This document shows, in pieces, positions 1-64,000 of a stretch of 64,000 nucleotides of DNA (position 1 is the stretch's first letter; every line of letters starts with the position of its first letter). Location of the stretch: NCBI GenBank assembly GCA_031200235.1, contig CP133595.1, positions 1,178,001 to 1,242,000 on the forward strand, in the 5' to 3' direction. The notes below the pieces were generated by a model. The model made no database searches, had not been told where the DNA came from, and saw only the letters and a program-made list of their open reading frames with translations. Source of the DNA: Cuniculiplasma divulgatum (lineage in GTDB: Archaea > Thermoplasmatota > Thermoplasmata > Thermoplasmatales > Thermoplasmataceae). Made by a program: the position numbers and the translations under genes.

Positions 1-588
1 AATGTAAAGGTCATCAACATCGGCTCCACGGGAGGTGTGGAGGCAATAAGGAGAGGGGAAGCTGACCTTGCAGGAGTACACATACTGAATCCGGCAAGCA
101 TGAAGTACAATGATTTCTCCTCGGATGACGATCTAATGAAGAAGGCGGAGCTTGTGAAGGGATACACAAGGGAACAGGGAATACTTGTCAGGCCTGGGAA
201 TCCTCATGGAATAAGGTCACTGGCGGACATAGCCTCCCATGGCCTGTCATTTGTCAACAGGAACCATGGTTCCGGGACAAGGATTCTCATAGACAGCATG
301 CTTTCGTCATCAGGCATAAGCGGGAAGGATATCAGGGGGTTCACCTATGAGGTAAAAACACACTATGCGGTTGCCAATGCCATTTGGAGCGGCAGGGCAG
401 ATGCAGGTGTGGCAATAAGGCAGGCTGCTGTAATGTACGGGCTGGACTTCATACCTCTTGGAAAGGAGGAATATGATTTCCTCATTCTCAGGGAGAGCCG
501 GGACAGGCTTTCGAAATTTCTTGAGGTCCTTGAGAGCAGATGGTTCACTGAAGTTCTTGGCAGGGATTTTTCGGGATATTCCCGGTGA
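1..588 (+). CDS. PBP-like domain protein (molybdate/MoeA-LysR type), C-terminal part
   Basis: The frame is open from base 1, so the N-terminus lies to the left of the window. The visible part has the motif GSTGGVEAIRRGEADLAG and continues with a HILNP segment, typical of the periplasmic-binding-protein-like domain found C-terminal to MoeA or to a LysR/ModE-type helix-turn-helix. Such domains are thought to sense or bind a molybdate-related ligand. There is no signal peptide or membrane segment in what is seen. It is convergent with the ATPase downstream (2-base gap). The neighbouring molybdopterin and tungsten genes support a Mo/W role. Whether the missing part is MoeA-like or a DNA-binding domain cannot be decided here. 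Confidence 0.7.
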   Translation, partial: NVKVINIGSTGGVEAIRRGEADLAGVHILNPASMKYNDFSSDDDLMKKAELVKGYTREQGILVRPGNPHGIRSLADIASHGLSFVNRNHGSGTRILIDSMLSSSGISGKDIRGFTYEVKTHYAVANAIWSGRADAGVAIRQAAVMYGLDFIPLGKEEYDFLILRESRDRLSKFLEVLESRWFTEVLGRDFSGYSR

Positions 589-590
589 TG

Positions 591-1373
591 TCACTGGTTG
601 TGTGATTCCCTGAAAATCCGCTCCATGGGTTCCATCATGGCTTCCACAATCTCCTGCACCGTGCCATGCATCTCAGGAATTGAGAGGCTGTATCCCGGCA
701 GTGTCTCCCTGGATCTGTTCAGTATCCTCCCGTATATGCTGAGGCCCATCTTCCTGAATTCCTCCTGGATCTCATCTGCCTGGATCAGGCTCAGGGCATC
801 TGCCGTTGAAACCAGGAAGAATCTGGTCTTTTCCATGTGATTCCACACATCCTGTGCAAGCTTCTGCCACTCCTTCAGTATTGCGCCGATCCTGTCGCCT
901 CTGATTCGGTCCCTTGCGGAGATGAGGAACTTCAGGTCACGCCCCAGGTGGTTGTAGAAATCCCTTTCCAGTGAGAGGAGGTGCATGGTGGAGGACGATG
1001 CCGGCGTGTCCCAGACAACATAGTCATACCTGCCGGAATCATGGAGATCAACGATGCGTGATATCATGAACTCTTCCCCCACACCGGGGCTGCTGGCAAT
1101 GTGATCAAGTATCTCAGGTCCCACATCGGCAAATTCCGATATGATGGCGTAAGCCTGGTCTCCATACCTGGATTTCCACTCCGCAGCAATGTCGGACTCA
1201 GATATCTCCATGACTGTTATGTTGTGGAAGTCCCTGGTGAATATGTGCCTCAGTGACGGCATATAATCCGTTGAAACCAGCAGGGTTTTCCCATGACCTG
1301 ACAGTACCCTTGCGTAAGCGGCTGAAATCGTGGATTTCCCCACGCCCCCCTTCCCAACGAAAGCCTCAATCAT
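591..1373 (-). CDS. ArsA/MinD-family P-loop ATPase
   Basis: This 260-residue soluble ATPase has a deviant Walker A motif, GKGGVGKS, at residues 8-15. It is followed by a switch-like VSTDYMPSLRHIF and a DTPASSSTMHLL segment. These correspond to the VSTDPAHS and DTAPTGHTLRLL motifs of ArsA/GET3, but the PAHS residues are replaced. No cysteine pair for metalloid binding was noticed. ArsA-like ATPases drive anion export, membrane-protein targeting or metal-cofactor insertion. The position beside MoaD and aldehyde oxidoreductase genes suggests a part in metal-cofactor handling, which is inference. The start ATG is preceded by a short gap to the divergent MoaD-like gene. Confidence 0.75.
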   Translation of the reverse strand: MIEAFVGKGGVGKSTISAAYARVLSGHGKTLLVSTDYMPSLRHIFTRDFHNITVMEISESDIAAEWKSRYGDQAYAIISEFADVGPEILDHIASSPGVGEEFMISRIVDLHDSGRYDYVVWDTPASSSTMHLLSLERDFYNHLGRDLKFLISARDRIRGDRIGAILKEWQKLAQDVWNHMEKTRFFLVSTADALSLIQADEIQEEFRKMGLSIYGRILNRSRETLPGYSLSIPEMHGTVQEIVEAMMEPMERIFRESHNQ

Positions 1374-1493
1374 GCCACTGAATTCAATTGCAGCATATAC
1401 GCAATAGCTTTCGGTTCACTGCAGGCAATAAGAAATGGATAGACACATGGCGTCAGAAAAGCGTAAATATGATATCCCGATGTTTTCAGGGCA

Positions 1494-1769
1494 ATGATTA
1501 CGGTAAAATATTATGCCAATCTCAGGCAGATTACAGGCATGAAGGAAGATTCCATGGATTATGAGGAGGCAACGGTGGGCGAGGTTGTGGATTCCCTCTG
1601 CCATCGCTATGGTGAGCCATTCAGGAAGCTGATGCTTGAGGACGGAAAACTCAGGGGAAATGTCATAATACTCATAAACGGCGTCAACGTAATTTTCGGA
1701 AAGGGACTTCAGGAAGTCATAAAGAGCGGGGATTCAGTGGACATATTCCCGCCCGTGGCCGGAGGGTGA
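1494..1769 (+). CDS. MoaD/ThiS-like ubiquitin-fold sulfur carrier
   Basis: This 91-residue beta-grasp protein ends in FPPVAGG, the exposed Gly-Gly tail that is adenylated and thiocarboxylated in MoaD/SAMP-type carriers. The N-terminal VKYYANLRQITG and the central ILINGVNV segment match molybdopterin synthase small subunits. It would supply sulfur for pyranopterin dithiolene formation. In archaea such proteins can also act as SAMP modifiers. A TATA-like AAATATGATATC lies about 25 bases upstream of the ATG, suggesting a leaderless mRNA. The stop codon abuts the stop of the convergent aldehyde oxidoreductase gene. Confidence 0.85.
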   Translation: MITVKYYANLRQITGMKEDSMDYEEATVGEVVDSLCHRYGEPFRKLMLEDGKLRGNVIILINGVNVIFGKGLQEVIKSGDSVDIFPPVAGG

Positions 1770-3584
1770 CTACAGTGAGTAGTATTCCAGGCCCAGCCTC
1801 TTTATTGTCTCCCTTGTGGGTATTCCCTTCTCATCCCAGCCCCTGACCCTGTAGTAGTCCTTCAGGAGGTAATCCATTGGGAACGTGTTTCCCTTGTTGG
1901 GACCCTTTTCAAGGGCCTGCTTCAGGAACCTTTCCGGAAGCCTGTCTTCTTCGGGCTTTATGCCAGCTTTCAGGTTGAAGAGCCTCTCGAGGTTCCAGGT
2001 TCTCTCTGCAGCCAGCATAATCTCATCCTTTGTGTAGTCGAAGGCCGTGACGTCATTCACAAGTGCCAGGTAGTCGTCCAGGTTCAGTGCAAAGGACGGG
2101 AACTGGCAGAGCCCGGATGAATCCATGACCTCGGTGAAATCCTGCACGTACTTCACCAGAGCAGCCTTGCCTTCCTTTTCTGTAGGCTTGGATACAGGTT
2201 CAACACCCAGTATCTCATTGGAAATGGTGTATGCCCTCATGTGGGACCCGCCGATATTGCTTGTGGCATATTCCAGGCCGATTCCGTAAGCGCCCCTGGG
2301 ATCGTATGCAGCAATTTCCTGTCCCTTGACGCTCACGGACGCATTCTCATCACCGTATTTGCGGGCCAGCCTCAGGGACCCCTCAGCCAGGTCATTTCCG
2401 AAATCCTTGCGGTAGGCCAGTTTGGCAGAGGCCTCCAGGATGAAGGATGAGTTGCCGAAGACCGGTTTTGTTGGGCCCACAACGCTGTCGGGTATCTTCT
2501 TTTCACCGTAGAGCTCCATTGCGGCAGATAATGTGTTTCCAGCCGTTATGGTGTCATATCCCAGCCTGTCCGCGTTGTCGTTTGCGGCTATGACTGTGTA
2601 GAGATCGTGTACGCCTGTATTGGGGCCCAGAGCCCAAGTGGATTCATATTCAGGTCCCTCCGTCTCCCTTTCATTGTATCTGGATACCCTGCCGCACGCA
2701 ATGGGGCAGGCAAAGCATGGCGTGTTCCTTATTAGGTATGTGTCGGCAAGAGTCTCTCCGCTGACCATGTCTGCAAGCGGGTCATTGCCAGAATCCATGT
2801 AATTTTTTGTGCCGAATATTCCAGACTGGTTGATTATGTTCACAAGGACTTCTGTTCCGTATGCAGGGAGACCCTGGCTTGTGACCGGATTGGCCTTGAT
2901 CTTCTTGAGCATGGCCGTGAGGGTATCCCTGTACTTCCCGGCATGGCCGATCTGGGGCATTTTTCCTGTTGATGCAACAACGGCCTTAAGGTTCTTGGAG
3001 GCCATTACCGCACCAACACCATTCCTTCCGGCAGCCCTGTGCTTGTCATTCACAATGGATGCGAACTTCACCATGTTCTCTCCTGCCGGGCCTATGCACG
3101 CAACAGAAACGTTGACACCGGTCTCGGCTTTCAGTGCATCGTCGGTTTCAAAGACATCCTTTCCCCACAGGTGAGTTGCATCCCTGAGTTCCGCCCTGCC
3201 GTCATGGACGTAAAGGTACACGGGATGATCAGCCTTCCCGGTAAATATTATCATGTCAAATCCGGAATGCTTCAGCTTTGCTCCGAAGAACCCGCCGGAG
3301 TTGCTCCTGGTTATTGTGCCGGTGAGCGGGCTCTTGGTCACTACCATGTATCTTGCAGCAGTTGGAGAGCTTGTGCCGGTCAGGGGGCCGGGCGCCATGA
3401 TCATAATATTGTCGGGTGAGAGGGGATCGACCTTTGGATCAACCTCATCCACAAAATACCTTGTTGCTATGCCCTGGCCGCCTATGTAGTCCCTGGCCCA
3501 CTTCATGTTTGTGTCCTCAATGCTTATTGAACCCTTTGAAAGGTTCACCCTCAGGAATTTACCGGTATATCCCCCATAACTCAT
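1770..3584 (-). CDS. Aldehyde:ferredoxin oxidoreductase (tungsten), copy 1
   Basis: This 604-residue member of the AOR family has the normal family length. The N-terminal domain starts GGYTGKFLRVNLSKG, typical of the bis-tungstopterin-binding domain. C290, C293 and C297 in TPCFACPIACGR, together with C493 in SSGLCQF, are the expected [4Fe-4S] ligands. The enzyme would oxidise an aldehyde to the acid with reduction of ferredoxin in the cytoplasm; the substrate cannot be read from the sequence. A TATA-like AGATATATAC on the reverse strand at 3612-3621 lies about 30 bases upstream of the ATG. A tungstate importer gene set follows upstream on the same strand, and a second AOR lies beyond it. Confidence 0.93.
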   Translation of the reverse strand: MSYGGYTGKFLRVNLSKGSISIEDTNMKWARDYIGGQGIATRYFVDEVDPKVDPLSPDNIMIMAPGPLTGTSSPTAARYMVVTKSPLTGTITRSNSGGFFGAKLKHSGFDMIIFTGKADHPVYLYVHDGRAELRDATHLWGKDVFETDDALKAETGVNVSVACIGPAGENMVKFASIVNDKHRAAGRNGVGAVMASKNLKAVVASTGKMPQIGHAGKYRDTLTAMLKKIKANPVTSQGLPAYGTEVLVNIINQSGIFGTKNYMDSGNDPLADMVSGETLADTYLIRNTPCFACPIACGRVSRYNERETEGPEYESTWALGPNTGVHDLYTVIAANDNADRLGYDTITAGNTLSAAMELYGEKKIPDSVVGPTKPVFGNSSFILEASAKLAYRKDFGNDLAEGSLRLARKYGDENASVSVKGQEIAAYDPRGAYGIGLEYATSNIGGSHMRAYTISNEILGVEPVSKPTEKEGKAALVKYVQDFTEVMDSSGLCQFPSFALNLDDYLALVNDVTAFDYTKDEIMLAAERTWNLERLFNLKAGIKPEEDRLPERFLKQALEKGPNKGNTFPMDYLLKDYYRVRGWDEKGIPTRETIKRLGLEYYSL

Positions 3585-3740
3585 GATACCACTGTAAAAC
3601 TAAACCAATCCAGATATATACGGATTTGCCTGTACCGGAAAATGCGGCGGCTGCCAATGAAAAAGGCAGTCACACCTGCGGATTTATCCATCAATTTCTC
3701 CACAAATCATATTTTTCCCATTTGATCCGGTCCGGATGAT

Positions 3741-4664
3741 TCAGCGTCCTTCCTGCAGTATGGATTCATGCCCCAGGGGTTTCATAAGTTCCAAGTTCAG
3801 CACAAGATATTTGCCATCAGGCACCCTGGAGGTCTTTATGAAATATTCCTCTCCGTCAATGGAAGCAAGAAGCACATTGTAGTCATGGGATTTCCACCAC
3901 CTGTAGCCGTACCCGCTGGAATCTGAGAAACTTATTGACTCATCACCGGCCAGGTAGTGATTTCCATTGATCCTGACCATGTTCCCGTAATGGAGCATCG
4001 CAGCACTTGTTGCCTGGTGCAGCTCATCAAGGGAAGACATGGTCTCAGTGATTCGCCCTGCATTCATGAAGGTCAGGGAATCATATCCGAAGTCCAGATC
4101 GCTCTGGTCATGCGTTACGTATAATATGGAGAAGGAGTACTTCTTCATCATGTCATCCAGGCGAGAGAGTATCCATACCCTTGCAGACTGGTCCTGCATG
4201 GAGAGCGGTTCGTCCATCAGGAGGAGGGAAGGTGCACTTATGACTGCCCTGGCCACAGCAACCCTCTGGGCCTGCCCGCCAGATATCTGGTCAGCTTTTC
4301 TCTGCAGGATATCCTTCAGTCCCATGCTCTCCACCATGTCATGAAAAATGTCCATGCTCCCGCCTGCATGCCGCACTGGAAACATGAGGTTCTTTTCGAC
4401 GCTCATCCCCGGGAACAGCAGGAGATCCTGCGGGATATATGCAACATGCCTCTCCCACGATTTCCTGTCCTCAGAGGGGACACCGTCAAGAAGTATGCTT
4501 CCGGAATCAGGACGGAGTATGCCGCACACATTCTTCAGCAGCGTGGTCTTGCCGGAACCATTTGGGCCCATTATGAAATGTTTCCCCGATGGCAAATCAA
4601 GCTGATCAATGGACAGAGTGAAGCTGCCATGCCTGTATACCAGGTCCCTAATAGACAGCTGCAT
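3741..4664 (-). CDS. wtpC: Tungstate/molybdate ABC transporter ATP-binding protein (WtpC type)
   Basis: This ATPase energises oxyanion import. Walker A is GPNGSGKTT, the signature is ISGGQAQRVAVARA, Walker B is LLLMDEP, and an H-loop THD follows. A C-terminal extension of about 100 residues resembles the regulatory region of ModC/WtpC proteins. The start chosen is the internal ATG (MQLSIRDL) because GGGAGGAAGAA stands directly before it. A longer frame to 4700 would add 12 unconvincing residues. It overlaps the end of the permease gene by 17 bases, so the two are probably translationally coupled. It is the last gene of the wtpA-wtpB-wtpC order on the reverse strand. Confidence 0.88.
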   Translation of the reverse strand: MQLSIRDLVYRHGSFTLSIDQLDLPSGKHFIMGPNGSGKTTLLKNVCGILRPDSGSILLDGVPSEDRKSWERHVAYIPQDLLLFPGMSVEKNLMFPVRHAGGSMDIFHDMVESMGLKDILQRKADQISGGQAQRVAVARAVISAPSLLLMDEPLSMQDQSARVWILSRLDDMMKKYSFSILYVTHDQSDLDFGYDSLTFMNAGRITETMSSLDELHQATSAAMLHYGNMVRINGNHYLAGDESISFSDSSGYGYRWWKSHDYNVLLASIDGEEYFIKTSRVPDGKYLVLNLELMKPLGHESILQEGR

Positions 4665-5457
4665 TTCTTCCTCCCATGGCCCTGAGAATGGCCATTGCAA
4701 TGATGCCGGTGATTATGAGGATACTGGATGATGCTGCGGCATTCGGAAGCCCGCCTCCAAGGAACTGGCTGTAGATGAACACTCCTGCCAGCTGGGTGAA
4801 GCTGGGGAATATGTAATACGCCACAATGAGCAGGGAACCAACTGCGGAGATTGCACGGGCCCAGGACAGGACTATGCCTCTTGCCATTGGTTTGATCAGC
4901 ATGGGAACGGAGAGCAGCAGGAAGCTCTTTGCATCGCTGATTCCAAGTGTCATGGCCTCCTCCTCATACCGGAGTATCTCCTGCCTGTAGCTCACCCCAA
5001 TAATCCTGATTGAATATGCGGAGGATACGAAGAGCAGCGTTATGATCACTGCGAAGAGCGAATCCTGGAATGTATATCCGGGAAAAATTCTGGCAATGGC
5101 GGATCCCACCGGCATCTGAGGTGCAAATGTTATGAGGATCATGATGCCCACAACGGTGCTTGGGATCATTATGGGAATCTCCACCAGGCTATCGGCGATC
5201 CGGTATGGAATGGTGTTCCTGCGGGCCATGACGAAGGAGTACGGGAGAGCCAGGAGCACGGAAATAACTGCAACTGCAAGGGCGATGAGGTAGGTGTAGT
5301 ATATGCTGGCCAGTATTCCACTGTGGGCGTCGCCAATGAGAAAACTGAAGGAGTTGAATGTAAGTATTCTCACTATGGGCAGAACCAGGAAGATCAGGTA
5401 TGCTGCCATGAACGGAAAAAACAGCAGAAGAAGTCGGTTTCTCATGGAATGTGACAT
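4648..5457 (-). CDS. wtpB: Tungstate/molybdate ABC transporter permease (WtpB/ModB type)
   Basis: This 269-residue integral membrane protein has about six hydrophobic segments. The EEEAMTLGISDAKSFLLLSVP stretch (from about residue 161) is the cytoplasmic EAA loop that contacts the ATPase. The fold and length fit binding-protein-dependent transport permeases of the CysTW/ModB class. The gene sits between the solute-binding protein (39-base gap) and the ATPase (17-base overlap), which identifies the substrate class. Two in-frame ATGs (residues 1 and 5) are possible starts; the upstream one is given. Confidence 0.88.
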   Translation of the reverse strand: MSHSMRNRLLLLFFPFMAAYLIFLVLPIVRILTFNSFSFLIGDAHSGILASIYYTYLIALAVAVISVLLALPYSFVMARRNTIPYRIADSLVEIPIMIPSTVVGIMILITFAPQMPVGSAIARIFPGYTFQDSLFAVIITLLFVSSAYSIRIIGVSYRQEILRYEEEAMTLGISDAKSFLLLSVPMLIKPMARGIVLSWARAISAVGSLLIVAYYIFPSFTQLAGVFIYSQFLGGGLPNAAASSSILIITGIIAMAILRAMGGRNAAVY

Positions 5458-5496
5458 GGAATGTTGACAAAATAATGTTTCCGGAACATCCCGGAA

Positions 5497-6696
5497 TCAG
5501 TCATAGGCTGAAGCCGGGATGTAGCTCGGGATAGGTTCCACAACGGTGCCCAAATATGATGGGATATTGGACATATGATATCCGAATGCCACCGGAAGTG
5601 GATCAAAATCGCTGGCAGCAAGAGTGTGCTGTCCGTACCCCGTCACAAGATCGTAGATGTAGGCGGCAGCCATGGACGGGTTGGCGGTCCCGTTCAGGAT
5701 CGTTGCAGCATACAGTATGGGCGCTCCGGGAAGATTGCCGATGTTGTCGTCGGGAGTGGTTGGTCCCGTGGAATTAACCATCCCATAGAACAGGACGTGG
5801 TCTTCTGTAATATTTCCAAGGTTGATCCAGGAGCTGAGGCCATTGGATCCGTCAGGAGCCTTGAAATATGACAGGTTCTGGTTTATGGCCTGGGACTTGT
5901 AAGTAAGCGCATAGTCAGCGGTTCCAGCCTCAAGCAGGCCATCAAGTCCTATTTCAACCGTGGTGAGCTTTGTATAGCCCTTGCCCAGCATGTATCCGAA
6001 CACCTGGCTGTACAGTGCCATTGAATCATTTACAGGATAGTTTCCGCCCCATGATTCTGATGCCAGCGTTCCACCTGGACCGAACCAGGCATTCCAGGCA
6101 CGGTTGTACTTCATGTACATGGTGAAGTTATCAGAGAACGCCTGCTGCACGTACTTTCCATACGTTGCATTGTCCCATCCAGTGTAGAGCAGTCCTGCAA
6201 GCTTGGTCATCTCTATTGCCTGAAATCCGCTTGGGTCAAGCTGTGAAGTTGATGCCGCTACTGTGACATTCTTGGCGGTAATGTTCTCAAACCAGAAGGA
6301 CCCGGCGGGAATGTTATATTTGTGGTTCAGCCATGTGACTGCCATCTCATTTGCTGAAAATATGATCATCCAGTCGGTGTATTTAGGCATCAGGTTGGCT
6401 GGAATCACTCCAGCCGATGCTGATATGAACACATCGTAATGGGCTCCGCTCTGCACGTTCTTGGCGCCACTGACTGATCCTGAAAATGTTGGGCCAACGG
6501 AAATGCCTGTTGTGTTCTTGAACTGCAGGTTAAAATGATTGCCAAGGGCGTATTCCAGGGATCCTGCTGCAAATACAGATACGCTTGCTGGAGCAGGATG
6601 TGACGATTCCGAGATATAGTAACCGGCAAAGCCCCCAACCAGCAATCCCACCACAAGGATTACAGCGGCAGTTAAGGCAAAACGTGATTTTTCCAT
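5497..6696 (-). CDS. wtpA: Tungstate/molybdate-binding lipoprotein-like protein (WtpA type)
   Basis: This 399-residue solute-binding protein begins with a positively charged start and a hydrophobic segment at about residues 8-28, which should act as signal or anchor. The VFAAGSLEYAL, SGSVSGAK and LMPKYTDWMIIFSANEMAV segments match the WtpA family better than bacterial ModA. The C-terminal half is longer than in typical WtpA. It has many N-x-S/T sequons, as expected for a glycosylated archaeal surface protein. It should capture tungstate and/or molybdate outside the membrane. A TATA-like ATTTATAAG on the reverse strand at about 6716-6725 lies about 25 bases before the ATG, so this is the likely first gene of the transporter operon. 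Confidence 0.88.
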   Translation of the reverse strand: MEKSRFALTAAVILVVGLLVGGFAGYYISESSHPAPASVSVFAAGSLEYALGNHFNLQFKNTTGISVGPTFSGSVSGAKNVQSGAHYDVFISASAGVIPANLMPKYTDWMIIFSANEMAVTWLNHKYNIPAGSFWFENITAKNVTVAASTSQLDPSGFQAIEMTKLAGLLYTGWDNATYGKYVQQAFSDNFTMYMKYNRAWNAWFGPGGTLASESWGGNYPVNDSMALYSQVFGYMLGKGYTKLTTVEIGLDGLLEAGTADYALTYKSQAINQNLSYFKAPDGSNGLSSWINLGNITEDHVLFYGMVNSTGPTTPDDNIGNLPGAPILYAATILNGTANPSMAAAYIYDLVTGYGQHTLAASDFDPLPVAFGYHMSNIPSYLGTVVEPIPSYIPASAYD

Positions 6697-6771
6697 GATT
6701 GGTAATAACCTGAACTTATAAATTTGTTTAAAGAAGATAAGGAATCGCTGATGATTCCTGAAAATCCTGTC

Positions 6772-8625
6772 TCAGATCTCCACTGAAAGATCCTTCATGA
6801 CATCCGGTGATGGCCTGCCATCTGAATCAATACCCACTTCCTGCAGGTATTCATCAACCATGGAACGGTAGTCCACGGTCACATTGGCAGTGGGGCCTGC
6901 CGTGAGGGGTGGTTCCCCAACCATCCTGGATGGCGGTACAATCTTTCTGGGATTGATGCCCTCCCTGTAGTTGAATAGATGCCGGAGCAGCTGTATTCTC
7001 TTTCCCATTGCCATGATCTCCTCTTCAGACACATCCCAGCCCATGATGGCCTTGAAGAGCTTGTAGTACGGGTATGAGTTAGGCCATACGGAAGTGGAGA
7101 ACAGGCACATGCCAGTGGCATTCAGTACCTGCATTCCATATACAGAAAGCGCCTGCATCTTCCCCTTGCCATGGTATGAGTACCTGTCTATCTTCTCCCT
7201 GGGGAAACTGTACTGGAACGGCAGCGTCATGGTGCCGCCCTCGTCAAATCCCAGGCCGCCTGCAGTATGCCTTCCTGGTGTTGGGTCTGCAATGTACGTG
7301 GTGGCGAGGCTTGGAAGTAGTCTGGGGTCGTGCATTGGCAGATCCTGGCCGCCAACCTGCATGGCAAATTTCTCGCTGCCCTTGCCGAATTTCTGTGCGG
7401 CATATTTCGCGCCCATTCCAAGGACTGATCCAATGCCCTCGCCCCTGCCGATCAATTCGGTGAGTCTCACCATGGCATCGGCATCTCCAAAACCAATCTT
7501 GAATCCAACATCTTTCTCTGTTATTATGCCTCTCTCGAAGCATTCGTTTGCAAAGGCTATGACTGCGCCCACGGATATTATGTCCATCCCTGCCCTATTG
7601 CACATCTCAAATGCCATGGCCATGGCATCCAGATCAGTGTTGAGATTGAGCCCTCCGAATGATCCTGTCCCCTCATATTCAAGCCTGTGCCCCTCAATCT
7701 CTCCGAAGCGGGTCTTTCTCCTTATGTGGCCACCACATGCAAGCGTGCACTGCGCACATCCGTAGGATTTCAGCTTGTCCCTTGCAATTTCTTCCCCGCT
7801 TATCTTCCTGGCATTGTCAGCACCGTAGTCTATTATGCCTACACCGGCCCAGTTCTTTATTGGCGTGTCGCCGTTGAGGTGTGAGGATTCTGTTCCGGCG
7901 GTTGTGCCGTACAGCTGCCATGGCCTTGCCAGATCTATGTTCTTCCTGAATTCTATCTGGATCTCCTTTATTGTCTCCATGAGCATTGCCTGGTCAAAGG
8001 GCTTGAATATGGGCTTTCCCCTTACTATGAGTCCCTTCAGCTTCTTTGATCCCATTACCGCTCCGAGCCCTGATCTGCCTGCTGCTCTGCCGTAATCATT
8101 CATGAGTGAGGCAACCAGAAGTTTCTTCTCCCCGGGGACACCTATGACAAGTGCCTGTCCCCTGGGTTCTATTTTCTTCAGCTCATCCTCGGTTGCATAT
8201 GCGTCCTTTCCCCACAGGCCGGAAGCGTCCTCTATGGAAGCCTTGCCGTCGGTGATTTTCAGGAAAACTGGCTTTGGTGAGATGCCCCGTATGAAGACTG
8301 CATCATAGCCGGAGTTTTTCAGCTCCGGGCCGAACTTGCCACCGCAGTCAGCATCACCCCATCCGCCGGTCATGGGAGATTTAGCTACAACCTGGAATCT
8401 TCCGCCCAGAGGAACTGAGTGGCTGTTGAATATCCCGGTTGTGATTCCCAGGATGTTTTCCTCTCCCAGGGGATCTGCCCCAGGTTTCATGTCTCTGTTC
8501 AGAATGTATGCTCCCAGACCATAGCCGGTCAGGTATTTCCTGTATATTTCTTCTGGAATCTTCTCCTCTCTTATGCTGCCCTTTGTAAGGTCAACATGGA
8601 GAACCCTGCCATTAACGCCGTACAT
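6772..8625 (-). CDS. Aldehyde:ferredoxin oxidoreductase (tungsten), copy 2
   Basis: This second AOR-family enzyme has 617 residues and is clearly divergent from copy 1. The N-terminal tungstopterin domain begins MYGVNGRVLHVDLTKG. C290, C293 and C297 in GCAQCTLACGG plus C507 in ATGMCLF are the four cluster ligands, at positions almost identical to copy 1. It should oxidise a different aldehyde or acyl substrate with ferredoxin as acceptor. A reverse-strand TATA-like CTATAATA lies 25-30 bases upstream of the ATG. The gene flanks the tungstate importer on the side opposite copy 1, so transporter and both enzymes form one locus. Confidence 0.93.
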   Translation of the reverse strand: MYGVNGRVLHVDLTKGSIREEKIPEEIYRKYLTGYGLGAYILNRDMKPGADPLGEENILGITTGIFNSHSVPLGGRFQVVAKSPMTGGWGDADCGGKFGPELKNSGYDAVFIRGISPKPVFLKITDGKASIEDASGLWGKDAYATEDELKKIEPRGQALVIGVPGEKKLLVASLMNDYGRAAGRSGLGAVMGSKKLKGLIVRGKPIFKPFDQAMLMETIKEIQIEFRKNIDLARPWQLYGTTAGTESSHLNGDTPIKNWAGVGIIDYGADNARKISGEEIARDKLKSYGCAQCTLACGGHIRRKTRFGEIEGHRLEYEGTGSFGGLNLNTDLDAMAMAFEMCNRAGMDIISVGAVIAFANECFERGIITEKDVGFKIGFGDADAMVRLTELIGRGEGIGSVLGMGAKYAAQKFGKGSEKFAMQVGGQDLPMHDPRLLPSLATTYIADPTPGRHTAGGLGFDEGGTMTLPFQYSFPREKIDRYSYHGKGKMQALSVYGMQVLNATGMCLFSTSVWPNSYPYYKLFKAIMGWDVSEEEIMAMGKRIQLLRHLFNYREGINPRKIVPPSRMVGEPPLTAGPTANVTVDYRSMVDEYLQEVGIDSDGRPSPDVMKDLSVEI

Positions 8626-8819
8626 GCTTTTATCATGGCTTCTTCCTATTATAGATTTATCTCAGCCGATAGGTACCCTGGGCTTCCGTGCAAATTCAAT
8701 CGTACTCCCCTTTTCATCGTGCTTTGCAATAGATGGGAGAGGTATTGCGCTCAAGAACCCACACATGAGCATTTATTGGCACACTAGCGCATTTTAGCAC
8801 AGTTTTGCTCGCGATAATT

Positions 8820-8827
8820 CTTATAAC
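8820..8827 (+). promoter_or_regulatory. TATA box of the cytochrome bd operon
   Basis: CTTATAAC is centred about 25 bases upstream of the ATG at 8848. This spacing predicts transcription starting at or next to the ATG, that is a leaderless mRNA. It supports choosing 8848 over the TTG at 8830, which would lie upstream of the transcript. Confidence 0.55.
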
Positions 8828-8847
8828 TTTTGTCAATTGATAGAAAC

Positions 8848-10206
8848 ATGTCAATGGTAGGATTTGACAGATTCCTTTTTGCATTCACCATAGGATCGCA
8901 CATAATTCTTGTGTCAATGAGCATTGCGCTGATTCTTTTGATATCCATACTGGAGTTCCTGTATCTGAGGAACAGGAACAGTTACCACCTGGCCCTAATA
9001 AAGCGGCTCAAGAAGGTATTTGTGATCTCATTTGGTGTGGGTACTGCTTCCGGAATAGTTGTGGCTGTTGAACTTATAAATCTCTTTCCCGGTTTCATGA
9101 CTCTTGTTTCAGAAACCGGCATAATAGGTGCATTCTATGCTGAAATATTCGCCTTCTTCCTGGAGACCATCAGCCTTGTGATCTATGTTTATTTTGAGGG
9201 CGTGTTCAGGTGGAAATACACAAACCTGGCACTTTCAATTGTGGTAGCATTCGGGACACTTCTCTCAGGTGTGTTAATAACAATGGTCAATGCCTGGATG
9301 AACACGCCAAACGGATTCAACATACCGGTATATCTTTCAACAGGAAAGGTAACAGGGGTTCTTCCTTGGATTGCCTTTGCAACACCCTCAACCTTTGGCG
9401 AAATAGCCCACGTCCTCACAACAACAGTTTTTGCCGGTGTAATGCTTATCGGTGCATTTTTCGCTTACAAATATCTGCGGACACGTGACCCGGAGGAGAA
9501 GGGAATGTTCAGGTCAATGCTCCGGATTATCAGTGGGGTGTCCATCATTGATATACTGCTTGCAGGTGCTTCGGGATCAAATGAAATGTCAACACTGCTG
9601 CAATACCAGCCATTAAAATATGCGGCAATGGACCTCAATCCAACACCTGGAACAGGGTTTTCTGAAAGATTGTTCGGTTACCTGTACAATGGGCACATAC
9701 TTGATTCCATACAGATTCCGGGGTTGCAGGCCTTCCTTGCAAAGCTAGAGACAGGGATAACCACGCTTCCGGGTCTATCACAGTTCCCGGCAAGCGACTG
9801 GCCACCTCTGATGATACACACCACATTTGACATTATGGTGGTTGGGGGATTGTTCCTGGGGCTGTTCCTCTTCATAACCTTCCTCTTCTATGTGTTCAGG
9901 AAAGATTTCGTGAAGAACAGGTACATGATGTATTTCCAGATATTCTTTGGTTTCTTTGCACTCCTGGTCTATGAAATCGGATGGGTGACCGATGAGGTTG
10001 GCAGGCAGCCCTGGATTGTTTACAACGTGATGAAGGTTTACCAGGCGGCCAATTATTCCACTGGGCAGCTTGTTCCAGGATACTTCATCATTGCGTTCTA
10101 CCTTGTGCTCATACCGGCAACGTTCTATTTCTTTGCCAGGGTTTTCAATTCAAATCCGGTCAAAGAGGACATGAAGCCGGCAGCAGAAGGGGGTGTTAAT
10201 TATTAA
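8848..10206 (+). CDS. cydA: Cytochrome bd-type quinol oxidase subunit I
   Basis: This 452-residue polytopic membrane protein is the catalytic subunit, which reduces O2 to water with electrons from quinol. Visible marks are H18 in FTIGSHII (equivalent of the heme b595 ligand), the paired glutamates in AEIFAFFLE, a QPLKYAAMD Q-loop segment and the hallmark GRQPW. The Q-loop motif carries Asp where the usual form has Glu. About nine membrane segments can be traced. A longer frame from a TTG at 8830 is less likely because of the TATA box. It overlaps subunit II by 14 bases. It fits an aerobic or microaerobic respiratory chain with high O2 affinity. Confidence 0.92.
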   Translation: MSMVGFDRFLFAFTIGSHIILVSMSIALILLISILEFLYLRNRNSYHLALIKRLKKVFVISFGVGTASGIVVAVELINLFPGFMTLVSETGIIGAFYAEIFAFFLETISLVIYVYFEGVFRWKYTNLALSIVVAFGTLLSGVLITMVNAWMNTPNGFNIPVYLSTGKVTGVLPWIAFATPSTFGEIAHVLTTTVFAGVMLIGAFFAYKYLRTRDPEEKGMFRSMLRIISGVSIIDILLAGASGSNEMSTLLQYQPLKYAAMDLNPTPGTGFSERLFGYLYNGHILDSIQIPGLQAFLAKLETGITTLPGLSQFPASDWPPLMIHTTFDIMVVGGLFLGLFLFITFLFYVFRKDFVKNRYMMYFQIFFGFFALLVYEIGWVTDEVGRQPWIVYNVMKVYQAANYSTGQLVPGYFIIAFYLVLIPATFYFFARVFNSNPVKEDMKPAAEGGVNY

Positions 10207-11155
10207 CATTCTGTTTGGCATCAACTTTGCTGTATTTGCTGTATTCGCCGTGCTCATCATAACTGAAATGATGGGTAGCGTTCTGATGCTCATTGCATGG
10301 GAGGCAGTCAGGAAGAAGGTTCTGGACTATATTGTCCCTGTCTGGGAAGTGACCGGCACCTTCGGAGCATTCTGGGTTGTTGCATCTGATTTTGCGTATC
10401 CAAAGATACTTATCCCGCTGGCAAGCATCTTCTCAGCAGCCATTGCCATATTCCTGATATTGTTTGTGGCCAGGAATTCCACCATAGTGTTCGCGGAATT
10501 CATAAAGAAGAAGGGATGGCTGGACGAGAAGAAGCTTTACACTGGTTATTCCATATCCACACTGCTCCTTGGCCTGGTGGTGCTCGTCATAATAACCGGG
10601 ATAATAGGGGGAAATGGCATTGATTTGAACAGGCTTACGTTCAGCGTATCTGCATGGGCAGGCAATGCTGCATCCTGGCTTTTCATAATCGGTGCCCTCC
10701 TGATTGCAGTGGGTCTGGCTCCGGTGTTCTACGATCTTGCGCCCCTCAAGAAACTGGTTGTCCCATTCACAGTCGTGGGCCTTGTGGTTTCGGTGATCTC
10801 TCTGGATCTGTTCAAGCATGGATCGCTGCCATTCCTGGTGGCTGTGCCCATAATACTTGCACTGCTGGTTCCTATCCTTTATTATATTCCAAACACGGTG
10901 AAGCTGGTAACAAACAAGGTGTTTTTCATTGCGTGGGCATCGGCAGATGTCTTTTCGCTTGAATTCATGGTGTATCCTACAGCCTTTGGCGGAAACATAG
11001 ACGTGAATAGCCTGATATCATCAGGCCCCATGGCCTCGGCATATGTGGCAATAACGGTTGTTGGGCTTTTAATTCTGGCTGTGCTCATAGCGCTTTATTC
11101 AATAGCGGTGTATAGAAAGTCTGCAATGATGGAAAAAGCAGCGAGCACACCTTAA
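10193..11155 (+). CDS. cydB: Cytochrome bd-type oxidase subunit II
   Basis: This 320-residue membrane protein has about eight hydrophobic segments and follows cydA with a 14-base overlap. It starts at a GTG preceded by GAAGGGG. The N-terminal MMGSVLMLIAWEAVRKK resembles CydB-type subunits, though the sequence is divergent, as is usual in archaea. It should stabilise the heme-bearing subunit; its own function is taken mainly from gene order. No small CydX-like frame is evident after it. An AT-rich stretch follows the stop. Confidence 0.8.
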   Translation: MLIINILFGINFAVFAVFAVLIITEMMGSVLMLIAWEAVRKKVLDYIVPVWEVTGTFGAFWVVASDFAYPKILIPLASIFSAAIAIFLILFVARNSTIVFAEFIKKKGWLDEKKLYTGYSISTLLLGLVVLVIITGIIGGNGIDLNRLTFSVSAWAGNAASWLFIIGALLIAVGLAPVFYDLAPLKKLVVPFTVVGLVVSVISLDLFKHGSLPFLVAVPIILALLVPILYYIPNTVKLVTNKVFFIAWASADVFSLEFMVYPTAFGGNIDVNSLISSGPMASAYVAITVVGLLILAVLIALYSIAVYRKSAMMEKAASTP

Positions 11156-11211
11156 AAATTTATTCTATCCTTGAAAATTCCGAACCGCACATTCATGGCT
11201 TTTATTTTCTT

Positions 11212-11472
11212 TCACTCAAGAATCTTGACAGTCTTGTTTGTTGATCTCATTCCTCTGATGATTTTTATTCTGGATTGTTCAACATTGAAATGAGCGCAAA
11301 GTTGCCTTAATACATCGGCATTTGCTTTACCATTTTCTCTAGGCTCGTTGGTGTAAACAGTAAGCTTATTACCTTCGGCAATAATCTGACCATTCCCCCG
11401 TTTTACCTTAACCTGAACTATCAATGCATTTTCAGGTGTTGCATTTGATATGATCGGATTAATTTTGTTCAT
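11212..11472 (-). CDS. YggU/DUF167 family protein
   Basis: This small, 86-residue soluble protein has the DUF167 (YggU) pattern: a first strand LIVQVKVKRG, then LTVYTNEPRENGKANADVLRQLCAHF and a final strand-turn IKIIRGMRSTNKTVKI. The family's role is unknown; the structure is a compact alpha/beta fold. It is transcribed away from the tRNA gene and convergent with cydB. The start is an ATG in a single long frame with no alternative. Confidence 0.8.
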   Translation of the reverse strand: MNKINPIISNATPENALIVQVKVKRGNGQIIAEGNKLTVYTNEPRENGKANADVLRQLCAHFNVEQSRIKIIRGMRSTNKTVKILE

Positions 11473-12031
11473 ATTTCAGGTACATCGCATTTCTCCGGTT
11501 AAATATGAAAGAAAATCGCTTTCAATATATGACCGGTAATCAAGATATCAGGCTTGGAAGATGCTTAACTATCATGTATGGTAGCATTAAAATTGCACTT
11601 ATTTCATTTCTACTTTAGAGATCTCTGTAACCAAAGCAATATCTTCATGTTTCAGCACATGATCGAACGCTACAGAATCACCTACCCTGATGCATTCCGG
11701 CTGAAATCTGTGGATGGGATTTTGCGAAAGATTCTGGATAAGATCCTTGGCTTAAAGGCCATACCAGAAAAGAGGAACGCGTTGCAGGCAGTAAGAAGTG
11801 CACTTGTAGATCCCTTATGAAAGAGTGCCTGTTCTTAGTCTAAGCAGAAAGCAGGCACGTGAGTTCCAGCGCACTCCATTTTTAAGATCCGAGTTATTTT
11901 GCTGGATCAGCAGAGCGGATCTATTTGAATTTAGAACAGATGCCTGATAAAAAACAAGGTTGTTATGTTTTAACATTATTGTGAAGCTATAATAATCTTG
12001 GAAGCAGTAGGACGCCGGATTCCCAATAGAG
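11473..12031. other. Gene-poor stretch with one short ORF of doubtful status
   Basis: No recognisable gene is present between the DUF167 gene and tRNA-Glu. The forward frame 11578-11820 (80 codons, with an internal ATG in MFQHMIERYR) has a protein-like second half, TYPDAFRLKSVDGILRKI. It lacks a convincing ribosome-binding site or TATA box, and I do not recognise it. It could be a remnant of a larger gene. The rest is AT-rich with no clear repeat. Confidence 0.3.
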
Positions 12032-12106
12032 TGCTCCGACCGGGATTTGGACCCGGGTCGTCGGCTCGAAAGGCCGATATGCTTGGCCGGACTACACCAT
12101 CGGAGC
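12032..12106 (-). tRNA. tRNA-Glu (anticodon TTC)
   Basis: Read on the reverse strand, the 75-base sequence folds as a full cloverleaf. The acceptor arms are GCTCCGA/TCGGAGC, the D arm is closed by GTGT/GCAT with a large loop, and the anticodon stem TCGGC/GCCGA holds the loop CTTTCGA. The T arm is CCGGG/CCCGG with loop TCCAAAT. The anticodon is TTC and the discriminator base is A. CCA is not encoded. No intron is visible. Confidence 0.93.
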
Positions 12107-12129
12107 AGAACAGACCCTAAACCCACATA

Positions 12130-12138
12130 CTTATATGT
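12130..12138 (-). promoter_or_regulatory. TATA box of the tRNA-Glu gene
   Basis: On the reverse strand ACATATAAG lies 24-32 bases before the mature 5' end of tRNA-Glu, the normal archaeal box A spacing. Confidence 0.6.
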
Positions 12139-12167
12139 ATTTTTGTAGCAGGTGCCAGTCCATCAGG

Positions 12168-13205
12168 TCAAAGTAACCTGTATCTGAGGATGGCGCAATA
12201 GCCTCCGAAATTACTCACTATCCTGCCAGGATCAGTTCCTGTTCCTATTATGTGCACCCTTGTACCATAGTTTCTCGACTCTTCCAGAAGTTTCCTGCCC
12301 TCGGGGGTCCTGAATTTTTCCTCAGAAACAATCAGTGTATCCACGGCGCCAGCTTCAAGTGCTGTCAGAACATCTTCGTATCCGTATGTTCCAAGGCCGT
12401 CTGTTCCGACATGCCTCAGAAAGCTCTCCACGAGTCTGGAATCTCCAGAAATTCTGAGGTCCCTGAAAATGGCATCCGCCTCAGGAGTATTCAGGAATTC
12501 CCAGACAGCGCCTGCATCTGATCTGTTGGTGGGGTATGTCACCACCCGGAATCCTGTTCCGCCGTATGTTCTGAATGCGTTTACTATCTTTTCTCTGGTG
12601 AATCCTGGTCCAAGGATTATTATGGTGCTTCCTTCTGGCAGCATCCTGCGGCATGACTCAACAATTTCCCTGTGAAAATCCTGTTCAGAGAAATTACTTT
12701 CGTAAGCTTTGCCTGTGAGATGTGAATCGATCTTGCCTATGCTCTGTATCCCGTATGACTTCAGCATAAGAATCCATGCGGTCTCATCATCTGCGGCGAT
12801 GAAATAGAATTTCTGTGAAAACTTATTATCCAGGGCCTCAGCCAGGAGTTCACGCTGCTGTTCCAGCCACTGCTGCTTCTTGAGTTCGAAGTTGTCGCCG
12901 GGTGATATATTGAATGACTGATGGTCTCCAATGATGTCCTCAGGTCCTTCCCTTATGGTGCCAAGAACCTTCAGATTTCCAGAAAAATCCTGGAATTCAA
13001 CGCTCTCAGCAACTATGGATGCGGTGACAGGTTTTCGCGGGGATTCCTTGGATCTGTTCATGTCCTGCTGCTTCTCCACCCTTCTCAGGGTTGTCATCCT
13101 GACCATGTCTCCAGGATTTATGAGGTTCTTCAGATACCATAAATCATCATCGGAATCTACGTGTACCGTAATCCATTCAGAATCCTTCTTTTCCGTGATC
13201 CTCAT
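12168..13205 (-). CDS. pelA: Pelota (Dom34) mRNA surveillance / ribosome rescue factor
   Basis: This 345-residue protein matches archaeal pelota. Its Sm-like N-terminal domain begins with an ITVHVDSDDDLWYLKNLINPGD-type pattern containing the family motif DDLWYLKNLI. The central domain follows with ITEKK-type and VEFQDFSGNLKVLG segments, then the eRF1-like C-terminal domain with IIVLGPGF-like IIILGPGFTREKI. It binds stalled ribosomes and acts with ABCE1, whose gene is at the right end of the window. The ATG start overlaps the stop of the upstream Mut7-C gene by four bases, so the pelota, Mut7-C and ubiX genes form a tight operon. Confidence 0.92.
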   Translation of the reverse strand: MRITEKKDSEWITVHVDSDDDLWYLKNLINPGDMVRMTTLRRVEKQQDMNRSKESPRKPVTASIVAESVEFQDFSGNLKVLGTIREGPEDIIGDHQSFNISPGDNFELKKQQWLEQQRELLAEALDNKFSQKFYFIAADDETAWILMLKSYGIQSIGKIDSHLTGKAYESNFSEQDFHREIVESCRRMLPEGSTIIILGPGFTREKIVNAFRTYGGTGFRVVTYPTNRSDAGAVWEFLNTPEADAIFRDLRISGDSRLVESFLRHVGTDGLGTYGYEDVLTALEAGAVDTLIVSEEKFRTPEGRKLLEESRNYGTRVHIIGTGTDPGRIVSNFGGYCAILRYRLL

Positions 13206-13669
13206 CTTTCTTTCTCCGCCGTGCCATCAACTATGGACCGGATCTCATTCTTTATTGATGCATAGTGAGTCCCCTCCCAGTAGATCTTTCCGCAGTGAGT
13301 GCAAATGTAAACCCTGTTCTGCAACTTCCTGACCCCGGGTGGCAGACTTGCCATGATGGCTGGGTCATCAGTGACCCTGAGCAGACCGTTACAGAGTGGA
13401 CATCTTGTGAAATAAAGGGATTCATCAGGCGGAAATCTTGCCACGAATTCTCTGAGCTGTTCCACATGCCTGTCAGATTTGATATATATGGAATTTCTGT
13501 ACCTTACGGAAAGTTCCCTGTCCCTTGTTATTAGGATCAAATCTTCCCTTGAACATGTCTCAATGATTGAATCATCCGCCATGTCAGAGGTTGCATACCC
13601 GACATCATAGCCCATCAGGCGTAACCACCTGCACATCTTCCCCAGCATGCTGTCAGCGAAGAATCTCAT
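13202..13669 (-). CDS. Mut7-C RNase domain (PIN-like) protein with zinc ribbon
   Basis: This 155-residue protein starts MRFFADSMLGKMCRWLRLMG, the typical opening of Mut7-C proteins, with D6 and DLILITRD as likely PIN-fold acidic residues. The C-terminal part has two CxxC pairs, CPLCNG and CTHCGK, forming a zinc ribbon. Archaeal members are predicted RNases. The start taken is the ATG one base after the ubiX stop. A longer frame to 13702 would add 11 residues inside ubiX. Coupling with pelota suggests a role in RNA quality control, which is inference. Confidence 0.83.
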   Translation of the reverse strand: MRFFADSMLGKMCRWLRLMGYDVGYATSDMADDSIIETCSREDLILITRDRELSVRYRNSIYIKSDRHVEQLREFVARFPPDESLYFTRCPLCNGLLRVTDDPAIMASLPPGVRKLQNRVYICTHCGKIYWEGTHYASIKNEIRSIVDGTAEKER

Positions 13670-13670
13670 T

Positions 13671-14234
13671 TCAGTAGTCTTTCCATCGTCCTGACATATC
13701 ATTGTCGATGCCCATCAGATCCAGAACCCGAGATACAACAAAATTCACCATGTCACCAGCAGTCTCAGGCCTTGTGTAATAACCTGGCATTGCAGGAGCC
13801 ACAATCACTCCGTTTGTCGACAGCTTCAGCATGTTTTCAATGTAAATGGAGCTCAGTGGCATCTCTCTTGGTACAATCACCATCCTCCTACGCTCCTTCA
13901 TGGATACTGCAGCAATCCGTGTGATGAGAGTGTCAGCCATGCCGGTAGCCATCCTTGCAAGGGTGGTGTTGGAGCAGGGAATTATGACAAAACTCCTGAA
14001 CCTGAAGGATCCGGAACTCACCGGTGCAGCAAGGTCAGAATCATCATAAACATGTTCAGCCAGTTTAGAAAAGTCCTCCAGAGTCAGGTCTGTCTCAGCG
14101 GTCATGACCCTTTTCGCACCATCAGAAATGATCAGGTGGCGTTCAAAATTCTTAAGCGATTCAAGGAGCCTGAACGCAAGAACAGTTCCTGAAGCTCCTG
14201 TTACGCCCACAACTATCCTATTGTCTCCCTTCAA
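13671..14234 (-). CDS. ubiX: UbiX-type flavin prenyltransferase
   Basis: This 187-residue enzyme has the Rossmann-like GVTGASGTVLAFRLLE start, an IIPCSNTTLARMATGMADTLI segment and VIVPREMPLSSIYIENM. All are hallmarks of UbiX/Pad1, which prenylates FMN to make the cofactor of UbiD decarboxylases. No UbiD gene is in the window. The cofactor probably serves quinone synthesis or another decarboxylation. It is the first gene of the ubiX, Mut7-C, pelota operon. The start is an ATG shortly after an AT-rich promoter-like region. Confidence 0.88.
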   Translation of the reverse strand: MKGDNRIVVGVTGASGTVLAFRLLESLKNFERHLIISDGAKRVMTAETDLTLEDFSKLAEHVYDDSDLAAPVSSGSFRFRSFVIIPCSNTTLARMATGMADTLITRIAAVSMKERRRMVIVPREMPLSSIYIENMLKLSTNGVIVAPAMPGYYTRPETAGDMVNFVVSRVLDLMGIDNDMSGRWKDY

Positions 14235-14278
14235 TGAATATCCATAAAAGATGTATATGGGATATATAAGTGATGGTC

Positions 14279-14854
14279 TCAGCGCTTTCTGTTAAAGTAG
14301 AAGTACAGTACGAAGGTTGCGGCGAATATTGCCACGATTATCGCTGCATCCCTGTAATCGTCATAAAGACTGACAACCCTGGGCTTGGACCACGAAAATC
14401 CAGGATAAGCACCGGAATCAAGGGCTTTGATGTTTGACAGGTGGCTTCCGCCGCTGGTCACAAGGGACTGCTGGTTCTCAGTCATCTTGAATGCTATGGT
14501 GAAGTTCTGGACACTGGGAAAACCAATTGAAGACAGCGCAGTTATAACATCAAGTCCGTAGGGGTTGAGGCCTGTGTATGACAGATCGAACACTATGAGG
14601 TCCTGCGTTGAATTTGCGCTCCAGTTGTATGTTACGTATGTGCTGTTATCTATTATATCTGCAAAGAATGAGTTCCACTCCGTAGTGCTGATCGTGTAAT
14701 GGTTTTCGGTTCCGTTTATATAATAGGTAACTGAGGGCAGACTCGATGGGGGCGGATTCAGTACAGGAGTGCTTCCCATGGCTGATATTGGAGCAACGGC
14801 CAGCACAAAAACGAATGCCAGAGCCGCTAGTGAAATGGCTGTCTTGTTTTTCAT
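14279..14854 (-). CDS. Secreted or membrane-anchored protein of unknown function
   Basis: I do not recognise this 191-residue protein. The N-terminus MKNKTAISLAALAFVFVLAV is a clear signal peptide. The C-terminus has one membrane segment (DAAIIVAIFAATFVLYFYF) followed by NRKR, so the body should lie outside with a short cytoplasmic tail. Several N-x-S/T sequons are present. The start taken is the ATG at 14854. The longer GTG frame to 14902 would place charged residues before the signal. It lies 69 bases downstream of the giant surface protein gene on the same strand and may be cotranscribed with it. Confidence 0.7.
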   Translation of the reverse strand: MKNKTAISLAALAFVFVLAVAPISAMGSTPVLNPPPSSLPSVTYYINGTENHYTISTTEWNSFFADIIDNSTYVTYNWSANSTQDLIVFDLSYTGLNPYGLDVITALSSIGFPSVQNFTIAFKMTENQQSLVTSGGSHLSNIKALDSGAYPGFSWSKPRVVSLYDDYRDAAIIVAIFAATFVLYFYFNRKR

Positions 14855-14923
14855 GAAATTGAATCCGAAACAGATATGAATTTCTCTAAATAAGTTTTTC
14901 ACTGCAATTTTCCAGATACGGAT

Positions 14924-17900
14924 TCAGTTTCCTCTTCTTGCCATTGATGGATCCATGGCGTATTTCTGGCCATCAGGATCAGCAAGTATGAGGATTTTCC
15001 CACGATCTACCAATCTTCTGAGAGCCGATTCCATGGTCTTCTTCCTGATTCTGCCAGCCTTGCCTTTTTTCATAATTTCACGTATGGTTCTGTTTCTCAT
15101 TTCCATTATGATCTCAGCTGCGGCATCCTCATCTGCGCCATAGGCAACCTGCCTGTATGCGACCAATGATACCGGGATCATGGCTACCAGTGCCTCAGGA
15201 ATGAAACCGAAAGTGAACACGGTCCTGGTTGTGCTTTTTCCGTGACCGTTAAAATGGACATCAAGGTTCACAGTGTGGTACCCTGGAAGGAGAAAAATGC
15301 TCAATGAATCTCCTCCATAGGATTCCCCTGATACAGTCCAAGTGTATCTAAGGTTCTGAAGGTCAGTACCATGAACAACTGGATGAAATTCTGCAAAACC
15401 TGATATGATGCTGTATGCAATTCCTATGCCTGTGATCTGAGGATAGTAAGTGACGTTTATTCCTCTAATTTCTGTGCTGTTTATGTTTCCACACATGTCT
15501 GTGGCTGTCAGGAATACGCTGTAATTTCCATCGGCATTGAAGTTAATGGTGACATTCCCCCGGCCCGTATATCCAGAATACAGGACTCTTGAATTGCTCA
15601 TTTTGATCTCAATGTATGCCGGTACGGCATCCATAACAGAAAATGCCAGTTCAGTGGTGTTTGTGCCTGAAAGATTCATGTCTGCAACTCTCACCGATAT
15701 TGCTGGAGGTCGATCATAGCTGGCTACCATGATGTTCTCCCTGGCAGAATTGTTCCAGAGGTTCCTGGCGTAAAACGTCACGTTGTAAGTTGAATTTCCT
15801 TCTGGTAAAGTTATTTCCCCATCTTCGGCAGACTGGATTGCCCACGATCTTCCTCTGCTTATGTTTGCCACGATGGAGATGTTGGCACTGTCCACATCAG
15901 GAAAATGCAGCACAGTTGAATTTGTGTATATGACAGGCTTCGGGAAGGATGGCACAACCGGAATTGTGTTGTTCACGCTCAATGATAAGTTACGGGATGA
16001 AATCAGGCCGCTACTGCCGATTGCCTCAATATTCATATGATAAGTACCATTCTCGTGGAAAAAGCCACTGCCCTGATCAAGGACAATATTCCAGTTTTTT
16101 CCGGTGACCTCCCACTCTCCAATCACATTGCCACAGTAAATGATGGATGCAGATATCCGTGATGTTACATTGCTTGTTGCGTTGATTGTCATGGTGTTAT
16201 TGCTGGAATCACCATAGAATGAAAGTAAACGGGAACCGGATGTGTTCACACTCAACAGAGGTCGGTATGTTTCGATCCCAAAGCTCCTGGAACCAAGGAA
16301 TGCAGTTTGACCATCAAGAAGCGTTGCATTGAGCGACAGGACATAATTTCCGTTTGTCAGATTGAGGGTTGTCCAGTTGGTGTCAAGCTGATACGAGAGA
16401 TTCATAGCGGCACCGTGGACATATAGGTCGTAATATGAAACGTTCTCCACTCCTACCCATTGTACAGTTATGTTGCTCCTGCTGTAGTACGTCCCATTTG
16501 TTATACCTATGGAGGTGCTGCCTGAAATGCCCTTTATGGTGGTGTAGTTGAACCATCTGGAATGCACTATTCCGAAGCAGTCTGTATAGTTCACCCAGAG
16601 AACCAGTTTCCCCGGGTTGGAGGACACAAACAGCCCGAATGCCAGAGAATTTGTTGTGTACGTTCCACTGTTCCATTGCACGCTTGTTGTGCCATTGCCA
16701 GAAGTGCCAGTTATATTTATTGTAAATCCCTGGGACTGGGCGATGTATGTCCCATTGCCTGGATTCACATATATGACAGGTATCTGGCTGTCAATGGAAA
16801 CCTCCTCATACACTGAGGATGAATAACCGGCCATGTTGCTGGCTGTTACAGTGAGCCGGTATGTCCCGGTGGGAAAAAGTGAGGCATCGATTGTGATACT
16901 GCCGTTACTGGCTTTAAGCTCAGTACCGCCAAGGGTCGCATTCAGGCTGTATGTGAGGTTTGAATGCACCGAGTATTCCACGGTAGAATTGTGTGTTATT
17001 ATTCCTGCAGGCTCCAGACTTATGCCTATACCATCTGTAGACAGTGGCTCAGCGCTGCTGTAGAATATGTATATGTCGCTACCGGCAGCAAGTGTACCGG
17101 CAGAGGCATTTTCGTCAAGATAGACTCCGGTTATGTTCTGCACAAAAATGTTGCTGGCGATGGCATAGTACGGGCTCAGGAACTCAGCCTGTCCAGAATC
17201 CATGTGCAGTGCAGTGTCTCCGGCCCCTGACCAGGTACTCAGGGATCCGTTGATGATAAGCATCCGGCTGTAATCCTCAGGGTCAAGCATGAATGAATAA
17301 TGTCCACTGGTTGTTGCGTTCATCAGAACTTCGTATACGCCATCTGTTTCCCAGGCCAGGCTCGTGTTCACAATATTCCCGTTGAATGTCTGTCCAGGAG
17401 CCATGGTCATATCCAGTGTTTTATTGAGAATGAAATGAATGGTGTCCCCGGACGAGAGATTGAGATCCATTCCCGTTAGGTTTCCGTGTGACTGGCTCAT
17501 GGCCACAAGTAAGCTGTCTCTACCAAGAGAGATATTGTATGCTGTGGATGTTCCACTTGTGAAATTGATTGCTACCAGCGAGAAGCGGGAAACCATTACA
17601 AAGCTTCCGTGGAGAAAGAAGACTCCAGTGAAATAGGGAAAATGTCCATAGGAGAGTGCACTGGAGACTGAAAGATCTGTCAGGTTAACGGCAATCATGT
17701 TCACTTCCGTGCTGTTCCCACAGGCAATATATTCCACGTTGCCAGATACCACAGATACAAAGTTTCCTCCGGAGATAGGCTGTACCTGGGTGAGAATACC
17801 TGCAGTCTGGTTTGCGTAATTCCAGTATGAAATAGAAGTTTTGCTGGAGTGCGCAACGAACAGGACATCATTAAGTTCAGGGTCCAGTACCGGGATCGAC

Positions 17901-18697
17901 GCACTTCGAATGTCACCTGTAACATTTCCGGACTGCTGCAATTCGTATGAATAATTTCTGGACTGTAGAGGTGCAAAGCCCGCATCGTGGCTGGTAACAT
18001 AGAGTTCGTCCAGAGTGATACTGCAGTTGCTACCGCCGACCAGAAGGCTGAAATTCCCGGGGTGTAGTGTACTGTTGACCGGCACAGTCATGGGGAAATT
18101 TCCCGTCGAGTTGTATCCACTCTCAATTGAAAAGAATATCTTGTTTGGATACAGGCTGTTCCATGACAATTCAACTGTCTGGAACGCGTCAATTGCTGGA
18201 TCCGGTCCTACATTTTGAATGGTTTTTCCGTAGATATACTGATGGGAGACGCCATTTTGCTGATCACCGGGCCCAAAAAAGTAGTGGATGATATTGCGGC
18301 CGCCCTGCATTATTGCAAGGTTGTCAATAGTTGTCAGCAGATTATCAGCGTCGTTCCACGAGTAAGTGATTTTCATGCTCTCATTTGATGTCCCGTTGAG
18401 GTTTATGTAAAAATATTCCGGGCTGGATATGGGTGCGCTTGTATTGATATTGAATCCGGAAACTGGCAATGCGCTACCCTCAACCATGTGTGAATAGGAA
18501 TTGAGCGGTGTGTTATTGAAGTTCACCCAGCTTGTGTTTGCAGGATACTGGCCAGAGGGAATCTCCGTGAAGTTATAGAGGCCTGGACTGCCGACGGGAG
18601 CTTGAATATTTGATCCGGATGAAACTTCAGACGTAAATACCGTAATTGGTATTAATAAACTTAATACTATTAATACCATTAATACCTTAAGTAGCAT
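14924..18697 (-). CDS. Giant surface protein with predicted cytoplasmic winged-helix tail
   Basis: This 1257-residue protein of no recognised family starts with a signal peptide or anchor (MLLKVLMVLIVLSLLIPITV). A long extracellular region follows, rich in Ser, Thr, Asn, Gly and N-x-S/T sequons. It has beta-propeller-like repeats in the first half and Ig-like repeats (for example YRLTVTASNMAGYSSSVYEE) in the second. One membrane segment lies at about 1163-1182. The last 75 residues are basic and helical: RNRTIREIMKKG, then RKKTMESALRRLVDRGKI and a hairpin-like ILADPDGQKYAMD. That order suggests a winged helix. An outside sensor wired to a DNA-binding tail is inference. The start is supported by a TATA box at 18728-18735. 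Confidence 0.82.
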   Translation of the reverse strand: MLLKVLMVLIVLSLLIPITVFTSEVSSGSNIQAPVGSPGLYNFTEIPSGQYPANTSWVNFNNTPLNSYSHMVEGSALPVSGFNINTSAPISSPEYFYINLNGTSNESMKITYSWNDADNLLTTIDNLAIMQGGRNIIHYFFGPGDQQNGVSHQYIYGKTIQNVGPDPAIDAFQTVELSWNSLYPNKIFFSIESGYNSTGNFPMTVPVNSTLHPGNFSLLVGGSNCSITLDELYVTSHDAGFAPLQSRNYSYELQQSGNVTGDIRSASIPVLDPELNDVLFVAHSSKTSISYWNYANQTAGILTQVQPISGGNFVSVVSGNVEYIACGNSTEVNMIAVNLTDLSVSSALSYGHFPYFTGVFFLHGSFVMVSRFSLVAINFTSGTSTAYNISLGRDSLLVAMSQSHGNLTGMDLNLSSGDTIHFILNKTLDMTMAPGQTFNGNIVNTSLAWETDGVYEVLMNATTSGHYSFMLDPEDYSRMLIINGSLSTWSGAGDTALHMDSGQAEFLSPYYAIASNIFVQNITGVYLDENASAGTLAAGSDIYIFYSSAEPLSTDGIGISLEPAGIITHNSTVEYSVHSNLTYSLNATLGGTELKASNGSITIDASLFPTGTYRLTVTASNMAGYSSSVYEEVSIDSQIPVIYVNPGNGTYIAQSQGFTINITGTSGNGTTSVQWNSGTYTTNSLAFGLFVSSNPGKLVLWVNYTDCFGIVHSRWFNYTTIKGISGSTSIGITNGTYYSRSNITVQWVGVENVSYYDLYVHGAAMNLSYQLDTNWTTLNLTNGNYVLSLNATLLDGQTAFLGSRSFGIETYRPLLSVNTSGSRLLSFYGDSSNNTMTINATSNVTSRISASIIYCGNVIGEWEVTGKNWNIVLDQGSGFFHENGTYHMNIEAIGSSGLISSRNLSLSVNNTIPVVPSFPKPVIYTNSTVLHFPDVDSANISIVANISRGRSWAIQSAEDGEITLPEGNSTYNVTFYARNLWNNSARENIMVASYDRPPAISVRVADMNLSGTNTTELAFSVMDAVPAYIEIKMSNSRVLYSGYTGRGNVTINFNADGNYSVFLTATDMCGNINSTEIRGINVTYYPQITGIGIAYSIISGFAEFHPVVHGTDLQNLRYTWTVSGESYGGDSLSIFLLPGYHTVNLDVHFNGHGKSTTRTVFTFGFIPEALVAMIPVSLVAYRQVAYGADEDAAAEIIMEMRNRTIREIMKKGKAGRIRKKTMESALRRLVDRGKILILADPDGQKYAMDPSMARRGN

Positions 18698-18727
18698 AGA
18701 TTAATAAATCACCCTTAAGGGATAAGT

Positions 18728-18735
18728 TATATAAA
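18728..18735 (-). promoter_or_regulatory. TATA box of the giant surface protein gene
   Basis: On the reverse strand TTTATATA lies about 30-38 bases before the ATG at 18697. With the GAPDH box it forms a compact divergent promoter region of under 100 bases. Confidence 0.5.
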
Positions 18736-18762
18736 AAATATCCATGAACCACCAGAATTGAA

Positions 18763-18770
18763 CTATTATA
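18763..18770 (+). promoter_or_regulatory. TATA box of the GAPDH-radA operon
   Basis: CTATTATA lies 26-33 bases before the GAPDH ATG at 18796, consistent with a leaderless or nearly leaderless mRNA. Confidence 0.5.
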
Positions 18771-18795
18771 TGCAGGCAGGCAATGGAGTAATAAC

Positions 18796-19809
18796 ATGAT
18801 CAAGGTAGGAATCAATGGTTATGGTACCATCGGCAGGAGGGTCGCTCAGGCAGTGAGATTGCAGAAGGACATGATTGTGACCGGCATAGTGAAAACCAGG
18901 CCAGATTATGTGGCTGAATCAGCCATGCATGATTTCAGGATATTTGCCGCTGATGCAAAATCGCTGGAATCCTTCAACAGCTCTTCTATCAAGGCATCCG
19001 GTACGCTGGAAGACCTGATCTCTGATTCAGATATAATTGTGGACGCAACTCCTGAAGGAATGGGCAGGAAGAACATTGAAACCTACAGGAAGAATGGAAT
19101 TAAGGCCATCTTCCAGGGAGGCGAGGATCATGAGATTGCCCAGGCCTCATTCAATGCATACTCAAATTTCATGGATTCCTGGGGAAAGGATTACGTGAGG
19201 GTTGTTTCATGCAACACCACTGCCCTTGCCAGGACGGTAACATCTGTTCGGAAATCCTTTGGCGTGAAACATGTCAGTGCCACACTCATAAGAAGGGCCA
19301 CTGACCCCAATGACAGCTCAAAGGGGCCAATAAATGCACTGGAACCAAGCCTGAAATTTCCGTCACACCACGCACCTGATCTGCAGACAGTCATAGGCAA
19401 TGTTGATGTTGACACCGTGGCCATAAAGGCACCCACCACACTGATGCATGTCCATGTGGTCAGCATTGATCTGGAAAAGCCAGCGGGTCAGAAGCAGGTC
19501 ATAGCTGAGATGGGGAAGTACAGGCGAATCATGCTGGTGTCCGGCAAATCAGGACTCACGTCCACAGCACAGATAATGGATATGGCCAGGGAGATGGGCA
19601 GATCTCGGTCCGATCTTTATGAAATAGCAGTGTGGAAGGAAAGCGTAAACTTAAAAGGTACGAAACTCAATTACATACAGGCAGTTCATCAGGAAAGCGA
19701 TGTGGTACCCGAAAATGTGGACGCAATCAGGGCCATGTTCCAGTTAATGGACAGTGAAAAATCCATTTCTGAGACTGATAAGACGCTGAATATTGGAAAA
19801 AGGGTGTAA
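18796..19809 (+). CDS. gap: Archaeal type II glyceraldehyde-3-phosphate dehydrogenase (phosphorylating)
   Basis: This 337-residue enzyme has the archaeal GAPDH start [19 protein letters not shown] (NAD(P)-binding) and the catalytic-cysteine segment [10 protein letters not shown] at about residue 139. It interconverts glyceraldehyde 3-phosphate and 1,3-bisphosphoglycerate in the cytoplasm, in archaea mainly in the gluconeogenic direction. Its length is normal. radA follows after two bases, so the two share a transcript. Confidence 0.93.
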
Positions 19810-19811
19810 CA

Positions 19812-20777
19812 ATGGTTGAAAGCAAGGAGCAGAAGAAATACACAATAGAGGATTTGCCCGGAGTTGGAGAAGCAACAGCAGAGAAGCTTAGGGAGAATGG
19901 TTACGATGACATTATGACCATAGCCGTTGCCTCACCCAAGGATCTTTCGGATGTAGCAGGCATCGCTGAGGGAAACGCCTCAAAGATAATAGCCGCTGCC
20001 AGAAAATATGCCGATGTTGGCAATTTCGAAACCGGTGAAGAGATACTTGAGCGCAGGAAGGAAGTGAAGAAACTCACCACAGGCAGCAAGAATCTTGACA
20101 ACCTCCTGGGCGGTGGATTCGAGACACAGTCCATAACGGAATTCTTCGGAGAATTTGGATCGGGCAAGACCCAGATCATGCACCAGGCAGCTGTGAATGC
20201 AACAATGCCTGTGGAAAATGGCGGTTTCGATTCAGATGTCCTGATCATAGATACTGAGAACACATTCAGGCCTGAAAGAATCATTCAGATGTCAAAGTTC
20301 AGGGGGCTTGATCCGGAAAAGGTTCTGAAGCGCATCCATGTCGCAAGGGCGTATAACTCTCATCACCAGATACTCCTTGCTGAGAGGGCATCGGAACTTG
20401 CCAAGGAATTCCCGATCAAGCTTCTCATAGTGGATTCCCTGACATCGCATTTCAGGTCGGAATACATGGGAAGAGGTTCACTGGCTGAGAGGCAGCAGCT
20501 TCTTAACAGGCATATGCATGACCTTCTGAAGTTCGGTACTATATACAACGCAGTTATAACAGTGACAAACCAGGTTTCGGCCAGGCCGGATGTATTCTTT
20601 GGCGATCCAACTGCGCCAATCGGCGGAAATGTTGTTGGTCACACCGCAACGTTCAGGATATATCTCAGGAAGAGTAAGGGGGGCAAGAGAATTGCCAGGC
20701 TCATCGATTCGCCCTATCTTCCTGAAGGAGAGACGGTAATCCAGATCTCCGAGGACGGAGTAATTGATGGAGTGTAA
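19812..20777 (+). CDS. radA: DNA repair and recombination protein RadA
   Basis: This 321-residue archaeal recombinase opens with a helix-hairpin-helix domain ([18 protein letters not shown]). It continues with the ATPase core: Walker [10 protein letters not shown], Walker [16 protein letters not shown], and the L1/L2 region containing [12 protein letters not shown] and [17 protein letters not shown]. It forms filaments on single-stranded DNA for strand exchange. Length and domain order are standard. It sits two bases after GAPDH and 13 bases before an ACT-domain regulator. Confidence 0.95.
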
Positions 20778-20790
20778 GTAAGACTGGAAA

Positions 20791-21306
20791 ATGTGGAAAT
20801 ACATAAATGACAACTTTGCCAGGTACCCTTCGCAGGTGAAGGTGCTGAGAAAGCTGATCTCACTTGGTCTATCCGTGAGAAAAGATCATGAGAATATGCC
20901 CAGGGTGTACTGCGGCGACGTTGAGGTTAAAGCCTCCGCCATTGCTCAGGCACTTGGCGTTGACAGGAGAGCCGTCATTGAAATACTGGGAAAAATAATC
21001 AGCGATCCTGAACTTTCCAATTTCTACTCACAGTTGAAACCAATCCCCGATTTCTCAATGGTCAGCTCAAGACTGGGCATGGGAGTGATTCAGATAGTTC
21101 CAACCTCTGCAACGCAGCCCGGCATAATTTCAGGTGTTTCACAGGTAATTGCCAGGGAGAACATCAGCATAAGGCAGGTCATCGTGGATGATCCTGAGCT
21201 TGTGGACAGCCCGAGGGCAACCATAGTTACGGACAGCCCAATCCCTGGGCACCTCCTGTCTGACCTGAAGAAGATTCCCGGGGTCGAAGCAGTGGTGATA
21301 CTCTAG
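20791..21306 (+). CDS. Predicted amino-acid regulator with HTH and ACT domains
   Basis: This 171-residue protein matches the archaeal family of small predicted regulators combining an N-terminal helix-turn-helix (VKASAIAQALGVDRRAVIEIL) with a C-terminal ACT domain (GIISGVSQVIARENISIRQVIVD). ACT domains bind amino acids, so a role in sensing amino acid supply is likely; targets are unknown. It is the third gene of the GAPDH-radA transcript, 13 bases after radA. Its last bases overlap the stop of the convergent purK gene by four bases. Confidence 0.82.
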   Translation: MWKYINDNFARYPSQVKVLRKLISLGLSVRKDHENMPRVYCGDVEVKASAIAQALGVDRRAVIEILGKIISDPELSNFYSQLKPIPDFSMVSSRLGMGVIQIVPTSATQPGIISGVSQVIARENISIRQVIVDDPELVDSPRATIVTDSPIPGHLLSDLKKIPGVEAVVIL

Positions 21307-22391
21307 GAATACTCCAGGAAATCCAGTATATTTCCCCCATACATAATGTCAATCAGCGCATCTATTCTTTCCCTGACATCATCTGCTGAAGGGGCGACAA
21401 TATTCACATGGCCAACCTTCCTCCTTTTTTTCGCGTTGTCCTTTCCGTACCAGTAGACCTGTGTCCCTGGTATTTCAAGAATCCTGTTCTTCAAATCCTC
21501 GTCCATCTGCCTTCCTATAATATTCACGATGCCGGATGCAGATAGCAATTCCGGTTGCGGCACAGGAAGCCCGGCTATGGCCCTTATGTGCTGCTCAAAC
21601 TGTGATATTGAGGAACCAAGAAGAGTATGATGCCCTGAGTTGTGGACCCTTGGGGAGAATTCATTTATTATGGGCTTTCCGTCCCTGATGAAGAATTCAA
21701 TCCCCATGACACCGGTGTAATCCAGTTTCTCAAGAAGTTTCATGGCAACGTCTTTCATGCCGATATCGGGAAACGGGGCTACGTTGTAGAGCAGCATCCC
21801 CTTCATGTTAACGTTCAGGGAAGCCGTATGGAAAGCCATCTTTCCGTGGATGTCCCTGGATGCTATGACCGAGGCTTCCTGGCTGAAGTCTACAAATTCC
21901 TCCAGCACATATTTGCCCTCCGGCATCCCCTGAGGAATACTGCCGGGTGATACGGGATACTGGCCCTTGCCGTCATAACCACCCATGGCAGTTTTTGCTA
22001 TTGAGCGATCATATTGGCCGGATGCTTTCCTGAGTTCCCCAAGGCTATGCACAACAGTGAAAGGCGTCACAGGCAGACCGGCATCACGGAGAAATTCCTT
22101 TTCAAGCGATCTGTCTCTCTTCAATCTTATGGGAAGCATCCCCGGCTTCAGCTTACCCAGGGAATCAGCATAATCAAGAACACGGTCATCAACATGCTCA
22201 AACTCGTATGTCACAACGTCTGATGAATCAACAAAATCTCTGTAGTTATCATAGGTGAAGCCATGGTCCGAGATGCGCACGCCAGGCTTTGAAAAATCGG
22301 AATCAATGCTGTTGAATCCGTATCCCAGCTTCCGCCCTTCCAGCACCATCATCCAGCCCAGCTGCCCACCGCCAATGATTCCTATGTTCAT
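21303..22391 (-). CDS. purK: N5-carboxyaminoimidazole ribonucleotide synthase
   Basis: This 362-residue ATP-grasp enzyme begins [19 protein letters not shown]. It has the [12 protein letters not shown]-binding segment and [30 protein letters not shown], which holds metal and substrate residues. It carboxylates AIR with ATP and bicarbonate in purine synthesis. The start overlaps the purE stop by four bases (ATGA), so the pair is translationally coupled. Length is normal. Confidence 0.94.
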
Positions 22392-22861
22392 TCCAGCTTT
22401 TCACCCAGAACCTTTTTTGTCTGGTTTTCCATGAACTTTTTCACTCTTTCGGCAACTTCAGGATACTTTATGCCAAGAATCCTTGCAGCCAGCAGTGCCG
22501 CATTCCTTGACCCTCCTATTGCCACAGTTGCCACAGGAATTCCTGCCGGCATCTGCACTATGGACAGGAGCGAATCAATGCCGTTCAAACTCCTAGTCTG
22601 AATGGGAACGCCTATTACCGGAAGTGGAGTGAGAGCTGCTGTCATTCCCGGAAGGTGCGCAGATCCGCCGGCCCCGGCTATGATGACCTCAACCCCTCTT
22701 GACTGGGCGCTCTTTGCATATTCATACATAAGATCAGGTGTCCTGTGCGCAGAAACTATCCTGTATTCAACCTCAATCCCCAGTTCGCCCAGGACAGTAA
22801 TGGCATCCCTCATGTGATCGAAATCACTGCTGCTGCCCATTATGACTCCAACTTTTGCCAT
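22388..22861 (-). CDS. purE: N5-carboxyaminoimidazole ribonucleotide mutase
   Basis: This 157-residue class I PurE carries the [10 protein letters not shown] phosphate-binding loop, SAHRTPD with the catalytic histidine, and [10 protein letters not shown]. It converts N5-CAIR, the product of PurK, to CAIR. It forms an overlapping two-gene operon with purK. An AT-rich region with TATAAAA on the reverse strand about 20 bases upstream may hold the promoter. Confidence 0.94.
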
Positions 22862-22922
22862 GCTTAGAAATTTGCAGATGGTATAAAAGGGATTGCAGAT
22901 TTCTGCCGGGATAGTTCAGCCA

Positions 22923-24017
22923 TCAGGCTGACTGATTTGAGTTTCCCGCCAGTTCCAGCACTTCCTTCACAGTCACGGTCCTGTGGCCCGTGGCCTTTCG
23001 TATTCTGTTCATTATTGCCAGGCCGTATCCATTTTCAGGGAAAGGATGAATCACCGCCATGTTATAATCGCCCAGGTCAAGCTGCCTGAAGGCAGAGAAT
23101 AGGTTGTGCCCCACCTGTCTGAGGTCAGTCATGCTCCCCAGCCTGAGGCACTGATCACTGCGGCATAGCTCATCGGCACCAATGGCAAGGATCCCCAGAT
23201 GGCAAAGGTCAAGGTTCACAAGTGCCCTGAAGTCTTCAACGCTGTGCATGAGGAAGAAGGGCTTTTCGGGCGCGTAGTGCCTGTACTTCATGCCCGGCGT
23301 TATTGCAACATTGCTTTCCACAGTGCCTCTGGCAGCATCTGATATTTCAATGCTTCCGAAGACTTCCTGCAGGCTCTCAACAGTTGTGGATCCTGCCCTG
23401 AGAAGCCTGGGAGGAGACGTTGTGAGATCAAGTATTGTGGATTCCAGTCCGAAGCTGGTTTTTCCGGAATCGTAAATGAGATCAACCCTTCCAGACATTT
23501 CTAGGATGGCATCCTGCGAATCAGTTATACTGGGCCTGGTGGAAAGGTTTGCACTTGGGGCGGCTATGGGAACGCCTGAGGCAGATATAAGCTCAAGTGC
23601 CAGTCTGTTGTCCGGCATTCTCACTGCAACAGTTGGCTGCCCTGCAGATACGGCGGCAGGAACCGCATCTGACTTCTCAAGCAGCACAGTCAGAGGCCCG
23701 GGCCAGAAGCGCATCAGACTCTCCCGGAGTCTGGAATCGGGAAGAACGGCTATGTCATCAAGCATTTCAAGTGAGGATATATGAAGTATCAGGGGGTTGT
23801 CTGCAGGCCTGCTCTTGGCCGTGAATATCTTCAGGCATGCTTCCTGGTCAAGGCCGTTGGCTCCAAGACCGTAAACGGTTTCAGTTGGGAAGATCACGGT
23901 ACCTCCGGCAAGAATGACCTCAGCGCCAGAATGGACAGCCTCCGGATCAGGTCTGTTCTGATCGGCCTTAACTATGCGGGTATGGAATGGCATTATCCGC
24001 AGATGATTTTCTGACAT
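22923..24017 (-). CDS. sua5: Threonylcarbamoyl-AMP synthase, Sua5 type
   Basis: This 364-residue protein has the YrdC/Sua5 catalytic domain with GGTVIFPTETVYGLGANG, KSRPADNPLILHI and the PTVAVRMPDN and APSANLSTRPS motifs. A C-terminal Sua5 domain (about residues 220-355) is longer than in bacterial TsaC. It makes threonylcarbamoyl-AMP from threonine, bicarbonate and ATP for t6A37 in ANN-decoding tRNAs. An alternative ATG lies eight codons inside; the upstream ATG has AAGGT just before it and was kept. Confidence 0.9.
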   Translation of the reverse strand: MSENHLRIMPFHTRIVKADQNRPDPEAVHSGAEVILAGGTVIFPTETVYGLGANGLDQEACLKIFTAKSRPADNPLILHISSLEMLDDIAVLPDSRLRESLMRFWPGPLTVLLEKSDAVPAAVSAGQPTVAVRMPDNRLALELISASGVPIAAPSANLSTRPSITDSQDAILEMSGRVDLIYDSGKTSFGLESTILDLTTSPPRLLRAGSTTVESLQEVFGSIEISDAARGTVESNVAITPGMKYRHYAPEKPFFLMHSVEDFRALVNLDLCHLGILAIGADELCRSDQCLRLGSMTDLRQVGHNLFSAFRQLDLGDYNMAVIHPFPENGYGLAIMNRIRKATGHRTVTVKEVLELAGNSNQSA

Positions 24018-24150
24018 ATTACCTTGACCATTAAATGATCATCCCATGGCACATACAGAAGCAATGTAAAGGGCGTCTGGCATTGCAGAGGTTGCCGTAC
24101 ACTTCAATGCAACTGCAAAGGTTAAACTACCAAGAGGGGCATGTTGACGC

Positions 24151-25803
24151 ATGAATACGGTAGCAGAATTGATAATAGATGCCCTGGTGAAATCCGGAGT
24201 GAAGAGGATATACGGATTACCAGGGGATTCCCTGAATCCTCTCATGGATGCCATAAGAAGGAACACAGCCATTGAGTTCATACAGGTGAGGCATGAGGAG
24301 GGTGCGGCACTGGCCGCATCATTTGAAGCAAAATATACAGGTGACATTGCAGTCTGCATGGGGACTTCCGGGCCAGGATCAATACATCTCCTCAACGGAC
24401 TTTACGATGCAAAGATGGAAGCCTCTCCAGTTCTTGCATTGACCGGCCAGATAGAGACGGACCTCATTGGGACGGACTATTTCCAGGAGGTTGACATGAT
24501 GCATCTCTACAGCGATGTCTCCGTATTCCAGGCAAGAATAATTAATCCTGATTCCGCGGGACATCTGGTGAAAAGAGCCATATTCGAGGCGCGCACACAT
24601 CCGGGTGTTGCCCACCTTGATCTTCCTGTGGACATACTGAGATCGCAGGCAAAACTGCAGGATGACTATGGCATGACTGAAAGGCCCGCAGTGTCAATGG
24701 AACCCGATCTGGGAGCCATAGTGAAGGCCGTGGACCAGAGCCAGCATCCTGTCATAATGTACGGGAGAGGGGCAGCTGGCTGTGCGGATGGCCTGAAGGA
24801 TCTCTCCACAAGGATCGGGGCACCCCTCATATATGCACTGAACGGCAAGGGTATACTTTCGGATACGGATCCGCGTGTTATGGGTGGACTTGGTTTACTG
24901 GGTACCAGACCATCAGTTGCTGCCATGAAGAAAGCCGATCTGGTCGTACTCATAGGCACATCCTTCCCATATGTCCAGTTCCTTCCGGAAGGCGTGAAGT
25001 ACATTCAGGTGGATTCGAACCCCCTGAAGATCGGCAAGAGGGTCAGGCCTGATCTTTACTGTGTCTGCGATGCTGGCGTATTTCTGAGAAAATTGAAGGT
25101 TCAGGAGAAGCAGAAGAAATATTACGATGATCTGCGGCAGGAGAAGGAGAAATGGCTGGAAAACCTGAAGGCCGTTGAGGAGGGCAAATCAGACCCCATA
25201 AAGCCTGAGGCGGTTGTTTCAGCAGTTTCCAGTAAGCTTCAGGACAATGCTGTGATAGTGGCAGACACCGGCAACGTTACTGTCTGGGCAGCCCGTAATC
25301 TCAGACTGAAGGAGGGACACAGGTTCCTGTTCTCGTCATGGCTCGGGACCATGGGGGCAGGCGTGCCGGGTGCAATTGGTGCATCTTTTGCCTCGGGAAG
25401 GCCCGTACTGGCCATAGTTGGAGACGGGAGTTTCGCCATGACCATGATGGAACTCATAACTGCAAGGAAATATTCAAGGCCCGTCAAATACATAGTTTTC
25501 AACAACTCAAAGCTTGGAATGATCAAGTTTGAGGAAGAGGTCATGGGCTATCCGGAATTCGGTGTGGACCTTTACAACCCGGATTTCGAAGCCCTGGCAA
25601 GGAGCATTGAAATAGAAGCCTTCACCGCCAGGAAATATTCGGAACTGGATGCTGCCCTGACAGAACTTATGGCGGCCAGGGGTCCTGCTGTTCTCAATGT
25701 TTTTGTGGATTCCAACGAAAGGCCAATGCCGCCAAAAATAAATATGGAGCAGGCAAAGGGTTACGTAACATCAATACTCAGGGAGAAATTCAGCGGAATC
25801 TGA
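24151..25803 (+). CDS. Thiamine-diphosphate enzyme, pyruvate oxidase (PoxB)-like
   Basis: This 550-residue protein follows the three-domain plan of pyruvate oxidases and acetolactate synthases. The N-terminal pyrimidine domain contains KRIYGLPGDSLNPLMDAI and the catalytic Glu in VRHEEGAALAA. A central nucleotide-binding domain follows, and the C-terminal TPP domain has GDGSFAMTMMELITARKY and NNSKLGMI. The C-terminus PPKINMEQAKGYV aligns with the PPQIKLEQAKGF region of E. coli PoxB but ends before its membrane-binding peptide. It probably decarboxylates pyruvate to acetate; the electron acceptor is uncertain. Acetolactate synthase-like activity cannot be excluded. No partner small subunit is nearby. 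Confidence 0.85.
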   Translation: MNTVAELIIDALVKSGVKRIYGLPGDSLNPLMDAIRRNTAIEFIQVRHEEGAALAASFEAKYTGDIAVCMGTSGPGSIHLLNGLYDAKMEASPVLALTGQIETDLIGTDYFQEVDMMHLYSDVSVFQARIINPDSAGHLVKRAIFEARTHPGVAHLDLPVDILRSQAKLQDDYGMTERPAVSMEPDLGAIVKAVDQSQHPVIMYGRGAAGCADGLKDLSTRIGAPLIYALNGKGILSDTDPRVMGGLGLLGTRPSVAAMKKADLVVLIGTSFPYVQFLPEGVKYIQVDSNPLKIGKRVRPDLYCVCDAGVFLRKLKVQEKQKKYYDDLRQEKEKWLENLKAVEEGKSDPIKPEAVVSAVSSKLQDNAVIVADTGNVTVWAARNLRLKEGHRFLFSSWLGTMGAGVPGAIGASFASGRPVLAIVGDGSFAMTMMELITARKYSRPVKYIVFNNSKLGMIKFEEEVMGYPEFGVDLYNPDFEALARSIEIEAFTARKYSELDAALTELMAARGPAVLNVFVDSNERPMPPKINMEQAKGYVTSILREKFSGI

Positions 25804-25830
25804 TTCTTGTGAACTGAATCTCCCGAATCA

Positions 25831-25838
25831 TTTATTAA
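25831..25838 (+). promoter_or_regulatory. TATA box of the tandem aminopeptidase operon
   Basis: TTTATTAA lies 25-32 bases upstream of the ATG at 25863, which favours that ATG over the TTG at 25851 and predicts a leaderless mRNA. Confidence 0.5.
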
Positions 25839-25862
25839 TTCAAAGATGCTTTGCAGAATTGC

Positions 25863-28247
25863 ATGAAAATAGAAAAATACGACATAGAGCTCAATATCGA
25901 CTTCAGAAAACTTGAATATACCGGGGTAGAAAAGATCACCCTAGCAGGAGAGGGCGACACGTTTTTCCTTAACTCTGTGGGAATTGACATCCATGAGATA
26001 TCATCCCGCGGAAAACCCATTAAATTCACAATCAACAGCAAGGATGAAACGGTTAACACAGATCACAAGCTGGGCCCTACTGAAACCATTGAGGTGAAAT
26101 TCTCTGCCAGAGTGGGTGAGACGCTCATGGGTCTCTATGTGGCCAAATATGGCAATGATCATATGATCACCACACAGTTTGAATCCACAGGTGCCCGACA
26201 GGCGTTTCCCTGTGTGGATCATCCAAATTACAAGGCTGTGTTCTCCCTGAAGCTTGTCATTGACAATGATCTGGAGGCCATATCCAACATGCCGGTGGCT
26301 TCAACTGAGAAAGCAGGGGATAAGAAGAGAGTCATATTCAATGACACACCAAGGATGTCCACTTATCTGCTGTACATCGGCGTGGGCAAGTTTGACAGCA
26401 TAAGCAGGAAGATGGGGCATATTGACGGATATCTGACAGCACCACGGGGAAGGCTCATGAGCAATGATTTTCCCCTTGTGGAGGCAGACCATGTCATTGC
26501 CAAATACGAGGACTATTTCGGGATAAAATATGTGCTGCCCAAGCTCCACCTGATTTCTGTGCCGGAGTTCGGTGCAGGCGCAATGGAGAACTGGGGAGCA
26601 ATCACCTTCAGGGAACTGGTCATACTGGTGAACGACAGGACAAGCGCCTCCGTGAAGCATCGCGTGTCAGAGGTAGTTGCCCATGAACTTGCGCACCAGT
26701 GGTTCGGAGACCTTGTGACAATGGAGTGGTGGAACGATCTATGGCTCAACGAGAGCTTTGCCACATTCATGTCATTCAAGATGGTTGACGAACTTCACAA
26801 GGACTGGTACATGTGGGGGGACTTCTTCATGACAGAGACGGCGGGTGCACTCAACGGTGATTCGCTCCAGAATTCACATCCAATAGAGGCAGAGGTGAAG
26901 ACCCCTGATGATATAGCCCAGATATTCGACGAGATAAGCTACGGAAAGGGTGCAAGCATACTCAGGATGATAGAGGGATATGCAGGCAAGGACAACTTCA
27001 GGAATGGCATAAGGAAATACCTGAAGGATCATGAATACGGCAATGCAAAGGGTTCAGACCTCTGGGAATCAATAGAGAAGGCATCAGGAATGCCAGTGTC
27101 AAGGATAATGGAGGCATGGATAAAGCGCATGGGCTATCCCGTGGTAAGGGTAACAAGGACTGGCGGCAAAATCAGGCTGGAGCAGAAGAGGTTTCTCATG
27201 CTTGGAAAACCAGGGAAAGAAAAGTGGCCGGTGCCGCTCACTGTGGTGAGAGATTCAGGATTGGAATCACTGCTCATGGAATCCGAATCAATGGAAATTG
27301 ATGCCAAAGGATTCATAAAACTCAACTCAGAGAACACAGGTTTTTACCGTGTTATCTATGACGAGGCCTCAATGGAATCCCTCAGGCACAGCTTCGGCAG
27401 GCTTGGCTACATGGACGTCCTGGGGCTGCTCACGGACAGTTTTGCACTCCTGAAGGCAGGGGAAATAAATCTGGACCGCTACCTGTCAGATCTGGCAATA
27501 TTCATGGGCAACACCCATCCCACAGTGGCCCACGAGATAAGCGGGGAACTCATGACGCTGCACCTTCTGATGCCGGAGGAGGAAAAGATAACAAAGACTG
27601 CCAGGGATTATCTCCGCAGGCAGGCAGATTCACTGGGCAGGCATAAGGAAGGTGAACCGGATTCCACATCAGTCCTCAGGGAATCAGTAACGATGGCACT
27701 TGCCCTTGTGGACCACGACTATGCGTCTGAATTATCTGCCCTCTTCAGAAACTTCTCCGATGTGGAATCTGACCTCAAGTCTGCAGTGGCAATTTCCTAT
27801 GCCATGGTCTCCAATGATTTTCAGGGTCTGCTGTCAGCTTTCAAAGTCTCGGATTCTGATGAGGATCGCATTAAGATCCTCATGGGCCTCGCTTTCCTCA
27901 CTGGCCAGGAGAACCACAGGAAGTACCTTGAACTGGCGAAGAGCGGTGAGGTGAAGAAACAGGACGTAATGAGGGTGTACATTTACATGGCAATGAATCC
28001 GGAGGCAAGGGAAGCGGTCTTCCAGAACCTTGATGATGCTGTTGCCATTGTTGAGAAGTATTTCGAGGGCACCGGATATACTGGGACCATGCTTGAAAGT
28101 GTTGTTCCGTTCGTTGGGCTGGGACGTGAGGAGCAGATGAAGAAGAAGCTGGAATCCTTGGAGAAACCCTCATTTGCCAAGGGTGTGAAGAAGAGCCTTG
28201 AAACCCTTGAGATATATTCACGCCTTGTAAAGGGTAAGGGGAAGTGA
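25863..28247 (+). CDS. M1 aminopeptidase, tricorn interacting factor F2/F3 type, copy 1
   Basis: This 794-residue zinc aminopeptidase has the exopeptidase motif GAMENWG and the catalytic HELAHQWFGDLVTMEWWNDL followed by NESFA, giving HExxH plus the distal Glu ligand. In Thermoplasma, factors F2 and F3 trim the short peptides released by the proteasome and tricorn to free amino acids. The sequence cannot tell F2 from F3. The downstream gene follows immediately, its ATG directly after the stop. A 206-base stretch is identical with that gene (see repeat). The ATG at 25863 is preferred to the TTG at 25851 because of TATA spacing. Confidence 0.92.
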   Translation: MKIEKYDIELNIDFRKLEYTGVEKITLAGEGDTFFLNSVGIDIHEISSRGKPIKFTINSKDETVNTDHKLGPTETIEVKFSARVGETLMGLYVAKYGNDHMITTQFESTGARQAFPCVDHPNYKAVFSLKLVIDNDLEAISNMPVASTEKAGDKKRVIFNDTPRMSTYLLYIGVGKFDSISRKMGHIDGYLTAPRGRLMSNDFPLVEADHVIAKYEDYFGIKYVLPKLHLISVPEFGAGAMENWGAITFRELVILVNDRTSASVKHRVSEVVAHELAHQWFGDLVTMEWWNDLWLNESFATFMSFKMVDELHKDWYMWGDFFMTETAGALNGDSLQNSHPIEAEVKTPDDIAQIFDEISYGKGASILRMIEGYAGKDNFRNGIRKYLKDHEYGNAKGSDLWESIEKASGMPVSRIMEAWIKRMGYPVVRVTRTGGKIRLEQKRFLMLGKPGKEKWPVPLTVVRDSGLESLLMESESMEIDAKGFIKLNSENTGFYRVIYDEASMESLRHSFGRLGYMDVLGLLTDSFALLKAGEINLDRYLSDLAIFMGNTHPTVAHEISGELMTLHLLMPEEEKITKTARDYLRRQADSLGRHKEGEPDSTSVLRESVTMALALVDHDYASELSALFRNFSDVESDLKSAVAISYAMVSNDFQGLLSAFKVSDSDEDRIKILMGLAFLTGQENHRKYLELAKSGEVKKQDVMRVYIYMAMNPEAREAVFQNLDDAVAIVEKYFEGTGYTGTMLESVVPFVGLGREEQMKKKLESLEKPSFAKGVKKSLETLEIYSRLVKGKGK
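26916..27121 (+). repeat. 206-base perfect direct repeat, copy A (in aminopeptidase 1)
   Basis: Every base from 26916 to 27121 is identical to 29337-29542 (offset 2421), by direct comparison of the printed sequence. It codes for the segment between the catalytic region and the C-terminal domain, starting at AQIFDEISYGKGAS. Flanking sequence is clearly diverged. Shorter identical blocks also surround the GAMENWG and HELAHQWF motifs. Confidence 0.95.
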
Positions 28248-30665
28248 ATGAACCGTTCCGAGAGGGTGGATCCAAACTCTGGCCTCACAATTGAGAACTA
28301 TTCCATTAGTATGATCATCGACAGCGGCAGGCACACATACCGGGGAACTGAGGAGATACGCTTCAGACCAGCCAGTGATAAGCTGGTCCTTGACAGCGTG
28401 GATCTGTCCATAGCAGATGCATATCTGGACGGCAAAGCAGTGAAGCCAACAGATGCACGGGAAAGCCAGACCGTGGTGTTCAGCTGCACCCCGGGAAAGG
28501 ACTCTGTGCTGAAGATAAACTTCAGTGGTGCCATCCCCAGGCTCCTGACAGGCTTCTATCTGGCAAGGTATGGCAACGCAGATGTTTTCACCACGCAGTT
28601 TGAATCCAATGGAGCGAGACGGGCATTTCCATGTGTGGACCATCCTTTCTACAAGGCAACCTTTGATCTTTCCCTTGATATAGACAAAGATCTTGATGCC
28701 ATATCCAACATGCCGGTGAAATCAGTGGTAGAGAATGGCGGAAGGAAAACCGTGGTCTTCGGCAGGACACCACGGATGTCCACATACCTGCTTTACATAG
28801 GTGCAGGGAAGTTTGATTTCAGGTCAGTAATGCACGGCAGCACCGAGATCATCCTGGCAGCACCCCATGGGGGGCTCACCAGATCAGACTTTCCGGTTGA
28901 AATTGCAGGCAGGGTGCTGGAACTTTACGGGGAATACTTTGGGATACCATACATGCTGCCCAAGCTCCACCTGATTTCCGTGCCGGAGTTCGGTGCAGGC
29001 GCAATGGAGAACTGGGGGGCAATCACTTTCAGGGAGATATATCTGTCCATAGATGATTCCACCGGATCATCCAACTACAAGAGCATTGCGGAAGTCATAG
29101 CGCACGAGCTGGCGCACCAGTGGTTCGGGGACCTCGTGACAATGGAGTGGTGGAACGATCTATGGCTCAACGAGAGCTTTGCCACATTCATGTCATACAA
29201 GATCATAGATGTCATAAAACCTGAATGGGATGCCACCGGCGATCTCATAAACCTGAGAACCGAGGGTGCCCTGAAGAACGATGCGCTGAAGAATTCACAC
29301 CCCATTGATGCAACCGTCAGGGATCCGGAGGAGATTGCCCAGATATTCGACGAGATAAGCTACGGAAAGGGTGCAAGCATACTCAGGATGATAGAGGGAT
29401 ATGCAGGCAAGGACAACTTCAGGAATGGCATAAGGAAATACCTGAAGGATCATGAATACGGCAATGCAAAGGGTTCAGACCTCTGGGAATCAATAGAGAA
29501 GGCATCAGGAATGCCAGTGTCAAGGATAATGGAGGCATGGATCAGAAGAAAGGGTTATCCGGTTATTCTGGCCAGCCGTGACGGCGATGCAGTGAAACTG
29601 AGGCAGGAGCAGTTCCTCCTTGATGGAAGCAGCACAAACGAGACCTGGCCAGTACCTCTCACAATTGTAAGGGAAAACGGAACAGAATCCGTGCTTATGG
29701 AAGATCGTGAAATGAAGATTCCAGCAGCTGGATTCATAAAGCTGAACAGCGACTTCACAGGCTTCTACAGGACGGTATACGACAGCGGCCTGTTTGCGTC
29801 TGTTTCAGAAAGCAGGAACAGCCTGTCGGGGCATGATCTCTGGGGTCTTGCGAACGATCTGTATGCTGCACTGCAGTCCGGCAGGATTCCGTACGGTGAT
29901 TATATGGGGGGCATCATGTCCATATGGGATGCCACTGATCCACTGGTTCTCCAGGAGATCAACAGCCAGATGAACTCGCTTTACCTGCTGAAGCCCCACA
30001 GCAAATCGGTGAGGGAAGCTGCAATGAAGTTTGCCTCCATGCACCTGGAACGGCTGGGAGAAAAACATCCCGGTGAGGAGATCAACATCTCAATAGCAAG
30101 GGCCGCCCTCTCATTGACCCTGTCTCTGGTTGATGACAGGTTTGCGGCAGCCATGGCGGAAAAATTCAGCAGATACTTCAGCCTTGATCCGGACATAAGG
30201 CAGGTTGTGGCCATAAGCTATGCGAGGACAACAGGGGATTTCGATTCCCTGAAGGAAACACTGGCCAGATGCGTAACGGACGAGGATCGGACAAAGATAA
30301 TTGGTGCAATGGGCTGGCTGGGGAAGCCCGAGTCACTTGGCAGCGCACTGGATCTCATCAGGAACGGCCAGGTGAAAAAGCAGGACACGGGGAGATTCTA
30401 CATCTCGGCGGCAAACTGCCCGGATTCAAGGGAATTCCTCCTGACAAACTTTGATTTCATGGTTCGCCAGCTCAAGGAGGTCTTCGTGGGATCAAGGGTA
30501 CCGTCAAGAACCATAGAGGCAACGGTGCCCCTCATAGGAATCGGCAGAGAGGCTGAGATGAGGCGCCTGCTTCAGGGATATACATCACCGGATCTCCAGA
30601 CAGGAGTTAAAAAATCACTTGAGGGTCTGAATGTCAATATAAGGATGGCAAAGGCCATTCCTTAG
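28248..30665 (+). CDS. M1 aminopeptidase, tricorn interacting factor F2/F3 type, copy 2
   Basis: This 805-residue paralogue of the preceding gene has the same GAMENWG and HELAHQWFGDLVTMEWWNDL motifs, and its ATG directly follows the upstream TGA. The N-terminal and C-terminal parts are diverged from copy 1, so the two enzymes probably differ in peptide preference, as do F2 and F3 of Thermoplasma. The centre is near identical to copy 1 at DNA level, suggesting gene conversion. It is convergent with pmbA, three bases away. Confidence 0.92.
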   Translation: MNRSERVDPNSGLTIENYSISMIIDSGRHTYRGTEEIRFRPASDKLVLDSVDLSIADAYLDGKAVKPTDARESQTVVFSCTPGKDSVLKINFSGAIPRLLTGFYLARYGNADVFTTQFESNGARRAFPCVDHPFYKATFDLSLDIDKDLDAISNMPVKSVVENGGRKTVVFGRTPRMSTYLLYIGAGKFDFRSVMHGSTEIILAAPHGGLTRSDFPVEIAGRVLELYGEYFGIPYMLPKLHLISVPEFGAGAMENWGAITFREIYLSIDDSTGSSNYKSIAEVIAHELAHQWFGDLVTMEWWNDLWLNESFATFMSYKIIDVIKPEWDATGDLINLRTEGALKNDALKNSHPIDATVRDPEEIAQIFDEISYGKGASILRMIEGYAGKDNFRNGIRKYLKDHEYGNAKGSDLWESIEKASGMPVSRIMEAWIRRKGYPVILASRDGDAVKLRQEQFLLDGSSTNETWPVPLTIVRENGTESVLMEDREMKIPAAGFIKLNSDFTGFYRTVYDSGLFASVSESRNSLSGHDLWGLANDLYAALQSGRIPYGDYMGGIMSIWDATDPLVLQEINSQMNSLYLLKPHSKSVREAAMKFASMHLERLGEKHPGEEINISIARAALSLTLSLVDDRFAAAMAEKFSRYFSLDPDIRQVVAISYARTTGDFDSLKETLARCVTDEDRTKIIGAMGWLGKPESLGSALDLIRNGQVKKQDTGRFYISAANCPDSREFLLTNFDFMVRQLKEVFVGSRVPSRTIEATVPLIGIGREAEMRRLLQGYTSPDLQTGVKKSLEGLNVNIRMAKAIP
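29337..29542 (+). repeat. 206-base perfect direct repeat, copy B (in aminopeptidase 2)
   Basis: Identical over its whole length to 26916-27121. The first mismatches are one base upstream (ATAGCCC versus ATTGCCC) and at the base after 29542 (A in copy A, C in copy B). Confidence 0.95.
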
Positions 30666-30668
30666 GTT

Positions 30669-31979
30669 TCAGAAGGCCTTGCTTATGTTTATCCCGTCAA
30701 CCATCACGTAGGGCATTGTTGAGGCGGATATCTCCTCCCACCATTTTACCCTCTTTCTTTCTCTGGAAATTGCAGTCACGTTTTTCAGTATATCCATGAC
30801 AGAATCGCTGATCCTTATGCCGGAGAGCGCACCCTGAACTTCACCGCCTTTGACAAGGAAAACCCCGTCCCTGGGAACCGTGGAGAAAATGCCGTTCCTG
30901 TAATCCTGGAATCTGGTGTACCAGGCATTGTTTATGAGCAGCCCGTCCTCAAGATCATCCAGCATGTTTTCGAATCTGGTTTTTCCCGCGTTGAGGCTCA
31001 TCTGCCATGCTCGGGGAGATATTATTCCGGCATTGCCTGTGGTTCCGGTACCAGCCCGCGTGGCAGTGGATGTTGAGTGAAGATAGCTCTTAAGTTTCCC
31101 CTGGCCGATGATCTCAAGCCTTGAGGTGGGGGTCCCCTCGTCGTCGCACATTCGTGATCCAACGCCACTGTAATCCTCAGGGTCATCGTAGAGGCTGAAT
31201 TCCCCTGTGGAGATTTCCTTTCCAAGCATTCCTGCAAAGCAGCTTAGCCCGGTTTCCACTGCGTAATAGGAGAGGAATCCGGAACTGTAGGAGAGTATGT
31301 TCCCCATTACGTATGGTGAAAGCAGGACCCTGAATTTTCCCGGATTGATCTCTGACATCCGGCTGGTAGCAGAGGCTGTTGCGGCAGCTTCTGATCCCAT
31401 CTCCTCGAAGGTTTTTCCTGTTGGGGATGTGCTGAATCCGAAATGCTGGGCCTCCTGTCCTGTGAACGGCCCTTTGAAAGCCCTGATGACACCCTCGAGG
31501 CCTCCGGTGCTGAACTGGCATTCATTATAGCTGGTCTTCACTGTGATTTCAGAATTCCTGTTGTATATGAGGCCTGCAGCACGTTCGGCACCGGCTGCAA
31601 GTGATCCGTTGATCATTGCGTTCTGCAGGTCCTGTAAATCAGCGGACTGGAAATGTGATCTCATTCCATTACCGTATGTCTGGTGTTCCCTGTTAATGGA
31701 GACAAATGAAGGGTTTTCGGGCGTCCGCAGGGCAACTTCCTTAAGCCTTATAATGGCCTGATCCACAGAAGCAGGGTCCTTGATCACTGTTGAAACAGTC
31801 CTGCCGTTCATGGCGGCAAAGACGGAGAGATTTTCCTCATCCCAGTAATTGTGCAGGTCAGTGCTGCTGGCGGAGAACCTGATCTGTTCAACATTCTCCC
31901 TTGCAAACTCCAGTGCAATCTCCTGGAACCCTTCCTTCTGGAGCCTCCTGAAGACATCATCAACAAGGTCTGCTGTCAC
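30669..31979 (-). CDS. pmbA: TldE/PmbA family protein
   Basis: This protein of about 436 residues is the non-metal-binding partner of TldD. In bacteria the TldD/TldE heterodimer is a peptidase that degrades unfolded peptides and matures microcins; archaeal substrates are unknown. It lacks an HExxxH motif, as expected for TldE. The start chosen is the GTG overlapping the tldD stop (GTGA) with GAGAGG upstream. The frame is open to 32024, but that would run into tldD. It is coupled to tldD and lies next to the peptide-degrading aminopeptidases. Confidence 0.87.
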   Translation of the reverse strand: MTADLVDDVFRRLQKEGFQEIALEFARENVEQIRFSASSTDLHNYWDEENLSVFAAMNGRTVSTVIKDPASVDQAIIRLKEVALRTPENPSFVSINREHQTYGNGMRSHFQSADLQDLQNAMINGSLAAGAERAAGLIYNRNSEITVKTSYNECQFSTGGLEGVIRAFKGPFTGQEAQHFGFSTSPTGKTFEEMGSEAAATASATSRMSEINPGKFRVLLSPYVMGNILSYSSGFLSYYAVETGLSCFAGMLGKEISTGEFSLYDDPEDYSGVGSRMCDDEGTPTSRLEIIGQGKLKSYLHSTSTATRAGTGTTGNAGIISPRAWQMSLNAGKTRFENMLDDLEDGLLINNAWYTRFQDYRNGIFSTVPRDGVFLVKGGEVQGALSGIRISDSVMDILKNVTAISRERKRVKWWEEISASTMPYVMVDGINISKAF

Positions 31980-33361
31980 TGTATGTACACCTCTCTGAGC
32001 CTCATGTGTGGTCCACCCATCCACACGTCAACTCCCTGTTCCGGGTCACCCTTTCCGCACATTCCCGCACTGAATTCCAGATCTCTGCCTACAGCGTCCA
32101 CGGCACTGTAAAAATTGATGGTGGTTGTTTCTATCACCGGCCTGCGGACCCTTCCTGACAGGTCTCCGTTTGTTATGAGGTACGCCTCCTTTCCAACATA
32201 CTTCTCATTGAATCTTATATCGTCAATATTCCATTCCGTGAATGATTTAATGTATATGCCCTTTCTGACGCCCTCGAAGAGCTCCTCGAACCTGTAATCT
32301 CCCGGTTCGATATATGTGGTGCTCATTCTGGCAAGCGGTTCCATGTCCCATGAGGAAGACCGTCCTCCGGCATTTGAATCTCTGCCTATCATGGAAGCAC
32401 TCTCCCTGTTCAGGATAAATTCATCTGTGTAACCTTTCCTGTAGAGGTAACGCTTCCTGGATGGAACGCCCTCATCATCATATCTGTAGTAGCCGAAGCT
32501 TCCCTGTATTGTTGGGTCATCTATGACACTGACGTTTTCAGAGCCTATCCTGAAGGGAAACTTCTTGCCTGTCAGGAATGATTCACCTGCAAGCGCTCCT
32601 TCCCTGCCAACGATTCGGTCATACTCGGTGGGATGTCCGCACGATTCATGTGCAACTATTCCCGAAATCTCCGGACCAACGATTACGTCGAACTTTCCCG
32701 GTGAAGGTCTCGGCGCAGATGCGCTCTCATGCAGATCCCTGACATCACTGGTTATCCTTTCCTCTAGATTCAGGGAATCCAGGTACTCATATCCTGAGGA
32801 TGATCCATATTCCTTTGTTGACTGCTCAAATTCACCGTTCTCAATGACACCCACCATGTAGAAGTAATAAAGCCTGGCAACATCGCCCCTGATATCGCTT
32901 CCCACTGAATTGACGTAATGCTGCTTCGTGCGCTTGTCATGTATGACATTCATCCTGACATCGGCACCTGCACTCTTCATGAGTGAATCGAAATCTCTGG
33001 CAAGTGTCACCCTGTCCTCCACGGACATATCCTCAATGGGCTTTCTCTGGTTCACCTTCCAGCTGTCCTTGATGCTATTCCCTTCCCAGATGGAGGATTT
33101 GCCAGGCTTCATTGAAATTCTCACAGCATGATCGATTGCCTCCTTAAGGCGTCCCCAGTCCTCTCTGTCGCAGTATGCCATGGCTATGCTGTTGTTTATC
33201 ACCCTGACGGCATATCCGCTTTCCTTTCCAGAATCCATCCCCTCAAATTCAGAGTTCCTGTAGGACAGATCATTTGTCAGTATCTCCATGTACCGGGCTT
33301 CGGAATATCTTGAGCTTCTGGACGCATATTCCAGCGCCCTGTCTATGAGTTCACCTCCCAT
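31976..33361 (-). CDS. tldD: TldD family metallopeptidase
   Basis: This protein of about 461 residues has the TldD signature IVAHESCGHPTEYDRIVGRE, which contains the metal-binding HExxxH. Its N-terminal half is the usual mixed alpha/beta domain (EARYMEILTNDLSYRNSEFEG). It should form a heterodimer with the downstream TldE, with the active site in this subunit. The start is the ATG overlapping the stop of the CBS-protein gene (TGATG); a GTG one codon earlier is possible. Four genes (glyA, CBS, tldD, pmbA) run head to tail with overlaps or tiny gaps. Confidence 0.9.
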   Translation of the reverse strand: MGGELIDRALEYASRSSRYSEARYMEILTNDLSYRNSEFEGMDSGKESGYAVRVINNSIAMAYCDREDWGRLKEAIDHAVRISMKPGKSSIWEGNSIKDSWKVNQRKPIEDMSVEDRVTLARDFDSLMKSAGADVRMNVIHDKRTKQHYVNSVGSDIRGDVARLYYFYMVGVIENGEFEQSTKEYGSSSGYEYLDSLNLEERITSDVRDLHESASAPRPSPGKFDVIVGPEISGIVAHESCGHPTEYDRIVGREGALAGESFLTGKKFPFRIGSENVSVIDDPTIQGSFGYYRYDDEGVPSRKRYLYRKGYTDEFILNRESASMIGRDSNAGGRSSSWDMEPLARMSTTYIEPGDYRFEELFEGVRKGIYIKSFTEWNIDDIRFNEKYVGKEAYLITNGDLSGRVRRPVIETTTINFYSAVDAVGRDLEFSAGMCGKGDPEQGVDVWMGGPHMRLREVYIQ

Positions 33362-34464
33362 CACTGCTTCGCCTTGTCCTTCTTCAGCAGGTTCTCATAG
33401 GTCTCGAATATCTTTGCTATGCACTTTCCAAAGTTCCAGTCATAGTCGCTTACAGACATATTCAGGCTGCCGGCAAAGAGTTTTGTCCTGACGGAGTACT
33501 TAATCCTGCCTTCTGAGTGGTATTTTGCAACATGCACGTTGAATGTGCCGCTCTTGACACCAGACATCTTGCCAAGCTTGCTCAGGAACTTTCCCGCCTC
33601 AAAGTAGATGATGTCATACAGATCATCGTCATAGGGTCCAAGGCCTGAGACCTGCACAAGAACTCCTGCCCTGCTCCTGCCCACGTCCATTGCATTGATG
33701 ACATCATATACGTCAACAACTCCTACAATCCTGTCAGAACCGTCAACAATAGGTACAACATGAAGCCCGTTAGACACCATTATTGATGTAAGGTCCTCAA
33801 CTGAGGCTGTTGGCTTCACGGACACCGGCTGAGACATTATGGAGGCAACCTTTATGTCATTCTTCTCGGGGTTGCTGATCCAGTCCCTTCTGCCATGGCC
33901 TTCCTTGCCCGGCATTATGGCGTCGCCGCTTAGCTCATCTATGCGCAGTATGCCGGTGAGTTTTCCATTACCGTCAGATACAGGAATTTCTGTTTCATCC
34001 AGTCCCCTGATCTTTTCTATTGCCTGTTCCAGGTTCTCATCTTCCCTGGCGGTTATGGGGTCATCTGACATGATCTCTGAAACCCTGAGCTGTCCAGGCC
34101 TGACAATTGATGAGATGTTCTTCAGGATATCCGTTCTTGAAAGGAGGCCAACCAGGAGCCCCTTCTGTACCACAGGCAGTGCCGGAACTCCAGCCTCCCT
34201 GAAAAGCCTTATGGCAGAACTGATGTTATCGCCCGGACTCAGTTTCGGGGTCTTTATCATTACTGTCTCAACCTTTGAGGCAGGGAATATGCTTCTCCTT
34301 CGCAGGATTTCCCTGTAGCTCAGCATACCAAGATAGCGCTTTCCCGAAAGTACGGGAATCTGGTGCACGCCCGTGTCCCTCATCCTTGACAGGGCTTCTC
34401 CAACGCTTTCAGTGTTGCTCACAGTTACAAGATCCTTGGTGATCATTATGTCACTGACTTTCAT
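33361..34464 (-). CDS. Four-CBS-domain protein with HPF-like C-terminal domain
   Basis: This protein of about 367 residues carries four CBS motifs in two tandem pairs: from residues 1-120 (VSDIMITKDLVTVSN and VETVMIKTPKLSPGD) and about 130-265 (VSEIMSDDPITARED and VASIMSQPVSVKPTA). CBS pairs bind adenosine nucleotides and report energy state. The last 95 residues look like a beta-alpha-beta-beta-beta-alpha unit ending in a helical DYDWNFGKCIAKIFETYENL. This order resembles the ribosome hibernation-promoting factor fold, by eye and by inference only. The start is the ATG one base after the glyA stop, with AGGTG upstream. Confidence 0.8.
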   Translation of the reverse strand: MKVSDIMITKDLVTVSNTESVGEALSRMRDTGVHQIPVLSGKRYLGMLSYREILRRRSIFPASKVETVMIKTPKLSPGDNISSAIRLFREAGVPALPVVQKGLLVGLLSRTDILKNISSIVRPGQLRVSEIMSDDPITAREDENLEQAIEKIRGLDETEIPVSDGNGKLTGILRIDELSGDAIMPGKEGHGRRDWISNPEKNDIKVASIMSQPVSVKPTASVEDLTSIMVSNGLHVVPIVDGSDRIVGVVDVYDVINAMDVGRSRAGVLVQVSGLGPYDDDLYDIIYFEAGKFLSKLGKMSGVKSGTFNVHVAKYHSEGRIKYSVRTKLFAGSLNMSVSDYDWNFGKCIAKIFETYENLLKKDKAKQ

Positions 34465-34465
34465 A

Positions 34466-35644
34466 TTATGCACCTGTATAGTGTATTCTCAATTCCTTTA
34501 TTAGGTCACTGACTTCCTGACTTACATTCTTCCCGGACAGGGCACTGCTTATGAGTTCTGCAATCCGACCCATATCGCTGAATCCCATCCGGCTTATCTC
34601 AGAAGTGCCTATCCTCCCTTCCCTGTCCACGATGATTCCGTTATCTTCAAGAATCCGGGATGCTGATTCAAAGCTCATACCCCTGCTCTGGAAATAATTG
34701 CCATCAAGTGCAATCTGGTGTGTCTCCGAATACCACGGCGAAAATTTTACTCCCACGCCATTCTCATGCAGTTCCTTTCCAAGGTGCCTTGAGTTTCGGA
34801 CAACACCTGCTGCATAGTCCCTGCCGTATTTTGTCATTTCCTCCAGCGCAACTCCAAGTGCAGCTATCCTTGACGGGTGATAATTGTCCATGGTTCTCCA
34901 GGTGATGTTCTTTCTTATCCTGGTGAAAATGTCCTCATTGTTTGTCAGTATGATGCCGCCCTGTGGGCCGAAGAACGACTTGTGTGTGGATCCGAAGAGA
35001 AGATCACAGTATTCAAGCACGTCCTTCTGGAAGGCCTGGCCTGCAATGAGGCCCATTACGTGTGATCCATCGTATGCAAGGTATGAATTGTACGCATCAC
35101 ACATTTCCCTGATGGGTTTCAGGTCATAGTGCTTCAGGAAGAATGACTGTCCCAGAACCACAAGGGAGGGGCTGGATGCCTTCATGGCCTTCTCAAGCTT
35201 CTGAAGATTTATTTCCTGGGATGCTTCATCATAGGGGATCTCATAGTTCTGGAAACCGAACATCTGGGGCAGATATCCATTCTGATAGCCGGTATATCCT
35301 CCATTCTTCTCAGCGATTGACATCATGTTCTCCCTCTTGCTCATTAGCGAGAGGATAACCATCTCGGCTGCGATATGGCCTCCCAGGGGTCTCACTTCGG
35401 CATGCTTTGATCCATACAGGGCGGCTGCCAGTTTTTCAGTTTCATGGAGTATCTCTTCCGTATACTGTGTTCCCCCGTAGGCATCGCCCTTGCTTGGATC
35501 AAGCACAAGTGAATATCGGGAGGCAAGATCTGAAGAAAGGGCTTCCCTGGCATCCATGCTCATAACGTTTTCAGATGCCTGGAGATTCAACGATTCTGAT
35601 CTGTACTTTTCATGCTTCTTTACAAGCTTCAGGATTTCACTCAT
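34466..35644 (-). CDS. glyA: Serine hydroxymethyltransferase
   Basis: This protein of about 392 residues is a PLP enzyme of the SHMT family. The cofactor lysine lies in FGSTHKSFFGPQGG, and the N-terminal LNLQASENVMS matches the substrate-binding start. It interconverts serine and glycine with a one-carbon carrier. The start used is the ATG at 35644, preceded by GGGGAAGG. A longer frame to 35689 would add 15 implausible residues. A TATA-like GATTAAATAC on the reverse strand about 60 bases upstream suggests a short leader. It is shorter than bacterial GlyA, as is common in archaea. Confidence 0.9.
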   Translation of the reverse strand: MSEILKLVKKHEKYRSESLNLQASENVMSMDAREALSSDLASRYSLVLDPSKGDAYGGTQYTEEILHETEKLAAALYGSKHAEVRPLGGHIAAEMVILSLMSKRENMMSIAEKNGGYTGYQNGYLPQMFGFQNYEIPYDEASQEINLQKLEKAMKASSPSLVVLGQSFFLKHYDLKPIREMCDAYNSYLAYDGSHVMGLIAGQAFQKDVLEYCDLLFGSTHKSFFGPQGGIILTNNEDIFTRIRKNITWRTMDNYHPSRIAALGVALEEMTKYGRDYAAGVVRNSRHLGKELHENGVGVKFSPWYSETHQIALDGNYFQSRGMSFESASRILEDNGIIVDREGRIGTSEISRMGFSDMGRIAELISSALSGKNVSQEVSDLIKELRIHYTGA

Positions 35645-36391
35645 GATACAACCTTCCCCTGCCAAGATAAGGCAGTGTGCTCCAATCAATGCATATCCCA
35701 GTATTTAATCTTGACACCTCATTCATAGGTTTTCCCAGCGAAGAATGCTCATCTGAAATTTTTCAAAGGGAATCACTTCAAAGGCAAGAAATCTCGAATT
35801 CGTCCCGCCAGGGAAATCTAACATCACTTAATATGAAATATGCTGAAAACTATTACGGATGTGGATTATGGCTGAATTATTCTTTGTCGTCCTTTGCAAT
35901 TCAGTCAAAACAAAACCGCCGGAAGCTTGAAAGATTTATGGCAAGTCCGAATGCGTGTCATACAAAATTGCGAAAAAGCTCCTAAAGAAACTGTAAGTCA
36001 GAAACGAAATATGACCTGCATGCAGTGTACGTGGTTTTATTCCATATCGTTTCCACATGCAAATCAAAGAAATGTAAGGCGCTTTTCAAGACCTTGTTCA
36101 GGTGGTGGGATGAGACGGAACCTCTATGTTCATCCTGTAAAGGTACGTTAATCCAGAGAATTACCGGGCTGAAAACGCAATAAGATTAATCTTGGCACAA
36201 GAGAAAATGCTTGAAGGACCTTGATCGCAGAGTAGAGCAGGCGATTTCGCAATGGAATGCTGTGCCATCGAACCGCAGAGAACGAATGGGCAGATTATAT
36301 TCAGAACCGATCCTGGATGATTTCAGATGGATGAAGTCCTGCCAAACTTGTTCCAGTTTAAATATGAGGAGATCATAGGAAAGAGGGTAAA
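35645..36391. other. Intergenic stretch with one possible small zinc-finger ORF
   Basis: No confident gene is present over about 750 bases. The forward frame 36025-36183 (GTG start, 52 codons) codes for a Cys-rich peptide with a CKSKKCKALF segment and a CSSCKG segment, which could form a small zinc-binding fold or be the remnant of one. It has no clear ribosome-binding site. The stretch 36210-36360 also has a protein-like frame (KDLDRRVEQAISQWNAVPS) without a start, suggesting decayed coding sequence. A TATA-like GTTTAAATAT at 36356-36365 probably serves the next gene. Confidence 0.35.
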
Positions 36392-37021
36392 TTGATAGAG
36401 GCAGAGATTCGATTCGTCAGGCCCGTTGAATGGATATCTGAACTAGCTGAGAATCATTCTTCCACTGTAAGGATAAGAGATGTTAGAAATGGACGCGGAG
36501 GTGTGATGGATCTTGTTGATATTTTCCTCCCGGATGGACACGGAAGTTTGCCCACGAAAGGACTTCCGGTAGGTCTGCAAAATGGAAGCGATCGAGTAAA
36601 GATAATAGATCAGAATAGGATAACTGCAATCATAGATGCACATAATTGCCCTGTATGCAGTGCCATTGTGAGATTTGACATTTTTCTCATCGATGCCCGT
36701 TCCCACCCTTCAGGGGATGTTAGTATGGTCTTTCTATCGCCTGACGAACAAACATTATCAGAATTTCTGGGTTGTCTTAATGGTGATGGCATGTCTTACA
36801 TCATAGTGAGAAAGAGTGATATAGACATAAAGCCGCAAATAACTGCCCGTCAGGAGTTTATTCTTAAAACTGCTCTGGAACTTGGCTATTTTGACTATCC
36901 AAAAAGAATTGATCTTAAAGGATTATCAGAACGCCTGGGTATTTCATACACCACGATATCGGAGATTCTCCGCAGGGCTGAAAGGAAAATAATTGGGGAG
37001 TTCTTCTCCAGAGATTCATGA
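36392..37021 (+). CDS. Bat-type HTH transcription regulator 1 (CxxC sensor half)
   Basis: This 209-residue regulator has the bacterio-opsin-activator-type helix-turn-helix at its C-terminus: RQEFILKTALELGYFDYP, then LSERLGISYTTISEILRRAE. The N-terminal half holds a C86-PV-C89 pair inside AHNCPVCSAI. It starts at TTG, with GAAAGAGGG before it and a TATA-like GTTTAAATAT about 30 bases upstream. The same MIEAE start in the paralogue at 41554-42186 supports this choice. It is likely to regulate the adjacent DUF2249-cupin genes or the nitrate reductase operon. The ligand is unknown; the Cys pair could sense metal, redox state or NO. Confidence 0.85.
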   Translation: MIEAEIRFVRPVEWISELAENHSSTVRIRDVRNGRGGVMDLVDIFLPDGHGSLPTKGLPVGLQNGSDRVKIIDQNRITAIIDAHNCPVCSAIVRFDIFLIDARSHPSGDVSMVFLSPDEQTLSEFLGCLNGDGMSYIIVRKSDIDIKPQITARQEFILKTALELGYFDYPKRIDLKGLSERLGISYTTISEILRRAERKIIGEFFSRDS

Positions 37022-37117
37022 TACCCAAGTGGAAGCTGTGCATCATTTTCATAGGAATCTCCTAAATGATGAGGTTCGTCATGGTTTTTCTGAAAAAATG
37101 CAGACACAAAACCGATA

Positions 37118-37148
37118 CCTAAATATTTAGGCATAAATATTATCCTAA
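37118..37148 (+). promoter_or_regulatory. Palindromic operator candidate around the TATA box of the DUF2249-cupin gene
   Basis: A perfect 14-base palindrome CCTAAATATTTAGG (37118-37131) is followed by CATAAATATTAT and another CCTAA half-site (37144-37148). The TATA-like CATAAATAT lies between the second and third half-sites and about 27 bases before the ATG at 37167. A factor bound here would block TBP or TFB. Confidence 0.55.
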
Positions 37149-37166
37149 CCAGAATGCTCAGACTTC

Positions 37167-37793
37167 ATGGGAAAGACTGTAGTAAATGTTGTGGATGTAA
37201 GAAGTGTAGCTGCAAATGAGAGACATGAACTGGTTTTCAAGGAATTCCGGAAGATAGGGGCCGGTGAAACATTAGAGGTTGTCGTGGATCACAGACCGGA
37301 TCATCTCCTTCTTCACATGCAGCATCTCGGCCTGCCTGTAGATGCTTCAAAGTATGAAGCCGTTTTAGATGAAGATGGCCTGTGGCACGCCTACTATGTG
37401 AGGTCTATGGATGCAGAAGCACGTAGTAAATGCATACTGACCGATTATGATGAAAGCAGGGAATTCCTGTCAGATCATTTTTCCGCCGTGCCTGTCTTCA
37501 CCAATGAGAAATATGGGGTTATCATCACATATATAAGGTCAGGCCAGTTCATACCAGTGCATTCTCCAAACACGGCATTAATATTCCAGGTTTTTAAAGG
37601 AGAAGGGGAGGCGACTATGGGTGAGAAAACAGCACAGATAAAGCCCGGAAGTATAATTATTGTTCCGGCAGGTGAAAGGAGGGGCATAAAAGCCAGGACT
37701 GACATGGAGGCCCTGCATATTGTCGTGCCTATGCCAACGGAACAGGATCACGAAGAGGTACAGAGAAAACTGTCACTGGGAGAATATGCCTGA
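37167..37793 (+). CDS. DUF2249-cupin fusion protein
   Basis: This 208-residue soluble protein has two domains. Residues 1-75 resemble DUF2249 (VVDVRSVAANERHELVFKEF, then GETLEVVVDHRPDHLLLHMQ), a TusA-like fold common near nitrate, nitrite and NO-reducing genes. Residues 105-195 form a cupin barrel with a TYIRSGQFIPVHSPNTALIFQV strand region and GSIIIVPAGERRGIKA. One histidine of the first cupin motif is visible; the metal set looks incomplete. Its role is unknown, but the association with DUF2249, hemerythrin and NnrS-like genes points to nitrogen-oxide metabolism. Confidence 0.75.
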   Translation: MGKTVVNVVDVRSVAANERHELVFKEFRKIGAGETLEVVVDHRPDHLLLHMQHLGLPVDASKYEAVLDEDGLWHAYYVRSMDAEARSKCILTDYDESREFLSDHFSAVPVFTNEKYGVIITYIRSGQFIPVHSPNTALIFQVFKGEGEATMGEKTAQIKPGSIIIVPAGERRGIKARTDMEALHIVVPMPTEQDHEEVQRKLSLGEYA

Positions 37794-37809
37794 AACGGGA
37801 CAGACTTAA

Positions 37810-37843
37810 CGGCCACAGACCTCAAATTTATTGAATGTGGCCG
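37810..37843 (+). repeat. Inverted repeat with 8-base arms
   Basis: CGGCCACA (37810-37817) and TGTGGCCG (37836-37843) are perfect reverse complements separated by 18 AT-rich bases. The element lies just after the DUF2249-cupin stop and about 50 bases before the next ATG. It could be an operator of the membrane-protein genes or an RNA hairpin between genes. Confidence 0.5.
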
Positions 37844-37892
37844 GTAAGAGTAATTTTCGCACTGGTTGTCTGGCATGGATGTTTGATCAAAT

Positions 37893-38312
37893 ATGGACAG
37901 AGAATATATTGCAGTGAATACGGTGTATTTCAGTCAGGCCTTCATTTTCCTTCTGGCTGGGTTAATACTTTATCTTTTGAGAGCTGCCATAGGTCTCCTT
38001 ATTGTGGGAGGTAGCATATCAATGCTCTGGCTATTCGGTTTTGTTGTATCAATGATCTTCGGTATAACAAATATAATGATACCATCATACGCAGGCAGGG
38101 TTCCTTTCAACCGCGAGCTGATTAAAGTGGAGATAATACTGCTCGATCTGGGGGTGACTTTCCTCATGGTGGCGCTCAATGTAGCAGCTTTGAGAATCAT
38201 TTTTATCCCCGCAGTATTATTTCTTCTGGTCTCGGTGCTGATTCATACCTACGACATGATATCTGTCGGCAGCAGGGAGAAACTTGGCAAGGTTAATAAA
38301 ACAGAACACTGA
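37893..38312 (+). CDS. Small four-helix membrane protein
   Basis: This 139-residue protein consists of about four hydrophobic segments. The stretch MLWLFGFVVSMIFGITNIM followed by IPSYAGRVPFN is reminiscent of a helix-loop in heme-copper oxidase subunit I-like proteins (an iFG...lPr..Gr pattern). The histidine ligands expected there are not present. Its function is not known. It is placed directly before the NnrS-like gene (14-base gap), so the two are very likely cotranscribed and perhaps form a complex. Confidence 0.7.
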   Translation: MDREYIAVNTVYFSQAFIFLLAGLILYLLRAAIGLLIVGGSISMLWLFGFVVSMIFGITNIMIPSYAGRVPFNRELIKVEIILLDLGVTFLMVALNVAALRIIFIPAVLFLLVSVLIHTYDMISVGSREKLGKVNKTEH

Positions 38313-38326
38313 TGGGCAAATAGGCG

Positions 38327-39523
38327 ATGAGGTTGGCAAATAGAGTCAGTCACATAAACCGTCTGGTATCATTTTCCCTCGCAGTTACGGTTGCGATGCT
38401 CATAATCGGATTTGCGTTAGGTGCCTCAAAACTTGCACAGCAGCATGGATTCACCATTGATACAGTACTTGCAGGGTATATCCATGTGCATCCGGTGATA
38501 ATGGTATTTGGTGTGGTAGGGGGTCTCCTTATCAGCGAAAAGCTTGAAATGATGGGTAAATTCAAGATTCTAGGAGGGATTCCAATATCATATCCCATAG
38601 TAGCTAGCATGATTTCGGGTGTTACCATTCTTTCCGTTACATATTACACAATTTTTCAGGACCTACGTTTCGTAGGAGCAGCGCTTATTGCCACCGCAGG
38701 ACTACTGTTCATGTGGTTCATGATTTCCAGGAGGAATCCTGGCAGCACTGATATAAAGTTCATTATGGGCATCTCGCTGCTGGCTTTGGCGTTAGGTGCC
38801 ATTTCTGTATCGTTCAAGTCAGCGACATCATCGCCATCGGTGGCTCTGTTGATGCTCTCATTCCCTATTCTCTATATTTTTGGCGAGAGAATTGAACTCG
38901 GTTTGATGAGAGGCATCAAACATGGTTACATGCTTTTAATGAAGATATCTGCGGTTTTAATTCCATCGCTACTTTTCATCTCATCCATTCTGCAAGACGA
39001 AATTGAGATTCGACTGTTGTTCGACTTGGCACTGTTGCCAATGTTTTTATTTATTTTCGCTGTCACCATATTTGACCCCGTGTTCAGAATCAGGCATCCA
39101 CGCGGGAAATTGCAGAGATTTATGGGAGCAGGCATACTTTCTTCATATATCTGGATCTGGATTGGCCTTATTCTGTACATAATCCAGGTGAACATATCAC
39201 ATGGTTATATGGACGCAGCAACCCATGCGATCGCGCTGGGATTCATAGGGTCCTTCATAATAGCCCATAGCCCTGTTATTTTCCCCCTTATTCTCAAACT
39301 AAGGGCAGATACCAATAGAGTTACCTTTTCACCCATCATTGCTCTGGATCTAGCGGTTGTGCTGAGAGTGGGAGGAGATTTATCTGCTATGGTGTGGAAA
39401 TTTGGAAATTTCTTATCATACCTGTCAATATACATTCTCATTCTTGCGATATTGCTATTTCTGCTGAACATAATGAGGATTAAAAATGAGCCTGAAGGCG
39501 CGTCTTTAGCACGTCCCTTGTAG
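38327..39523 (+). CDS. NnrS-like polytopic membrane protein
   Basis: This 398-residue protein has about twelve hydrophobic segments. Histidines in LAGYIHVHPVIMVFGVVGG (helix 2) and in THAIALGFIGSFIIAHSPV (helix 9 or so) resemble the conserved histidines of NnrS, a heme- and copper-containing membrane protein linked to nitric oxide tolerance in denitrifiers. The resemblance is by pattern only and could instead reflect another heme-copper-like family. It overlaps no neighbour and ends a three-gene block that begins with DUF2249-cupin. Confidence 0.65.
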   Translation: MRLANRVSHINRLVSFSLAVTVAMLIIGFALGASKLAQQHGFTIDTVLAGYIHVHPVIMVFGVVGGLLISEKLEMMGKFKILGGIPISYPIVASMISGVTILSVTYYTIFQDLRFVGAALIATAGLLFMWFMISRRNPGSTDIKFIMGISLLALALGAISVSFKSATSSPSVALLMLSFPILYIFGERIELGLMRGIKHGYMLLMKISAVLIPSLLFISSILQDEIEIRLLFDLALLPMFLFIFAVTIFDPVFRIRHPRGKLQRFMGAGILSSYIWIWIGLILYIIQVNISHGYMDAATHAIALGFIGSFIIAHSPVIFPLILKLRADTNRVTFSPIIALDLAVVLRVGGDLSAMVWKFGNFLSYLSIYILILAILLFLLNIMRIKNEPEGASLARPL

Positions 39524-40143
39524 TTCAATAGGCTATTTTCAGGTACCTGTAGATCAGGGCCAAATAAATCAAAGGTGAAGGTCATGATATGGCACATACT
39601 GGTTTGTTCATACGGTGGCGGCATTATGGTTGTTTAAATGAGAAGATTTAAGGTGAAGGTTACTGGAGTAAGGAATGCAGGCACACCATATGGGCTCGCA
39701 GAAGTCCCCCGGATATGTCGCTTTAGCATAGGCGAACGGAAAGACCCGTGCATTAGTTGAGGAAAGATATCGTCCTCTTTAATACTCGGCCATCAGACTC
39801 ATAGAATGAAATCAAATCCCTTTCGGTGCTTGTTATGAGATATACTTGTTTTTCCTCCTGCCTGTTATGGTCCTGGAGCGCATTGCAGATCTCACCGGCA
39901 TACTTGGGAGACCTGTTCACTGCGCCTGTATCAATTTCCTTCTGTATGTTGTTCATGAGCATCCACATAGATGCATGTTAGATTTCAAGTTCGTCAAATC
40001 CTGCTGGCATCCTGGGGTGTTCAGTAGGTGCTCCGGGAAAAAATATTCTCTTATTCAACACAGGTGCATACTTGCAAGTCCTTCAATATCCTATCTATAA
40101 GGGCCCATAATCCCTTCAGTTACATTTTTAGTAAGCTTCGTAA
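39524..40143. other. Gene-poor stretch with one small reverse ORF
   Basis: About 600 bases lie without a secure gene. The reverse frame 39753-39968 (71 codons, also startable two or three codons in) gives a charged, protein-like product with YAGEICNALQDHNRQEEKQVYLITSTERDLI. No family was recognised, and there is no obvious ribosome-binding site. The remaining bases hold no repeat or RNA that I can identify. Confidence 0.3.
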
Positions 40144-40884
40144 TCAAATTGTATCATCATTCCACAATACCACATCAGGACCGCTAGGTCTGAGACCAGT
40201 TTCCCTGGTAAGTCTCGTGCAACTCAGGGAGTAGTCAGCCGGATCATGTTCAGTGGCATCTGCTTCAATGCCTGTATAGTCTGCAAAATCTTCCTCATAC
40301 ATGTTGAAGTCACATACGTTGTATACGCCGGATTTGTCCAGCAGTGACATTAGAGCCAAAGAGAGGTCTCTATTCAGCACAAATGCCCTCTTCCTTCCAT
40401 TCTTTGGATGCCACTGCACGGATTTGAGGGCCCACCCGTCAAGTAGATTTGGGGCACAGTGGCCAAGAGGAATGCCAGCCCTGACAATGAGTGCGCTGGA
40501 ATCTGCAAGTTTCTCCGCTGTCAGCATACTCTCGCCAAGTGGTGTGGAGGGGTCTACTTCACAGTCTTCGTCCTTCTCGGAAGGCCATGGTCTGTACACC
40601 AGGTCCGAGGAAACGAGGATGTTCTTGCTCTCTGGGAAGAGATATGATATTAACTTCTGGCCAGCGATAACCAGTTCACCAGTTTGTTTGTCCTCGGGAA
40701 CTGCAGAACCTATTCCTTCCCCATACAGGGCGTTCACCACAGCATCTGCGTGCCTGTTCCTTACCTTCAACAAATCTCCAGCTTTAGGTGACTCGATAAC
40801 CCTGACGCCAGTTTCCATGAGCCTTCCCATGAGATTGAACCCGATGATATTCCTGCTTCCAAGAACTATAACAGACGTGTTAGA
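40144..40884 (-). pseudogene. RmlD/SDR-like reductase with missing start
   Basis: The frame is open for 247 codons, but the first ATG (at 40830) lies after the Rossmann motif VIVLGSRNIIGFNL. A stop codon (TAG at 40885-40887) precedes the open frame, and none of its first 18 codons is a normal start. Downstream, ILVSSDLVYRPW, STPLGESMLTAEK, LIVRAGIPLG and a C-terminal SLSCTRLTRETGL match dTDP-4-dehydrorhamnose reductase-type short-chain dehydrogenases. The usual Tyr of the YxxxK pair is absent in ESMLTAEK. It is either a recent pseudogene or a gene translated from an unusual start; catalysis is doubtful. Confidence 0.6.
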
Positions 40885-41553
40885 CTATCCTCTTATGGAA
40901 AATAAGGGCTTTGTATTTTCTTGAGGCCACGGTGCTATGACAATAACTCTGTAGGGCTTGGAAATAAGAATATCTATGAACATATCTAAAACGCGGAATC
41001 ATAGCAAGTTGGGAGTTCCGTATTTCAAAGCAATACTCAGTCTGATTGTAACTGTGGGCGCCATGACACAACCAACAGTGTTCAAATGCGCAAGCTGTTA
41101 AAATAGCAGGAAATGTAATATTTTTCAAGATGGGACTAGCAACATGATTCTTCCTGTGAATCACCAGGGAATCTGGTCATTTATTAGAAATGCGAGGATG
41201 GAAACAATAATGTTGCATATCCGATGAACAGGGCACTCAGGTTGATGATATGCCCATTGTTCTGGCGCCTGCAAAACAAGGTGAAATGACAGAAAATTGT
41301 GTCCAAAACAGTAAATAGTAGGTCGTGTGGTGTGAAGCAATGGAGGAGGATGATATTACGTTTATTACAGCCTATGAATCCAACTTTTATGTCTGTTATC
41401 TGAATTCTTGACGGCACTTCCATTAAAGGCGGAAATAAGAACAGTGGAGGGAACGGAGGCAATCCGCAGCGTATTCCGGTAATATACGATCTGGAAAATG
41501 CAAGATTGACATAGTTTTTCAAAATGGTATCCAGATGTGCTCTTAAAGTGAAA
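40885..41553. other. Stretch without a recognisable gene
   Basis: Several open frames exist on both strands (for example reverse 41184-41522), but their products are rich in Phe, Leu and Cys in an order unlike real proteins. None has start signals. I see no repeats, tRNA or CRISPR structure here. Confidence 0.5.
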
Positions 41554-42186
41554 TCAATTTTTGCCTTGCTTGAAATATGAAGTTATGATATTCTTCTCAG
41601 CACGCCTCAAGATTTCTGCTAAAGTCACATATGAAACGTTCAATCGTTTTGATAAACCTTCTAGATTTATTTTTTTTGGATATTCAAAGAATCCCAGATC
41701 CAATGCTGTCTTCACAACATACTCTTGCCTGATTGTTATTTCTTTTTTCTTGGTCAAACGCGCCTTTTTAAGTAATCTAAATGCAACATCATCATTTTCA
41801 AGCCTTTCCAAGAATCCTGCTAGAGTAGCCTCATCCGGTGCAAGTAGACGCATGACGATACTTCCAGTTTCAGTCGTATGAGCTTCTGTAAGAAAGAGGT
41901 CCCAGTTCAACATCTTGCTGCAAAGATTGCATTCATCTGCATTTACGATAGCGGTTATGTGGTTGTCATCAATAAAAACTAGGCTTTCATTGTGGTCTCC
42001 AACAAGCCGGTGTATCTCGTCATGAGAGCCCTCAGTGTCACCTGGTGGCACAAAGAAATCCACGAGATCTTTAATACCTTCCTGACTTCTTCGTATATCT
42101 CTGATCTTAATCATCGCGGAATACTTTTTCACCAAGGTCCTAAAAGAGTCCATGGTTTGTTCGAATTCCAATTCAGCTTCAATCAC
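41554..42186 (-). CDS. Bat-type HTH transcription regulator 2 (CxxC sensor half)
   Basis: This 210-residue paralogue of the regulator at 36392-37021 is similar along its whole length. The HTH is RQEYVVKTALDLGFFEYP plus LSKRLNVSYVTLAEILRRAE. The cysteine pair C86-NL-C89 in ADECNLCSKM stands at exactly the same positions as in regulator 1. The start is a GTG giving MIEAE, as in the paralogue. TATA-like reverse-strand sequences lie at 42199-42206 and 42216-42223. It lies about 1.5 kb from the nitrate reductase operon and reads away from it. Its target and signal are unknown. Confidence 0.85.
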   Translation of the reverse strand: MIEAELEFEQTMDSFRTLVKKYSAMIKIRDIRRSQEGIKDLVDFFVPPGDTEGSHDEIHRLVGDHNESLVFIDDNHITAIVNADECNLCSKMLNWDLFLTEAHTTETGSIVMRLLAPDEATLAGFLERLENDDVAFRLLKKARLTKKKEITIRQEYVVKTALDLGFFEYPKKINLEGLSKRLNVSYVTLAEILRRAEKNIITSYFKQGKN

Positions 42187-42369
42187 AAGGGCCGCTGTAA
42201 ATATAAATCTCCATTACTTAAATCTGAGGTAGCTTCGGTCAGCACACCTTTACAATTCTGAACTGATATCTAACTCCCTCATTTTTACATGAAATATTTT
42301 TACAGAAACTGTAATTTTCTGAGCCCAACGTATAAATCTAAATATTGTAATGTTTTGTATACGCATAAC

Positions 42370-42561
42370 ATGGCTGACTATTCTGACTGTGTACTGAAGT
42401 ACGAGAAGAAGGGAACACTTATCCAGAGGAAGAGCGAAGATTTATATCACATGTACATAGCGCACAGCATCTGGAATAGGGAAAAGAAGAGGACACAGCT
42501 CATAATAGATAAGTTCCTTGGCAAGATCACGCCAGATTGTTTTGTTGAACCTAAGGTATAA
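42370..42561 (+). mobile_element. N-terminal fragment of an IS1634/IS4-like transposase
   Basis: The 63-codon frame starting MADYSDCVLKYEKKGTLI continues with a YHMYIAHSIWNREKKRTQ segment and KFLGKITPDCF. This order (KKGT, then a VW..EKKR block, then YLGKIT) is the N-terminal domain of IS1634-type transposases. The catalytic DDE part is missing and a stop follows, so it is a truncated remnant. No terminal inverted repeats were found. An alternative is a small stand-alone protein derived from that domain. Confidence 0.55.
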
Positions 42562-42834
42562 AGGATCTTGACGGCTTACCGTCTGCAAATCTCGGAACAC
42601 GGCCTTCATAACTGGATTTATTCCATACCTTGAGCCATTCGTATCCAACCTTTCTTACAACACACGCATCCTTCGACGCTTCAATAGCACCTATCCAGTG
42701 TAACCATTTTCTAGATCAAATCCTAAAAATTTTGCCTTACAGTTGTCCTTTCATTCTGCCCATTGCTGTGAGATTCCCTCTATTGCTTTAGAAATTAACT
42801 CCTTAGGCGGATCATTCAGTTCAAGTTTTACCAT
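42551..42834 (-). pseudogene. Decayed ORF of unknown family
   Basis: On the reverse strand an ATG at 42834 opens MVKLELNDPPKELISKAIEG, which stops at TGA after 27 codons. In another frame the same strand codes for KWLHWIGAIEASKDACVVRK and VGYEWLKVWNKSSYEGRVPR up to a stop at 42551-42553. The two pieces read like one small protein broken by a stop and a frameshift. I do not recognise the family. It overlaps the end of the transposase fragment by 11 bases. Confidence 0.4.
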
Positions 42835-42928
42835 CAATTTAGACCACTGTTTGTATGATTAAAGTTTAATTGCTTGGTTCTCCACAATTTTCCTGAGTGT
42901 TGTACCCTTGAAGATTATCTGGCGACCA

Positions 42929-43399
42929 TCATGGGCTTGTGCTCTTCTTCTTTGCTTCGTAAGTACCCGGGATGGTCTTGAAGGACACATTCAGCCTATT
43001 CCAGGAGTTTATGGCTATAATGGCCCATGTAAGGACAACTATTTCTTCGTCAGAAAAGAATTTCTGAAGATTCTTGTAAATATCACTATCCTCCCTGATA
43101 TTTGATATAAGGGTGATCCTCTCTGTCCATGCCAGAGCAGCTTTTTCCTTTTCCGTGTACTGCGGGCATTCCCACCATGCGCTCAAGAGTGCAATCCGTT
43201 GGACCGTTTCGCCGTCCAACAGAGCATCTTTGGAGTGCATATCAAGGCACCATCCGCAGCCATTGAGTTGTGAAGCCCGCATCTTAATAAGGTGCAGAAG
43301 CCTGTTGTCTATCCCAGATTTGGAAATTGCCTTTTCCATGGTGTGCAGTGATCTCAGTATTTCCGGAGAAAAGCTGCCATAGTTGAGTCGAGGTTCCAT
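42929..43399 (-). CDS. AhpD-like carboxymuconolactone decarboxylase family protein
   Basis: This 156-residue protein has the AhpD-type motif NGCGWCLDMHSKDA, a CxxC followed by His three residues on. It is typical of peroxidatic or disulfide reductase members of the family. ECPQYTEKEKAALAWTERIT is the usual second conserved block. It should act in the cytoplasm against peroxide or as a thiol oxidoreductase; the partner is unknown. The start is an ATG with AT-rich sequence upstream. It lies divergent to the nitrate reductase operon, about 250 bases away. Confidence 0.85.
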   Translation of the reverse strand: MEPRLNYGSFSPEILRSLHTMEKAISKSGIDNRLLHLIKMRASQLNGCGWCLDMHSKDALLDGETVQRIALLSAWWECPQYTEKEKAALAWTERITLISNIREDSDIYKNLQKFFSDEEIVVLTWAIIAINSWNRLNVSFKTIPGTYEAKKKSTSP

Positions 43400-43439
43400 T
43401 CGGTTAAATTGTGTTTTTTATGAAAATATTTACCTGTAG

Positions 43440-43532
43440 TCACGTGCTACATTTCCAGGAACCTTATAACGAGAATGATTTCGAAATCTCTGAGATACTC
43501 CATCTTCCAAGAGAATATTATTTTCACGTGCT
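43440..43532 (+). repeat. Two TCACGTGCT direct repeats upstream of the nitrate reductase operon
   Basis: The 9-mer TCACGTGCT occurs at 43440-43448 and again at 43524-43532, 84 bases apart. Each contains the palindrome CACGTG. They lie about 100-190 bases upstream of the operon TATA box. They may be binding sites for an activator, or the pair may be chance. Confidence 0.35.
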
Positions 43533-43625
43533 TAAGAAATTTGTCAGCTCTGTGTTTCAGTGGAATAAAGATAAAAAACCAGAAACAGTATTAGTTGCCC
43601 TATAAGCGTATTTTTGCGGGGTAAA

Positions 43626-43633
43626 AACTATAT
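43626..43633 (+). promoter_or_regulatory. TATA box of the nitrate reductase operon
   Basis: AACTATAT lies 22-29 bases before the ATG at 43655, the first gene of the operon, so a leaderless transcript is predicted. Confidence 0.55.
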
Positions 43634-43654
43634 CCCTTCAGGAATTGCATTTAC

Positions 43655-43897
43655 ATGGAAGAATCGGACGTAGAGGATTTGCTATATGTCCTCGAAGGAA
43701 GGTTCGGCAGTATTGATTTGCGTGCAAGGCAGATGATAAAAGAAATAAATGATTTTTCCACCTTGAATCGTTTGATACTTGTAGCCGCCAACGTCAGCAG
43801 CTATGGGGATTTTCTGCAGGAACTTGAGAATAAGGATTCGTTCAAAATAGCAGGTGATAGATTCAATCCACTGAGCAGGAGGAAAGTCAATGACTGA
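43655..43897 (+). CDS. Small DUF4351-like protein, first gene of the nar operon
   Basis: This 80-residue soluble protein has the pattern DLLYVLEGRFGSIDLRARQM, then INDFSTLNRLILVAANVSSY and FLQELE. It resembles the DUF4351 domain usually found at the C-terminus of Rpn-family nucleases. Here it stands alone. Its function is unknown; it could be a small assembly or regulatory factor. Its end overlaps narG by eight bases, and it follows a good TATA box, so it is cotranscribed with narGHJI. The family similarity is by eye. Confidence 0.6.
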   Translation: MEESDVEDLLYVLEGRFGSIDLRARQMIKEINDFSTLNRLILVAANVSSYGDFLQELENKDSFKIAGDRFNPLSRRKVND

Positions 43898-46800
43898 AGC
43901 CATAGGCGAGAAGAAAGGACAGGCAAGCAATAACAAATGGATAGAGTACGATCCCAGATCAAGAGAATGGGAGAATGTATACAGATCAAGATGGGATCAC
44001 ACCAAGATCGTCCGATCAACACATGGCGTGAACTGCACCGGTTCCTGCAGTTGGCAGGTGTACGTCAAAGATGGAATAATAACCTGGGAAACACAGCAAA
44101 CAGACTACCCATCCAATGGTCAGGATTTTCCTGAATACGAGCCCAGGGGTTGTCCTCGGGGAGCAACATTTTCTTGGTATACTTATAGTCCAATGAGAGT
44201 AAAATATCCATATATACGTGGGTCTCTTGTAAGAATGTGGAGAAAGGCACTCAGTGAAACCGGGAATCCTGTATCTGCGTGGGACAGTATTACCAGCGAT
44301 CCGCAGCAAAGGGATAAATATGTCAAGGATCGTGGAAAAGGAGGTTTTGTCAGAAGCAATTGGGATGAAATATCCCAGATAATATCCGCTTCTCTGATCT
44401 CAACTATAAAGAAGTATGGACCGGATCGGATACTGGGGTTTACACCTATTCCCGCCATGTCCATGGTCAGCTACGCAGCAGGTTCACGTTTCCTATCATT
44501 GATAGGAGGAAGCATGCTCAGTTTTTATGACTGGTATGCTGACTTGCCCCCCGCTTCACCGCAGATATGGGGTGAGCAGACAGACGTCCCTGAAAGTGCG
44601 GACTGGTACAATTCCAAATATTTTATCATATGGGGAACAAACCTCCCCCAAACAAGGACACCTGATGCACATTTTATGGTTGAGGCCAGATACAACGGGA
44701 CAAAAGTTGTTGGCGTAAGCCCTGATTATGCCGAATACATAAAGTTCAGTGACCTCTGGCTTCCCGCAAAGGCCGGCACAGATGCCGCACTTGCCCTGTC
44801 GATGGCACACGTGATTATCAAGGAGTTTTATGCAGATCGGCTTGAACCATATTTCGCCTCCTATGCAAAAAAGTACACTGATCTGCCATTCCTTGTCATC
44901 CTTAAAAAGGAAGGCGATGACTACAGGTCAGACAGATTCCTGAGGGCCAGTGATCTCGGGGTCGGCGAGAAATATTCTGAATGGAAAACGGTTGTGTGGA
45001 ACAGCGCCTCAGGGAAATTGAGTATACCCGGCGGGAGTATAGGCTACAGGTGGGATGAGTCATCCAGATGGAATCTGGACCTTGTCGGAGTAGATAATGA
45101 GAAAATAGATCCTGCATTAACATTTGTGGGATCGGAGGATTCTGTTGAGCTGGTTAAATTCCCATTTTTCGACGAATCTGGCTCATATACGTCAACGCGT
45201 GGGGTTCCAGTGAAAAAAGTAAAAAGCGCAGACGGGGGTATGATATCCGTCACCACAGTATTCGATCTCTTTGCAGCAAGTCTGGGCGTACCTCGTGGCC
45301 TGAAAGGTGACTATCCCGAAAACTATGAATCCGATGGGGCATACACTCCAGCGTGGCAGGAAAAGATAACAGGGGTGGACAGGAATCTGGCTATTAGAGT
45401 AGCCAGAGAATTTGCTGACAACGCCGCTAAAACCAATGGAAAATCAATGATCGCCATGGGCGCGGGCACAAATCACTGGTACAACAGCGACGTCATATAC
45501 AGAAGTATCATCAGTCTGGTGCTTCTCACAGGCAGCCAGGGAGTTAATGGTGGTGGCTGGGCGCATTACGTGGGCCAGGAAAAGGTTAGACCGTTCGAAG
45601 GCTGGAGCAATATTGCTTTTGCAATGGACTGGGAACCAGCTTCAAGACTTCAGAATGGTACCTCATTTTTCTATCTGGCATCAGATCAGTTCAGGTATGA
45701 GCAGAAATATGACTACACACAGTTAACTCCATTTCAGGGGAAATATGCCGGCAAGCACCCTGCGGATCTTCTGGCTCTAGCTGTGAGGGAAGGCTGGCAA
45801 TCAAGTTATCCCCAGACCAACAGAAACCCTCTGGACATTGCCAAGGAAGCCCGGGAAGCAGGCTGCAAGACAAATGAGGAGGTGGGTCAATACGTTGTCA
45901 AAAAGTTCCTTTCCGGTGATATTAAATTCTCCGTCGAGGAACCAGATAATGAAAAAAACTTCCCTCGAGTGCTTTTCCTGTGGCGTTCCAATCTAATAGG
46001 TGCAGCAGGGAAAGGCCATGAATATTTCATAAAACACATGATTGGATCAAGTGGCCATCCGCTTGGTGACTTAAGCGAAAGCTGGAAACCGGAAACTGTT
46101 TCCATACCAGAGAAAGTACCGGAGGGGAAACTTGACCTAATGGTAGATGTGGACTTCCGAATGACAAGTTCCGCCCTATATTCCGATATCGTGCTGCCTG
46201 CAGCCACATGGTACGAGAAATATGACATTAGCAGCACTGACATGCATCCCTTCGTCCATCCATTCAGTGCGGCTATATCACCGCCATGGGAAACTAGGTC
46301 GGACTGGGAAACTTTCAAGATACTTGCCAAGAATTTCTCAGAAATGGCTGCCAAGGAGCTTCCTGAGGTTGAGGATGTAATGCTGAATTCCATGCAGCAT
46401 GATTCAATCGATGAAATTGCGCAGCCATTTGGAACTGTCGATGACTGGTTAAGTTCAAAAACAACCCCAATACCTGGAAAGAACTTTCCCAAAGTTTCTC
46501 TCGTAAAAAGGGACTATACCAAAATTTATGACAAGATGGTAACCCTTGGCCCTCTGGAGAAGAAAAGGATAACTGCAAAAGGCATAACGATCCCCGGAGA
46601 GAATGCATTCCATGATCTGCTTGAGAGCAAATTGCCGGCATATGATGTGCAGGGTTCAAGTTTTGGCCTTCCATCAATTAAGGAAGAGCGGCAGGTTGCC
46701 GATGCAATGATGACACTTTCCGGTGCGACCAATGGCCACCGGTCTCAAGAAGAATGGGCCTTCCTTTCTAAGAAGATGGGGAAGAACCTCACTGAATCAT

Positions 46801-47555
46801 TCCGGGGGAATTATGAAACGGATATCTCGTTCGATGACCTCGTTAGGCAGCCCAGACGTGCAATTGCCGGCCCCGTTTGGAGCGGCAATGAAGGTGGTGG
46901 GAGGCGTTATTCTCCATTTACAACGAACGTTGAATTTTCAATCCCCTGGAGAACATTGACAGGCAGACAGGCATTTTATCTGGACCACGAATTAATATCG
47001 GAAATGGCCGAGAATTTGCCCATTTATAAGCCTCCGTTGGGGCTTGCATTCTATACAAACAAGGAGGACGGCGCGCGACTGGCAACAGGCAAACATCTTA
47101 CAGTAAGATATCTGACACCACATCAGAAATGGGGCATTCACTCCACCTACGCCGACACGCCCATCATGCTTACACTTTTCCGCGGAGGGCAGTATGTGTG
47201 GATTAATGAGGATGACGCAAAGGAGATTGATCTGAAAGATAACGACTGGGTGGAAATTTACAACATGAACGGTGTTGTTGTTGCAAGAGCTGTCCTGTCA
47301 TACAGGATACCCAGAGGAGATGCAATAATGTATCACGCACAGGATCGTACAGTGGGAACACCAGGAAGTGAGATAACCGGAGATAGGGGCGGAACACACA
47401 ACAGTGTTACGCGTGTGATACTGAAACCAACCCATTTAATAGGCGGATATGCGCAGCTGGCATTCTTTTTTAATTATTACGGGCCAACCGGTCACCAGAG
47501 AGATGCAACAGCTTTCATCCGCAAACTCAACGAGGTGAAATGGCTTGAAAGTTAA
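43890..47555 (+). CDS. narG: Respiratory nitrate reductase alpha subunit
   Basis: This 1221-residue molybdopterin enzyme reduces nitrate to nitrite. H45, C49 and C53 in THGVNCTGSCSW plus C88 in EPRGCPRG are the FS0 cluster ligands of NarG. The FYDWYADLPPASPQIWGEQT segment (from about residue 212) holds the Mo-coordinating Asp. Length and order match membrane-bound NarG. Unlike the haloarchaeal and Pyrobaculum enzymes, the N-terminus (MTEAIGEKKGQASNN) has no twin-arginine signal, so the subunit should be cytoplasmic. AGGAGG stands eight bases before the ATG. narH overlaps its end. Confidence 0.95.
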   Translation: MTEAIGEKKGQASNNKWIEYDPRSREWENVYRSRWDHTKIVRSTHGVNCTGSCSWQVYVKDGIITWETQQTDYPSNGQDFPEYEPRGCPRGATFSWYTYSPMRVKYPYIRGSLVRMWRKALSETGNPVSAWDSITSDPQQRDKYVKDRGKGGFVRSNWDEISQIISASLISTIKKYGPDRILGFTPIPAMSMVSYAAGSRFLSLIGGSMLSFYDWYADLPPASPQIWGEQTDVPESADWYNSKYFIIWGTNLPQTRTPDAHFMVEARYNGTKVVGVSPDYAEYIKFSDLWLPAKAGTDAALALSMAHVIIKEFYADRLEPYFASYAKKYTDLPFLVILKKEGDDYRSDRFLRASDLGVGEKYSEWKTVVWNSASGKLSIPGGSIGYRWDESSRWNLDLVGVDNEKIDPALTFVGSEDSVELVKFPFFDESGSYTSTRGVPVKKVKSADGGMISVTTVFDLFAASLGVPRGLKGDYPENYESDGAYTPAWQEKITGVDRNLAIRVAREFADNAAKTNGKSMIAMGAGTNHWYNSDVIYRSIISLVLLTGSQGVNGGGWAHYVGQEKVRPFEGWSNIAFAMDWEPASRLQNGTSFFYLASDQFRYEQKYDYTQLTPFQGKYAGKHPADLLALAVREGWQSSYPQTNRNPLDIAKEAREAGCKTNEEVGQYVVKKFLSGDIKFSVEEPDNEKNFPRVLFLWRSNLIGAAGKGHEYFIKHMIGSSGHPLGDLSESWKPETVSIPEKVPEGKLDLMVDVDFRMTSSALYSDIVLPAATWYEKYDISSTDMHPFVHPFSAAISPPWETRSDWETFKILAKNFSEMAAKELPEVEDVMLNSMQHDSIDEIAQPFGTVDDWLSSKTTPIPGKNFPKVSLVKRDYTKIYDKMVTLGPLEKKRITAKGITIPGENAFHDLLESKLPAYDVQGSSFGLPSIKEERQVADAMMTLSGATNGHRSQEEWAFLSKKMGKNLTESFRGNYETDISFDDLVRQPRRAIAGPVWSGNEGGGRRYSPFTTNVEFSIPWRTLTGRQAFYLDHELISEMAENLPIYKPPLGLAFYTNKEDGARLATGKHLTVRYLTPHQKWGIHSTYADTPIMLTLFRGGQYVWINEDDAKEIDLKDNDWVEIYNMNGVVVARAVLSYRIPRGDAIMYHAQDRTVGTPGSEITGDRGGTHNSVTRVILKPTHLIGGYAQLAFFFNYYGPTGHQRDATAFIRKLNEVKWLES

Positions 47556-49038
47556 GTCCCAGATAGCTATGGTGATGAACCTTGACAAATGCATAGGATG
47601 CCACACCTGCAGTGTAACGTGCAAGAACGTGTGGACCAATAGGCCCGGCACGGAGTACATGTGGTTCAATAATGTTGAAACACGGCCAGGCCCCGGTTAT
47701 CCCACTGCATGGGAAAATCAGGACAAGTATAAGGGAGGATGGATTCTGAAGAACGGCAAGCTGCGTTTGAGATCGGGCGGCTCCCTCCAGCGGCTTCTCA
47801 ATATATTCTTCAATCCGGATCTTCCAACAATAGATGACTATTATGAGCCCTGGAACTATGACTATGGCAATCTTCTGGACAGCGCCAGGAAGGAACATCA
47901 ACCTGTTGCGAAACCGTTCTCTTCCCTGACCGGCGAGTTCATAGATAATCCTAAATGGGGGCCGAACTGGAATGACGACCTGGCTGGCGGGACCGCAACT
48001 TCATCCATGGATCCAAATCTCAGGGAATTGCAGAATCACCTTGCTTTCGAATATGAGAAAGCATTTATGATATATCTTCCAAGGATATGTGAACATTGCC
48101 TGAATCCCGCTTGTGTGGCGGCATGCCCTGCCGGTGCCATATACAAGAGGGATGAGGATGGTATAGTTCTTGTCGACCAGGATTCATGCAGGGGCTGGAG
48201 GTTCTGTGTTACAGCTTGTCCATACAAGAAGGTATATTATAACTGGAACACGCACAAATCAGAGAAGTGTACGTTCTGCTATCCAAGAATAGAGGCAGGT
48301 CTACCAACTGTGTGCTCTGAGACCTGCGTCGGCCGCATCAGATACCTTGGCCCTGTGCTTTACGACGCAGACAGGATAGAAGAAGCTGCTGCAGAGAATG
48401 ACCCCAAGAAACTGTATGATTCGCAGCTATCAGTATTTCTCGATCCATTTGATCCTGAGGTGATTCAACACGCGCACGAAGAAGGAATAAATGATGCGTG
48501 GATCGAAGCTGCCCAGAAATCACCCGTATACAAAATGGCCGTCAAGTGGAAGGTCGCTCTTCCCTTGCACCCGGAATTCAGGACACTCCCAATGGTATGG
48601 TACGTTCCACCTCTGAGCCCCATTCTGAATACTGTGGATCACGAGGAGGAGATCGGAGCGTATGATTACGTCACCCTTGTTGACAGCATGAGAATACCCA
48701 TGGAATATCTCGCATCAATCCTCTCTGCAGGTGACACAGAGACCATCAGGAAGGTTCTGGTGAAAATGAGTACAATGCGTGCTTATATGAGATCCTTGAA
48801 TTTGAATGAGGCTGGAGGCGCAAAACTGCTAGAGGAATCTGAGTTATCTCCGGAAGATGTTGTGGAAATGTCAAGACTCTTCGGAGTTGCCAAATATGAG
48901 GAACGCTTTGTGATTCCTACCGGAAGAAGAGAGGCAACAGCAGATGCATCGTACCTCCAGGGAGCATGCAGCCTGGAGGGGATAGCGCCGGAAGAGGGGG
49001 TTATCTATCCTAAACTGAAGGGGGGTAGAGAACTCTGA
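47545..49038 (+). CDS. narH: Respiratory nitrate reductase beta (iron-sulfur) subunit
   Basis: This 497-residue electron-transfer subunit has four Cys clusters: CIGCHTCSVTCK, CEHCLNPACVAACP, CRGWRFCVTACP and CTFCYPRIEAGLPTVCSETC. The Trp in CRGWRFC replaces a Cys, as in NarH of E. coli, giving one [3Fe-4S] and three [4Fe-4S] clusters. It passes electrons from NarI hemes to NarG. The start is a TTG overlapping the narG stop, chosen because the resulting MKVKSQIAMVMNLDKC matches the N-terminus of known NarH. Confidence 0.95.
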   Translation: MKVKSQIAMVMNLDKCIGCHTCSVTCKNVWTNRPGTEYMWFNNVETRPGPGYPTAWENQDKYKGGWILKNGKLRLRSGGSLQRLLNIFFNPDLPTIDDYYEPWNYDYGNLLDSARKEHQPVAKPFSSLTGEFIDNPKWGPNWNDDLAGGTATSSMDPNLRELQNHLAFEYEKAFMIYLPRICEHCLNPACVAACPAGAIYKRDEDGIVLVDQDSCRGWRFCVTACPYKKVYYNWNTHKSEKCTFCYPRIEAGLPTVCSETCVGRIRYLGPVLYDADRIEEAAAENDPKKLYDSQLSVFLDPFDPEVIQHAHEEGINDAWIEAAQKSPVYKMAVKWKVALPLHPEFRTLPMVWYVPPLSPILNTVDHEEEIGAYDYVTLVDSMRIPMEYLASILSAGDTETIRKVLVKMSTMRAYMRSLNLNEAGGAKLLEESELSPEDVVEMSRLFGVAKYEERFVIPTGRREATADASYLQGACSLEGIAPEEGVIYPKLKGGREL

Positions 49039-49064
49039 TCTCAAATAAATCCGATCTACTTCGG

Positions 49065-49619
49065 TTGGGTTCTATATTGTTGGATTATCCTGATTTTGTA
49101 TCTGTGGGAGAACTCCTTGAGGACGTAACCAGGATATGCTCACCGTCCGACAACCCGGCAATTTCTACAATAATGAGTAGTATCTCTGGGCTTGATATAG
49201 TGGACCTGCAGATGGATTACGTCAGAACGTTCGACATGAGCAAATCTGCCCCTCTATATCTGACTGCGTTTGAGTATGGAGATTCTAGGAAGAGAGGAGA
49301 TGCAATGGTTGAAATCAAGAGGATGATCGAATCGAGTGGATTCACCTTGAAAAAGAACGAGATACCAGATTATGTGCCTCTCTTATTATCGTTCTTGGGT
49401 TCGTTTCAGGACGGAAGTTTGCCCGAATCCCTGGAAATCAGATTGGCCCATTATTTCTCTGAAATAGAGACAAAGATTGATTCTCAACTGTACAGAGGGG
49501 TCTTTTCCCTCATGAAAGCCTTACTCACCAATAAAACAGACACTGCCACCAGGGAATTTGTTGTGGCTGATACTGGCGAGATGCCGTACCCGTTAAGGTA
49601 CGAAGGGGGCGAGTACTGA
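49065..49619 (+). CDS. narJ: Nitrate reductase assembly chaperone
   Basis: This protein of about 184 residues belongs to the TorD/NarJ family of helical chaperones that insert the Mo cofactor and hold apo-NarGH. The SILLDYPDF opening, MDYVRTFDMSKSAPLYLTAF and DYVPLLLSFLG are characteristic. The TTG at 49065 is the first ordinary start, but the frame is open from 49029 and codes upstream for LISNKSDLLRLG, which looks like native N-terminus. GGGGG at 49021-49025 stands before a CTG at 49035. The true start is therefore probably 49035. It is tightly packed between narH and narI. Confidence 0.87.
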   Translation: MGSILLDYPDFVSVGELLEDVTRICSPSDNPAISTIMSSISGLDIVDLQMDYVRTFDMSKSAPLYLTAFEYGDSRKRGDAMVEIKRMIESSGFTLKKNEIPDYVPLLLSFLGSFQDGSLPESLEIRLAHYFSEIETKIDSQLYRGVFSLMKALLTNKTDTATREFVVADTGEMPYPLRYEGGEY

Positions 49620-50353
49620 TGGATTTCCTGAATCAGCTTGCCTGGGTGATATACCCATATATGTCGTTCTCATTGATGATCATTGGCGTGGTTTACAGGT
49701 TCAAATACAGGCCTCTCAGCATAACATCCAAATCCAGTGAACTTCTGGAAAAGGAAAGATTGCGGTGGGGAGCCAGACTGTTCCATTACGGCATAATTTT
49801 TGTTATCCTGGGGCATTTCGCCGGACTCTTCGTGCCCATATCACTGCTTAACAGGTTCGGCGTGTCTGATTACATGAATTATGCTGTATCTGTTCTCGCT
49901 GGCGGCATTTTCGGCGTTATGGCATGGATTGGACTGGCTTATCTCATTGGCAGGCGGCTATTCGTTAAAAGAATACGGCAGAATTCGAGCTTCGGCGATA
50001 CATATGTCCTTATCCTGCTTCTTGTGATCATGTCATTCGGCCTATCCCTTCCACTGGGATATGATCTTATCAATGGTTCCGCTGCATACAATTCAGTAAT
50101 GTCAAACGTGGGCCAGTGGATGACTGGATTCTTCACCTTCAGGCCGGATGCGTCACTGATGCAGGGCGTGCCACTTATTTTCAAAGTACACATATTGCTG
50201 TCTTTCCTTCTCTACCCGTCAATTCCTTTCACAAGGCTTATTCACATATTCACAACACCTGTTAGATACCTCTACAGGAAACCACTGGTATTCCGGAGGA
50301 TGAACAACGATCTTGCCAAATCTGGCGAACTTGAACTGCAGGGACAAAAATGA
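49619..50353 (+). CDS. narI: Respiratory nitrate reductase gamma (cytochrome b) subunit
   Basis: This 244-residue membrane subunit has five hydrophobic segments. H56 and H66 in RLFHYGIIFVILGHFAG and H191 and H209 in KVHILLSFLLYP...LIHIF match the four heme b ligands of E. coli NarI (56, 66, 187, 205). It oxidises quinol and anchors NarGH. The ATG overlaps the narJ stop and its own stop overlaps the next gene, so the translation of all four is coupled. It lacks the large cytochrome or Rieske partners found in some archaeal Nar operons. Confidence 0.93.
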   Translation: MDFLNQLAWVIYPYMSFSLMIIGVVYRFKYRPLSITSKSSELLEKERLRWGARLFHYGIIFVILGHFAGLFVPISLLNRFGVSDYMNYAVSVLAGGIFGVMAWIGLAYLIGRRLFVKRIRQNSSFGDTYVLILLLVIMSFGLSLPLGYDLINGSAAYNSVMSNVGQWMTGFFTFRPDASLMQGVPLIFKVHILLSFLLYPSIPFTRLIHIFTTPVRYLYRKPLVFRRMNNDLAKSGELELQGQK

Positions 50354-51435
50354 CTGAATTTATGCCTAGGTTGTTAGGAAGATGGGACAGCACTGCAAAA
50401 GATCTTCTGCCAGCATACTTTGCCATGGTGATGGCAACTGGCATAGTTGCCATCGCTGCACACATCTATGGAATGAATTATTTTGCACAGTTCCTGTTTT
50501 ATGTCGATCTGATCGGCTATGCTGTTTTGTGGGCTCTTTCTTTGTACAGAATGGCCGTACATGGAAAGAGATATCTTGCGGATCTTATGGATCATGCCCG
50601 TGGCCCAGGCTTTTTCACGGTGATAGCAGGGAACAATACCCTGGGATCTGTTTTTCTACTGGTTGAGAAGAATTACACCATAGCATTCGGGTTATGGATA
50701 TTTGGTTTCATACTGTGGGTTTTCTATCAATACTTCATATTCTCTGCACTTTCCTTAGATAAAAACAAACCCACGCTGGAGAAGGGAATCAATGGAGCCT
50801 GGCTCGTCGCAATCGTATCAACGCAATCCGTAGCAGTCCTTGCTGCACAGCTATCTCCACTGCATCACTGGATGTATCTTGTTGCTCTTGTCATGTACAT
50901 GATCGGATGGATGACGTATATCCTGGTGATGTCACTGATAAATTACAGGTTGCTGTTCATGAAGCTGGATGCCTCCGATATTACTGGCCCATACTGGATT
51001 AATATGGGGGCAACAGCCATAACCACGCTTGCCGGAGCGCTCCTGCTCATAGAGGGTCAGGGACCGGATTTTGCTGAATTTACTGTGATAAGACCGTTTC
51101 TTCTTGGAGCCACTTTAATGATATGGGCATACGGCAGCTGGTGGATACCATGGCTATTCATTGTTGGCATCTGGAAATATACCCGGGGACATGACAGGAT
51201 ATTGAGATACGATCCATTCTTCTGGAGCGGGGTATTTCCCATGGGTATGTACACTGTTTCCACGTATATGATGGCAAAAGCAACGACCTTCACTCAGTTC
51301 AAGGTTATTTCGGATTATTTCGTCTATATAGCCATAGTGGCATGGGTGTATGAATTCATTGGTCTTGTTGTCAGGATATTCACCGGAAGAAGCAGAGATA
51401 ATGTTCCAATGAAATATAAGACAACTATGGAATGA
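50350..51435 (+). CDS. TDT/SLAC1-family channel or transporter
   Basis: This 361-residue protein has about ten membrane segments. It opens with LLPAYFAMVMATGIVAIAAHIYG, a hallmark of the tellurite-resistance/dicarboxylate transporter (TehA/SLAC1) family. Plant and bacterial relatives conduct nitrate, chloride or dicarboxylates. Its four-base overlap with narI strongly suggests it moves nitrate or nitrite for the cytoplasmic enzyme, in the place where NarK is usually found. Substrate and direction are inference. No NarK-type gene is in the window. Confidence 0.85.
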   Translation: MTEFMPRLLGRWDSTAKDLLPAYFAMVMATGIVAIAAHIYGMNYFAQFLFYVDLIGYAVLWALSLYRMAVHGKRYLADLMDHARGPGFFTVIAGNNTLGSVFLLVEKNYTIAFGLWIFGFILWVFYQYFIFSALSLDKNKPTLEKGINGAWLVAIVSTQSVAVLAAQLSPLHHWMYLVALVMYMIGWMTYILVMSLINYRLLFMKLDASDITGPYWINMGATAITTLAGALLLIEGQGPDFAEFTVIRPFLLGATLMIWAYGSWWIPWLFIVGIWKYTRGHDRILRYDPFFWSGVFPMGMYTVSTYMMAKATTFTQFKVISDYFVYIAIVAWVYEFIGLVVRIFTGRSRDNVPMKYKTTME

Positions 51436-51447
51436 AAGGAGGTAATT

Positions 51448-51879
51448 ATGTCAGGTCCAGCGCTAAAGAAAAAAAGATCACACATGATGATTCACAGAGC
51501 AGTCGAAGGAGAGATTGAAGAGGCGCTGGCTGTACTTGATGGCTATAATAGAAATGCAGAATCCATCAACGGTATTGCTGTAAAAACACTCATTGATCTC
51601 TGGCATGATAAGGTTATAGCTCACGCAGATGAAGAGGAGGCATCTCTCTACGTGGAGATAAAGACGGCAGTCCCTAGGATGGATGCGACACTGTTGAAGC
51701 TATCAAGGGATCATGATCTGCTCAGGAAGTTGCTTGTGAATCTATCAACAGAATATTCCACACACAGGGACTATGCTGAAATGTCAATGATTAATCATAC
51801 TATGCTTAACATTTTGAAAATTCACTCCTCTGATGAAATGGTTATGCTCTCGGATTGTGAAGAAAATCTCTCAACGTAA
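51448..51879 (+). CDS. Hemerythrin (HHE)-domain protein
   Basis: This 143-residue four-helix protein has histidine and carboxylate positions SHMMIHRAVEGEIEEAL, HDKVIAHADEEEASLY, SRDHDLLRKLL and MINHTMLNILKIHSSDE, a di-iron hemerythrin pattern. Relatives bind O2 or NO or repair iron-sulfur clusters. It has a perfect Shine-Dalgarno AGGAGGT at 51437-51443, four bases before the ATG. It is the last gene of the nar operon, 12 bases after the channel gene. A role in protecting iron-sulfur or heme centres from NO is inference. Confidence 0.85.
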   Translation: MSGPALKKKRSHMMIHRAVEGEIEEALAVLDGYNRNAESINGIAVKTLIDLWHDKVIAHADEEEASLYVEIKTAVPRMDATLLKLSRDHDLLRKLLVNLSTEYSTHRDYAEMSMINHTMLNILKIHSSDEMVMLSDCEENLST

Positions 51880-52035
51880 ACATTCAGGCAATATTGTCCC
51901 ACAGATCAGCACTCATCAATCCAGCCGCCAGCCCATACCTGCTAATTTCTGAAAAGACTGAGAGCTTAGTTTATGGGGTACCAGATTTGCATTATACCGG
52001 GAACCATGGCATAGATTGACCAGAACTTCTGATCA

Positions 52036-52044
52036 ACATATATT
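52036..52044 (+). promoter_or_regulatory. TATA box of the DNA polymerase gene
   Basis: ACATATATT lies 24-32 bases before the ATG at 52068, again predicting a leaderless mRNA. Confidence 0.55.
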
Positions 52045-52067
52045 TCAATGTAACCGCAATAGCAAGT

Positions 52068-54476
52068 ATGATGAAGCTGAATGTCCGGATACTGGTGGCC
52101 TCGTACAGGCGTTCAGATGTGGCCATGGAGATCTATGGCAGGACCGATGATGGAAAGTCCGTGACCGCACTTTACTTTGGATTCCAGCCCTATTTCGATC
52201 TTGTGAACCCCACTGATGCTTGCCTGCAGAAATACAGGCTCGATGAGCAGTATGTCAGAGAGGAGGAAAAGAAGCTCTGGGTTTCCGGCTCAGACCAGCG
52301 TGTCATCAGGATTTATGTAAAGTCACCGTGGCTTGTTCCGCAGCTCAGGGAGAAGTGCCAGAATGTCCAGGTGCTTGCAGCAGATATACCGTTCCATCAC
52401 CGTTTCATATATGATATGGATCTTGGGTCATGTGTTGAGATAGAGGGCCAGGATATGCCTGATGAGAGGCAGAACTATACAACGGATTATGTGCTGCGCA
52501 TCCAGAATATCAGGAACATACCTGAATTCAACTCTCCTCTGAAGATAATGAGCTTTGATATAGAAAATGCCATTCAGAAAGGCCCAGATGAGGAGTATGG
52601 ACAGATTTTTGTCATAGGCTATTCACTGACGGACGGAAAGACCATTGAAAAAGGTGCAGTTTCAGGGAAGGAACGGGACCTTCTCAGGGACTTCGTTAAG
52701 CTCGTGAACAGCAAGGATCCTGATCTGCTCACCGGGTACAACATAGATGGCTACGACCTTCCGGTTCTGAAATACAGGATGGAGAGGAACGGCGTCAGGT
52801 TTGGCATAGGCAGGGATCACCAGTCTCCTCACAGGGTGCAGGGGCAGTACTGGCGCCTGCACGGGCGCATCATATCAGATACATGGTGGGGTGTCAAGAA
52901 GGTGCTGCACCCGAAGCATGAAAGCCTCAACTATGTTTCCAGGGAACTGCTGGGCGAGGGCAAGGATAACATCAACAGGCTGAAGATTGAGGAAGAGTGG
53001 GCAACAAGGCCTGATGAGGTGACACAGTACTGCATCAAGGATGCTGACCTGACCCTCAGAATCTTCCAGAAAATACGCATTGTAGACCGCAACATGTTCA
53101 TGAGCACTGTGGCCAAGCTCCCCCTTGACGACGTCACAAACGGCGGGACAAGCAATTATGTGGATTCGCTCCTCATCAGGAAAGCTGACAGGGAAGGCAT
53201 AGGCGTGCCAATGACAAAGCACAACTACAAGGAAGCCCCCATAGAGGGGGGATATGTGCACAGCATTGGTGCCGGAATTTACGATTACGTTGTTGTGCTG
53301 GACTTCAAGAGCATGTATCCCTCAATGATCATGAAATACAATATATGCTTCACGACATTTGATCCATCCGGGGAAATAGTTGCTCCAAACGGAGTCCATT
53401 TCCTCGCCAAGGAAAGGAGGGAGGGGCTTGTCCCAAGATTGCTGAAGGAGCTCATGGATCAGAGGGATGCCGTGAAGAGGCAGATGAAGACGGCCAGTCC
53501 CGGAGAAAAGGAATACCTGGATGGCGTGCAGGGGGCCATCAAGATCCTCATGAACACATTTTACGGCGTTCTGGCATCCTCATTCTACAGATTCACAAAT
53601 CTGGACATAGGCGGTGCGGTAACGGCGTTCGCCAGGAAAACAATAACTTCACTTATCGAAAAGCTCAAAAGCGAGAACTACCGGGTCATATACGGAGATA
53701 CTGACAGCATATTCATAGAATCCGGAGCAAGCAGTGACAGTGAAGCCGTGAAGGTTGGCATGGAACTCAGCGAGAGGGTTTCAAGGGACGAAGGTGTCAC
53801 CGTTGAATTCGAGAAGGTCATGGACCCTCTCTTCTCACATGGGGCCAAGAAGCGTTATGCAGGCAAGATAATTTACCCGGAATCCCAGAAGGGGGAGATA
53901 CTGGTGCGCGGGTACGAGGTACGGCGCACAGATTCGTTTGATCTGCAGAGCCAGGCATTATCACACGTCTTTGATCTGGTACTTGACCGTAATATAGAAG
54001 GGGCGGTGGAGTACAAGAGAGAAATAGTTGACAAGATCAGGAAGGGAGACAGCTCAATAGACATAGAAAGCCTGGTGATATCCCGCACGGTCAAGGAGTT
54101 CCGCAGTTACAAGGAGGAAAAATCTCTGGCCAATGTAAGGATTGCCAAGATGCTCATGGAAAGGGGAGAGACATTCATACCCGGCATGAAAGTTTCATGG
54201 ATAGTCACAAACAGCAGGAAATCACCCCAGGAGGTTGAGCCATACATTGACGGTGCTGAATTTCAGGGCAAACCGGACTGGGATTATTACGCAAGAAGGG
54301 TGGAAGAGACCCTTGACAGGGTACTGGAAGGAATCGCAGAGGACTACGTATCGGCTGAAAGCCAGTCAAACCTTCTGAATTTCGGGGCTTTAAAGGATCA
54401 GCCCGACGTTAAGGCGAATAGGCCTGTCGCCGATGCCGAGGAAGGGAAGAAGCAGACCAGCCTCTTCGAGTTCTGA
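52068..54476 (+). CDS. polB: Family B DNA polymerase
   Basis: This 802-residue replicative-type polymerase has exonuclease motifs MSFDIENAI (Exo I), YNIDGYDLPVL (Exo II) and YCIKDADLTLRIF (Exo III). Its polymerase motifs are DFKSMYPSMIMKYNIC (A), KILMNTFYGVLAS (B) and YGDTDS (C). All catalytic acidic residues visible in those motifs are intact. It ends with a PIP-like QTSLFEF tail for PCNA binding. An intein is not present. Length is normal for the archaeal enzyme. The start is the first of two adjacent ATG codons. Confidence 0.95.
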   Translation: MMKLNVRILVASYRRSDVAMEIYGRTDDGKSVTALYFGFQPYFDLVNPTDACLQKYRLDEQYVREEEKKLWVSGSDQRVIRIYVKSPWLVPQLREKCQNVQVLAADIPFHHRFIYDMDLGSCVEIEGQDMPDERQNYTTDYVLRIQNIRNIPEFNSPLKIMSFDIENAIQKGPDEEYGQIFVIGYSLTDGKTIEKGAVSGKERDLLRDFVKLVNSKDPDLLTGYNIDGYDLPVLKYRMERNGVRFGIGRDHQSPHRVQGQYWRLHGRIISDTWWGVKKVLHPKHESLNYVSRELLGEGKDNINRLKIEEEWATRPDEVTQYCIKDADLTLRIFQKIRIVDRNMFMSTVAKLPLDDVTNGGTSNYVDSLLIRKADREGIGVPMTKHNYKEAPIEGGYVHSIGAGIYDYVVVLDFKSMYPSMIMKYNICFTTFDPSGEIVAPNGVHFLAKERREGLVPRLLKELMDQRDAVKRQMKTASPGEKEYLDGVQGAIKILMNTFYGVLASSFYRFTNLDIGGAVTAFARKTITSLIEKLKSENYRVIYGDTDSIFIESGASSDSEAVKVGMELSERVSRDEGVTVEFEKVMDPLFSHGAKKRYAGKIIYPESQKGEILVRGYEVRRTDSFDLQSQALSHVFDLVLDRNIEGAVEYKREIVDKIRKGDSSIDIESLVISRTVKEFRSYKEEKSLANVRIAKMLMERGETFIPGMKVSWIVTNSRKSPQEVEPYIDGAEFQGKPDWDYYARRVEETLDRVLEGIAEDYVSAESQSNLLNFGALKDQPDVKANRPVADAEEGKKQTSLFEF

Positions 54477-54501
54477 TTGTCGAAAGAAGCTGTATTGCAC
54501 C

Positions 54502-55377
54502 TCAGAGATATTCCTTTACGTTCACAACATGCTCAGGTTTCCCCTCAAGATATTTCTTCACGTTGCCGCATGCCCTCATGAGTGCGGTTGTCATGGATTC
54601 CTGCGATATGCCCGCTACATGGGGCGTGATCACGGAGTTCTCAGGAAGCGGAAGCTCAACATTCGGCTCGTTCCACCACACATCTGAAAGGAACATCACC
54701 CCTGGATTTTCCTTGAGGAATGCAATCATGTCACCCTTTGACACAATATCTGCCCTTGCGATGTTCACAATAATGTTTCCTCTGAATTTTTGCAGAAGCT
54801 TTCTGCCAACGTAGTTCTTTGTGGCAGTCGTCAGCGGCAGCGCTATGATAACCACAGATGATCCTGACATGACCTCCTCAGGGCTGTCTGCATACCTGTC
54901 AACATATCCATCATCCCTTCTGCTTCGGGTGTACGCCAGCACATTCATGCCCAGGCTTCTGGCAATCCTGGCGCAGCTCTGGCCTATTCCTCCATATCCA
55001 AGTATTCCCAGAGTTTCCCCGTAAAGTGTATGTACAAGGTCTTTCCTGTATACGCCGGATCTGATTTCATCATTGAATCGGCATATTCTATTTGTGCTGG
55101 AAAGGATAAGGGCGAAGGCATGCTGCGCCACTGAATCGGAGAAGGCCCCCGCATTGCTGCAGAATAATACCCGGTCAGAAAAGTTTCTGAAATTAAGGTG
55201 GTCCACGCCGGCAGATACTGTCTGGACAAGCTTCAGATGGGGTGTTGGGACAAAATCCCGCATACCGATCTGTATATCCGCGCCATCCGGGTTCTTCACA
55301 TCCACAGGTATGCCTGCAACAGCGGAACATTTTTCCGCAATATCGGCACCCACGTCAAGCATTATTGTGGCTCTCAT
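54502..55377 (-). CDS. D-2-hydroxyacid dehydrogenase family protein
   Basis: This 291-residue protein has an NAD(P)-binding motif, LGILGYGGIGQSCARIARSLG, at about residues 123-143. The Arg in NIARADIV, the Glu in WWNEPNVELP and the His in TPHVAGIS form the usual catalytic triad. It is somewhat shorter than standard family members, with a short N-terminal part. The substrate (glyoxylate, hydroxypyruvate, phosphoglycerate or another 2-oxo acid) cannot be fixed. It is convergent with the polymerase gene, 25 bases away. Confidence 0.87.
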   Translation of the reverse strand: MRATIMLDVGADIAEKCSAVAGIPVDVKNPDGADIQIGMRDFVPTPHLKLVQTVSAGVDHLNFRNFSDRVLFCSNAGAFSDSVAQHAFALILSSTNRICRFNDEIRSGVYRKDLVHTLYGETLGILGYGGIGQSCARIARSLGMNVLAYTRSRRDDGYVDRYADSPEEVMSGSSVVIIALPLTTATKNYVGRKLLQKFRGNIIVNIARADIVSKGDMIAFLKENPGVMFLSDVWWNEPNVELPLPENSVITPHVAGISQESMTTALMRACGNVKKYLEGKPEHVVNVKEYL

Positions 55378-55480
55378 GTATGCTGAATCATGCAGTGCTT
55401 AATTCCTTTTTCGTAAATTGCAGGCTGTCACTGTTCAGACGCTGGAAATGTAGGGATGGCCTTCATGCTTTCCTGAAAGA

Positions 55481-56143
55481 TCATCTCTTGAAGGCAAGTT
55501 TTGCGGCCAACTGGAACATGGATATGGTGTGAAGCCAGACCCTTCCAGGCCCCCTCATATCCGCAAAGAAGAGCCCCTCTCCCTCCATTCCGCCAAGTAT
55601 CATGGTTTTAAGGCCGCCAATTCGGCCGACGTTGTACTGGACAGATTCATCAAAAGCAAGTACATGGCTTAGCTCTGCCTGTATCTCTTCGCCTTCCTTG
55701 AGATTCATCTCCACAACATGACCATGGCCGTGAAGCATGATTGAACCGGTTCCGCTGAACCTTTCCAGGAATAGCCCTTCCCCTCCCAGAATGCCCTGCC
55801 ATATGCCTGCAAATTTCGTGGAATAGTTGATGGTGGAATCCATGCAGAGGAAAGCATTGAATTCAGCTATTATTGCATTACCGGTGAGATCAATCTTCAG
55901 TATTTTCCCGGGAAGGAAACCTGCAGACCTGATCTCGCCCGGGCCGTCAACCTTCAGAAGGAATACTGCGGAACCGGCAAGCATGTGTGAGAACGCTCCT
56001 CTGAGCCCTCCGCTCCTGACATCCAGTCTTGCTGACGGGCTCTTGGATATGAGGTGACCCGGTTCAATGAGCACAGAATCTCCCTCACTCAGCTTTGTTT
56101 CAAGGTACTGCACTTCGTTTCCAACTATATTATACTCTGTCAT
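55481..56143 (-). CDS. AIM24/TIGR00266 family protein
   Basis: This 220-residue soluble beta-rich protein has repeats typical of the family, such as GDSVLIEPGHLISKSPSA, GIWQGILGGEGLFLERFSG and GGMEGEGLFFADMRGPG. AIM24 relatives form tandem beta-barrel trimers whose function is mostly unknown. In yeast the family has a mitochondrial member linked to membrane organisation. No signal or membrane segment is present. The start is an ATG; an AT-rich stretch with a long A run lies upstream. Confidence 0.82.
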   Translation of the reverse strand: MTEYNIVGNEVQYLETKLSEGDSVLIEPGHLISKSPSARLDVRSGGLRGAFSHMLAGSAVFLLKVDGPGEIRSAGFLPGKILKIDLTGNAIIAEFNAFLCMDSTINYSTKFAGIWQGILGGEGLFLERFSGTGSIMLHGHGHVVEMNLKEGEEIQAELSHVLAFDESVQYNVGRIGGLKTMILGGMEGEGLFFADMRGPGRVWLHTISMFQLAAKLAFKR

Positions 56144-56233
56144 TATTGCTATAATTTATTGCACCATTTAAATTTTTTTTTAGCTTAACCTGATGGTGCA
56201 GGTCAGAATTGGGACGATCTATTGTTTTTTTAA

Positions 56234-56647
56234 TCAGAGACCTGTTTCATCAATGTCATCAAGGAATTTTTTCACATTGCCCATGTTTTTCTGCTCATTT
56301 CCGCCAGGACGGAATACCAGCCTGTCCACTGCAGCCGGATCCAGCACTACAATTCCCCCGCTGCCGTCTCCCATTGTAATCATGATCCTTCCAGTTTCAA
56401 TTTCCACTGCATCAACGGTAATTTCACCAGAGTAGGCTTTTCCTGACAGATCCACCATGGCAGGCACGCTGAAGACAACGCGCATAAGCGGCATTGCCGT
56501 GTAGCCATACTGGCTTCCGTATCTCCTCAGCATAGGCTCCAGTTCAGGAAATGATAGAACTGCAGACCCCTCCACCAGTGAAACGCTGCCAGGTCCGTAG
56601 TCCTTTATGAAATCTGCCAATATGCGGAGAATATTGTTGATTCTCAT
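56234..56647 (-). CDS. Small conserved-looking protein coupled to a VWA protein
   Basis: I do not recognise this 137-residue soluble protein. It begins MRINNILRILADFIKDYGPG and has a beta-rich middle (YTAMPLMRVVFSVPAMVDLS). The start chosen is the ATG that overlaps the stop of the VWA gene (ATGA). A frame to 56776 exists but would lie wholly inside that gene. It is the last of three coupled genes MoxR, VWA and this one, so it may be a substrate, adaptor or regulator of the chaperone pair. Confidence 0.65.
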   Translation of the reverse strand: MRINNILRILADFIKDYGPGSVSLVEGSAVLSFPELEPMLRRYGSQYGYTAMPLMRVVFSVPAMVDLSGKAYSGEITVDAVEIETGRIMITMGDGSGGIVVLDPAAVDRLVFRPGGNEQKNMGNVKKFLDDIDETGL

Positions 56648-57837
56648 GGGTAATCCCCGTACACAACGCATCTTCCCATAGGAGGGCATTCTCCGGTTGT
56701 TATCCATATCACCGGAAAATCTGGTTCTCTGGTGCGAATTTCTCCTTTCCCGTCCGTGAGGAATACAAGGGGCCATGTGTTCCCATCCGTTGCCAGCTTC
56801 GAGAGAACGGCATTGAAATCCGTGCCCCCTATACCTCTCCTTACGAACTGGAAACCGCCACGGGATAGCTGTCCTGAGAACATCCGGTCGTAAACAATAT
56901 CAGAATCAAACTGAATGAGCCTGACCTCATCCTCCGGCTGCAGGCCATAGATCAGTTCCGCACTGTCAGAGAAGAACGCATCTGCCATTTCAGGGTCAAT
57001 CGATGCAGAAACATCAATGGCTATGACTGCTTTCAGGCATTTCTTTCCCCCACCGGGAATATAGATGCCAGCATCCATGTATTTCCTGCTGAACCTTGAT
57101 CTGCTCCTTGCAGATCTGTCGGGTTCCATGTATGGTTCCAGAAGATTTCTTATTAAAATCCGCTGAATTTCATTATCCTTAACCCGGATTTGAGCCGGAA
57201 CTGTGTTCTTACCAGCCATGATGGCAGTCATCCTGGCACCGGCAATTATTTCGCGCATTCTGGCTGAATACTGTCCACCTTCGGAATCAGTGCCAAGGCT
57301 CTCCAGCATGCTTTTCAGAATCAGCGATCTGTTAATCTTCCTGGCCGCTGAGATGCGGTCTGCAAGTATTTCACGGGCTGGCCCGCCACTGGACGAATAT
57401 GGATCACCCAACAGGCTCACCGCCGTAATACCAGCTTCAGCTGAAAGTATTGAATAAATCTCCTCGGCAGACATTTCTCTCATGTTTCTCACGTAAAGTA
57501 CGCCGGAAACGCCATTGGCGAGCCCTGCCTCTACCAGGATGCAATCCACTGCAATATCTGTGCATAAGGACCACAGATCAGGATTTCTCCGGCCTCTTCT
57601 GGGGCCGTGGTTCAGAGCCACATGCAGGACTGATCTGGCAAGCTGGAATCGTGCCTCCACAGGTGCAACGGAAGCAAGATAATCAGCGTTGTAATGAAAC
57701 GCGGCATCCTGTAAGGCAAACCTCTGGACGCTGCCGTCGGAGATAAATTCAATTGACGAAAGAATGGACCCGAGAAAGGGAAACTCCACCAGAAGGCTTC
57801 TTCTTATGGAGGAAAGTGTGCTGTCAGGATTCTGCAC
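56644..57837 (-). CDS. VWA-like protein (DUF2201 type)
   Basis: This protein of about 397 residues has an N-terminal helical domain typical of DUF2201 (ARSVLHVALNHGPRRGRRNPDLWSLCTDIAVD), where HVALNH is a metallopeptidase-like motif. A VWA-like domain follows with AVIAIDVSASIDPEMADAFF and PLVFLTDGKGEI. The DxSxS-type metal site is readable as DVSAS. Such proteins pair with MoxR ATPases to remodel or load metal into client proteins. The GTG at 57837 overlaps the MoxR end by 14 bases and is the most plausible start. The frame is open to 57900, and a GTG at 57792 is an alternative. Confidence 0.8.
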   Translation of the reverse strand: MQNPDSTLSSIRRSLLVEFPFLGSILSSIEFISDGSVQRFALQDAAFHYNADYLASVAPVEARFQLARSVLHVALNHGPRRGRRNPDLWSLCTDIAVDCILVEAGLANGVSGVLYVRNMREMSAEEIYSILSAEAGITAVSLLGDPYSSSGGPAREILADRISAARKINRSLILKSMLESLGTDSEGGQYSARMREIIAGARMTAIMAGKNTVPAQIRVKDNEIQRILIRNLLEPYMEPDRSARSRSRFSRKYMDAGIYIPGGGKKCLKAVIAIDVSASIDPEMADAFFSDSAELIYGLQPEDEVRLIQFDSDIVYDRMFSGQLSRGGFQFVRRGIGGTDFNAVLSKLATDGNTWPLVFLTDGKGEIRTREPDFPVIWITTGECPPMGRCVVYGDYP

Positions 57838-58870
57838 CTGAAACACCCATGATCTCCCTGAATTTACCAATGTTGGAGGCAAGAAACTCATTGGATGCAA
57901 GCGCTTCTTTTTCCACAGCTTTTCTCATGAGGCTGAATCCAAGAGCAGCGTATTCGTCCTTCATGTGAAGCAGCGCCCTCAGGCATCCTGTGATCCTTCC
58001 ACGGTCCTGCGAGGCTACCCTGGCAATGCTTCCTGCCAGCAGATACCAGAGGGATGGATCATGGTTCCCGTTTAACCATTCATACTGGCCTTCTATGATC
58101 TTCATGGGGTCAGGCATGTCGGCGGCAAGTTTCAGGTAATGAAGAAACTCAAGTCCGTTATCCTCCCCAATCATTCCCATTATTGCAATGTCACGTGCCT
58201 CCCCCTTTAGGTTCCTGACGGCATAATTCACGCCTGTTGCCCATGTCCTCGGCGTGAGTGGATAATCATTCTCCTGCCGGAAGAGCCAGGGCCTCTGATC
58301 ATTGTGCTCCATGTAGGTTACAAATGATATGATCCTTTCATCCACAGCACTTGCAATGGCCCACTCTGCCCAGTCATCCACATCAGGGATCAGTTCATAG
58401 TGCCCGCCGGTGAACCTGCTTGACAGACCCGATGGCATGGTGTTTGAAATGCTCCTGTGTGAAGGCAGATTTGATGAACCGACAAAATACCTCCATCCTT
58501 CCGGGACTGTATAATCTTCAATCATCCCGTCATTAATCAGCTGAAAAACAAGCCCCTGGGTGGATGTCCTTGCATGTGTGATCTCATCCAGGAACCATAT
58601 ACCCCTGCCACTTCGCGGGAATCGGGAATACTTGATGAACTCCATGCCTCTTTCAGTGCGGATGGGTATGCCAAGGAAATCAGTCTCCTCATAATAATTG
58701 AGCCTCAGGTCAAGAATGTTCATTCCAAGTCCGGCAGCTGTCTCTCTCACGATCTGGGATTTCCCGATGCCCGGTGCACCCCACACCATAACCGGCAGCC
58801 TGCCATTAATTGCAACCTCAGTAAGAATAGATTTCAGCTGGGACGGCTTGACCTTCTTCATGGGCTTCAT
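57824..58870 (-). CDS. MoxR-type AAA+ ATPase
   Basis: This 348-residue ATPase has Walker A GAPGIGKS, Walker B GIWFLDEI and a sensor-like VGSSNLPSHRSIS segment. The MoxR/RavA group couples ATP hydrolysis to folding or metal insertion of partner proteins, commonly together with a VWA protein. It is first in a coupled three-gene set. The C-terminal region is helical and carries no extra domain. The start is an ATG, with a second ATG three codons on. Confidence 0.87.
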   Translation of the reverse strand: MKPMKKVKPSQLKSILTEVAINGRLPVMVWGAPGIGKSQIVRETAAGLGMNILDLRLNYYEETDFLGIPIRTERGMEFIKYSRFPRSGRGIWFLDEITHARTSTQGLVFQLINDGMIEDYTVPEGWRYFVGSSNLPSHRSISNTMPSGLSSRFTGGHYELIPDVDDWAEWAIASAVDERIISFVTYMEHNDQRPWLFRQENDYPLTPRTWATGVNYAVRNLKGEARDIAIMGMIGEDNGLEFLHYLKLAADMPDPMKIIEGQYEWLNGNHDPSLWYLLAGSIARVASQDRGRITGCLRALLHMKDEYAALGFSLMRKAVEKEALASNEFLASNIGKFREIMGVSGAES

Positions 58871-58947
58871 GTGTCAATGATTTTCCATATAAAAGCCATA
58901 TGTAAATAGCTACGAGAACGTTTTAACCAAGAATTGCATGTGATGCT

Positions 58948-60108
58948 GTGCTGGATGTCATTGTGGCCGGTGCTGGCCCCGCAGGATCCTATGCCTCATA
59001 CAGGCTTGCCTCCATGGGATACAGCGTTCTCAACCTGGAGGAACACAGGGAGATAGGCAGGCCCGTTGAATGCACCGGGGTTGTGACGTCCCGGGTTTTC
59101 GGATATGTGAAGAGCAGTGCAGTGGCAAACAGGGTGCGTGGTGCCAATGTTTTCTTTCCAGGGAACAGGGAAATGCACATTGAGAAGTCCGAGGAGACCA
59201 CAGTCATATACCGGGATTCATTCGACAGGGATGTTTCAGCCATGGCCATTTCTGCCGGAGCCGATGTGAGGCTTGACTCAAGGATAACCGAAGTGAAGGT
59301 TGCAGGTGATTCTGTCCATATAAAATACAGGCACGAAGGCAACCTCCTTGAGGCAGCTTCGTCCATGATAGTTGGCGCTGACGGGGCCAACAGCGTGGTG
59401 CGGAAATCTCTCTACGGGTCCCGCCCATCACGGATCGTTTCAACATACCAGGTGGATTCTGCAGTCCGGCTTCCAGATCAGGAAAGCGTAAACGTATATC
59501 TTGGCAGCGAGAGCTCCCATGGTTTCTTTGCATGGGCAGTTCCCACGGGTGATATAACCCGAATCGGTCTTGGAACAATCGGTCCGGGTGCAAGGGACCT
59601 TTTCAGCAGGCTCCAAAAAAGGTTTCCGGAAGGAAGGATCCTGTCGGTGACTGGCGGACCGATACCAATTGCATACCTTTCAAGAACATCAGGGCCAAGG
59701 AGTCTGCTGGTGGGAGACGCAGCGGGAATAGTGAAGCCGCTCACCGGAGGCGGCATATATACCGGCATAGTTTCTGCTCATCACGCTGCCAGTGCCATAA
59801 ATGAGGCATTTCAGAATCAGAATTTCAGCGCAAATTTCCTGTCAAGATATGAGCGGTACTGGAAATCGCAGCTGGGCCGTGAACTGTGGATGGATGGCAT
59901 TGTGCAGAGGATCTTCGCAGGCCTGAGCGATTCATCGCTCTCACGAATATACAGCATGCTGTCATCCCCTGATGTTGTGCATATGATAAACAGCCTTGGA
60001 GACATAGATTATCCATCGCGCCTGGTGATCAGGATGCTCATCAGGCATCCAGCAATTTTGATGAATTTCTTCCGGAACAGGGTAGTGGCCGGATCGGCTG
60101 ATGCATGA
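58948..60108 (+). CDS. Geranylgeranyl reductase family flavoprotein
   Basis: This 386-residue enzyme begins with the FAD-binding motif VIVAGAGPAGSYASYRLA. It contains GADGANSVVRK, HGFFAWAVPTG (the substrate-side PxxYxWxFP-type region) and GDAAGIVKPLTGGGIYTG. In archaea this family saturates the geranylgeranyl chains of membrane ether lipids. The start is a GTG (VLDVIV) shortly after an AT-rich region. A ubiquinone-type monooxygenase is a less likely reading. It is divergent from the MoxR gene. Confidence 0.9.
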   Translation: MLDVIVAGAGPAGSYASYRLASMGYSVLNLEEHREIGRPVECTGVVTSRVFGYVKSSAVANRVRGANVFFPGNREMHIEKSEETTVIYRDSFDRDVSAMAISAGADVRLDSRITEVKVAGDSVHIKYRHEGNLLEAASSMIVGADGANSVVRKSLYGSRPSRIVSTYQVDSAVRLPDQESVNVYLGSESSHGFFAWAVPTGDITRIGLGTIGPGARDLFSRLQKRFPEGRILSVTGGPIPIAYLSRTSGPRSLLVGDAAGIVKPLTGGGIYTGIVSAHHAASAINEAFQNQNFSANFLSRYERYWKSQLGRELWMDGIVQRIFAGLSDSSLSRIYSMLSSPDVVHMINSLGDIDYPSRLVIRMLIRHPAILMNFFRNRVVAGSADA

Positions 60109-60187
60109 CGACATTTGACTGCCGGATGTTGACTTCAGGTCATTCCCCAAAAGTGTTATATTCCCATGAAATAACGTATGCTGCCTG

Positions 60188-61078
60188 ATGGAGAAGAAAA
60201 TTTTCTACATGTTCATGCTTCTTCTGGTCACATTCTTCTGGGGTGTGACTTTCCCCATAATAAAGACAGCCCTGCAGTACGTAAGCGCAGATGCATTCCT
60301 TGCCTTCCGGTTCCTGATTGCAACAGCACTTATGGGAATACTGGTGCGGAAAGGCGGCGATTTCTGGAAGAGGCGCAACATCCTGACAGGTTTCACTGCA
60401 GGCTTCCTTCTATTCCTTGGCTACTATTTCCAGACAGTTGGGCTTGATTACACAAGCGCTGCGGCATCCGGCATCATAACAGGCATCTATGTTGTGATTC
60501 TCCCCCTCATCTCTTTCTTGTTCCTTCACAACAAAGTATCGCGCATGGATGTCTACGCCTCTGTCATAGCCTTTACAGGGCTCATAATAATGTCAGCCGG
60601 TTCATCAGCAGGCTTCGGCAGCAGACTGGGCGATCTCCTCACACTCATATGCGGAGTTGCCTATGCAGTGCAGATAGCATACGTATCAAGGTATTCAGGC
60701 AGCCTGAATTCGTACACATTCACCTTCTACCAGCTGCTTGCCGTCACCGTATTCTCTTTTGCAGCCATACCCATATCTCCGGGTGGAATAGGGACATTCA
60801 ACGGTTACGTGATCTTCGCGCTTGTCTTCACTGCAATATTTGGAAGCATTTTCGGATATTATGTCTCAACAATTGCACTCATATATGTTGATCCCGCGGC
60901 TGCTGGTGTAATTTATGTTGGAGAACCGGTATTTGCGGCACTTGCATCGGTTATAATAGCACACGAGGCACTGGGCATATCAGTCATAATAGGTGGTACA
61001 GTCATGGTTGCGGCAATGCTCATGACTTCCCTGGACAAGTATCTGAAGACGAAGCGCACGCAAGGCGCTCAGTCCTGA
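60188..61078 (+). CDS. EamA/DMT family transporter
   Basis: This 296-residue membrane protein has ten hydrophobic segments in two EamA halves: AFRFLIATALMGILVRKGGD in the first and AIFGSIFGYYVSTIALIY in the second. It would export metabolites such as amino acids or nucleosides, or act as an uptake carrier; the substrate is unknown. A TATA-like GTTATATT lies about 30 bases upstream of the ATG. Its last ten bases overlap the end of the convergent tgtA gene. Confidence 0.85.
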   Translation: MEKKIFYMFMLLLVTFFWGVTFPIIKTALQYVSADAFLAFRFLIATALMGILVRKGGDFWKRRNILTGFTAGFLLFLGYYFQTVGLDYTSAAASGIITGIYVVILPLISFLFLHNKVSRMDVYASVIAFTGLIIMSAGSSAGFGSRLGDLLTLICGVAYAVQIAYVSRYSGSLNSYTFTFYQLLAVTVFSFAAIPISPGGIGTFNGYVIFALVFTAIFGSIFGYYVSTIALIYVDPAAAGVIYVGEPVFAALASVIIAHEALGISVIIGGTVMVAAMLMTSLDKYLKTKRTQGAQS

Positions 61079-62973
61079 TCTGCCTCAGGCTTTTCCCGGA
61101 TTCCTCTGTGGACCTTCACTGCAAGGCCTTTTCTGTAGTAACCCATTTCTGGACCGGAGACAACAGATTTACCCACAGCCACAAGGTGATCAGCTTCATC
61201 AACAACAAGCACCTCATTTCCTGCTATTATTGCACTGTCGAATTTCTTCACAAACTTGAAGAATACATTGTACCCCTGTGAATTGAATTCAGCGCTGTCG
61301 TCCGTAACCACAACCCTGTTCTCCAGGCCCGGTGAAATGTCATGCAGTATTTCCGCACCTGCAATTCCAAGGGTGAAGAAGCCGTCATGGGCCCTGAGCG
61401 TTGCCAGGAGGCGCCCATCTAGCAGGACGCTCCTCAACCTGCCTGTTGATCGTGAAACTCTCACTTCGCATGCATCAGGAAACAGCTTCCTGCCAGTTCC
61501 CGAACCAAACTGGAAATCAGCAACCATCCTCACTCTCTCCAGCCTGAAGCTCCTTGATCCGGATTCAATGCCTTCCGGCAGTCCTCCATCTGCAGGCCAT
61601 TCCCCTGCAACTGCAATGGAATCCGGCCTCACAAGGCCGCTGGATATCATCTGCTGGAATGGATAGGTCTCATCCAGCTCAACCGGGATCACAGTGTTGT
61701 TCCATGGCACCAGGAAGCGTTCACTGGTTCTCTCATAGAGGGATACAAACTCAGGGGAATGGATTCTCCCCGGGTGCCAGTGGTCTGGTGAGAGCACCCT
61801 GAATTTTCCCTTATCCGGTGACATGATGTACCCGAGATTCCGCTCAATTCTCTTGAAATACGGCCCCCTTTCGCTGTATTCATCGAAGTAGAAGAATGTG
61901 CTCTTCTTGGAAAGGTCCTCAAATTTTTCCAGGGACCTGGAATTATCAAGAAGGCGCAGGAATGCGCGGAAAAGATAGGGATGAGATCGTGATCTGGCTT
62001 CCACATACTGCCAGAGCCTCTGCTGGTAAATCTGTTCCCTGATCTCCTCAAGCTCATTGAAGATTGCAGAAAGGTTGTGCATGGAAAGCAGTTTGAAGCG
62101 CTCTTCTGGGGTGGCATTCCTGACCTCATCCACGGTGTATTTACCGTAAAGGGGGCTCCACCTGGGAAATGATCCTATCTTTGAAAGGTCCCTGGACCCG
62201 TCTTGGAAAAGCATTCTGTTGTCCCTGGCATACTTGACATAGGATGCAGAATCGAAAATGTCAACGCCCAGGAGAACAGCCATTCCCATGAACATTGGAT
62301 GTCCCCCGCCGAAAAGGTGTATGGGCTTGGAAAAATCAGCATTGATCTTGCTGGAAATTATGACATCAACAAGATCATCATAGCGGTAGTTTTCAAGCAG
62401 AGGGACAACACCACCTATGGGGAGGTATCCTGCCTGGGATGAGCTCATGAGTTCAGCAGACATCTTCCTGAGGTCCATGTGAAGCGACCCCTGTATGGGC
62501 CCTGCCATTATGGTATCATCAACGGGAGGCAATTCAGCCATTCTCCTGTGTGTCTCCAGTACGGCCTCCTTTGCCCGGTCATGGGAAAAATCAGGTTCTG
62601 AGAATATGTCAAGTATTGTGGATATGTCACTTCCTATTTTCCTCTGGAAATCCACTATCTCAACATTTGAAAATTCAACGTCGGAGTAAACATGGCTCTG
62701 GAAGGTGCCACTGTCGGTCATTATTGGCCCGTCGAATCCAAGCAGGGAATGAACCCCATATTTCTCGGCTCTTTCCCTAAGTTTCGGATTTCTCCTGATT
62801 ATGTAGCTGTTCGTTATGAACGCTCTTGCTCCCAGACTGACCATTTCCTCTGTGGTGAGTGTGGGTATATTGGGGTTTACAACCGGAAGGATTGTGGGGG
62901 TCTGGATATCACCGTGTGCTGTGGAAAATTTCCCGATCCTTGCCAGGCCATCCCTGTGTATGATTTCCAACAC
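61069..62973 (-). CDS. tgtA: Archaeosine tRNA-ribosyltransferase
   Basis: This 634-residue enzyme inserts preQ0 at position 15 of archaeal tRNAs. The catalytic domain has FITNSYIIRRNPKL, GFDGPIMTDSGTFQSHVYSD with the nucleophilic Asp, and GPIQGSLHMDLR. The long C-terminal part ends with a PUA domain (EVLVVDEADHLVAVGKSVVSG). The GTG start at 62973 has GAGGT seven bases upstream. The length is usual for the archaeal full-length protein. The ABCE1 gene is 19 bases upstream on the same strand, so they may be cotranscribed. Confidence 0.93.
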   Translation of the reverse strand: MLEIIHRDGLARIGKFSTAHGDIQTPTILPVVNPNIPTLTTEEMVSLGARAFITNSYIIRRNPKLRERAEKYGVHSLLGFDGPIMTDSGTFQSHVYSDVEFSNVEIVDFQRKIGSDISTILDIFSEPDFSHDRAKEAVLETHRRMAELPPVDDTIMAGPIQGSLHMDLRKMSAELMSSSQAGYLPIGGVVPLLENYRYDDLVDVIISSKINADFSKPIHLFGGGHPMFMGMAVLLGVDIFDSASYVKYARDNRMLFQDGSRDLSKIGSFPRWSPLYGKYTVDEVRNATPEERFKLLSMHNLSAIFNELEEIREQIYQQRLWQYVEARSRSHPYLFRAFLRLLDNSRSLEKFEDLSKKSTFFYFDEYSERGPYFKRIERNLGYIMSPDKGKFRVLSPDHWHPGRIHSPEFVSLYERTSERFLVPWNNTVIPVELDETYPFQQMISSGLVRPDSIAVAGEWPADGGLPEGIESGSRSFRLERVRMVADFQFGSGTGRKLFPDACEVRVSRSTGRLRSVLLDGRLLATLRAHDGFFTLGIAGAEILHDISPGLENRVVVTDDSAEFNSQGYNVFFKFVKKFDSAIIAGNEVLVVDEADHLVAVGKSVVSGPEMGYYRKGLAVKVHRGIREKPEADQD

Positions 62974-62992
62974 TGTACCTCAATGCGGGATG

Positions 62993-64000
62993 TCATCCCG
63001 AATAATAGTAATTTCCGGACTCTCTCTGGGATTTGTCAAGCCTGCTGTTGATCTTGTTTATTCTTGGGCGCTTGGTGGTGGCGTCCCTCCGGAATGTCAC
63101 ACCCGCATCCCTGAGGAACATGTTCATTCCATCCTTCATGGACATGGGGCCCCGTGAAAAGCCCTCCTTCCCGGGAGTACCGTTGAAAACTATGAGTGCA
63201 TCTGAAATCAGGTCAATGAGATACACATCATGATCAATTACGAAGGCGCTCCTCTTGTTGTTTTCCATTACCCGCCTTATTATTCTAGCTGCGGACATCC
63301 TGTAAGCACTGTCAAGGTGGGCAGAAGGCTCATCGATTATGTACAGGTCTGCATCAAGGGATAAAGTCAGGGCGATTGAAACCCTCTGCAGCTCACCACC
63401 TGAAAGGTCTCCCACATTATTATCAAAGAGTGAATCAACTTCCAGGGGCTTCATGACCTCATTCTTGACCATGGCGCTGTCCATCCTTTCCTTCAGGGCC
63501 TGGTAGAGCAGCTCAGACACAGTACCCTGAAAATCTGACGAGATGTACTGGGGCTTGTATGATATCTTCAGAGTCCTTGATAATGATCCCGTGGTTGGTG
63601 TCATTATGCCGGCAAGCATCTTTGCAAAGGTGGACTTCCCAAGTGCATTTCTTCCCAGAACACCGATAACCTCGCCATTGCGTATCAACCCGTTTTCCAC
63701 CTTCAGGGTGAAGCCCTCAAGTTCCATGGAGAGGTCTGACCACGAGGCAATTTCAGACCCGCTGTCAGTCCTCCTGGCTGATTTCTCCTGGAAATCTATT
63801 GAATAATTCCTTATCCTGACATTTTCCTCCCTCAGGTATCCTTCAAGAAAAGAATTTATCGCTTTGTTGCTGGTTCTCTGCTCAGTTATGATTCCATAGG
63901 CACCAGACTGGCCGTATACCAGATGAACGCTATCAGCCATCCAGTCCATGAGGGCCAGATCATGCTCAACAACCATGACGGTCTTGGTTCTTGACAGTTC
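62993..64000 (-). CDS. ABCE1/Rli1 ribosome recycling ATPase, C-terminal part
   Basis: The gene runs off the right edge. The frame stays open to base 64000 and codes there for ELSRTKTVMVVEHDLALMDW. The second ATPase domain is complete: Walker A GRNALGKST, signature LSGGELQRVSIALTL, Walker B and D-loop LYIIDEPSAHLDS, and VIDHD. The TSDF-type PQYISSDFQG linker is also typical. The iron-sulfur domain and first ATPase lie outside the window. ABCE1 splits post-termination and pelota-rescued ribosomes; pelota is encoded at 12.2-13.2 kb. Confidence 0.94.
   Translation of the reverse strand, partial: ELSRTKTVMVVEHDLALMDWMADSVHLVYGQSGAYGIITEQRTSNKAINSFLEGYLREENVRIRNYSIDFQEKSARRTDSGSEIASWSDLSMELEGFTLKVENGLIRNGEVIGVLGRNALGKSTFAKMLAGIMTPTTGSLSRTLKISYKPQYISSDFQGTVSELLYQALKERMDSAMVKNEVMKPLEVDSLFDNNVGDLSGGELQRVSIALTLSLDADLYIIDEPSAHLDSAYRMSAARIIRRVMENNKRSAFVIDHDVYLIDLISDALIVFNGTPGKEGFSRGPMSMKDGMNMFLRDAGVTFRRDATTKRPRINKINSRLDKSQRESGNYYYSG

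Follow-up and report, generated by a model that had tools for sequence, protein, structure and literature searches.

The window analysed here, a 64,000-nucleotide stretch from the single-contig, 2.0 Mb genome of Cuniculiplasma divulgatum, contains a large minus-strand gene encoding 1257 residues, whose frame is open throughout without interruption (Table 1). Hydropathy analysis of the product revealed two hydrophobic stretches: the first, at residues 1–23, is strong (KD up to 2.7); the other, at residues 1160–1180 (KD 1.8 in the window protein, 1.3–2.6 in relatives), gives an only moderately hydrophobic membrane helix. The open frame and these two stretches confirm the layout previously read from the sequence, consisting of a signal peptide, a long ectodomain, one membrane helix and a ~75-residue tail. 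A fusion or frame artefact as the origin of this tail is ruled out, because every orthologue has it in frame. Separately, in one relative's genome (G016:C1:106265-108430) a TAA codon breaks the large gene, representing either an assembly error or a pseudogene. In most genera the large gene is divergent from a gene pair that reads, by eye, as type II GAPDH and RadA.

Table 1 Features of the large gene and its surroundings (window positions; residue numbers refer to the large protein).
Feature	Position	Strand	Basis or remark
Whole gene	14924..18697	(-)	1257 aa: signal peptide, ectodomain, membrane helix, predicted wHTH tail; full-length orthologues known
Signal peptide, ~residues 1–28	18614..18697	(-)	Hydropathy; hydrophobic N-terminus conserved in alignment
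N-terminal all-beta domain, residues 36–235	17993..18592	(-)	Predicted strands, pLDDT mostly 60–75; conserved motifs
Central beta-rich region, residues 236–560	17018..17992	(-)	pLDDT ~20–50; one weak propeller match
Tandem Ig/PKD-like domains, residues 561–1158	15224..17017	(-)	Pfam, AlphaFold2, Foldseek
Membrane helix, ~residues 1163–1182	15152..15211	(-)	Hydropathy and AlphaFold2
Predicted winged-helix domain, residues 1187–1249	14951..15139	(-)	AlphaFold2, Foldseek, HMM, hhalign
Recognition-helix position H3, residues 1219–1231, KKTMESALRRLVD	15005..15043	(-)	AlphaFold2 helix 64–76; basic face (K/R frequencies)
Wing hairpin, residues 1236–1248, D-P-D-G turn	14954..14992	(-)	AlphaFold2 and tail alignment
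Palindrome CCCTTAAGGG	18712..18721	(.)	Upstream of large gene
Small membrane protein	14279..14902	(-)	Start probably at 14854; adjoins large gene in most family genera

The ectodomain carries 60 N-x-S/T sequons, compared with 21.8 ± 4.0 in composition-preserving shuffles; it is thus sequon-rich, as the original prediction stated, and is probably glycosylated. AlphaFold2 modelling (11 sequences) built nearly the whole ectodomain from beta strands; confidence was fair over roughly its first 215 residues and the bulk of the Ig-like part, and very low mid-ectodomain. From its pattern, the N-terminal domain looks like a laminin-G/concanavalin-type sandwich. The predicted Ig-like repeats were borne out by Pfam matches of the window protein to Big_13, PKD and Y_Y_Y, all below the curated cut-off, with weak Big_13 matches in 11 of 21 members; furthermore, Foldseek retrieved tandem Ig/FN3 adhesins and receptors (the grappling-hook protein GhpA, contactin, gp130 and an ice-binding adhesin). 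The propeller repeats proposed at the same time were not confirmed, with residues ~240–555 modelled at pLDDT ~20–50 and a single weak propeller match among the 21 members; a beta-propeller in the central region is possible. The sole sequence matches to solved structures were to gp120 (E 0.05–0.2), which we took as an artefact of sequon composition and rejected as a relative. Sensing of surface contact or of a polysaccharide by the ectodomain, as had been suggested, is speculation. Among family genomes, tail-bearing open frames range from ~710 to 1330 residues (one shorter frame, of 515, may be at a contig end), and ectodomain length therefore differs strongly between genera while the tail is constant. 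Similarly, 349 of 623 alignment columns are gapped in the Ig region, versus only one of 60 in the predicted winged helix-turn-helix (wHTH) domain.

We then consider the structure predicted for the tail. In the AlphaFold2 model (positions counted from residue 1156), the membrane helix continues into H1, followed by H2 (50–59), H3 (64–76) and strands 81–84 and 90–93; block means of pLDDT were 84–89 over most of the domain and 75–77 at its edges. Prediction and profiles thus both give the helix-helix-helix-strand-strand order of the wHTH superfamily, with H2–H3 as the HTH and a wing hairpin. Among the first fifty PDB matches retrieved by Foldseek, most were wHTH proteins, together with a few unrelated folds. 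The wHTH matches comprised Zur/Fur, SlyA/MarR and PadR, as well as winged helices of ORC and RNA polymerase III subunits, with probability mostly 0.9–1.0; all E-values exceeded 0.001, as expected for a domain of 60 residues. These results uphold the earlier reading of the tail as a winged helix, the best matches being mostly wHTH regulators, and indicate that, as modelled, the cytoplasmic tail is a wHTH domain.

Profile searches point to the same superfamily. Pfam matches of single tails stayed below the curated cut-offs where shown: the best match of the window tail, Penicillinase_R, scored 15.4 bits where the cut-off is 22.6, and TrmB, MarR_2, HTH_24 and MCM_C gave no match in it at E ≤ 1, their best E-values (0.002–0.018) each occurring in one other member. 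By hhalign, the closest profile was the MCM C-terminal winged helix (MCM_C 96.6%, Lrp wHTH 94.6%, helical control 0.1%), percentages that are partly circular because the tail HMM itself selected both comparison sets. The identity of the secondary matches is free of this circularity. Twenty of the 21 weak secondary matches inspected across the order resemble wHTH proteins, with the alignment in register, including MCM C-termini, Lrp/AsnC, MarR-like proteins and a probable helicase. Pfam analysis of ten secondary matches assigned eight to MCM, Lrp/AsnC, TRASH or MarR-like HTH; the other two were a 107-residue fragment without a match and a quinolinate phosphoribosyltransferase, the non-wHTH exception. 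In the host genome the tail HMM detected no second tail-bearing paralogue, its next-best matches, both weak, being two regulators, one of the Lrp/AsnC type and one Lrp-like with a TRASH domain. The tail's best profile matches are thus MCM_C (PF21100), with which it shares helix spacing, and the Lrp/AsnC winged helix (HTH_24); MCM and Lrp/AsnC are soluble proteins, whereas the window tail is membrane-borne and has an acidic D-x-D-G wing turn.

We investigated the distribution of the protein and its tail. Relatives, full-length or partial, were found in 25 of 41 genomes searched (own included), nearly all in the window's family, the relatives' genomes being metagenome-derived (Thermoplasmata archaeon or Candidatus Thermoplasmatota). 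With the tail HMM, 39 of 41 genomes in the window's family each gave a single strong match (E 1e-32 to 3e-10). Outside the family the best match had an E-value of 7e-4, with none at E ≤ 1e-5 among 250 genomes of the class. The orthologues accordingly keep the tail, as the original prediction implied; they carry it in one copy each and almost gapless.

Joining a large external part to a DNA-binding end in one protein is familiar from the Bacteroides HTCS, the hybrid two-component systems, in which a very large extracytoplasmic sensor of propeller/Y_Y_Y-type beta domains is combined with histidine kinase, receiver and AraC-type HTH domains. The large external part is alike, but the propeller is unconfirmed here and kinase and receiver are absent: no histidine kinase or receiver Pfam match occurs in the 21 members, and the tail has only ~75 residues, which argues against a hybrid two-component system.

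Transmembrane transcription regulators are defined by combining, in a single chain, a predicted DNA-binding domain with at least one membrane segment; a survey found them in 367 of its 404 archaeal species, the single-pass form being the commonest over all prokaryotes (PMC10269533). By its predicted domains, the window protein very probably belongs to this class as a new, family-wide addition: it shares the predicted DNA-binding domain and the single membrane segment, whereas its ectodomain comprises ~1130 residues of adhesin-like beta domains. ArnR and ArnR1 of Sulfolobus, characterised membrane-bound archaeal HTH one-component regulators, have an N-terminal HTH, HAMP and sensor regions, and two C-terminal membrane helices (PMC6396743); in contrast, the window protein has one membrane helix, a large N-terminal ectodomain and its HTH at the extreme C-terminus, and thus falls outside the ArnR family. 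With CadC/ToxR and VtrA/VtrC (PMC9214523) it shares a cytoplasmic HTH, one membrane helix, an external sensor and an adjoining small membrane partner; those systems, however, are bacterial and have an N-terminal HTH and small periplasmic domains, an order that the window protein reverses. The earlier view that membrane regulators with so large an external part are undescribed in this group therefore holds in part: the class is already known in archaea (PMC10269533, PMC6396743), but the ectodomain size seems new. We found no published description of the family or its architecture in Thermoplasmatales in the open-access literature, and the large ectodomain and family-wide single-copy conservation seem to be the new points.

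The charge distribution of the tail bears on its possible ligand. The last 57 residues contain 17 K/R versus 6 D/E, and the net charge of wHTH-bearing tails is +3 to +13. Of the basic columns on H2 and H3, 1206, 1210 and 1213 (all in H2) are K/R in 82–91% of tails, and 1214, 1219, 1223 and 1224 in 55–68%; the window protein has K1210, K1213, K1219, E1223 and S1224. At the sequence level, these basic columns on H2 and H3 are suggestive of nucleic-acid binding. The wing has a different character: Asp1240 is invariant (22/22 tails) and Asp1242 is present in 86%, and the resulting D-P-D-G turn at residues 1240–1243 (14969–14980) is unusual for a DNA-contacting wing, basic wings being typical of DNA binders. 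The divergent promoter region 18698–18795, put forward as a place where the tail might bind, held no conserved operator; its palindrome CCCTTAAGGG is degraded in the sister species and is probably not an operator.

We favour, with moderate confidence, the reading that the large protein is a transmembrane one-component transcription regulator. The signal peptide would export the protein and the one membrane helix would hold it, placing ~1130 residues of sequon-rich, adhesin-like beta domains outside, with the membrane helix predicted to run straight into helix 1 of the cytoplasmic winged helix. An external change (ligand, contact or clustering) may then affect how the tails pair or are oriented, and tails in the paired state could bind DNA near the membrane via the basic surfaces on H2 and H3. 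Computation shows the fold, topology and conservation; DNA binding, dimerisation, a signal and target genes we infer for such a regulator. Counting against it, besides the acidic wing turn, the MCM_C resemblance and the lack of a conserved operator, are the sub-cut-off Pfam scores of single tails, the moderate hydrophobicity of the membrane helix and the Foldseek E-values above 0.001. Only tentatively do we extend this to a lineage-defining, single-copy receptor-regulator, in which a giant glycoprotein would read the surface state and, while still in the membrane, act directly on the chromosome, its acidic-winged wHTH domain differing from the usual DNA-binding wings.

The main rival is that a real winged helix docks proteins or tethers the chromosome, so that a structural surface glycoprotein would anchor a cytoplasmic partner or the nucleoid without a role in transcription. 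This is live since the closest profile is MCM_C, a domain that acts partly through protein contacts: the archaeal MCM winged helix is reported to interact with Orc1 and act allosterically, and the Rpa2 winged helix is also reported to act through protein contacts or allostery (PMC11686378). The invariant acidic wing turn and the lack of an operator in the divergent promoter are likewise consistent with docking, and single-copy, family-wide conservation with an adhesin-like ectodomain would suit a structural role. However, the basic stripes on H2 and H3 suit nucleic acid, and the relatives or fold matches of the tail include Lrp/AsnC, Fur, MarR and PadR regulators as well. It is the acidic D-P-D-G wing and MCM_C as closest profile that hold our confidence in the regulator at a moderate level and lead us to treat docking or tethering as rather unlikely, yet deserving of serious weight.

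Should the protein regulate transcription, a single gene would connect the outer surface of a wall-less acidophile with its genome, and its external part appears to be much bigger than that of ArnR, the archaeal example characterised so far. A tail that does not bind DNA would instead be a docking winged helix tethered to the membrane, likewise an unusual arrangement. Because the gene is single-copy in nearly every family genome, its deletion or a tail truncation in one culturable member would inform on the whole lineage.

We also examined the small membrane protein that lies beside the large gene. It reads as a signal-peptide/one-helix protein, has no Pfam match, and is present as a single copy in 77 of the order's 81 genomes, including all 48 good ones; distant members carry a calcium-loop-like DSDxDGYTNxxEL motif that is lost in the window's family. 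A two-gene receptor, with the small protein as co-sensor or stabiliser, would follow a known plan of a membrane regulator with a small periplasmic partner, as in ToxR/ToxS or VtrA/VtrC (PMC9214523), and the two genes do adjoin in most family genera. We nevertheless consider it improbable, as the small gene belongs to the core set of the whole order, independently of the regulator, and also occurs in families without a detected tail. Furthermore, the large gene is located elsewhere in genera g10, g18 and g19, next to metabolic-looking genes in the two loci that were read, and a different large surface protein there faces the small gene. In one g10 genome (L095 8626-11955) this other protein has ~1100 aa, reads by eye as a sedolisin-like peptidase and is divergent from the small gene; similar large ORFs are present in L096 and L097. 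In genus g3 the small and large genes are adjacent but divergent, on opposite strands, so their co-transcription is not general. These results indicate neighbours rather than an obligate pair, and argue against a VtrA/VtrC-like co-component.

Finally, a tail that is a mere positively charged stop-transfer or anchor segment, its wHTH resemblance functionless, is highly improbable: positive-inside tails are common and identity between distant tails is low (mean 23–24%), but 39 of 41 genomes retain the full fold with hardly a gap, Asp1240 is invariant, and purifying selection on the tail (dN/dS 0.15–0.20) equals that on the ectodomain.

Elsewhere in the window, the ORF at 11815–12126, 46–97% conserved over short stretches, was rejected as a false ORF lying over a tRNA-Glu gene (TTC; 12031–12106, minus strand). 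On the plus strand, 43890–47555 encodes a large protein that reads, by eye, as a respiratory nitrate-reductase-type (NarG-like) catalytic subunit.

Follow-up and report, generated by a model that had tools for sequence, protein, structure and literature searches.

A SLAC1/TehA-type channel gene in the NarK position of archaeal and bacterial nar operons suggests a passive route for nitrate and nitrite

Introduction

Respiratory nitrate reductases (Nar) differ in the side of the membrane on which they work. NarG proteins with a twin-arginine motif are exported and, as is established for archaeal Nar, need no nitrate import. NarK, the usual transporter partner of nar operons, is a carrier. Proteins of the SLAC1/TehA family are a different matter, and to our knowledge the role of their prokaryotic members is poorly known. 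The plant relatives are described, in the text available of PMC3509319, as nitrate-permeable channels. In titles and the opening lines of abstracts, a coverage that mostly excludes subscription journals, we found no description of a linkage between nar and SLAC1 genes.

Here we describe such a linkage in Cuniculiplasma divulgatum. The stretch of DNA analysed, 64,000 nucleotides, is referred to throughout as ‘the window’, and the SLAC1/TehA-family protein that it encodes as P0001. The replacement of the usual nitrate transporter, in this archaeon and in two other microbial groups, suggests that the channel moves nitrate and nitrite.

The nar operon of the window

The host genome is a single contig of 2.0 Mb. 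A complete narGHJI operon lies upstream of the SLAC1 gene, and all four subunits score above their curated NCBIfam cut-offs (Table 1). The N-terminus of the narG product is without a twin arginine, and hence without a Tat signal, which places it in the cytoplasm-facing type. An initial annotation had the channel gene overlapping narI by four bases and standing where NarK is usually found, and both statements hold. The TGA of narI and the ATG of the SLAC1 gene share the letters ATGA at 50350-50353, an overlap that likely couples their translation. The same slot, exactly, is filled by NarK on a Thermus plasmid (L161; narGHJI–NarK). The operon of the window has no NarK, and such NarK-model matches as the host genome yields are all weak, the best reaching 42.6 bits where the cut-off is 311.7. 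Two further SLAC1 genes occur elsewhere on the chromosome, with much weaker scores (70.8 and 60.4 bits).

Several other genes lie close by (Table 1). Homologues of the NnrS-like gene occur near nar in genomes G044 and G106, and an HTH_10 homologue in G106; the AhpD-like gene has a homologue near nar at locus L026.

Table 1. Features of the window and of three plasmid loci. Coordinates are those of the window unless a locus is named; scores are given with the cut-off of the model.
Feature	Coordinates	Strand	Details
HTH_10 (bat-type) regulator	36392-37021		related to that at 41554-42186; near nar operon
NnrS-like membrane protein, weak match	38327-39523		26.4 bits, below cut-off 28
HTH_10 (bat-type) regulator	41554-42186		related to that at 36392-37021; near nar operon
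AhpD-like carboxymuconolactone decarboxylase family gene	42929-43399	-	just upstream of narG, opposite strand
narG, nitrate reductase alpha	43890..47555	+	1221 aa; TIGR01580 1700 bits vs 1084
narH, beta subunit	47545..49038	+	TIGR01660 787 bits vs 524
narJ, assembly chaperone	49065..49619	+	TIGR00684 79.5 bits vs 59.35
narI, membrane cytochrome b subunit	49619..50353	+	TIGR00351 179 bits vs 105.55; PF02665
SLAC1/TehA-family channel gene (P0001)	50350..51435	+	ATG start, open frame, 361 aa
F296-P297 codons, central gate	51235..51240	+	equivalent to HiTehA F262-P263 and AtSLAC1 F450-P451; profile alignment, positions counted by hand
Hemerythrin-like gene	51448..51879	+	143 aa; PF01814 30.5 bits vs 25.3; downstream of SLAC1
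Cytochrome b561 + sulfite-oxidase-type molybdopterin domain gene	L051:5334-8035; L052:5316-8017; L054:5325-8017		directly precedes SLAC1

Family, predicted fold and gate

P0001 belongs, as first annotated, to the SLAC1/TehA family. It matches PF03595 (SLAC1) with 149.8 bits (cut-off 27.9), from residue 21 to 339 and over positions 4-330 of the 331 in the profile. This is its sole Pfam family; its sole NCBIfam match is the tdt model (TIGR00816, tellurite-resistance/dicarboxylate), at 68.4 bits far below the cut-off of 237.25, and no MFS or NarK family was matched in either collection. An AlphaFold2 model, built from a 23-row alignment, has a mean pLDDT of 89.3. Its 24 best Foldseek matches are entries with SLAC1 or TehA in the title or the Arabidopsis S1/S3 trimers (9m7r and 9m7s, which hold SLAH3 and SLAH1), plus 4ycr, whose title does not say which protein it holds. 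Aligned with VIA-align to TehA (3m72), the model gives a Z-score of 35.5 and an rmsd of 2.4 over 300 residues, against Z-scores of approximately 17 or less for unrelated rows. The predicted structure is thus the ten-helix SLAC1/TehA fold. By sequence, no SLAC1 structure in the PDB was reached by phmmer with P0001, or by a profile built from the four proteins most closely related to it; a 32-row profile did reach them.

The initial annotation had proposed comparing the gating phenylalanine with those of SLAC1 and TehA. F296 of P0001 aligns with F262 of HiTehA and F450 of AtSLAC1, and the F296-P297 pair is invariant in 58/58 SLAC1 rows, the sole invariant columns of that alignment. PMC10645844 describes the pore as blocked by F262/F450 and the helix as broken by P451, with impaired conductance when P451 is replaced. 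The remaining central-gate positions differ: AtSLAC1 V272, F276, V336 and V340 correspond, by profile alignment, to A93, T97, V156 and S160 in P0001, so that the residues on its pore side are smaller and more polar than those of the plant channel. The second central-gate phenylalanine (F276, in TM3) is found in none of the 58 rows. P0001 also lacks the long, cytosolic, regulatory N-terminus of the plant type; it is 361 aa in total, with helices from residues 4 and 21. A93, V156 and T158 are present in all 21 nar-linked rows and, since rows linked to other molybdoenzymes share them, they are marks of a subfamily rather than of nitrate.

Conservation of the linkage

Within the order, 4 of 117 genomes carry a narG above cut-off, and in all four the arrangement is narGHJI–SLAC1–hemerythrin on one strand. 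Because this gene order recurs in every narG-bearing genome, the linkage is not chance. In the other three, the SLAC1 proteins are 57-68% identical to that of the window, and the NarJ proteins only 38-47%. Some match to PF03595 occurs in 71 of the 117 genomes; with SLAC1 so common, co-occurrence alone means little (p 0.15) and only adjacency counts. At locus L025, several more small proteins around the nar operon resemble hemerythrins by eye, besides the conserved one next to SLAC1.

A scan of genome_contigs (84,980 species) for patterns of the order's four SLAC1 proteins, blind to nar, returned five loci, all five linked to nar. Two are records of order genomes already counted (G045 and G106). 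The others belong to an Anaerolineales bacterium, in which SLAC1 lies ahead of narGHJI, and to two Nitrososphaeria archaea (narGHJI–SLAC1). At L040 a MoeA-type molybdenum-cofactor gene comes next after SLAC1, overlapping it by 4 bases.

We then surveyed narG (E up to 1e-100) in Thermoproteota (20 of 349 genomes) and Chloroflexota (24 of 400), and compared every ORF of 48 regions surrounding those matches with Nar, NarK and SLAC1 references. Among the Chloroflexota, a SLAC1 gene lies downstream of narI in the same orientation, with a gap of 0 to 1.4 kb, at L138, L139, L140, L141, L143 and L144, and likewise at L145, L146, L149, L151 and L156. The order is narI–NarK–SLAC1 at L157 and at the truncated L202, and a broken operon, narJ–narI–SLAC1, remains at L204. 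NarK occurs without SLAC1 at L136, L142, L147, L148, L150, L154 and L158. SLAC1 proteins like P0001 (E up to 1e-10) were found in 29 of the 400 Chloroflexota genomes and narG in 24; 14 genomes have the two together, with a Fisher p of 4e-12, or 3e-11 when the centre genome is left out. Among the Thermoproteota, SLAC1 and narG come together only in the centre genome, a co-occurrence that is not significant (p 0.34), and six SLAC1 members of the Thermoproteota sample have no Nar gene nearby. The co-occurrence with Nar genes in other genomes, which the initial annotation had wished to see checked, is found in the order (4/4), in Nitrososphaeria and in many Chloroflexota.

Three Chloroflexota genomes have paired, adjacent nar operons—G804 (L144/L152), G736 (L145/L155) and G485 (L146/L153)—and in each pair one operon has SLAC1 directly after narI. 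Several Chloroflexota narG matches (G593, G657, G783, G804, G485 and G531) are interrupted by a single in-frame TGA, TAG or TAA, perhaps from the edge of the match, a frame error or a pseudogene.

Sidedness of NarG and alternation with NarK

Among 36 loci with a non-Tat NarG, 17 have SLAC1 only, 13 NarK only, two both and four neither. These 36 include the window and L039, L040 and L041, which were found or centred through SLAC1; the remaining 32 comprise 14 with SLAC1 only, 13 with NarK only, one with both and four with neither. Left out are L130, L131, L134, L150, L158 and L160, in which the start of NarG is missing (L150 and L158 have NarK), and the second nar copies L152, L153 and L155. 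L136 and L147, flagged as twin-arginine by the pattern script, are counted as non-Tat, the motif having been judged to lie in over-extended upstream frames. Ten loci have a Tat-type, outward NarG, all in Thermoproteota; within their regions there is no SLAC1 and one NarK-like gene (L127, on the other strand), L132 being cut downstream by a contig end and L128 lying on a 9.5-kb contig. Counting either kind of transporter, 32 of the 36 loci with an inward-facing NarG have one, against 1 of the 10 with an outward-facing NarG (p 6e-6, related loci not being independent).

NarK and SLAC1 occur together at L041 and L157, and at the truncated L202; since both are present, one transporter is not a full replacement for the other at L041 and L157. 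Of the four loci lacking both, L135 and L159 are truncated at contig ends and L133 and L137 have adequate flanks; in the L133 genome a NarK match starts just beyond the region mapped. Whole-genome searches with the NarK model found a match (E up to 1e-20) in one of 18 SLAC1-linked genomes (G119) and none in 17, many of the genomes surveyed being incomplete assemblies. This threshold was used as the measure because none of 29 genomes reached the curated NarK cut-off; as positive controls, seven genomes with NarK-only operons, picked for having NarK, all matched. FocA/NirC family proteins (formate/nitrite channels) and NirK were each found in 0 of 7 genomes searched.

Loci with SLAC1 and loci with NarK are intermingled in a NarG tree, with at least five switches over 35 labelled rows. 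A single origin of the nar-linked SLAC1 genes was rejected (p-AU 6e-50 with 21 rows; p 2e-6 with 17 rows, the four most divergent removed), in SLAC1 trees that are quick and have long branches, that leave out L003, and whose groups were named after the first tree had been inspected. Nar-linked SLAC1s do not form one clade; the linkage consequently has more than one origin, or intervening losses have occurred. The unlinked genes nested among them could represent lost linkage, and no number of gains is given.

Relatives beside other molybdoenzymes

Relatives of P0001 also accompany other molybdoenzymes. In eight Chloroflexota regions (L206-L213; a fragment in L211) SLAC1 lies near a Nas/Fdh-like enzyme, mostly with an Fe-S partner. 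The NasC model is its best match, below cut-off, and four of the eight score just above the cut-off of the Fdh-alpha model; the substrate of the enzyme could be nitrate or formate. PF03595 relatives on plasmids (17 hits, 32-43% identical to P0001) are annotated ‘tellurite resistance/C4-dicarboxylate transporter family protein’. In the seven plasmid surroundings inspected, one of which carries no annotation, narG is not listed. On three of the seven, all haloarchaeal (L051, L052 and L054), a b561-sulfite-oxidase-like gene adjoins a SLAC1 gene whose product is 39-41% identical to P0001; the domains of the b561-sulfite-oxidase-like gene were assigned by Pfam on L051 and L052, and by NCBIfam on all three. 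In five plasmid relatives aligned, the TM7 motif is mostly the same as that of P0001. Members of this SLAC1 subfamily may serve molybdoenzymes in general as channels for small anions, with nar as one case.

Proposed role and energetics

We propose that the SLAC1/TehA-type channel serves the cytoplasm-facing Nar in NarK's place, admitting nitrate and releasing nitrite. We give this reading, of which we infer both substrate and direction, a probability of about 0.58. The nitrate/nitrite cargo named in the initial annotation would follow from gene position and from the alternation with NarK; the sequence cannot distinguish among nitrate, nitrite, chloride, formate and sulfite. Whether SLAC1-type channels are, across archaea and bacteria, a recurrent and repeatedly recruited alternative to NarK—a passive, gated pore with nitrate in and nitrite out—we regard as an even bet.

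In the proposed mechanism, a single pore, gated by phenylalanine, would carry nitrate in one direction, into the cell, and nitrite in the other. The pore would work as a channel, and not as the exchanger first annotated; exchange would arise only through the use of nitrate and production of nitrite inside, and would be steady with both at equal rate. Since nitrate use would equal nitrite production, net charge movement would be near zero at either sign of the membrane potential. Being passive, the channel should serve best where external nitrate is plentiful. Calculated with assumed values, a potential of 50 mV, inside-positive, would let nitrate equilibrate approximately sevenfold inside, with a force of 187 mV driving nitrite outward; at 130 mV, inside-negative, internal nitrate would be 0.6% of external, and the outward force on nitrite 160 mV. 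By these forces the channel would be suited to letting nitrite out under any conditions, and for nitrate uptake it would serve best in acidophiles or where nitrate is abundant. Reversal of the membrane potential in acidophiles, which the initial annotation had offered, cannot be the general reason for the linkage because most of the SLAC1-linked loci here are in Chloroflexota, which are not known to be extreme acidophiles as a group. In strong acid, nitrite that left in anionic form would come back as HNO2, bringing a proton with it; this leak would have to be limited by the gated pore and by the NO-related neighbours. The downstream hemerythrin and the nearby NnrS-like genes would handle NO or nitrite stress.

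Alternative explanations

The channel might act as a valve for nitrite alone, releasing what Nar produces, with nitrate entering by another route. The force on nitrite, calculated from assumed values, is large and outward at either sign of the potential (187 and 160 mV), the co-occurring hemerythrin- and NnrS-like genes point to nitrite or NO stress, and NarK accompanies SLAC1 at two loci. Nitrate entry would then be left unexplained, however, in the 17 (of 18) SLAC1-linked genomes that gave no NarK match, and FocA/NirC was absent from all seven genomes searched; we consider this version unlikely. Slightly less probable, in our judgment, is a general anion channel—for chloride, bicarbonate, formate or sulfite—that balances charge or pH beside molybdoenzymes and is no route for nitrate or nitrite. 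Such a role fits the same-clade relatives that lie beside Nas/Fdh-like enzymes (eight Chloroflexota loci), beside sulfite-oxidase-like enzymes (three haloarchaeal plasmids), or beside neither, but it explains neither the alternation with NarK in one slot nor the absence of SLAC1 beside Tat-type NarG.

That P0001 is an exporter of tellurite/dicarboxylate or of sulfite, merely riding along with the nar operon, would agree with the public annotation of its relatives. The shortfall against the tdt model, and the recurrence of the linkage at the transporter slot in three phyla, make this very improbable. On the refuting condition named in the initial annotation, a grouping with dicarboxylate or sulfite exporters, the low tdt score speaks against such a grouping, but the plasmid relatives that are 39-41% identical to P0001 have a sulfite-oxidase-like enzyme as neighbour.

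Significance and comparison with known systems

The enzyme beside which SLAC1 takes the place of NarK has a known substrate, so that a specific and inexpensive test is possible. If nitrate and nitrite do pass through the channel, prokaryotic SLAC1/TehA relatives would gain a physiological role, and respiration a carrier-free route for nitrate. Respiring cells could then supply Nar by way of a passive pore. This would matter for energetics at low pH, and also for the genome-based prediction of nitrate respiration, in which NarK is a usual marker.

Among described systems, HiTehA (PDB 3m71-3m7c) and the plant SLAC1/SLAH channels (7en0, 7wnq and 9m7r) are the closest in structure. They share with P0001 the fold (Z 26-36 over approximately 300 residues), PF03595 and the Phe-Pro gate pair of TM9; they differ in sequence, being approximately 13% identical to P0001, and P0001 is linked to nar. 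The NarK proteins of nar operons (e.g. L161), members of the MFS, resemble the nar-linked SLAC1s in gene slot and in their inward-facing NarG partners, and the two occur in alternation; the families are unrelated, and the relatives of SLAC1 are channels. The cytoplasmic NarGHJI of the E. coli type has, like that of the window, four subunits and a NarG without a Tat signal. There the accompanying transporter is NarK, whereas in the window a SLAC1 gene and a hemerythrin-like gene follow.
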